Assembly: GCA_903858835.1 (NCBI GenBank)
Contig: CAIOKD010000062.1
Coordinates: forward strand, 1-37,355
Direction of reading: 5' to 3'
Origin: an uncultured Verrucomicrobiota bacterium
GTDB lineage: Bacteria > Verrucomicrobiota > Verrucomicrobiia > Limisphaerales > UBA9464
DNA length: 37,355 bases
Position 1 is the stretch's first letter; each line of letters starts with the position of its first letter. Under the pieces are notes generated by a model. That model saw nothing but the letters and a program-made list of their open reading frames with translations, had not been told where the DNA came from and ran no database searches. The position numbers were made by a program, and so were the translations under genes. Positions 1 to 37,355 of this stretch are shown piece by piece.

Positions 1-156
1 GACCTCCAACCCGCAGAATGCCGACAGGGTCATGAGGATCTCGGAGAGCTTCTCCCGGCACGCCTCGTCCAAGAGCTTCTCCCCACCGACCGTCCGCGAG
101 ATGCAATGGTACACCGCCGCCGCCCCCTCCACCCCCTTGATCCGCGCCAACCTCAT
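1..156 (-). CDS. REP-associated/IS200-like Y1 tyrosine transposase, N-terminal part only (runs off the left edge)
   Basis: Reverse-strand translation from ATG at 156: MRLARIKGVEGAAAVYHCISRTVGGEKLLDEACREKLSEILMTLSAFCGLEV. Resembles the N-terminus of Y1_Tnp/RAYT proteins (YHxxSRT...GxxLxD...FCG.EV). Truncated, so absent from the supplied ORF track. Confidence 0.65.
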   Translation of the reverse strand, partial: MRLARIKGVEGAAAVYHCISRTVGGEKLLDEACREKLSEILMTLSAFCGLEV

Positions 157-226
157 GGACAAACCATGAATCCCAACCAACTCATGTCAAATACTTTGAA
201 CCTGTCACTTTATTTATTTTGACGGC

Positions 227-895
227 TTGCTGTTGCTGTCGATGTCTTGCATACTCAGAAAAGTGAATCGGGCAGCTCGCTCAGAGATCCCGCGTAAGAC
301 GGTCTATCGTTTGTCTCAATATCTGCGATGCCTGCAGCGATTGAAGGCAAATGAAATCCAGACGGTCAGCAGTGAGGCGTTGGCCAAAGCTGCGGGGGTC
401 AAGCCAACCCAGTTGAGAAAAGATCTGACCTACTTGGGGCAGTTCGGTACTCGTGGGCTTGGTTACGACGTCGTCCAGTTGGCGGAAATGATCACCTCCC
501 ATTTGGGAACCAATCGGCTTCAACCCGTCGTTCTGGTGGGGGTTGGAAACCTCGGGAGCGCACTGCTGCAGTACCGAGGGTTCGAGCCGGAGGGATTCGA
601 GATCGTGGCGGCGTTCGACCAGATGCCGGATCGCCATCGAGAAATCCCTCTCCGGGTGCCCCTGTTGGGTATGGATCGGCTGGAATCCACCCTCTCAGAG
701 CACCATATCCGCATGGCGATCCTCTCCGTTCCCGCCGCCGCAGCTCAGGAGGTGACCAATCGCTTGGTCGATGCCGGGGTGCTGGGAATCCTCAACTTCG
801 CTCCCATCGTTCCTGTGGTTCCAGAGCATGTGGTTGTGAACCATGTGAACCTCGCCATCGAGCTTGAGAATCTCAGTTACTTCCTCAATGATTGA
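227..895 (+). CDS. rex: Redox-sensing transcriptional repressor Rex (start may be ATG 242)
   Basis: Winged-helix N-terminus (RLSQYLRCLQRL...VSSEALAKAAGVKPTQLRKDLTYLGQFGTRGLGYDV) followed by Rossmann GVGNLGSALLQYRGF. Confidence 0.95.
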   Translation: MLLLSMSCILRKVNRAARSEIPRKTVYRLSQYLRCLQRLKANEIQTVSSEALAKAAGVKPTQLRKDLTYLGQFGTRGLGYDVVQLAEMITSHLGTNRLQPVVLVGVGNLGSALLQYRGFEPEGFEIVAAFDQMPDRHREIPLRVPLLGMDRLESTLSEHHIRMAILSVPAAAAQEVTNRLVDAGVLGILNFAPIVPVVPEHVVVNHVNLAIELENLSYFLND

Positions 896-986
896 AGTCG
901 GCCATTCAGGTGGTTCTGTGATCCCGGATGCGATCCGTCTCGAAATGCCCACCATCCACAGGGCTCGGCCAAGCGCGAATACCGGC

Positions 987-2150
987 ATGCTGTCGGACAT
1001 CCGGGACGAAACCCGGGAGTCCTTGGAACTCCAATTCTCGGAATGGCACCAGCCCGCCTACCGCCTCGACCAGATCCTGGAATGGCTTTACCCCCGTCGG
1101 GCGGACCAGTGGGAGGCCATGAGCAACCTACCCGGATCGCTCCGGGCACAGATGGCGGCCCGATGGTCCCTGGGCTCCTTGGATCTGGTCCGCAAACAGG
1201 GTTCCCATGACAGCACCCAGAAATTCCTGTGGCGATTGACCGACGGGGCCCTCGTGGAAAGCGTCCTGATTCCGGCCAACCCCGCCCTGTACGGTGAGGC
1301 CGCCGACCGGCACACGCTCTGCGTCTCCACCCAGGTGGGGTGCGCCTACGGTTGCCGTTTCTGCGCCAGCGGTCTGGAGGGCTGGAAACGCAACCTCGCG
1401 CCGTGGGAGATCATCGGACAGATCCTCGGCGTGGAACGTTGGCACGCCCGTCAGAAGGCCGAGATCCCCGGAAGCCCGACCACCGCACGGAGCCCCGGTA
1501 CTCGACTGATCAACAACCTGGTCATCATGGGTATGGGCGAACCATTGGCCAATTACGACCACCTGCTGAAGGCCCTTCGCACACTCAACGCCCCCTGGGG
1601 TGGTGGGATCGGCGCCCGGAAGATCACCATCTCCACCAGCGGACTGGCCCCACGGATCCGCCAGTTGGCCGAGGAGCCTGAGCAGTTCCGCCTGGCGATC
1701 TCACTGCACGGGGCCACCGATGCCGTCCGCAGCCAGATCATGCCCGTGAACCGGAAGTATCCGCTGGCCGAGCTGACCCAGGCCTGCGGCTACTACCTCG
1801 AGAGGAAGGGCAGGATGATCACCCTCGAATACATCCTGATCGAGGGCATCAACGATGCCCCGGCCGAGGTGAAGCCGCTGGCCTCCCTCGCGCGACGCCT
1901 TCACGCCAAGGTGAACCTCATTCCCTACAACTCGGTCGAGGGGTTGCCCTGGAAACGCCCCAACGAATCCCGCTGCCAAGGCTTCGCCGACGCGCTGTCC
2001 CGCAGCGGCATCGCCTGCACGCTGCGGCTCGAGAAGGGGCACGACATCGACGCGGCCTGCGGGCAACTGCGGCTCAAGACCGAGCGCGAGTCGGCGATCC
2101 GGCCCTCCGATCCCGTCTCCGGCATCGACCCGGCCCCGGTGCGCCCCTAG
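987..2150 (+). CDS. rlmN: 23S rRNA (adenine2503-C2)-methyltransferase RlmN (radical SAM); ORF opens at 864, ATG 987 is the likelier start
   Basis: CAYGCRFCASG radical-SAM CxxxCxxC; MGMGEPLANYD; C-terminal GHDIDAACGQL. Confidence 0.95.
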   Translation: MLSDIRDETRESLELQFSEWHQPAYRLDQILEWLYPRRADQWEAMSNLPGSLRAQMAARWSLGSLDLVRKQGSHDSTQKFLWRLTDGALVESVLIPANPALYGEAADRHTLCVSTQVGCAYGCRFCASGLEGWKRNLAPWEIIGQILGVERWHARQKAEIPGSPTTARSPGTRLINNLVIMGMGEPLANYDHLLKALRTLNAPWGGGIGARKITISTSGLAPRIRQLAEEPEQFRLAISLHGATDAVRSQIMPVNRKYPLAELTQACGYYLERKGRMITLEYILIEGINDAPAEVKPLASLARRLHAKVNLIPYNSVEGLPWKRPNESRCQGFADALSRSGIACTLRLEKGHDIDAACGQLRLKTERESAIRPSDPVSGIDPAPVRP

Positions 2151-2160
2151 TCTCCTCCCG

Positions 2161-2808
2161 GTGATCGCGCTCCTCGATTACGATTCCGGCAACATCCGCA
2201 GCGTCGAGAAGGCCCTCCGAAAGGCCGGTGCCGAGGTGGTGCGAACACGCACTCCGGAGGCGATGGCCGGGGCCTCGGGCATCGTGCTGCCGGGCGTCGG
2301 TGCCTTCGACGACTGCATCCAGGCACTTGAGCGACAGGGTCTCCTCGACGCGGTCCGCCGGTGGATCGCCGAAGACCGGCCGTTCCTGGGGATTTGCGTC
2401 GGATACCAGGCCCTGTTCGAGCGCAGCGACGAATTCAACTCCCGCGCGCGCGGGTTGGGGATCTTCCGCGGATCGGTGGTGCGCTTCCAACCCACCGCCG
2501 AGATGCCGAACCTGAAGATCCCGCAGATCGGCTGGAACCAGATCCACCTGTGTCAATCCGACTGTCCGCTTTACCGGGGCATCGCCGAGGGCAGTTGGTT
2601 CTATTTCGTCCATAGTTTCCACCCGAGCCCCGAGGATGCCACGATCGTGGCCACCGAGACGACCTACGGCCCCACCTTCGCGTCGTCGGTCTGGCGCGGG
2701 AACACCTTCGCCACCCAGTTCCACCCCGAGAAGAGCCAGGACAACGGCCTCCGACTGTTGGCCAATTTCGTGGCCTTGGCCGAGTCGACCCCGCCGCCGG
2801 GCCGCTGA
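2161..2808 (+). CDS. hisH: Imidazole glycerol phosphate synthase glutaminase subunit HisH (GTG start)
   Basis: MIALLDYDSGNIRSVEKAL, FLGICVGYQALFE nucleophile Cys, TQFHPEKSQDNGLRLLANF. Confidence 0.93.
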   Translation: MIALLDYDSGNIRSVEKALRKAGAEVVRTRTPEAMAGASGIVLPGVGAFDDCIQALERQGLLDAVRRWIAEDRPFLGICVGYQALFERSDEFNSRARGLGIFRGSVVRFQPTAEMPNLKIPQIGWNQIHLCQSDCPLYRGIAEGSWFYFVHSFHPSPEDATIVATETTYGPTFASSVWRGNTFATQFHPEKSQDNGLRLLANFVALAESTPPPGR

Positions 2809-2932
2809 TCCTTTGGCGGGCCGGTTGTTCGCCGTCGCCCGGACACAGCCCCACCCAGCGCATCGCTCGTCGGTCGCAGATCACCGGGAGCACGCGTCCT
2901 CCGCGAGCACCTCCTGGTCCTCCTATCGGCCC

Positions 2933-4039
2933 TCAGAGCCCGGCAGCCCAGGGTTCCAGGGCGTCCAAGACCGACGCCACGGAGACCGACGCCATGAGCG
3001 CGACCAGCGCCTCTGCAGTGCCGGCGATCGGCCGCCCATCGTATCGATAGAACTCAAGATGCCGCCCCCCGATCGCCGGATTGGGAATCAGGGTCCACTC
3101 CCGCCGGCGCGGATGGACGGGCGGATTCAGCGTCGGCGTCTCGATCACCCACTGGCGGGGAACCCCCATCGCCGACGCGATGTGCATGAACACGGTGTCG
3201 ACGCTCAGGAATCCCCCGGCATGCCCCACCAGGGCCATGGCCTCGCGCAGCCCCGGAGACTGCGCCTCCAAGAATTCGGCGCCCGCCGCCCGCAACTCGC
3301 CGTGCAGAGCGCGCTCCTCGTGCGCCCCGAACAGGACGATGGGAATCGCCGGATGCCGTCGGGTCCATTCCTGGATCAGCGCGGCATACCGCGCCACGGG
3401 CCAACGGCGCAACGCGAGGTTCTTGGTGCCCCCCGATCCGGTGTGGATGCCCAACCAGGGGCGGCCCGCGAGGTTCCGTTCCTCGAGCCATCCGCGGGCC
3501 CAAGCCCGCTCGTCTTCGGTGAGGAACACCTCGTACCCGGGATGTCCAAGCCGCGGGGCCAAGCCCAGCAACCCGATCAGCCGGGCGTTGTTCTCCATCA
3601 CGTGCACCGAATAATCCTGTGGCAGCGAACGGGTCACCAGCCATCGGTCCATCCACGACTGGTTCTCGTATTCGTGACTGAGCCGCGTTTCGGCGCCGAT
3701 CAACCGGGCGATCAGTCGATAGCCCCGGCGTCCCTGGGTGTGGGTGTTGATGGAGAGATCATACCGACGCCGACGCAGTTCCAGACATCGGGCCACCGAT
3801 GACAGACTCCCCTCCTTGAGGAAATCATGCCGGATCACCTCGCGGACGTTCGGATTGCTCCGGAGAACCTCTGCCGCACCCGCCCACAGGACCAACACAT
3901 CGATCTCCGCCGACGGAAACTGGAGATGCAGCTCATGCAACAGCGGGGTCGCCATGAGCGTGTCGCCGATGCCGGAGAGGGACAGGACGAGGATTCGCTT
4001 CACCGTGCCGACACGGTATGGACCGGTGACGATGGCCAC
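2933..4039 (-). CDS. Glycosyltransferase family 9 (ADP-heptose:LPS heptosyltransferase-like)
   Basis: RILVLSLSGIGDTLMATPLLHELHLQFP, GIHTGSGGTKNLALRRWP, GGFLSVDTVFMHIASAMGVP: GT9 signatures. Confidence 0.88.
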   Translation of the reverse strand: MAIVTGPYRVGTVKRILVLSLSGIGDTLMATPLLHELHLQFPSAEIDVLVLWAGAAEVLRSNPNVREVIRHDFLKEGSLSSVARCLELRRRRYDLSINTHTQGRRGYRLIARLIGAETRLSHEYENQSWMDRWLVTRSLPQDYSVHVMENNARLIGLLGLAPRLGHPGYEVFLTEDERAWARGWLEERNLAGRPWLGIHTGSGGTKNLALRRWPVARYAALIQEWTRRHPAIPIVLFGAHEERALHGELRAAGAEFLEAQSPGLREAMALVGHAGGFLSVDTVFMHIASAMGVPRQWVIETPTLNPPVHPRRREWTLIPNPAIGGRHLEFYRYDGRPIAGTAEALVALMASVSVASVLDALEPWAAGL

Positions 4040-4172
4040 AAGGCGGGGGAAGATCCGCTCCGCAGGGACCTTCAGGTGCCATCGAGGATGGGCCTCTCCA
4101 TCGGGCGCGTTTTTGTCGCCCTAAATGACTTGCGGCGACCGGAGTTCAGCACAATCTTGTCTCTCCGCAGGT

Positions 4173-4197
4173 GGCGACACACTCCTCGAGTGTCGCC
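4173..4197 (+). promoter_or_regulatory. Hairpin in the 5' leader of rho (GGCGACAC-actcctcga-GTGTCGCC)
   Basis: 8-bp perfect inverted repeat with 9-nt loop, about 105 nt upstream of the rho ATG; no T-tract. Confidence 0.35.
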
Positions 4198-4301
4198 CAT
4201 ATTCCCCCCGGTCCTATTTCCGCTCGGAACTGCGTTGGCGTCTTTGAGGACGCTCCCGAGGCAGACCCATCCCAAACCCATTTCCAAGGAACCGTTTCCC
4301 A

Positions 4302-5906
4302 ATGCCCCGCGCACCGAAAGACCCGTCCGCACCCAAAAAGGCACGGACGCCCCGAAAGAAGTCCGAGATCCCGCCGGAGTCCGCGGATGAATCGCCGAAA
4401 TCCTCCAAACCCGAGGCACCGATCGCAGCCGCGGAATCCACCCCCCGGATCAACACCGCCGAGGACACCTCGCTGAACGTGCCGCCGCCCCAGCCCGGAC
4501 AGGTCCGCACCCGGGAGGCCGACGAGGAGCCCTTGGTCGTCAAAGCATCCCCGCTGCCGCCCCGGGCACGCATGGCCCCGCCCAACGAGGATGCGCCCGT
4601 GCCCGATGCCCCCGAGAAACCCCAGGTGGTGATCGAGCCGAAGACCCTCAACCTGCACGAATTGCAACCGATGCCCATCGGGCCTCTGGCCGACGTGGCC
4701 AAGCATTTCGGCATCGAGAACTACGGCACGCTCAAGCGCCAGGAGATCATCTTCCAGATCGTCCAGCGCAACCTGGCCGCCGGCGGCATCATCAACACCC
4801 GCGGCGTCCTGGAGGTGATGCCGGAGGGCTTCGGTTTCCTGCGTTCCCCGGCCTTCAATTACCTGCCCTGCCCCGAAGACATCTACGTGTCCCCGTCGCA
4901 GATCCGCCGCTTCGACCTGGCCACCGGCGACGATGTCGAGGGACAGGTGCGCCCGCCGAAGGACAAGGAGAAGTTCTACGCCCTGCTGAAGGTCGAGCGC
5001 GTGGCCGGACTCGATCCCGACAAGGCGAAGGAGAAGACCCACTTCGAGAACCTCACCCCGCTGTTCCCGAATCGGCGCTTCCTGCTCGAGACCTCGCCCG
5101 ACGAATACAGCACCCGGGTCGTCGACATCGTCTGCCCCGTCGGCAAGGGGACCCGCGGCCTGATCGTCGCCCCGCCCCGCACCGGCAAGACCGTGCTGAT
5201 GCAGAAGCTGGCCAACGCCATCCTCAAGAACAACACCGACTGCCACCTGATCATCCTGCTGATCGACGAGCGCCCGGAGGAGGTCACCGACATGGAGCGT
5301 TCCTGTCGCGGGGCCGAGGTGGTGAGTTCCACCTTCGACGAGCCGCCCGAGCGTCACGTCCAGGTGGCCGAGATGGTCATCGAAAAAGCCCGGCGCATGG
5401 TCGAGCACAAGAAGGACGTGGTGATCCTGCTCGATTCGATCACCCGCTTGGCGCGCGCCTACAACACGGTGCAGCCGCATTCGGGCAAGATCCTCTCGGG
5501 CGGCGTCGACGCCAACGCATTGCACAAGCCCAAGCGCTTCTTCGGGGCAGCCCGCAACATCGAGGAGGGCGGATCCCTGACGATCATGGCCACGGCGCTG
5601 GTCGACACCGGCAGCCGCATGGACGAGGTGATCTTCGAGGAGTTCAAAGGCACCGGAAACATGGAGATCCACCTCGACCGTTCGCTGGTCGATCGCCGCA
5701 TCTTCCCCTCGATCAACATCGAGAAGTCCGGCACCCGCAAGGAGGAGCTCCTGTACCATCCCGACGAATACCAGCGCATCTCCGTGCTGCGCCGCGCCCT
5801 GGTCGGTGTCCCACCCGTGGAATCGATGGAACTGCTGCTCGGCAAACTCAAGAAGACGCCGAACAACATCATGTTCCTGCTGTCCATGGGCGCGCCCTCG
5901 CGTTGA
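4302..5906 (+). CDS. rho: Transcription termination factor Rho with long Pro/Lys/Glu-rich N-terminal extension
   Basis: [16 protein letters not shown] cold-shock RNA-binding domain, [19 protein letters not shown] Walker [50 protein letters not shown]. Confidence 0.97.
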
Positions 5907-5928
5907 GGGCCGAGGCACCGACGCGGTT

Positions 5929-6951
5929 TCAACCGCGCCCAAGCGGACCATGTGATCCGTGGGCGGACTCTCCGCGCAGGCGATTGAGTTGGTCGCGCAG
6001 ATCGTCGAGCCCGCCCACCAGAACCGCTCCGATCGATTCGATCTCGGAACGGTAGGCTGCGCTGGCTCGCCCCCCCACCAAGATCCGGGTGGAGGCGGGC
6101 AGCAGACGCCGGAGCAGCTTCAGCTCCAGAGCGAGTGACGGATCGCCGGTGGGGTGCACCACGCTCAACCCGACGGCCTTCGCCCCCTGCTCGGTGGCCA
6201 TTCCGGCGATCTCCTCGGCCGGAAGGCACGCACCGCCGTAGACCACGCGCCAGCCCAGGCCGGTGGAGGCAGCGGCAACGATGATCGCCCCCAGTTCATG
6301 CACCTGTCCGGAGGGCGTGGTGACCACCATCACCGGGGCCCGCGGGTGCAGAGCGATCGGCCGGGCGATGTTCCCCAGGAAGGTACGGAGGACCGACGTG
6401 GCCACGTGCTCCTGCGACACCTTCACCTCGCCGCGCAGCCAACCATCCCCGATGCGCTCGACCAGCGGCACGATCAGCTCAGCCAACAGCCGCATCTGAC
6501 CCATCGCCACGGAGGCTCGTTCCAGCAGGCCCTCCAGGCCCGCAGCGTCGGTCCGCAACACCGCCTGGAAGGCTCCCTCCAGGAAGCCCAAGGTTTCTTC
6601 GGCGGCTGGCGCGCTCCCGACAACGAAGGGCACTCCGATGCCCCCGCCGACGGGCGAGAATTCTCTGGAATGCTCTACGGAGGCGAAACCCCGATCGGAG
6701 CCCGATAGAAGGGAGCGCAGGGAATCGACGGAAAGAGACGCGATGGTTCCGATCGAAAACCCGGCCTCGGTCGCGCGACGCAGCAGAGTCAATCGCTCGA
6801 TGTCCGCGGCCGAATACAGGCGCTGCCTGCCCTCGGAACGGGCCGGACGAACCGTCTGATAGCGTTTTTCCCAAGCCCGAATGACATGGGGACTCAAACC
6901 CGTTTGCTGTGCGACGGTCCTGATCGAATGCTTGACCGCGGGATCACTCAT
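5929..6951 (-). CDS. MerR-type regulator with cobalamin-binding domain (CarH/LitR-like)
   Basis: N-terminal MerR HTH ([44 protein letters not shown]); four-helix bundle with W-x9-EH ([12 protein letters not shown]); B12-binding VHELGA. Start taken as MSDPAVKHS (6951). Confidence 0.9.
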
Positions 6952-7063
6952 TTCCGAACAACGTTGACCGAAAGTTGAACACAAGCAAGACATACGAATC
7001 CAACTTAGACAAAGGATTTCAAAAAGGACCAACCAAACACCAAAAAACCATGAAATCAGGTCT

Positions 7064-7129
7064 TTGTTGAAAATTGTTAGACATTTCGAAATCCATTTGT
7101 TGACATTTCGTCTAAGTTTGAACTAAGTT
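7064..7129. promoter_or_regulatory. Six contiguous 11-bp repeat-like units between the CarH-like gene and the sigma factor gene; contains a TTGACA -35-like element (7100-7105)
   Basis: + strand units: TTGTTGAAAAT|TGTTAGACATT|TCGAAATCCAT|TTGTTGACATT|TCGTCTAAGTT|TGAACTAAGTT. Exact GACATTTCG copies at 7080 and 7102 are 22 bp apart; exact CTAAGTT copies are 11 bp apart. Confidence 0.55.
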
Positions 7130-7189
7130 GGTTGCAGCTCGCTTCCAAAGGTCCGTCCACGGAAATCTCAACTCCAGAAATCTACGCTG

Positions 7190-8341
7190 ATGAAATCCAG
7201 AAAGCTCCCCCGCAGCAAGGCGACCTCCCCGTCAAAGCCCTCCAAAGCCACGAAACGGGCCGCCCTCACTCGGGCCACCTCCTCCAAGCGGAAGCTGCAG
7301 CGTAAAAAATCAGCCTCTCGGAAAAACATATCGCCCACCCCTCCGGCTCGCCCGGTGACCGTGCGGTCGATCTCCCAAGCTCCTCGCGCGGCCAAGGGTC
7401 GCGGTGAACCCGTCGCGCAAAAGCCCGGGGTGCTCATGGTCGACGGAATCCCCGTGGTGCCAACCCCGGCCGAGCCGGTCCGCGACCTGTACGAGTCGAA
7501 GAGCGCCCTCAATCTCTACATGCGCGAGGCTGTGGAAGTGCCTCTGCTGACCGTGGCCGAGGAGAATGCCCTGGCTGCGAGGATCAAGAAGGGCGACCCG
7601 GTGGCACGTGAACACATGATCCGGGCGAACCTGCGTCTGGTGGTGAAGATCGCCAAGGATTACGACGGTCTCGGGCTTCCCCTGCTCGATCTGATCAACG
7701 AGGGGAACATGGGCCTGATGAAGGGTGTTGAACGTTTCGACCCCTCCAAGGGCGGCAAGCTCTCCACCTACAGCTCCTGGTGGATCAAGCAATCGATCAA
7801 GCGGGCCCTGGCCAACCAGTCCAAGACCATCCGCCTGCCGGTGCACCTGGTGGACAAGATTTCCCGGATGCGCCGGGTGGCCATGGAACTGCAGGAACTC
7901 TTCGGCCGCGAAGCCACGGACGAAGAGATCGCCGAGGAGATGGAGGTGCCGCTCCGGAAGGTGAGGCTGTGGCGCCGGGCGTCCCTCCGCACCAGCTCCC
8001 TCGACGAATCCCTTGGCGACGAGGATTCCAGCAAGCTGGGCGACGTGGTTCCTGATGAGTCCTGCCAGACCCCCTACGAGGACCTCGAGAGCCGAACCAC
8101 CCATCAACTGCTCCAGAACAGCCTGCACATCCTGGACTCGCGCGAGATGACCATCCTCCGGGAGCGATTCGCCCTCGACGGCGGTCAGGAGAAGACCCTC
8201 GACGAGATCGGGCAGAAGTTCGGCGTCACCCGAGAGCGCATCCGCCAACTCCAGAATATCGCGCTGGCCAAGCTTCGGAAGAAGATCGAAGCGGTCGAGG
8301 CGGTCCGGATCCCGGAGACCGCCGAGGACGGCATCCACTGA
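7190..8341 (+). CDS. RNA polymerase sigma factor, sigma-70/RpoD family, with Lys/Arg/Ser-rich N-terminal tail
   Basis: Region 2: REHMIRANLRLVVKIAKDYDGLGLPLLDLINEGNMGLMKGVERFDPSKGGKLSTYSSWWIKQSIKRAL; region 4: TLDEIGQKFGVTRERIRQLQNIALAKLRK. Confidence 0.95.
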   Translation: MKSRKLPRSKATSPSKPSKATKRAALTRATSSKRKLQRKKSASRKNISPTPPARPVTVRSISQAPRAAKGRGEPVAQKPGVLMVDGIPVVPTPAEPVRDLYESKSALNLYMREAVEVPLLTVAEENALAARIKKGDPVAREHMIRANLRLVVKIAKDYDGLGLPLLDLINEGNMGLMKGVERFDPSKGGKLSTYSSWWIKQSIKRALANQSKTIRLPVHLVDKISRMRRVAMELQELFGREATDEEIAEEMEVPLRKVRLWRRASLRTSSLDESLGDEDSSKLGDVVPDESCQTPYEDLESRTTHQLLQNSLHILDSREMTILRERFALDGGQEKTLDEIGQKFGVTRERIRQLQNIALAKLRKKIEAVEAVRIPETAEDGIH

Positions 8342-8357
8342 TCCGCCAAAGGCTTCG

Positions 8358-8410
8358 AACGAAACCTCCCGACAGCCTCCCGCAAGGGATGCTTCGGGAG
8401 GTTTTTCGTT
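8358..8410 (+). terminator. Rho-independent terminator downstream of the sigma factor gene
   Basis: AAACCTCCCGA (8362-8372) ... TCGGGAGGTTT (8394-8404) followed by TTT run; lies just after the stop codon. Confidence 0.8.
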
Positions 8411-8450
8411 GGGGCCCGCTCCGGCGTGGGGAGGAGGGCAACCGGGTCGA

Positions 8451-8828
8451 TCATCCCTCCAAGATGGCAACGGCCGAGGCGTAGCGGGCCGTATGGGTGA
8501 GGTTGAGGTGGAGAATTTGCGCCCCCCTGCGACGGAACAGCTCCGCTCCCGCCCCGTGGAGTTGGACTCGTGTGCTTCCGGTGTCCATTCGCACCACCTC
8601 GATGTCGAGCCAACCGATGTCTGCACCGATGCCCGTCCCAAAGGCCTTGCTCACCGCTTCCTTCGCGGCGAACCGGGCGGCGACGTGAGTAGCGGGATCT
8701 CCGTGACCGAAGCAGTAGTCGTACTCGGGAGGGAGCAGAATCCTGCGGGCGAATCGTTCGCCCAGTCGCTCGAGCGAATCTCGGACCCGCCCCACCTCCA
8801 CCAGGTCGATGCCCACCCCGAGGATCAT
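8451..8828 (-). CDS. acpS: Holo-[acyl-carrier-protein] synthase
   Basis: [51 protein letters not shown]. Confidence 0.95.
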
Positions 8829-9589
8829 GACGCCGCGACGGAACGGGAAGCCCCTCCGTAACCTTCCATGACTTGGAGGATCTCCTTCACCGCGTTCTCC
8901 AGGCCGACAAACACCGCCCGGCTGATGATGGAGTGCCCGATGTTCAACTCCTCCAGGTGCGGAACCACGTGGATGAGAGGCAGATTCTCGCGGTTCAAGC
9001 CATGCCCGGCATTCACCCGGAGCCCGGCCCGATGCGCACTCTCGGCGGCCGCCACGAGGCGCTGCAGTTGCCGGTTCCTCTCCGATTTCTGGTGGAAGAC
9101 CTCGGCGTAGGCCCCGGTGTGCAACTCGATGAACTGGGCACCCACCCGGGCGGATGCCTCGACCTGCGCTGGGTCCGGGTCGACGAACAGGCTCACCTCG
9201 ATGCCGGAGCCATTCATTCGGCGGAGGGTGTCCCGCAAGGCCGCCTCTTGTCCCACGACATCCAGACCGCCCTCGGTGGAGATCTCCTCCCGCTTCTCCG
9301 GCACCAGGCAGACGATGTCGGGCCGGGTCGCAAGCGCGATCTCCACGATCTCCGGGGAATTGGCCATCTCCAGGTTGAGCCGCGTCCGGATGGCCTTCCT
9401 CAAGGCGGCGATGTCACGGTCGATGATGTGGCGACGGTCCTCCCGCAGGTGGGCGGTGATCCCGTGGGCACCGGCCTGCTCGCACAAGAGCGCTGCGGCG
9501 ATGGGATCAGGCTCACCGCGTTCCATGCCCCGGTATCGGGCCTGACGCAGGGTCGCGACGTGGTCGATGTTGACGCCAAGTTTCAGCAT
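8825..9589 (-). CDS. pdxJ: Pyridoxine 5'-phosphate synthase; 4-bp overlap with acpS
   Basis: [67 protein letters not shown]. The ORF opens at 9706 but the canonical start is 9589. Confidence 0.96.
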
Positions 9590-9596
9590 GTCGGGC

Positions 9597-11126
9597 TCAG
9601 GGCTTGGCGGTGGTCTTCGGAGCGGGGGCGGCCTTCGGAGCCGCAGGAGCTTGGGTAGCGGGGGCCTCGGGCATACCCATCGGCGCGGGCGGAGCCACAC
9701 GGACACTCCGAGGCTTGCGGGGCGTGGCGGGATCCAACCAACGGCCCAAGGCGACCCATTCGAGGGCGCTCAACCCCACCGGGGCCTTGCGGCTCCAAGT
9801 GAAGGTCCCCGGACCGGACTGCCGGACCTGGGTCACCGTATTGTCCACTTTGCCAAGCCCATCGGTCAGCCAAACGTAGGCCAAACCGTCGCCTGGAGCA
9901 GGGTTGAGACCGAGGGACAGATCGCGCGCCTGCAGGTTGGCCCACCAATGCACGAAGTTCTCGGAGGTGACTTCCCAATCGTAGAGCACCAATCCGGGTT
10001 GCTGGAGCTGCTGGAGCAATTCCTTGGGAACCGGTTGCACCGAACGTTGTCGGCGGAACATGCTGAAACCCAGAAAACCTGGCTTGTGGTTCTCGGTCCC
10101 GGTGAGCATCGGCACGACACCCGGAGCGCTGCTGAGTCCGAGAATCTGCTTCTGGGCATCGTACATCACCAGACCATCCAGCTTGCCGGGTTCGGTGTTG
10201 GTGGAGTAGCGGTGCATCAAATCGGCATTGGCGGCCTGGAGGACCGGGGCCGAATCGTTCACGTGCACCACCGCATAACTCTGAAACGGGGATTCAGCCT
10301 GGGCCCAGAGGTACATCTGACCGAGTTCCTGACCCTGGAAGTACTGCTCCAAGCCGAGGAGGCCCATGACTTGGGGAGTGACACCGCGGATGGCCGTCAA
10401 CGAGACCAACGGATCATAGATCAGGTTGGTCGGATACCGCCAGTCGCGCAGGGAAAGCTCGGCCAACCCCGGTTTGCTCAAGGTCCCCGTCCAGGCCACG
10501 GACCCATTGGTGGCCACCGCCGTGGCCTGAATTCCGGGCCATAAGCCGGGTGCCTTCTGGAATTCCAGAAGCCGTGACGGATGGGAAGGAGTCGAAAGCA
10601 CGCGGGACCGGAAGGCCTTGGCCCTCGGCGAATCCGAGGGGCTCACCGCGAAGAGCCAGCCTTTTTCGGCGCTGATCCATGCGCCGGAGACGCCCGAACC
10701 CGGGGTCTTCACGACAGCCGAATAACGGTCGTTCCAGATCGGTGCCCGCTCGGCGGTGATGCGCACGGCCACGAACACCTCGCGCCCCCCGTCGCCGCGG
10801 CGCCAGACCTCGCCGGCCGATTCATGGGCCAACAGATCGGCCACCAATGGTTGGGCCTGGATCACGGCCGCATCGGCCGGAGTACCGTCCGACAACCACT
10901 CCAACGCGACCCGCGTGGCACGGGGACGAAGACGCTCGGCCAGGGCGGGCGCGTTGCTATGCGACAGGAACGTCCTCAACAGCGGGGCCCCGATCTGGCT
11001 TTTCAGACCGTCGCCCCCGGCGAAGTGCCATCGGGCCGACAACTCGGGCGCCTCCTCCTTGCACCCGGAGAGGACCGCCACCAATGCAACGGCCAACAGC
11101 CAGCGAATCGAGCGTGGGTTCGTCAT
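9597..11126 (-). CDS. Predicted lipoprotein of unknown function with Pro/Ala-rich C-terminal tail
   Basis: [25 protein letters not shown]: signal peptide plus lipobox LSGC; no recognised domain; tail ...[24 protein letters not shown]. Confidence 0.75.
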
Positions 11127-11211
11127 CAGAACGGTTTGGTTGCCAGAGAAAGCCGCCCGAGGCAATCCGCCTTTGCGCCATCCTCACCCAGGGATCACCT
11201 TTGGCACCGAC

Positions 11212-11898
11212 ATGAGCGACGAATGGTTCTGGATGGACGCATCGACCGGAGACGCTCCCGGCAACATGGCCTGGGACGAGGCGCTCCTAGAGGCATCCGC
11301 GGATCTCGGTCGACCGATCCTCCGGAGCTATGCCTGGGCGACCCCGGCGGCGACCTTCGGATACTTCCAACGGTACGCCGACATCGCCGCTTGGACACCG
11401 TTGCGCCCGCTCATCCGCCGGCCGACCGGAGGCGGCCTGGTCCCCCACGAGGCCGACTGGACTTATGCGGTGATCATCCCACCCCGGCATCCATGGTATT
11501 CGATGCCGGCGGTCGAGAGCTACCGACGCGCCCACTCCTGGCTGCAGCGGGCCTTCGCCCATGGCGGCCTCGAAACCCGGCTGGCTCCCTGCTGTGATCC
11601 GGCCGGGCCCGGACAATGCTTCGTGGGTGCCGAGCGTGAGGACCTGCTGCTGCAGGGCCGCAAGATCGCCGGTGCCGCACAACGGCGGAACAAGTGGGGA
11701 CTGCTCATCCAGGGGAGCATCCAACCCATCCCGCCGGGCCTCGCGAGGATCGATTGGCACCAGGCCATGCTCCGGGTCGCCGAGAACGACTGGGGAGTCC
11801 GCTGGATCCCTTGGCCCGGCACCGCCGAGGCCCTGCTCCGACGCGTCGAGGAACTCCGGCTACGCTACGCCTCCAAGGAATACATCGAACGGCGTTGA
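11212..11898 (+). CDS. Lipoate-protein ligase A / BPL_LplA-family protein
   Basis: MSDEWFWMDASTGDAPGNMAWDEALLEA...LIRRPTGGGLVPHEADWTYAVIIP...LLLQGRKIAGAAQRRNKWGLLIQGSI; RRxxGGG and KIAG motifs. ORF opens at 10756 but upstream overlaps the lipoprotein antisense. Confidence 0.85.
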   Translation: MSDEWFWMDASTGDAPGNMAWDEALLEASADLGRPILRSYAWATPAATFGYFQRYADIAAWTPLRPLIRRPTGGGLVPHEADWTYAVIIPPRHPWYSMPAVESYRRAHSWLQRAFAHGGLETRLAPCCDPAGPGQCFVGAEREDLLLQGRKIAGAAQRRNKWGLLIQGSIQPIPPGLARIDWHQAMLRVAENDWGVRWIPWPGTAEALLRRVEELRLRYASKEYIERR

Positions 11899-11952
11899 GG
11901 GAGACTCCCGCCGTCGCCTCGAGCCCGGGGTCCGACGCCCACCGGCACGGAT

Positions 11953-12714
11953 TCACGCCTCCTCCCGGCGGCTTTGACGAAACCGGGTGGGTGTCATGCC
12001 CGTGGCGGCGCGGAAGGCCCGGGTGAAGGCGCTGTGATCATAGAAGCCGCAGGCGTGGGCGATCTCGGCCACCGGCTTGCCGGTTTCCTCCAGCAGGCGT
12101 GAGGCGGCCGTCAGTCGGGTATGGGCGATCCACTGGCTCGGGGTGGTCCGGAACAGTCGCTTGATGAGTCGAGCGAACCGAACCGGGGGGATGCCCGCCT
12201 TGTCGGCCAGGACCGTCGGGCTCAGTTCCTCGTCGTAGTGGGCTTCCAGGTATTCGAGGGCCGCCGCCAGGCCGGCCGGGATCCTGGCGGCACCCGCCGG
12301 CACCTGCAGATCGCGGGAGATGCCCACCAGGCCCGCAATCCTTCCGCCGTCGTCCCGGATGGCGAATTTGGTGGTGAAGCACCATCCGGTCTTGCGCCGG
12401 GGATACCAATGCAACTCGAGCTTCTCCACGATCGGCCGCCCCGTCCTCAGGACCGCTTCGTCCTGACGGGCGAAACGCGTCGCCAACTCCTCCGGATACA
12501 CGTCTCGAACCGTCTTGCCCACCAGGTCCTCGGCCCTCTGGAAACCCACCCGCTCGGCGAGAGATCGGTTCACTGCGGTGTAGCGACCCGCGGTGTCCTT
12601 CACGAAAAACGCGGTGTCGGGCACATGCTCGAAGATCTCGGCCAAGAGCTTCACTGGAAGTCGGGGCAATCCGGGCGCACCCGCGGCCCCGCCTGTGCGG
12701 ACTTTGGCGGACAT
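11953..12714 (-). CDS. PAS domain-containing AraC-family transcriptional regulator
   Basis: PAS-like IFEHVPDTAFFVKDTAGRYTAVNRSLAERVGF...GLVGISRDL; AraC HTH EIAHACGFYDHSAFTRAFRAATGMTPTRFRQ. Confidence 0.88.
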   Translation of the reverse strand: MSAKVRTGGAAGAPGLPRLPVKLLAEIFEHVPDTAFFVKDTAGRYTAVNRSLAERVGFQRAEDLVGKTVRDVYPEELATRFARQDEAVLRTGRPIVEKLELHWYPRRKTGWCFTTKFAIRDDGGRIAGLVGISRDLQVPAGAARIPAGLAAALEYLEAHYDEELSPTVLADKAGIPPVRFARLIKRLFRTTPSQWIAHTRLTAASRLLEETGKPVAEIAHACGFYDHSAFTRAFRAATGMTPTRFRQSRREEA

Positions 12715-12765
12715 GTTCGGAGGGTGCTGCAAGACCCGCTCCCGGGCGATGTCAGAGTGGCAGCC

Positions 12766-15342
<2,577 letters not shown>

Positions 15343-15357
15343 TCAAGGACCAACGAT

Positions 15358-16827
15358 TCAGGCCAGGAGCGCCTGGATCGGATGGGATTCCTCGACGCCG
15401 GTCAGGCGCTGGTCGAGTCCCTGGCTCTTGAAGGTGAACCGGCGGTGATCCACCCCCATGCATTGCAGGATGGTGGCGTTCAGGTCGTTGATGTGGACCG
15501 GGTTCTCCACGACGTTGTAGCTGAAGTCGTCGGTCTCACCGTAGGAAATCCCGCCCTTGATGCCGCCACCGGCCATCCACATGCAGAAATTGCGCGGATG
15601 ATGGTCGCGACCGTAGTCGGTGCGGGTCAGGCGCCCTTGCGAATAGACCGTCCGCCCGAACTCCCCGCCCCAGATGACCAGCGTGTCCTCGAGCAGACCG
15701 CGAGCCTTGAGGTCGTGGATGAGTGCGGCGGAGGCCTGGTCGATATCCTTGCACTGGGCCCGGATCTCGGAGGGCAGGTTGCCGTGCTGGTCCCAGCCCC
15801 GGTGCAGGATCTGCACGCAGCGCACGCCGCGCTCCACCAGGCGCCGGGCCAGCAAGGTGCTGGCCGCGAAGGTGCCCGGCTTCTTCACGTCGTCGCCATA
15901 CAGGTCGGTGGTGGCCTTCGACTCGCCGGAGAAATCCACCAGGTCGGGCACGCTGCTCTGCATGCGGAAGGCCATCTCGTACTGGGCGATGCGGGTGAGC
16001 GTCTCGGGATCTCCCCAGCGCTCGTGGGTCCGGGCATTGAGCCGGTTGAGGGCATCGAGCATCCCGCGCCGATCCTCGCGGCTGACGCCCGGGGGATTGT
16101 CGATGTACAGGACCGGGTCGCCGATGGAGCGCAACGCCACGCCCGTGTAGCGGGTCGGAAGGAACCCGCTGCTCCACATGCGGGTGAAGAGGGCCTGCGC
16201 ATCGGCCTTGGAGGACCAGTTGGGCGTCAGCACCACGAAGGCCGGCAATTCGTTGTTGTCGCTGCCCAGGCCGTAGGCCAGCCAAGAACCGAGGCTGGCC
16301 TTGCCCGGGACCTCGCTGCCGGTCATCACGAAGGTGCAGGCCGGGTCGTGGTTGATGGCGTTGGTCTGGACCGACTTGATCACCGCCAATTCGTCCACGA
16401 CGCGGGCCGTGTGGGGCAGCAATTCGCTGATCCACCGGCCGCTCTGCCCGGCCTGGTGGAACTTGAACATGGTCGGGGCCACCGGGAATCGGGCCTGGCC
16501 CGAGGTCATGGTGGTGATGCGCTGACCATTGCGGACCGAATCCGGAAGGTCCTTGTCGAAATATTCCTGCAGCTTCGGCTTGTGATCCCAAAGGTCGAGC
16601 TGGGACGGGGCGCCGTTCATGTGCAGGTAGATCAGGCGCTTGGCCTTCGGCGCGAAGTGAGGGAACCCCGGCAACGGCGGATGAACGCGGGCAACGGCTT
16701 GGGCGCCGGTGGCCTTCAATCCGCCCGCGCCCAGCGCGGCCAGGGCCAGCCCCCCGAGACGGATGCCCGTGTCGCCGAAGAACTGACGCCGGGTCTGGTT
16801 CCGATGGAATTCGAAGAGAGGATTCAT
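15358..16827 (-). CDS. DUF1501 domain-containing protein, twin-arginine-like N-terminus
   Basis: [65 protein letters not shown]...[21 protein letters not shown]. Confidence 0.92.
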
Positions 16828-16829
16828 GG

Positions 16830-19800
16830 TCAGTTGCGGGTCACGGTTTCGTCGAGGTTCAGGAGCAGGTTGGCCGTGAGGGTATAGGCGGCCAGTTCGG
16901 TCTCGGGCAGCCCTGCGGGCGGCGCCGATTCGCCGACGCGGATGGCCTTGCGGGCCGATTCCGGATCGGCCTGATACCGTTGCCGGAACCGGTCCAAGGT
17001 GGACCGGACGACCTCGAGTTCCGGCGCGGTCGGCGGCCTGGACAGGAGGGTCTTGAAGGCGAATCCGATGCGGTCGTCGGGTCGGGAACCGCCCTCAGTC
17101 ATCATGCGGCGGGCCAGCCCGCGGGCGGCCTCGAAGTGCTGCACGTCGTTGAGGAGTTGCAGCGCCTGCAGGGGCGTGTTGCTGCGCTCGCGGCGCGAAC
17201 AGAATTGCTCGCGGTTCGGCGCATCGAAGGTGGCCATGAAGGGCGGCGGCGCGGTGCGCTTGAAGAACACGTAGAGGCTGCGCCGATAGAGGGCCGCCCC
17301 CGATTCCTGCCGGTAATTGCGGGTGTTGGAACCGCTGTAGCCCACCGGCTCCCAGATGTTCGGCGGTTGGTACGGACGGACGCCCTTGCCTCCGAGCGTG
17401 CCATCCAGGAGCCCGGAGACGAACAGGGCGTTGTCGCGCAACTGTTCGGCGTCCAAGCGGAAACGGGGGCCACGGGCCAGCCAGCGATTCTCGGGATCCC
17501 GCTGCAACAGCGCGGGCGGGACGGACGCCGACTGCCGATAGGCCGCCGAGGTCACGAGCATCCGGACGAGGGCCTTCACGTCCCAGCCGGATTCCTGGAA
17601 GGTGACGGCCAACCAATCGAGCAACTCCGGATGACTGGGCGGCTCCCCCTGCGAACCGAAGTCGTCGGAGGTCTTCACCAGGCCCACTCCGAAGAACTGC
17701 TGCCACAGGCGGTTCACCGTCACCCGAGCCGTCAGCGGGTGTTCCGAGGACACCAGCCACCGGGCCAGGTCGAGACGGTTGGGTACGGGCCCGGAAGGTT
17801 TGAGGGCCGGGAAGGCGGCCGGAACGGCGCGGGTGACCTTGTCGCCCGGGGCGTCGTACTGGCCGCGCACCATCACGAAGCTCTCCCGGGGCTTGTCCAT
17901 GTCGCGCCAGATGAAGGTCTGGGGAATCTGCCCCTGGAACTGGTCGCGCTGCTGGCGCAGATCCGCGACCGCGGCGTTCAACGGATCGAGAACCGGTCGG
18001 GTCTCCGAGCACACCTTGCCCAGGTAGTGGTCGCGGAGGAGGCGGGTCTGCTCAGGGGTCCGCTGGTCGGCGGAGACCTCCTTGAGGATCTTCCGCAGGG
18101 CCTCGGGGATTTCCTTCGATTCCTTGCCCTGGTTCTGCGCGAGCCAGACCGAGAACGAACTTCGGGGATCCCGGGCGGGGTCGATGCGGCCCGTGATTCC
18201 GGCGTGGTCCCAGTGGACCCGGCCGCCATGCTGGGTGTAGGCGATCCCGGTGACGGGCTGCCCCGCCTTCAGCCCCACGGCGTCGGCATCGAACTCGAGT
18301 CGCACCCACTCGCCTGCCGCGGGCAACGGACCGGCGTGCTGGCGGCTCGGCTTGCCCTTGGCCCCCCAGTCGGTCGCATCGACATCGCCCCACACCACAC
18401 GGTGTTCCCAGTCGCCCTGGAAGAACTGGAGCATCACCAACTTGGGCAGCGAGGCCGGATCGAGACGGACCCACGCGAAGACCTTGGCCGAGGCCGGCAC
18501 CTCCAAGGACAGGCCCTCGTAGACCGTCTGGATCAGTCCGTCGCCCCGCTGCTGGAGCGAGGATTGCCCGGATTTCACGGGGCCTTCCGGGGCTTTCACC
18601 CAGACGGGCGATCCCTGCACGCGGGCCCCGGCCGGGGTGCCGTCTTCCAGCCAGATCGTCTCGATGTCCCGGGCCTGGGGCGGCGGCTGGAGCGTCGCCG
18701 GATCGGTGTAGGCGAGGCCGCGAACCCGGGTCTCAACCGCCTGTTCGGCCTCCCGGATGCGCCCGTCGAACTCCGCGAGCTTCTGGGCGTCCTTCTCGGA
18801 CTTCACCGGCACGACCGGGGGCGTGCGCAGCGCGTTGCCATCCATGGCCGGATCGGCGGCGCTGTGGAAGAACGCGTACATCGAGTAGAACTCCTTCTGG
18901 GAAATGGGATCGAACTTGTGGTCGTGGCAAACGGCGCATCCGGCCGTCAGTCCCATCCAGGCTTGGGCGGTCGTCGCGGTGCGCTCGACGGCGTAGCGGA
19001 AGATGAACTCGGCATCGATGGCCCCGCCCTCGCCCGTGGTGACGTTGTTCCGATTGAAGCCGGTGGCCACCAACTGGTCCTGCGAGGGGTTGGGCAGAAG
19101 ATCGCCGGCCAACTGCTCGATGGTGAATTGATCGAACGGCAGATTCCGATTGAAGGCGCCCACCACCCAATCGCGGTAGGGCCAGATCTGGCGCTCATTG
19201 TCGAGGTGAAGCCCGTGCGTGTCGGCATACCGCGCGACATCGAGCCAGTGGCGGCCCATCTGCTCGCCGTACTGCGGGGTGCCCATCAGGCGATCGACGC
19301 AGCGCTCGTAGGCCCCGGGACGCGCATCGGCCAGGAAGGCATCCACCTCGGCCGGCGTGGGGGGAAGGCCCCGAAGGTCCAGGCTCAGGCGGCGCAGCAC
19401 CGTGGCGCGATCGGCCTCCGCGCCCGGATTCACCCCTTCCTTCCGCCAACGTTCCGCCAGGAAGGCATCGATGGGATGGACCCCGCCCTCGGCCATCCCC
19501 GGTGACCGGACCTTTCGAGGCGCCTCGAAGGCCCAGTGCTTCTGGTAAGGGGCCCCCTGCTCGATCCATCGCCGGAGGATGCCCTTCTGCGCGGCCGTGA
19601 GTGTCTTGTGGGATTCCGGAGGCGGCATGATCGATTCCGGGTCCTGCGTCTCCAAACGGTGCCACAACTCGCTGGATTTGAGGTCACCCGGCCGGATGGC
19701 CACCCGGCCGTCCTTGTTGGGAGTGAATGCCCCCTCCGCGGTATCCAGTCGCAGTCCCGCCTTTCGCTTCTTGGCATCGAATCCGTGGCAGGAGAAACAG

Positions 19801-19928
19801 TTGTCCGACAGGATCGGGCGGATGTCCCGATTGAAGGTCAAGTCTGCCGCCAATACGGAGAAAGCGGAGGCGGTCGCCAGCGCCATCATTCCCCGGATCG
19901 AACACGACACCACACGCTTGGGAAGCAT
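16830..19928 (-). CDS. PSCyt1/DUF1549/DUF1553 domain-containing protein (planctomycete-type cytochrome c)
   Basis: [25 protein letters not shown] (CxxCH), [45 protein letters not shown]-terminal [12 protein letters not shown]. Confidence 0.93.
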
Positions 19929-20097
19929 GGGAGTATTGTGTCGGGAGAACGCCGAGTTTCAACCCCCCAACCACCCATTTCAGCCCCATTCGATCTGCAA
20001 TCAGGGACAGGCTGCACGGATGAGGGGAGACCACCCAGGGGATGCGAAAAATCCTCGGGGAAATATCTGAAAGTGCGCCCCGCCAGGCGCACCCAAC

Positions 20098-20125
20098 AAA
20101 AAACCCGGGGAAGACCCCGGGTTTT
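20098..20125 (-). terminator. Rho-independent terminator downstream of the FecR-like gene
   Basis: AAACCCGGGG-AAGA-CCCCGGGTTT perfect inverted repeat (20101-20124), giving a U-tract (TTTTTT) on the minus-strand transcript. Confidence 0.88.
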
Positions 20126-20179
20126 GAAATTAATTAACGTTGTGCATTTCAACCACCAGCCGAAAGCTCGGCGGGCGGA

Positions 20180-20872
20180 TCAGTTGCCGCCGCCGTTGCC
20201 ACCGGTGGTGACCGGCGAAGCCACGGGCTGGGGCCGGGTCGGAACCACCGCAGGCACCTTGACATTGGCCGACTGCTGGATCGCAGAGGGCATGCCCGCC
20301 GGCAACGGCATAGTGTTGGCCACCACGGAAGCCGCGGCGGGGTCGAACATCTGACCACCGCAGACCTCGTACGAGACACCGCGGTAGGAAACCGTCACGC
20401 ATCCGGACCAGACCGCAACGGTGCCGTTGTCGGTGATCTGATACTCGGAAGTACGGATCACGGCGGACACCGTCGGGCCCTTGACGATGTAAGAGGACTG
20501 CGACGACGTCTTCTTCACGTAGCCGGCGACAGTGCCCACCTTGAGGTTGATCTTGGTGGTGATCACCGGCTCAGCCCCGGACTTGTCGACAGTCAACTCG
20601 TCGAAGGAGACCGAGGAGTCGGGGAGAACCACAACGGTGGGGCCATTGTCGGCCAGATAAAGGTTCGCCTGAGCGCCAGCACCGGTCTCGATCTTCTGGC
20701 CGGGCTTGATCGACTCACCCACGAACGCGGCTTGACCGTCGATCTTGACACTGCCCTTGACCCCGGTGAGTTCAGCCTTGCCGGTTTCGGCGGCGTAAAG
20801 GGAGGAACCCGCCAACATCGCGGAAACGGCGAGGAGGCCGGCAAAACGGGGAGAGAACCCGATCATTTTCAT
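20180..20872 (-). CDS. FecR-domain-like exported protein with Gly/Asn-rich C-terminus
   Basis: MKMIGFSPRFAGLLAVSAMLAGSSLYAAETGKAELTGVKGSVKIDGQAAFVGESIKPGQKIETGAGAQANLYLADNGPTVVVLPDSSVSFDEL; FecR-like pattern; signal peptide; ends GGNGGGN. Confidence 0.78.
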   Translation of the reverse strand: MKMIGFSPRFAGLLAVSAMLAGSSLYAAETGKAELTGVKGSVKIDGQAAFVGESIKPGQKIETGAGAQANLYLADNGPTVVVLPDSSVSFDELTVDKSGAEPVITTKINLKVGTVAGYVKKTSSQSSYIVKGPTVSAVIRTSEYQITDNGTVAVWSGCVTVSYRGVSYEVCGGQMFDPAAASVVANTMPLPAGMPSAIQQSANVKVPAVVPTRPQPVASPVTTGGNGGGN

Positions 20873-21020
20873 GTTAACTCGTGTGAGAGGTTGAATTGTT
20901 GTTGGATGGAAGGTGTGGAACCGACCTCGGGAAGTCAACCGGGAATTCGGTGGCAACCCACCGGGAAACCCAACCGATCTTGCTGGTCCTTGGGCAATCC
21001 TGATGGAGCCCCTCCAGGAA

Positions 21021-21959
21021 TCAAGACTTTGCGCCCAGGATTTCACTGTCCTTGGCCCAGATCTCCCATTGGTCCAAAAGGCTCCGAACCTCGTCGGCAC
21101 CGGGGGGACGCAGGGGCAGACGGACCGGACCCACCGGGATTCCCAGGTGTGTCAGGACGGTCTTGAGCGATCCAAGATACCCCTGGCGGGCGAGGATCTC
21201 GACCATGCGGAGCGCATGACCCTGCAACCGACGAGCCCGGGACCAATCCCCTGCCGATGCCGCCGTCTGCATGGCCCGGTACAAGGGGGCTGTCAGATGG
21301 TAGGTCGACCCCACCGCGCCGGTGGCCCCCAGAGCCACGGCTGGCAACAATTGCTCGTCGCAACCGAAGAGTAGCTCCTGCCCTTCGCCCAGGGTCGCCA
21401 CGCACCGTTGCAGGAGCATCAGGTCCGGGTTGCTGAACTTCAGTCCCGCCATCGTGGGAATCTTCCGGGTCGCCTCGGCCAGGAACCGGTCCGATGCCAG
21501 ATGGATCCCCGTCATTGCCGGAAGGTCATAGGCATGGAATGGCAGCCCCGGAGCCCCACCGGCTAGGAAGGCGGCACACTCGACCCAGGTCCCTACGTCT
21601 GCGGGCTTGAAGTAGCTCGGCGCCAGGGCGGCGATGCCAGAGGCCCCGATCCGCTGCGCGTGTGAGGCCAGTTCCCGCCCCTCCCGGAGACAATTCGATC
21701 CCACATGAATGATGCACCGGAGGGAGCTTCCGCGCAGGACCTCCACCCAACGCTCGGCCAACTGCATGCGCTCGATGGCGGTCAGCGAGTGGCTCTCACC
21801 GGTCGTCCCATTGACGAAGACCCCGTCGACGCCCTGCCGGACCAACCATTGCGCCAGGGCCTCGACCGTCCCCAGGGCAAGGTCTCCCTCCGGGGTGAAG
21901 GGGGTCACCGGGGCGACGATCAGCGGAATCCGGGCTGGAAGGGAAGCAGGGGTCAACAT
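21021..21959 (-). CDS. DapA/N-acetylneuraminate lyase family aldolase, NPL-like
   Basis: [43 protein letters not shown] (Schiff-base Lys), [22 protein letters not shown]. Confidence 0.88.
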   Translation of the reverse strand: [312 protein letters not shown]

Positions 21960-22130
21960 GAGGCGGGCAGTGAGTCTCGATGGTGCCCGGGAGCGAATGC
22001 AACGAGGGAAACGCCCCTTCGTCCCATCCGGGACATCGGCCCGGGCGACGAATGCGCACTGTCAGCAGGAGTCACTTTCCGAGTTTAAAAAGTACGGATA
22101 CGTATTATCCTTTCGGGAACCGAGGTAACT

Positions 22131-23213
22131 ATGCCCATCCCCACCGTCGCTCCGGAAGCCGTCGCCGCCGCCAAGAGCCAACTCGACCAGCACCTGCTGG
22201 AGATCATCGAATGGCACTTCAATCCCGCCACGGGTTGCCCCTTCTGGCTCGATTGGGCCCGCAAGAACTGGGATCCCCGCAAGGAGATCCGCAGCTTCGA
22301 AGACATGCTCAAGTTCCCGCACTTCCAGGACGAGTCGCTGCGCGACCTTCAGCCCGAGGTCTGGGTGCCGGCCGAGTTCAAGGGCAAGCCTTTCAACATC
22401 TTCGAGACCGGCGGCACCACCGGCATGCCGAAGCAGCGCATCGGTTGGAACGACTACAGGGTCGATTACTCCGAGTTCAGCGACAAAATCGACGACACCC
22501 ACTTCCCGCGCGGGGGTGCGTGGTTGATGATGGGCCCGACCGGCCCCCGCCGCCTGCGTCTGGCGATCGAGCACTTGGCCAACGTCCGGGGCAGCTCCTG
22601 CTACTTCATCGACCTCGACCCGCGCTTCGTGAAGAAGCTCTTGTCGAACAAGCAGTACGATGTGGCCAAGCAGTACATGGCCCACGTGGTCGACCAGGCC
22701 GCCACGATCCTCAAGCACCGCAAGGTCAGCGGCCTGTTCACCACGCCGAAGCTGCTGGAGGCCCTGGCCGAGCAGGTCAACCTCTGGGAGGCGGGCATCC
22801 GCGGCGTGTTCTGCGGCGGCACCTCGATGAAGCCGCAGGAAGTGCGGTTCATCGTCGAGGAATTGCTCGAGGGCCGGATCGGGTTCTACCCCACCTACGG
22901 CAACACCCTGATGGGCCTGGCCGCCAGCGTGCCGCTGCAACCGGAGGACAACTTCAGCGTGACCTACTACTCGCCGCAGCCCCGGGCGGTCCTGCGCGTG
23001 GTGAAGCCCAACGCCACCCAGGAACTGGTGAACTACGGTGAGTTCGGCCGCGTGGAGCTCACCACCCTCACCCGCGAGTTCTTCATGCCACGCTTCCTCG
23101 AGCGCGACGAGGCCATCCGCCGCGCTCCGCGTCCGCCCTACGCCTGGGATGGCGTGGGTGATGTCCGTCCGTTCGGCGCGATGGAGAAGACCATCGTCGA
23201 GGGCGTGTACTGA
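22131..23213 (+). CDS. PaaK/phenylacetate-CoA ligase-like adenylate-forming protein, short form
   Basis: FETGGTTGMPKQR AMP-binding P-loop; FYPTYGNTLMGLAA; ends soon after WDGVGDVRPFG. Confidence 0.7.
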   Translation: MPIPTVAPEAVAAAKSQLDQHLLEIIEWHFNPATGCPFWLDWARKNWDPRKEIRSFEDMLKFPHFQDESLRDLQPEVWVPAEFKGKPFNIFETGGTTGMPKQRIGWNDYRVDYSEFSDKIDDTHFPRGGAWLMMGPTGPRRLRLAIEHLANVRGSSCYFIDLDPRFVKKLLSNKQYDVAKQYMAHVVDQAATILKHRKVSGLFTTPKLLEALAEQVNLWEAGIRGVFCGGTSMKPQEVRFIVEELLEGRIGFYPTYGNTLMGLAASVPLQPEDNFSVTYYSPQPRAVLRVVKPNATQELVNYGEFGRVELTTLTREFFMPRFLERDEAIRRAPRPPYAWDGVGDVRPFGAMEKTIVEGVY

Positions 23214-23248
23214 GGTTCCGGGCTGTCTTTGCCCGAAGACCCAAGAAC

Positions 23249-23284
23249 AACGCCGACTCCGTGTCATCCACGGGTCGGCGTTTT
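23249..23284 (+). terminator. Rho-independent terminator downstream of the PaaK-like gene
   Basis: AACGCCGACTCCGTG-tcatc-CACGGGTCGGCGTTTT (one bulge) followed by T-tract. Confidence 0.85.
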
Positions 23285-23342
23285 CACTTTGGGACGGACT
23301 TCACAGAAGCCCCGACATCATCCGCAGAGGAACTCAAGGCGC

Positions 23343-25601
23343 CTAGGCCGCCTTGGGCACCGAATTGGTCTCGGGTTTTGCCGGGTCGGCTTTGGTTCCA
23401 GCGTCCTTCTTTGGGAAGTGATAGCGGTGCTTCAACACGTCGGGGAGGTATTCCTCAAGCTTGTCGGCCCTCCATTGCAAGCCGATCAAGCCCGCGACAA
23501 CCAACGCGCCGTACAGTTTCCAAGGCCGCCGGGTTTCCTCGAACGGATCGACCAGGTCGCGGCTTGATCCGGGAGGCAATTCCGCGATGGCCGTCAGCCG
23601 GGTGCCGAAGGGCACGTTGATCCGGGCCTTGGCGTTCACGGCCCAGCCGTTGGCATCCAGGATCGGCCCCAGGTTGCGCTTGCGCAGCTTGATGTAGGTC
23701 ATCACCAGCGACGGTCCCGAGATCAAGGCCATCACGCCGACGATGGCCCCGACCATGGCGAACGCCCCCTGGGCCCATAGATCCTTGCCGAGGGTGGCCA
23801 CCGCGGTGAAGAAGCCGCCGATGGCTCCGAAGGCCACACCCAACGCGGCGACCGTGCCCACATCAACCTTCTGCGGAGCGGCGGCTGCCGCCGGAGTCAC
23901 CGACTTGGTCGCCACCGTAGTAGCCGCGGCCGCGAGCTTCTGGCTGGCGGCGGCATCGGCCTCGGCCGCCCGTTTGGCGATCTGCTCCTCCACCCAGCGG
24001 ACGAACCGCTTGTAGGGTTGCCAGAAGGCCTGTCGGAGGCTGATGGGATTGGCCACGATCTTGGTGATGGTGGCGTCGTAATCGAGCCCCTTGCGGTCGT
24101 AGAACACACCGTTGCGGCCCACCATCAGGTTCTCGTCGTCGCCCTGGGAGAAGATGGCCACCACGGTCAGTTTCTGCCCGGTCGCCTTTCGGAGGCAGTC
24201 CACATAGGCCAAGTAGGCTCCGGCCAGGCTGGCCATCACCGCATGCTTGGCGGGATCCACCACGGTGATGCAGAGGTTGCATGACCGCTGGTCGAGATAG
24301 AGGGTGCCCGCCTGGAAGATCGCCGGCGATCCCCCGTCGTAGAGGTCGCGGAAATTCACGAAATTGGTGGCGAGCACGATCAGGTCCCGATGGAAGCGTA
24401 CGAACTTCTCGACCGAGGCGACGCCGGAGGCCTCCATCTCCAATTCCTTATCGCGGGCGATGAGACCCGTGATCGCCGCCCGGGCATCGCCCCGCAGGAT
24501 CTCCCGCACCCGGGCGATGCCGAGCGACTCGACGCGCATCCCTGCCTTGGCGGTCTGCCAAGCCTCGTACGGGGCCAATCGCGCTTGGACGACCGACCAA
24601 TCCTCTTCGGTGAGCACCTCGCGCGCGCCCAGCAGCGGTTCCACCGTCGCCGAGCGGAAGGTCGCGATGGCCTGGGCATGGGCGGGATTGAGACCCGAAA
24701 CCAACGACAACGGTTGCCCCGGGACGATCCGGGATACGGGAAACCCGGAGACCTCCTGCGCGGAGAGGCTCAGATCCTTGGTCAGGAGACCCTTGTACTC
24801 CTCCTCAGTGCGGTTGAGCAGCGGGGATAATCGGGCCTCGAACGTCGCCAGGCGGCAGCGACCGAAGTAGTCGTCGATCTTGGCCTTCACCGCCTGCATC
24901 GCAGCGGCAGCCGCAGCCGTCGCGGGCCCGGCGGGGAGGATCTTGGCCGCATCGGCTTCGGAGGTGTTCACCCAGGCATCGAACCGGGCCAATTCCGTGA
25001 AGAACTCCTCCACCTTGGCCGCATCGACGCCCGGCTTGCCGCTCCGGTCCATCACCGACCCGACCGCCGCCATGGCCTCGCGGATGACCTGCTGGACGGT
25101 GGTGTCTTCAGCCGATTCAGGGATGATCACCCCGTCACCGTTGAAGACCGTGTTGGCGAAGCTCTTGGACGCGGCGGCGGCATCGTCGACCGTGATGACC
25201 CCGGCCTCAGCCTTGCTCAACTGGCGCAGGATCACCCTGGCCGACCCGAGGATCTGGCGCCCCTCGGGGACTTGGTCGTTGATCGCCGTGAGCGCGACAC
25301 CGTCCCGGCCTTTCACGAGATCATCGGGGTCCCGCAGCATCGACCCCGCCCATCGGATCGCCGCAATCAACTCCTGCGCCCGGATGCGCCCATCTCCATC
25401 GGAGTCGATCAGCGCGGCGGTCTTGGGATCAAACTCGATGCCCGTGGTCGGACAGGCCAGGGCCACCCAGAGTTTCTGGTCCAACTGGTCCAGGTTCATC
25501 AGGTCCGCCCCCGTCTGGAGCTTGACCTGGTCGAAACCTCCGGCACGGAAGAACTGCCAGGTGTGCGGTTTCCGAGGAGCGTTGGTCTGCGGCGATTGCA
25601 T
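23343..25601 (-). CDS. EF-hand-containing predicted membrane protein of unknown function
   Basis: DSDGDGRIRAQEL EF-hand loop and a second NGDGVIIPES; C-terminal hydrophobic segments VAALGVAFGAIGGFFTAVATL, GAFAMVGAIVGVMALISGPSLVM and LYGALVVAGLIGLQW. Likely start MQSPQTNAP at 25601. Confidence 0.72.
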   Translation of the reverse strand: MQSPQTNAPRKPHTWQFFRAGGFDQVKLQTGADLMNLDQLDQKLWVALACPTTGIEFDPKTAALIDSDGDGRIRAQELIAAIRWAGSMLRDPDDLVKGRDGVALTAINDQVPEGRQILGSARVILRQLSKAEAGVITVDDAAAASKSFANTVFNGDGVIIPESAEDTTVQQVIREAMAAVGSVMDRSGKPGVDAAKVEEFFTELARFDAWVNTSEADAAKILPAGPATAAAAAAMQAVKAKIDDYFGRCRLATFEARLSPLLNRTEEEYKGLLTKDLSLSAQEVSGFPVSRIVPGQPLSLVSGLNPAHAQAIATFRSATVEPLLGAREVLTEEDWSVVQARLAPYEAWQTAKAGMRVESLGIARVREILRGDARAAITGLIARDKELEMEASGVASVEKFVRFHRDLIVLATNFVNFRDLYDGGSPAIFQAGTLYLDQRSCNLCITVVDPAKHAVMASLAGAYLAYVDCLRKATGQKLTVVAIFSQGDDENLMVGRNGVFYDRKGLDYDATITKIVANPISLRQAFWQPYKRFVRWVEEQIAKRAAEADAAASQKLAAAATTVATKSVTPAAAAAPQKVDVGTVAALGVAFGAIGGFFTAVATLGKDLWAQGAFAMVGAIVGVMALISGPSLVMTYIKLRKRNLGPILDANGWAVNAKARINVPFGTRLTAIAELPPGSSRDLVDPFEETRRPWKLYGALVVAGLIGLQWRADKLEEYLPDVLKHRYHFPKKDAGTKADPAKPETNSVPKAA

Positions 25602-25685
25602 GGCGGGCGACAGCGTTGGCGATAAACAATAGCAGCGGAGCCGGGGCGATGCCACCCAGCGTATCGGTGGATCCCGGGCGGAGCT

Positions 25686-26645
25686 TCAGCCGGGAATCCG
25701 AATCTCGGGAGGCGGCGGCGATTCCTTGAGGCGGCGATGGGCCTCGGGATCCGACCGCTTGAGGAGTTCGAGACGTTCCACTAGACCATCCACCCCGGGG
25801 CCGCCGCTATGGCACACGTCGAGGCGGGTGTAGGGCTTGAAGTGCTGGGGCAGGCCGATCACCCGGGCACGATCCGGCGCCCACTCAGCGACCGGACGGC
25901 GGTCGAGGACCAGCCAACTGTAGGGCAGGCTCCTCAGATCGATGCCCGCCCTGCGGCCGAACTGGACCCACTCCCCATCGGTGAAGGCCTCGGTCGGAGC
26001 CTTGGCGAAGAAGTGGCACCAATCGGATTCCCTGACGGGTGCCTGGAGACCGCAGGCCTGACGATGGGGACAGGGTGCAACGATGTGGAACTCGTCGCGC
26101 AACTGTTCCCGCAAGGTGATGAGGCCACGACTGCAGGCATGGGTGCCGGGCTCGAGCCACAAGACACATTGGGCCGCCCTCACGGCCGCCATCAGGCGCG
26201 GCAGGTCGTCTCGGTGCAACTCGTTGAGCACATGGCTGATCACCAACGTGGTGCAGGACCCCTGCCCCGAGGGATCGGGTTCGGCCCGGAGACCCGGGAA
26301 GCGATCCCGGGCTCGCCCCGAGGCGAACTGCATGGCCAAAGCGGATCGATCGTGCAGTCGGACTTCCGGGAGGTTCGCCTGACCGAACGTATCGACCACA
26401 CAGCGCGAGGCCACACCGCTGCCGCATCCCCAGTCGAGCATCGGACCCGCGGGCGGCGCCCAGCCCAGGCGCAACAGTTCCGACAAGGCCGCCCCCCACT
26501 TCCAGGCGATGCGCTGGGCGTAGGTGAAGTCGTAGCTGGCGAGATCCGAGAGGTTGCGCCAGTAGGGTTCCCGCACCGGCTCGGAGCGCAGGAAGAGGGC
26601 CCTCAGCCGGTCCAGAGAGGCCCAGTCCACCTCGTCCCAGGTCAT
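25686..26645 (-). CDS. Rsm22-like (METTL17 family) small-subunit ribosomal methyltransferase-like protein
   Basis: MLDWGCGSGVAS SAM motif; VISHVLNEL; LEPGTHACSRGLITLREQL; CPHRQACGL...SDWCHF Cys motif typical of the Rsm22 family. Confidence 0.8.
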   Translation of the reverse strand: MTWDEVDWASLDRLRALFLRSEPVREPYWRNLSDLASYDFTYAQRIAWKWGAALSELLRLGWAPPAGPMLDWGCGSGVASRCVVDTFGQANLPEVRLHDRSALAMQFASGRARDRFPGLRAEPDPSGQGSCTTLVISHVLNELHRDDLPRLMAAVRAAQCVLWLEPGTHACSRGLITLREQLRDEFHIVAPCPHRQACGLQAPVRESDWCHFFAKAPTEAFTDGEWVQFGRRAGIDLRSLPYSWLVLDRRPVAEWAPDRARVIGLPQHFKPYTRLDVCHSGGPGVDGLVERLELLKRSDPEAHRRLKESPPPPEIRIPG

Positions 26646-27856
26646 GGTGTTGCGGGGTTCGGAACGGCCGTGGCGGCGGGGACCAGAGCGAAGCCGAGGC
26701 GCTCGGCTAGGCGCTGGCGGACGATGCCGTGGAATCGGGCGAACTCCACCACGGCCCGCGCACGAGCCTCGGTGTCACTCGGGGATTTCCGACGAATGGC
26801 CGCGATCATCAGGTTCTTGCCCGTGTGTTCGGTGGAGATGAACTCGAAGACGCGGGTGTCATACCCGGCCCACTCCAGCAGCAGGGCACGCAACGCATCG
26901 GTGGCGAACTCGGCCTGTCGCTCGCGGAAGATGCCGTGACGCAGCGAACCGGCCAATGGGGCCGGCACCGACAACTGGGGGCGCACCTCCTGATGGCAAC
27001 ACGGCGAGACCAGGATCAGCGGGGCTCCGGATTGGACCCCCTTGGCCAGAGCCTCATCGGTGGCGGTGTCGCAGGCGTGGAGAGCCATCACCACGGAAGC
27101 CTCCTCCAGACGGCTGGAGGCGATGTCGCCGGCCTCAAACTTCAACCGGGTGAATCCGCAACGGCCGGCCACGGACCGCCCCTGCTCGACCAGACCCGGG
27201 CGCACCTCAACTCCGATGGCCGTGACTTCTCCGGTGCGGGTTTTGGACAGATGATCGTAGGCCGCGAAGGTCAGATAGGCCTTGCCGCAGCCCATGTCCA
27301 CGAGGTGCAACGGGGCCGCCGGATCGAGTTGGGCCGCGACGAGCAACGGCTGCAGCACTTCGACAAAGCGATTGATCTGACGGAACTTGGCTTCCATGCC
27401 CGCCTTCACGGATCCGTCGGCCGCGGTGACGCCCAATTCACGGAGCCAGGTCGAGTGTCCTGGCACGGGCCGCTCCTTGGCCCGATCGTGGGCGAGGTCG
27501 GGCACCTCGGTCACCTCGGGCTTGCCCAGGAGCATCCGGGTGGGCCGTCCCTTGCGGAAGGTGAGCTGAGCGGTGCCGGTGGTGGTCGACAAGAAACCGT
27601 TGAGGAACTGCTGTCCCAGCAGGTCGCGCAGCAGGTCGATCGCCTCGTCGTACGGGAAATTCTTGGTCACATCCCGCGTCGGGTGGCGGTACACGAAGGA
27701 CAACACCGGGGCGTCCTTCAGGCGGACCGGCCGGATGAACACGTTGCGGATCCCGTCCGGCTGCACCGAGGCCCCGAGGTTCAGGCGAACCAGGGTGCCG
27801 TCTTGGGCGCTCTGGCGCACGCGGTCCAGGAACTCGTCCACCGTCTTGGAACTCAT
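26642..27856 (-). CDS. Class I SAM-dependent methyltransferase (Methyltransf_32-like)
   Basis: VDMGCGKAYLTFAAYDHL; MALHACDTATDEAL; ILVSPCCHQEV. Start MSSKTVDEF at 27856. Confidence 0.8.
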   Translation of the reverse strand: MSSKTVDEFLDRVRQSAQDGTLVRLNLGASVQPDGIRNVFIRPVRLKDAPVLSFVYRHPTRDVTKNFPYDEAIDLLRDLLGQQFLNGFLSTTTGTAQLTFRKGRPTRMLLGKPEVTEVPDLAHDRAKERPVPGHSTWLRELGVTAADGSVKAGMEAKFRQINRFVEVLQPLLVAAQLDPAAPLHLVDMGCGKAYLTFAAYDHLSKTRTGEVTAIGVEVRPGLVEQGRSVAGRCGFTRLKFEAGDIASSRLEEASVVMALHACDTATDEALAKGVQSGAPLILVSPCCHQEVRPQLSVPAPLAGSLRHGIFRERQAEFATDALRALLLEWAGYDTRVFEFISTEHTGKNLMIAAIRRKSPSDTEARARAVVEFARFHGIVRQRLAERLGFALVPAATAVPNPATP

Positions 27857-27867
27857 GGGCGCAAGGT

Positions 27868-29064
27868 CTAACCGATCGCTGGAGCCGGTGACAGGACGCT
27901 TTCCGCCGGCAGGGGGCCCGCCAGGCGCAGGTCGGCCACGCATTCCACATGCTGGGTCTGCGGGAACATGTCGAGGGGCAGGACCGTCTCCAGCCGGTAG
28001 CGCCCGTCGGCGCAGAGGATCTTCAGGTCCCGGGCCAGCGTGGCGGGATGACAGGAGACGTAGAGGATCTGACCCGGGCCCGTCTTCCGCAGGACCTCCA
28101 GACTGGGCGGGCGACACCCGACCCGCGGCGGGTCGAGCAGCACGGCCGTCTGGGCGGGATTCCATTTCGCCAACAGGCCGGGGAGCACCTGGTCGGTGTC
28201 ACCGGCGACGTAAGATCCATTGCGGATGCCGCGGGATGCCTGGTTGCGACGGGCCGCCTGGATCGCGGGCGCGTCGAGTTCGACCCCGACGAAGTTCTCC
28301 ACCGTATCGGCGACCTCGAGGCTAAAGAACCCGACCCCGCAATAGGCATCGACCAGGTTCCGCGCCCCGTGGCTGCGCAGGCGGTCTTTCACCACCCGCA
28401 CCAACTCAGGCAGCAGTAGGAAATTGTTCTGAAAGAAAGAGTGCTCCGGCACTTCCCATCCCGGGGCCTCCATGCGCAACACCGTCTTGATCCCGCCCTT
28501 GGGCGGCGGGTTGCGGCGCCACTCCGTGATCGCCTCGTTGATGGCAGGCTCGGCGATGGCACAGGACTCGATGTCGCAGACCAGGCCGCAGTCGGTGCGC
28601 ATGAATCCCAGGTTCAGCTTCTGGGCGGGTTTGTTCCACTGGCTGCGAACAAGCACACGGTTGCGGTAGTGGTAGGGATTCGGGCACGGGATCACCGGCT
28701 GGACAACCGATGGATCGAACCCGCCGACACGCCGGAAGAGCTCGCCGATCTGCCGATGCTTCCAGCGGAGCTGTGCGGCGTAGTCGAGGTGCTGGTACTG
28801 GCAACCGCCGCATTCGCCGAAATAGGCGCACTTCGGCTCCACCCGCTCCGGCGAGGGCTTGAGGATCTTCACCAGTTCGGCACGGCCGAAGCTCTTCTTC
28901 ACCTCGGTGAGCTTGGCCTCGACCACATCGCCGGGCGCGGTGAACGGGACGAAGAGGACGAAATCGCCCACCCGCCCGACCCCTTCGCCCCCGAAGGCGA
29001 GGTCGGTGATCTCCAGTCGCAGCCGTTGGCCGGCCACGGGCAGTCCGTTGGGCAGTGTTTCCAC
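27868..29064 (-). CDS. 23S rRNA (uracil-5-)-methyltransferase, RlmD/RumA-like with TRAM domain and [4Fe-4S] motif
   Basis: TRAM-like N-terminus (LRLEITDLAFGGEGVGRVGDFVLFVPFTAPGDVV); CAYFGECGGCQYQHL; VDAYCGVGFFSL; DPPRVGC; YVSCHPATLARDL. Confidence 0.92.
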   Translation of the reverse strand: METLPNGLPVAGQRLRLEITDLAFGGEGVGRVGDFVLFVPFTAPGDVVEAKLTEVKKSFGRAELVKILKPSPERVEPKCAYFGECGGCQYQHLDYAAQLRWKHRQIGELFRRVGGFDPSVVQPVIPCPNPYHYRNRVLVRSQWNKPAQKLNLGFMRTDCGLVCDIESCAIAEPAINEAITEWRRNPPPKGGIKTVLRMEAPGWEVPEHSFFQNNFLLLPELVRVVKDRLRSHGARNLVDAYCGVGFFSLEVADTVENFVGVELDAPAIQAARRNQASRGIRNGSYVAGDTDQVLPGLLAKWNPAQTAVLLDPPRVGCRPPSLEVLRKTGPGQILYVSCHPATLARDLKILCADGRYRLETVLPLDMFPQTQHVECVADLRLAGPLPAESVLSPAPAIG

Positions 29065-29122
29065 CCCGCCGAATTGCCACGAATCGGGTCCCGGACAAAA
29101 GGACGGACTTTGGCCAACGACT

Positions 29123-30184
29123 CTAGTCGCCGTTGGGATAGGAACCCAGGATCTTCACGAAACTGCAGTGCTGGCCGAGCATTTCGATGGCCTTGGCGAC
29201 CTTGGCGTCCTCGGCATGGCCGTCGATGTCGGCGAAGAAGAAGTATTCCCAGGCCTTCCGCTTCGAGGGGCGCGACTCGATCTTGGTCATGTTGATGCGG
29301 AATCGGCGGAACGGCGCCAGGGCGCGGTGCAAGGCCCCGGCCTCGTCGCGCAGACTGAACATCAGGCTGGTGCGGTCGGCCCCGGAACTGGGACCGCACT
29401 GACGGCCCAGGACCAGGAACCGCGTGGCGTTGGCCGAGTTGTCCTGGATGTCGCGCTCGAGGATGGGGACCTTGTAGCGCTCGCCCGCCAATTCGCCGGT
29501 GATGGCCGCCGCGTGCTTCTCCTTGGCCGCCAATTCCGCCGAGCGGGCGTTGGAGCTGGTCTCGACCACCTCGGCCTGCGGCAGGCTGCGTTGGATCCAA
29601 CCGCGGCATTGAGCGAGCGTCTGGGGGTGGACGTAGAGCTTGCGTATGTCCTCGCGGCGCCCCTTGGCCGCCAGGCAGTGCGAGATCTTCAGGACGATCT
29701 GGGAGACGATCTTCAGGTCGCTGTCCACGAACATGTCCAACGTGTGGGTCACCACGCCCTCGGTGGAGTTCTCCACGGGCACGACCCCGTAGTCGGCCTT
29801 CTGGCGGGACACCTCGTTGAACACGTCGGCGATGGTCCTCTGGGGCGCATAGGCCAGCGACGCCCCGAAACGACGCAGGGCCGCCTGGTGAGTGAAGGTG
29901 GCCTCGGGCCCGAGGTAGGCGATGGTCAGGCTGCGTTCCAATGAGAGGGCGCAGGACATGATCTCGCGGTAGATGGCCCGGAGCCCCTCGTGGGTGATCG
30001 GCCCCTGGTTGTGGCGAAAGACCTTCTGGAAGACGGCGCGCTCGCGGTGTGGCGCGTAAATCTCCTGGCCGTGACGGGTCTTGATCGCCCCGATCTCAAG
30101 CACGTGACGCGTGCGTTCGTTGAGCAGTCGCACGATCTCGGCGTCCAGCGCATCGATGGCTTGGCGGTGTTCCTGCAGCGACAT
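29123..30184 (-). CDS. pheA: Bifunctional chorismate mutase/prephenate dehydratase
   Basis: CM domain MSLQEHRQAIDALDAEIVRLLNERTRHVLEIGAIK; PDT domain YLGPEATFTHQAALRRFG...VVPVENSTEGVV; ACT domain DEAGALHRALAPFRRFRINMTKIESRPSK. Confidence 0.95.
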   Translation of the reverse strand: MSLQEHRQAIDALDAEIVRLLNERTRHVLEIGAIKTRHGQEIYAPHRERAVFQKVFRHNQGPITHEGLRAIYREIMSCALSLERSLTIAYLGPEATFTHQAALRRFGASLAYAPQRTIADVFNEVSRQKADYGVVPVENSTEGVVTHTLDMFVDSDLKIVSQIVLKISHCLAAKGRREDIRKLYVHPQTLAQCRGWIQRSLPQAEVVETSSNARSAELAAKEKHAAAITGELAGERYKVPILERDIQDNSANATRFLVLGRQCGPSSGADRTSLMFSLRDEAGALHRALAPFRRFRINMTKIESRPSKRKAWEYFFFADIDGHAEDAKVAKAIEMLGQHCSFVKILGSYPNGD

Positions 30185-30629
30185 GGCTTCCGGCACGATG
30201 CCGCAACTCGCGGGCGGGGCGAAGGAGGTTTTTTTCGCCCGATGCGGATTTTCCCGCCCGACGGTGCTCGCCCCGGACAGCGGTTCCACTTGGACTCTGC
30301 AATTGCCCGAGGGCCAGGCGGAGCGTGGGCGTGCGGCTTTCAATATGCTTTGGTGCCACGGGTGCCACGTGGCGAAGGGGTACGAGAAGGAGTTCGAGGC
30401 GCCCCACGCCCAACCGGCCGTCCCTGTCGTGCTGGGGCGGGAGAACCGGAAACCCAGCCGGATGGAACTGGTGAACTCCATCGTCAACCCCTCGCACCGC
30501 ATCGAACCGGGCTTCCAACGCAACCTGGTGACCCAGGGGAAGTTCTCGCGGATGGGCGATTACAACGAAACCATGACGCTCCAGCAATTGAGCGACCTCG
30601 TGGCGTTCCTGGAGTCGCTGCAGCGCTGA
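30183..30629 (+). CDS. c-type cytochrome domain protein; N-terminus uncertain, no recognisable signal peptide
   Basis: RGRAAFNMLWCHGCHVAKG (CxxCH) ... GKFSRMGDYNETMTLQQLSDLVAFLESLQR (distal Met motif). Start codon not resolvable from sequence. Confidence 0.65.
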   Translation: MASGTMPQLAGGAKEVFFARCGFSRPTVLAPDSGSTWTLQLPEGQAERGRAAFNMLWCHGCHVAKGYEKEFEAPHAQPAVPVVLGRENRKPSRMELVNSIVNPSHRIEPGFQRNLVTQGKFSRMGDYNETMTLQQLSDLVAFLESLQR

Positions 30630-30667
30630 ACCCGAACCCGGCCGAAGGATCATCGGCCTCCAAAGGA

Positions 30668-30703
30668 AACGGCCCGCCGGATCGCGGAATCCGGGGGGCC
30701 GTT
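30668..30703. terminator. Possible bidirectional terminator between the cytochrome and the aldolase
   Basis: AACGGCCcgCCGGAT-cgcgga-ATCCGGggGGCCGTT inverted repeat between two convergent stop codons; weak T-tracts. Confidence 0.5.
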
Positions 30704-30755
30704 GTGTTCATGGGGACCGGAGCGGGGCTCCGGGAAAACCCGATGGGAGGATTTC

Positions 30756-31721
30756 TCAGTCGAAGGCGTGACCGGCGCAGCAGAGGACGTTGCGGAGCTT
30801 GTGGCGCACGAGTTCCTTCACGGCCTTGCGGGCGGGTCCGAGGTACTTCCGGGGGTCGAATTCCTTCGGCTTGGTGACGAGGACCTCGCGGATCGCGGCG
30901 GTCATCGCCAGGCGGAGATCGGTGTCGATGTTGACCTTGGTGCAACCCACGCGGCGGGCCACCTCGATGTCGGCCTCGGACACGCCGGCGGTCTCTTCGC
31001 CGAGGTCGCCACCGTACTTGTTGATCTTCTGGGCCAGATCTTTCGGGACCGAGGAGGCTCCGTGCAACACCAGCGGGTAGTCGCCCATGCCAGCGTCGAG
31101 CAGGGCCTTCTTGATCGCCTTGAGGCGCTCGAGGTCGAGGTGCTGCTCGCCCTTGAACTTGTAGGCGCCGTGACTATTGCCAATGGCGACGGCCAGGGAG
31201 TCCACGCCGGACTGTTTGACGAACTGGACGGCCTCTTCGGGGTGGGTGTAGGCACCACCCTTGGAGTAGCTGCCGCCCTCCTCGCCGTCGTCGTGCTGGG
31301 CTCCTACGAGCATGCCCAACTCGCCCTCGACCACACAGTTGTGCTTGTGGGCGTACTCGACGACCTTGGCGCAGATCTCGACGTTCTTCTCGAACGGATC
31401 GTGCGAGGCATCGATCATCACGCTGGTGAAGCCCTCGTCGATGCACTGCTTGCACAGCTCGAAGCTGTCACCGTGGTCCAGATGGACCGCGATGGGGATG
31501 GTGGACAGCTTGACCGCGGAGTCGATCAACCCCTTCAGGTACACCGGGTGGGCGTAATCGCGGGCGCCCTTGGAGATCTGAAGCATCACGGGGGCCTTCT
31601 CTTCCTCACAGGCCTCGATGATGGCCTGGAGCAGCTCCATGTTGTTCACATTGAAGGCTCCGAGGGCGTACTTGCCCTTCAGGGCCTTCGCGAACAGGTC
31701 GCGGGTGTGGGTCAGTGGCAT
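30756..31721 (-). CDS. fba: Class II fructose-bisphosphate aldolase / ketose-bisphosphate aldolase
   Basis: YALGAFNVNNMELLQAIIEA; VAVHLDHGDSFE-type motif (IAVHLDHGDSFELC); SVMIDASHDPFEKNV; VLHGASSVP; KVNIDTDLRLA. Confidence 0.94.
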   Translation of the reverse strand: MPLTHTRDLFAKALKGKYALGAFNVNNMELLQAIIEACEEEKAPVMLQISKGARDYAHPVYLKGLIDSAVKLSTIPIAVHLDHGDSFELCKQCIDEGFTSVMIDASHDPFEKNVEICAKVVEYAHKHNCVVEGELGMLVGAQHDDGEEGGSYSKGGAYTHPEEAVQFVKQSGVDSLAVAIGNSHGAYKFKGEQHLDLERLKAIKKALLDAGMGDYPLVLHGASSVPKDLAQKINKYGGDLGEETAGVSEADIEVARRVGCTKVNIDTDLRLAMTAAIREVLVTKPKEFDPRKYLGPARKAVKELVRHKLRNVLCCAGHAFD

Positions 31722-31832
31722 AGGTCTAGGTGGATATCTCACCGGCGTTTGCCAGCCGGCTGGGAAGGGACACTAGGAAAGCGGACCGGCGCTGGAAACT
31801 GGTTTTTTACCCCCTCCGGCCCACGAGGCGAC

Positions 31833-32627
31833 TCACCACCACAGCCCGTTGATGTCCACCTTCTGCGACATGTCCGAGGGGTCGTAGTCCTTGGGAAAGC
31901 GGAACAACGCCACATGGCCGTCGCCGTAGGCCATGTTCCAGCCGCGCTGACCACGGTTGTTGTGCCACACACTCCGGTCGCGGTTGGCCCCGGCGACCTG
32001 TCCGTCCCCGGAGTCGCGGCTGCCATGCCACGGCCAGTCGCCCTGCATGATCTTGGTCGCTGGGGCCAGGGCGATCTCCGAATTCTTGATGGGCTTGGAA
32101 TCGCCCGCAACCGTGGGTGAGGCCAGGTTCCCGGTGATGTGCTTCACCCCGAACCAGTCGACGGCCCACATGACCAGATAGCTGTTGCCCCAGGCAGGGT
32201 AACACCCCTTCTTGGACTCCGCCGCCCAGTAGCTGTCGCCCTTGTCGGAGGGGCAACGGAAGGCCTCGGCGGCCGACACATAGGCGTTGAGGGGACGATT
32301 GGTCTCCCAGGCGTTGCTGTCGTGGACGATGCTGACCTTGGTCTTGCCCGGTGCGGCCCTCAGGGGGACTCCCGGGGTTCCCGACCAGATCTCGCCCCCG
32401 ACGGTGGCCCAATCGCCGTGCGCCGGCATGAGGTCCTGGTTGTCGGCGGAGTACATCGCATAGCCCAGGTACTGCTGCTTCTGGTTGCTCACGCAGCGGG
32501 TGGCGTTGGCCTTGACCTTCGCCTTGGCGAGGGCGGGCAGGAGCATCCCCGCCAAGATGGCGATGATGGCGATGACCACTAGCAGTTCGATGAGGGTGAA
32601 TGCTCTTCGAGAGGGGTTGGGCTTCAT
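31833..32627 (-). CDS. Type II secretion/pseudopilin-like protein (prepilin N-terminal motif, C-terminal H-x9-DG-type motif)
   Basis: [37 protein letters not shown]...[16 protein letters not shown]. Confidence 0.9.
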
Positions 32628-32732
32628 GAGAACACTCCAAGGTGGGAGTCGCTGGGAATTCAACGGTTTGCTACCCCCTTCCCCAGGGCCGCGCCAGCAA
32701 CATTTTGCACCGTCCCCGAGTCCAGAGCGGAC

Positions 32733-34187
32733 TCAAGCAATGAGCTTGTCGACCACCTCGCCGAAGACGTCGGTCAGGCGGAAATCGCGGCCCTGGAACC
32801 GGTAGGTGAGCTTCTCGTGGTCGAAACCCAGCAGTCGCAGGATCGTGGCATGCAGGTCGTGGACATGGACCTTGTCGACCGCGGCATTGAAGCCGAAGTC
32901 GTCAGAGGCGCCCACGGTAATGCCCGGACGGACCCCCCCGCCGGCCAGCCACATGGAAAAACAGTTCGGGTGATGGTCACGCCCGTCGTCGCCGCCCTGC
33001 ACCATGGGCGTGCGGCCGAACTCCCCACCCCAGATCACCAGGGTGTCGTCGAGCAACCCCCGGGCCTTGAGATCCTGGATCAACGCAGCGTTGGCCCGGT
33101 CGGTGTCGGCGCAGTTGCGCTTGAGGTCGCCAGCCAGGTTGCCGTGCTGGTCCCAAGCCTCGTGGAAGATCTGCACGAACCGCGTGCCGCGCTCCACGAG
33201 CCGGCGCGCCAGGAGGCAGGCCGTGCCATAGGTCGTCTTGCCGGGGGTAGCCCCATAGAGGTCCAAGATATGCTGGGGCTCGCTTCGGATGTCCATGAGC
33301 TCGGGCGCGCTGGATTGCATCCGGTAGGCCATCTCGAACGAATTGATGCGGGTGGCGATCTCGGGGTCCCCCACCCGTCCCAGGCGCTGCCGGTTGAGTT
33401 CCTGGATGGCGTCCAGGGTCTGCCGTTGGGCGGTGCCATCCACCCCCTTCGGATTGGAGAGGTAGAGCACCGGATCGCCCCCACTTCGGAACAGCACTCC
33501 ATTGTGCACGCTGGGGAGGAAACCCGCCCCCCAATTGGAGGCGCCGCCGCTGGTGCCCTTGCTGCCGGTGGAGAACACCACGTAGGCGGGCAGGTTGCTG
33601 CTCTCGCTGCCGAGACCGTAGGTTGTCCAGGCGCCGAGGCTCGGCCGACCGAACTGCTGGGACCCGGTGTTCATGAAAATCTGCGCCGGGGCATGATTGA
33701 AGGCGTCGGTGTGCATCGATCTCACGATGGCGATGTCGTCGGCCACGCTCGCCAGGTGCGGCATGAGTTCCGAGATCTCCTGACCAGAACGGCCATGCCG
33801 AGCGAACTTGAACTTGGGGCCCAGCAGCTTGGAATTCGGGCTGATGAAGGCGGCCCGGTATCCCTTCAGCAACTCGGCCGGCGGCAGCTTGCCGCTCCAC
33901 TTGGCCAGCTCCGGCTTGTGGTCGAAGAGTTCCAGGTGACTGGGGGCCCCGGCTTGGAACAGGTAGATGACCCTCTTGGCCTTGGCCGGGAACGGGGACG
34001 GCTTGGCGGACAAGTGCCCGGCGGCGGAGACCGGCGAACGGCCGGTGGCCGCCTGGGCCGAATCGCCGAGCAGCGCGTGCAGGGCGGCCATCCCGAGACC
34101 CACCCCGCAGTCCCGAAAGAACCAACGCCGAGTCAGGTGGGCCCGATGCTCCGAAAGGGCGTGCTGGAGAACGGAGATGCGATTCAT
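32733..34187 (-). CDS. DUF1501 domain-containing protein (second copy)
   Basis: [24 protein letters not shown] Tat-like; [42 protein letters not shown]...[21 protein letters not shown]. Confidence 0.93.
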
Positions 34188-34192
34188 AGGGT

Positions 34193-37117
34193 TCACTCCT
34201 TGGTGATGGTCTCGTCGAGGTTCAAGAGGGCCCGGGCCACGGCGGCATGGGCGGCCAGGGTGGCCGGGGTGACTCCCGGAGGCAGGTCTCCCACCGGGCC
34301 CGTACCGCCGGTGGCGAGTTCCGAGGCATTCAACCAACCCTCGGCGATCCGGGTCCGCTGTTGGAGCAGGAGATGACCAAGCACCTTCAGTTCCTCCGGG
34401 CGGGGCGACCGGCCCAAGACCTGCCGGAAGGCGAAGGTGATCCGCTGCTCGTCGGTCTTGCCGCCCTCGTTCACCGATTTGAGCGCCAGCGCCCGCGCGG
34501 CCTCCACGAACTGGGGCTCGTTGAGCGAGGTCAGGGCCTGCAATGGCGTGTTGGACCTCAGACGCCGGACACACGAGGCGTCGCCGTTCGGTGTGTCGAA
34601 GGCCTGGAGGACCGGATAGGGAATGCTGCGGAAACGGAACGCGTACAACGACCGTCGGTACCGGTCGGGCCCCTTCTCCTCGATCCAGGTCTTCGGCCCG
34701 TAGCTGGCGGGCGGCTGGAACAGGAACTCCGGAGCCGGCGGATAGACCGCACGCCCACCTAGGGCTGGATTCAGAAGCCCGGACACCGACAGCGCGATGT
34801 CACGAACGATTTCGCCCTCGACCCGGAACCGCGGCCCGCGGGCCAGAAGACGGTTGTCGGGGTCCCGCTCCCGCAGGGCTTCATTGAAGCGACTGGACTG
34901 ACGATACACGGCCGAACCGGTGATGAGCCGGTGCAGATGCCTCAAGGACCACGGGGGCACCCCGGGCTGGGAGGGCTCCATGAACTCGACGGCCAACCAG
35001 TCGAGCAGTTCGCGATGCGAGGCCGGCGGGGACTGCGTCCCCAGGTCTTCCACGGTCTCCACCAGACCGACCCCGAAGTACTGTTGCCAGACCCGATTGA
35101 CCGCCACGCGCGCGGTCGTGGGTGAACGGCGATCGGTGAGCCAGCGGGCCAATGTGAGTCGGGAATCGTCGGCGCCCGGCGGCAGCGGATGCAGGAATGA
35201 CGGGGTCGCGTGGCCGACCTCGCGGTCCGGCTTGAGCCAGTCACCCCGGCGGAAAACCCGGGTCGCCATCCGAGCCTCGCCGGGCCCCTCTCCGCGACGG
35301 GCCGCGAACACCAGCGCGGGCGAGCCTTCGGGCCATTGCTTCCAGAGCGCCTCGATCCGGGCATTGGCTTCCGCGAATTCCGGGCGGGTGGTGCGCCAGT
35401 GGGAGAACACGGCCGCGGTCTGGCCAGCGGTGCGACGCTCGGCCGGGACCATCACCACGATCTCGCGCACGGCCGCCGGCAGCGGGTCGGCCACGGCATG
35501 GGTGGCGGCGGTGACCGAGATCCGGAAACGACCGAGGTTGTGGGTCTGGAGGTCGTCGGAATTCCACCCGCCATGCTCCTGGTGGAGTTCGATCTCCAGG
35601 ATGGCTCCCTTCGGGAAGGCCACGGGTTTCTCGGCGACGAACACGGCCTTGCGGGACTGGTTCCGCCGTCCCGGCCCGGCGTCGATGCCCCAGGCGGTGT
35701 CCATCTTGCCGTCAATGGCGTGGGACACCGGACCATAGGTACGCTTCTTGCCCGAGCGGTCGTCGAACTCCGCCTCCAGGGGTTTCTCCTCGTTGGAGAA
35801 ATCGGCGGTCGCGCGGACGAATTTCACCGAGGTCTTGTTGGTCGGATTCTGTCGGTCCCAGGCGGTGACCTTGAACTCGCTCAGGGCCGCCATGCCGCGG
35901 ATGGATCGGCCAGGGCCCTGGCAGGGCAGGTTCGGGTCGGTGAGCTGCTCGAGGCGGAAAGCCGCGATCGAGGGAAGATCATTGGTGCCCCGGAAGTGCG
36001 CGGCCCATTGGGTGGGCGCATAGCTGGCCGCTCGGATGGATCCGTCTTCGTACTGGTAGAAGCGTTCACCGTTGTCGCCGACATGCTCGCAGCGGACCAC
36101 GGACCATTCGGGCTGCTCACCCCGCACCGAGGCCTCCCAGGCGGCCATGCGGGTTTCCCAGTCGGGCGTGGTGTGGCGGAGCCCCTCCTCCTCTTCACGG
36201 ATCTGCCGGGCCAACTGGTCGCGAAGGCGTTGCTCGGTGGGACTGTAGGCGACCATCGAGGATTCGTGGTCGTTGTTCAGGAAGGCGAAGAGCCGGTAGT
36301 ACTCCTCCTGCGAGATCGGGTCGTACTTGTGGTCATGGCATTGGGCGCACTGGATCGTGATGCCCAGCACCGCCTTGCCGATGCAGTCCATGCGGTCGAT
36401 CAGGCCGTCGATGCGGAACTGCTCGGGATCGGCCCCGCCCTCTTCGTTGAGCATGGCATTGCGCAGGAACCCGGTGGCCACACGCTGGGAATCGGTGGCC
36501 CCTGGCAATTGATCACCGGCGATCTGCTCCACAAGGAACCGGTCGTAAGGAAGGTCGCGGTTGAGAGCGTCGACCACCCAGTCGCGGTAGGCCCAGACGA
36601 AGCGGGGCTTGTCCTTCTCGAAACCGTCGGAATCGGCGTACCGGGCCGCATCCAGCCAATGCCGTGCCCAGCGCTCGCCATGATGGGGCGAGGCCAGCAG
36701 GGCCGAAACCGCCCGATCCCAGGCCTGCGGGGACTTGTCGGTCACGAAACGATCGACCTCGGCCGGCGAGGGCGGCAGTCCAGTGAGATCGAGGTGCAGG
36801 CGACGCAACAGGGTGACCCGGTCGGCCTCGGGAGAGGGCTTGAGACCCTCCGCCTCAAGGCGGGCCAGAATGAACCGGTCGATGGGATTGCGGACCCATT
36901 CCACTCGGCGCACGGGGGGCAACCCAGGGCGGACCGGAACCTTCCAGGCCCAGTGGTCGCGGCGCACGGCATTCGTCGGCGAGGCTCCCCAGCCCGCTAC
37001 GCCCATGCAGAACCACCCCAGGAGCGCGAACCGGACGCCCCAGCGTGCAGGGATGGAGGAAAAGGCGAGGGTGTTCACAACCCCAGCATCCTGCCCCCGG
37101 CATTCCCGGCGGTCCAA
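34193..37117 (-). CDS. DUF1549/DUF1553 domain-containing protein without N-terminal PSCyt1 cytochrome module (second copy)
   Basis: NPIDRFILARLEAEGLKPSPEADRVTLLRRLHLDLTGLPPSPAEVDRF; CAQCHDHKYDPISQEEYYRLFAF; NTPLQALTSLNEPQFVEAARALA. Exact start uncertain. Confidence 0.92.
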   Translation of the reverse strand: MDRRECRGQDAGVVNTLAFSSIPARWGVRFALLGWFCMGVAGWGASPTNAVRRDHWAWKVPVRPGLPPVRRVEWVRNPIDRFILARLEAEGLKPSPEADRVTLLRRLHLDLTGLPPSPAEVDRFVTDKSPQAWDRAVSALLASPHHGERWARHWLDAARYADSDGFEKDKPRFVWAYRDWVVDALNRDLPYDRFLVEQIAGDQLPGATDSQRVATGFLRNAMLNEEGGADPEQFRIDGLIDRMDCIGKAVLGITIQCAQCHDHKYDPISQEEYYRLFAFLNNDHESSMVAYSPTEQRLRDQLARQIREEEEGLRHTTPDWETRMAAWEASVRGEQPEWSVVRCEHVGDNGERFYQYEDGSIRAASYAPTQWAAHFRGTNDLPSIAAFRLEQLTDPNLPCQGPGRSIRGMAALSEFKVTAWDRQNPTNKTSVKFVRATADFSNEEKPLEAEFDDRSGKKRTYGPVSHAIDGKMDTAWGIDAGPGRRNQSRKAVFVAEKPVAFPKGAILEIELHQEHGGWNSDDLQTHNLGRFRISVTAATHAVADPLPAAVREIVVMVPAERRTAGQTAAVFSHWRTTRPEFAEANARIEALWKQWPEGSPALVFAARRGEGPGEARMATRVFRRGDWLKPDREVGHATPSFLHPLPPGADDSRLTLARWLTDRRSPTTARVAVNRVWQQYFGVGLVETVEDLGTQSPPASHRELLDWLAVEFMEPSQPGVPPWSLRHLHRLITGSAVYRQSSRFNEALRERDPDNRLLARGPRFRVEGEIVRDIALSVSGLLNPALGGRAVYPPAPEFLFQPPASYGPKTWIEEKGPDRYRRSLYAFRFRSIPYPVLQAFDTPNGDASCVRRLRSNTPLQALTSLNEPQFVEAARALALKSVNEGGKTDEQRITFAFRQVLGRSPRPEELKVLGHLLLQQRTRIAEGWLNASELATGGTGPVGDLPPGVTPATLAAHAAVARALLNLDETITKE

Positions 37118-37124
37118 TCGGATT

Positions 37125-37355
37125 TCAGGATCCCGCCTCGCAATGGGGACAGGCCCCGCCCGACGAAGGACTCAAGTAGGGGATCCCCAGGGACAGACCC
37201 CGGAGGATCAACAAAACCCCGACACCGGACACCACCCAGGGCACGGCCTTTTGAAGGCGGGCCCGCGAGGCGAAGCCCAATCGCTGACCCACACCGTCGA
37301 CGACCAGGAGCAACGGCAGGGTTCCGAGGCCGAAAACGGCCATCGAGAGGGCCCC
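37125..37355 (-). CDS. Partial membrane protein, SafE/TauE (UreH_2-like) family C-terminus; continues beyond the window
   Basis: MAVFGLGTLPLLLVVDGVGQRLGFASRARLQKAVPWVVSGVGVLLILRGLSLGIPYLSPSSGGACPHCEAGS. Gx-PLL(L) helix and LILRGLxLGIPYLSP-Cys ending typical of the family; 5' end is outside the window. Confidence 0.6.
   Translation of the reverse strand, partial: GALSMAVFGLGTLPLLLVVDGVGQRLGFASRARLQKAVPWVVSGVGVLLILRGLSLGIPYLSPSSGGACPHCEAGS

Follow-up and report, generated by a model that had tools for sequence, protein, structure and literature searches.

A candidate CarH-type operator-promoter at an RpoD-type sigma factor gene in Verrucomicrobiota

The window, a 37,355-nucleotide stretch of DNA from an uncultured Verrucomicrobiota bacterium, carries a carH-like regulator gene and a sigma factor gene that diverge from a 238-bp gap containing tandem 11-bp repeats. 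Most descriptions of CarH concern the local switching of carotenoid genes, and the locus raises the question of whether these repeats form an operator through which a B12-dependent regulator would control a sigma factor. If so, a relay from CarH to an RpoD-type sigma factor could allow non-phototrophic bacteria to couple a broad transcription programme to green or blue light and to B12 status.

The repeat array and the sigma factor promoter

The presumed target gene (P0002, positions 7190 to 8341, forward strand) encodes an RpoD/RpoS-type, group 2-like sigma factor with Sigma-70 regions 1.2, 2, 3 and 4, which scores under the curated cut-offs of both the RpoD and the RpoS equivalogs. The primary RpoD is the product of a separate gene (G000:C24) and is 44% identical to P0002. 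Upstream of P0002, the initial annotation had divided the 66 bp at 7064 to 7129 into six gapless 11-bp units and had placed a TTGACA (7100 to 7105) within unit 4 and a further TTAGAC copy at 7005 to 7010; all of these elements are present. The array yields 80 of 165 pairwise column matches at period 11, making it essentially the top-scoring 66-bp stretch of the gap in a period-11 scan, with a tied maximum beginning at 7063. The periodicity, which the initial annotation had proposed to challenge by shuffling, exceeds that of shuffled sequence: none of 500 dinucleotide-preserving shuffles of the gap reached 80 (mean 56.6, maximum 75), and with the best of periods 8 to 14 allowed the array retains P = 0.005 (200 shuffles).

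Published CarH repeats follow the 11-bp pattern nnnnTnnACAn, are arranged in tandem over the -35 or -10 element and are often accompanied by pseudorepeats (PMC9304148). The element common to the units in the window is TnnACA, in 11-bp register and on the forward strand, with exact copies in unit 2 (7075 to 7085; TAGACA at 7078 to 7083) and unit 4 (7097 to 7107; TTGACA at 7100). These copies lie 22 bp apart with the degenerate unit 3 (7086 to 7096) between them, and the motif is missing from units 3 and 6. Partial matches occur in unit 1 (7064 to 7074; TTGAAA at the TnnACA position), a possible pseudorepeat that is in register and is not kept in the genus, and in unit 5 (7108 to 7118; TCTAAG), a possible pseudorepeat in the promoter spacer that carries TAGACG 11 bp from TCAACA on the other strand. 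Apart from the window, that reverse-strand pair (TAGAC(G/A), TCAACA) occurs only in the two relatives nearest to it. Full matches in two of the six units and a poor middle unit count against reading the array as an operator. An additional TAGACA at 7006 to 7011 (forward strand) is out of register and has a counterpart (TGGACA) in L011, the closest relative, and nowhere else. Reading the repeats as inverted, with AACTTAGAC at 7002 set against GTCTAAGTT at 7110, was rejected, as this arrangement falls outside the core conserved across the genus.

The array overlaps a recognizable promoter, as published CarH operators do. The TTGACA of unit 4 is the predicted -35 of the sigma factor gene, and CTAAGT (7123 to 7128, forward strand), 17 bp past it and within unit 6, is the corresponding -10-like element, following the genus pattern CWnnnT. 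Its first C and last T occur in every one of the 11 genus loci for which a TTGAC(A/G) was scored. Since the genus has an invariant CWnnnT at this position, 17 bp after the -35, unit 6 most likely represents the -10 element of the sigma factor gene and not an operator repeat. The original proposal of a six-unit operator is therefore narrowed: units 2 to 4, and perhaps units 1 and 5, appear operator-like by conservation, and unit 6 is reassigned to the promoter. The TTGACA of unit 4 is kept in 10 of 12 genus loci and replaced by TTGACG in L008 and TTGATT in L011; at other loci TTGACA is usually the last member of the array. In many other Verrucomicrobiota (loci L064 to L108) the -10 and start region is covered by another TnnACA pair, situated 19 or 30 bp past the -35, and the genus of the window is without such a pair. 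Region 2.4 of P0002 has a K where the best-matching SigA proteins have a T (WWIKQSIKRAL vs WWIRQAITRAI), and this residue and the invariant C of the -10 hint at altered -10 recognition by this sigma factor.

The adjacent CarH-like regulator

The regulator gene (P0001, 5932 to 6951, reverse strand, ATG at 6951) encodes a 340-residue protein with a MerR DNA-binding domain, a B12-binding_2 helical bundle and a B12-binding Rossmann domain, as indicated by Pfam matches to MerR_1 (E 2.5e-17), B12-binding_2 and B12-binding. Its best solved relatives are the Thermus thermophilus CarH/LitR proteins (E 1e-30). Motifs described for CarH proteins include Wx9EH, RxWE(R/K)RY and the lower-axial motif D/ExHx2G x41 SxT/V x22-27 GG, and Wx9EH with the lower-axial His has been used to separate CarH from CarA (PMC9304148). 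The recognition helix of P0001, IRAWEKRY, fits the DNA-binding pattern of this set, and its residues R25, W27, E28, R30 and Y31 are invariant in the alignment with relatives. Wx9EH is represented by W171, E181 and H182, invariant in 15 relatives, and the lower-axial motif by H218xxG221-x41-S263xV265-x27-G293 G294 with exact spacings, the sole departure being Q216 for the leading D/E. A signature of light-responsive proteins, GxxW, EH, GxxH and GxxxP (PMC11796333), is likewise found at G168xxW171, E181-H182, G215xxH218 and G240xxxP244, and nearly all CarH signature residues of P0001 are invariant in the 15 relatives.

Two features count against the operator reading. The first is Leu172, at the position after the signature Trp that holds His132 in T. 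thermophilus CarH, a residue important for the light response of that protein; none of the other aligned relatives has His there either. This His, which contributes to a bis-His light state, is present in many but not all CarH proteins and is hence no strict requirement (PMC9304148, PMC11796333), and a different photochemical mechanism has been suggested for other photoreceptors (PMC11796333). The second is that the best match of P0001, the NCBI CarH equivalog NF052513, gives 135.5 bits against a cut-off of 400, with a model that is equivalog-level and narrower than the CarH family.

These features bear on an alternative that we consider unlikely, in which the repeats are the operator of a CarA-like, B12-independent or other-ligand MerR protein that binds the same DNA and has no light switch of its own, acting as a sensor of B12 level or, like class II LitR, through a partner photoreceptor. 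The leucine in place of the upper-axial His agrees with such a protein, class II LitR proteins act via a separate LOV photoreceptor, and AdoCbl level could by itself drive repression; however, the intact Wx9EH and lower-axial motifs with their invariance in relatives, and the different photochemistry proposed for other photoreceptors, count against this alternative.

Conservation of the array with the sigma factor gene

Of 50 family genomes, 46 contain the regulator (E <= 0.001), and a divergent sigma factor gene is present at nearly all of the regulator loci examined. The 12 aligned genus loci all keep unit 2 and share the arrangement TTAGACA-N16-TTGACA, with TTGACA 22 bp downstream of TTAGACA; exact listing of TnnACA places units 2 and 4 at the 22-bp spacing in 9 of the 12, and a scan of the genus with N15 finds one locus at 21 bp, its remaining matches being noise. 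Conservation in the genus thus covers units 2 and 4 with the degenerate unit 3, which reads TGAACC or TGCACC about 10 bp past unit 2, and no other units; in other genera the place of unit 3 is taken by a perfect in-register repeat. Ten genus genomes each have a single copy of the exact core, in every case in the gap at the sigma factor gene, and in the genome of the window the site at 7078/7100 is the only one that matches the operator pattern with 0 mismatches. Matches to that pattern with 2 mismatches (10, vs 34 for a reversed-pattern control) were discarded as noise.

Phylogenetic footprinting, which had been put forward as a check on the array, reveals strong conservation of 11-bp TnnACA arrays in relatives beyond the genus. 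On the strand of the sigma factor gene, 13 loci of other genera contain 24 TnnACA pairs at exactly 11 bp where shuffles predict 0.17, and 21 further loci from named Verrucomicrobiota-type genomes contain 40 where 0.12 are expected; the loci are related by descent, the near-identical genus loci especially so, and the shuffle P-values are accordingly not strict probabilities. The mirror motif has no excess at 11 bp in either set and no pairs at all at that distance in the 21 loci, and the arrays therefore have the strand of the sigma factor gene. Six exact pairs, against 0.04 expected, occur in a set of four loci that have a more distant sigma factor and belong to other phyla (Dadabacteria, two Gemmatimonadetes and KSB1, according to their records). 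The wiring of CarH to a sigma factor is, on this comparative evidence, very probably conserved across many Verrucomicrobiota.

The array is also observed to follow the sigma factor gene. Two genomes, G044 and G043, have a sigma orthologue (76-77% identical) that is unlinked from carH; the array still precedes this sigma gene, with no TnnACA pair before carH. The G044 array reads TAGACA-11-TGAACA-11-TTGACA, with TGAACA 12 bp and TCAACA 23 bp upstream of the TAGACA. No 11- or 22-bp TnnACA pairs were found before nine sigma paralogues and four RpoD copies. Such pairs are likewise missing at the closest sigma homologues of three genomes in which carH gave no match (one further homologue, at which the contig ends, lies outside this comparison); with identities of 49-64%, sigma homologues in genomes without carH may be other than true orthologues, and the genomes may be incomplete.

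The same comparisons leave little room for the proposal that the repeats serve the sigma factor's own promoter, as tandem -35-like boxes for autoregulation, or another regulator, with carH adjacent by coincidence. It would account for unit 4 being a consensus -35 and the other units resembling it, and the invariant C of the genus -10 and the K in region 2.4 could mean that P0002 recognizes an unusual -10. Arrays nevertheless occur also at carH starts, and in carH gaps facing an apparent phytoene desaturase, ECF sigma or fasciclin-type gene (by inspection of neighbours); their phasing and TnnACA element agree with the published CarH repeat, and sigma paralogues are without them, all of which makes this proposal improbable. 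That the six-unit pattern is chance in an AT-rich intergenic stretch is highly improbable, for even with units 3 and 6 lacking the motif and the CTAAGTT recurrence partly due to the -10, the shuffle tests and the conservation across genera seen in the phylogenetic footprint contradict it.

Predicted mechanism and relation to known systems

With CarH signatures in the regulator, an array that travels with the sigma factor gene and paralogues without arrays, the initial proposal that this is the regulator's operator at the sigma factor gene is upheld as a prediction. We consider it highly probable that 7064 to 7129 is a CarH-type operator-promoter at which CarH blocks the sigma promoter in the dark and light releases it, with a second array for autoregulation. 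In darkness the CarH homologue, as an oligomer carrying AdoCbl, would occupy the tandem repeats along one face of the DNA, with units 2 to 4 at the centre, and would cover the -35 (7100 to 7105), such that RNA polymerase would be excluded. Light would cleave the Co-C bond, the oligomer would fall apart and the sigma factor would be made, turning on its downstream genes. Repression is favoured over activation because the array overlaps the -35 and known CarH proteins repress. We infer the protein-DNA binding, the repression, its dependence on AdoCbl and light, and the sigma regulon from sequence.

The second array (6965 to 6992, forward strand) comprises TGACCG at 6965, TGAACA at 6976 and AAGACA at 6987, spaced 11 bp apart and 13-35 bp from the start of the regulator gene. 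A TnnACA at offset 24 from the regulator start (23 in L009) recurs at 10 of 12 genus loci, and other genera have similar TnnACA pairs 5-30 bp from it. This second, weaker array is likely an autoregulatory site, probably mediating negative autoregulation; the earlier suggestion that the regulator perhaps controls itself becomes likelier because this conserved array lies at its start codon.

A wider and more tentative reading, plausible at present, is that in much of Verrucomicrobiota the one main direct target of CarH is an RpoD/RpoS-like sigma factor and, through it, a sigma regulon instead of a single carotenoid operon; the sigma factor may in addition read its own unusual -10, with C in first position, and so amplify the response.

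The predicted operator resembles those of T. thermophilus, Bacillus megaterium and myxobacteria in its 11-bp nnnnTnnACAn repeats and pseudorepeats over a -35 TTGACA, and those systems likewise have a cognate MerR/B12 regulator with Wx9EH and the lower-axial His (PMC9304148). It differs in having two full repeats only, 22 bp apart, and a regulator without His after the Trp; the published systems target carotenoid operons (PMC9304148), whereas here an adjacent RpoD-type sigma gene is apparently the sole strong target. The class II LitR protein PmlR2 of Pseudomonas mendocina is also a repressor of MerR/B12 fold with several sites over a sigma-70 promoter, however its sites are T(G/A)TACA and it has a partner LOV photoreceptor (PMC9758184). 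The available part of an account of Myxococcus xanthus CarA/CarQ describes a light response that similarly combines a MerR/B12-type repressor with a sigma factor; there CarQ is an ECF sigma freed from an anti-sigma factor, and that part contains no direct CarH operator on a sigma gene (PMC8156234).

A combination of regulator and sigma factor exists outside this phylum. In Streptomyces coelicolor, litR reportedly encodes a B12-type light regulator that acts with an ECF sigma factor in light-dependent transcription (work of Takano, 2005). The Streptomyces sigma factor is of ECF type, whereas that of the window is a full RpoD/RpoS-like protein (regions 1.2 to 4) from another phylum, with an operator mapped by conservation. 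A search of the open-access literature found no paper on CarH together with Verrucomicrobia and no account of an RpoD-type sigma gene under a CarH operator that is kept throughout Verrucomicrobiota. The operator type is thus already known, as is the pairing of a B12-type light regulator with an ECF sigma in Streptomyces, and the RpoD-type sigma target appears to be new. The array provides exact bases for mutation, and natural variants of the operator are already at hand.

Several carH homologues have other neighbours. A perfect triple 11-bp TnnACA array, one further triple array within the family, precedes a secreted fasciclin-type ORF (judged from the ORF sequence) in genome G035 (L190:1413-1560, G035:C15), and ORFs of this kind also lie next to carH homologues, in divergent orientation, in L067, L072 and L101, which suggests that a fasciclin-type gene may be a second CarH target in some lineages. 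At L076, L077, L080, L084, L087 and L091, carH homologues are without an RpoD-type sigma gene and the divergent ORFs resemble ECF sigma factors, and CarH thus seems to have become paired with sigma factors of different classes. Elsewhere, neighbours resemble phytoene desaturase, ECF sigma and fatty-acid desaturase genes by inspection of their sequences alone.

Every genus genome has phytoene/squalene synthase-like genes, which provide no specific evidence. Photolyase-family genes are present in 17 of 19 genus genomes, and these genes and the desaturase and ECF sigma neighbours of carH fit a light response without proving one. At the photolyase loci (L122 to L135, e.g., G000:C286) the gene lies just downstream of an apparent signal recognition particle RNA gene. 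A promoter-like GTTGAAC...TTAAG block before the TTG start of the photolyase is common to many members of the genus.
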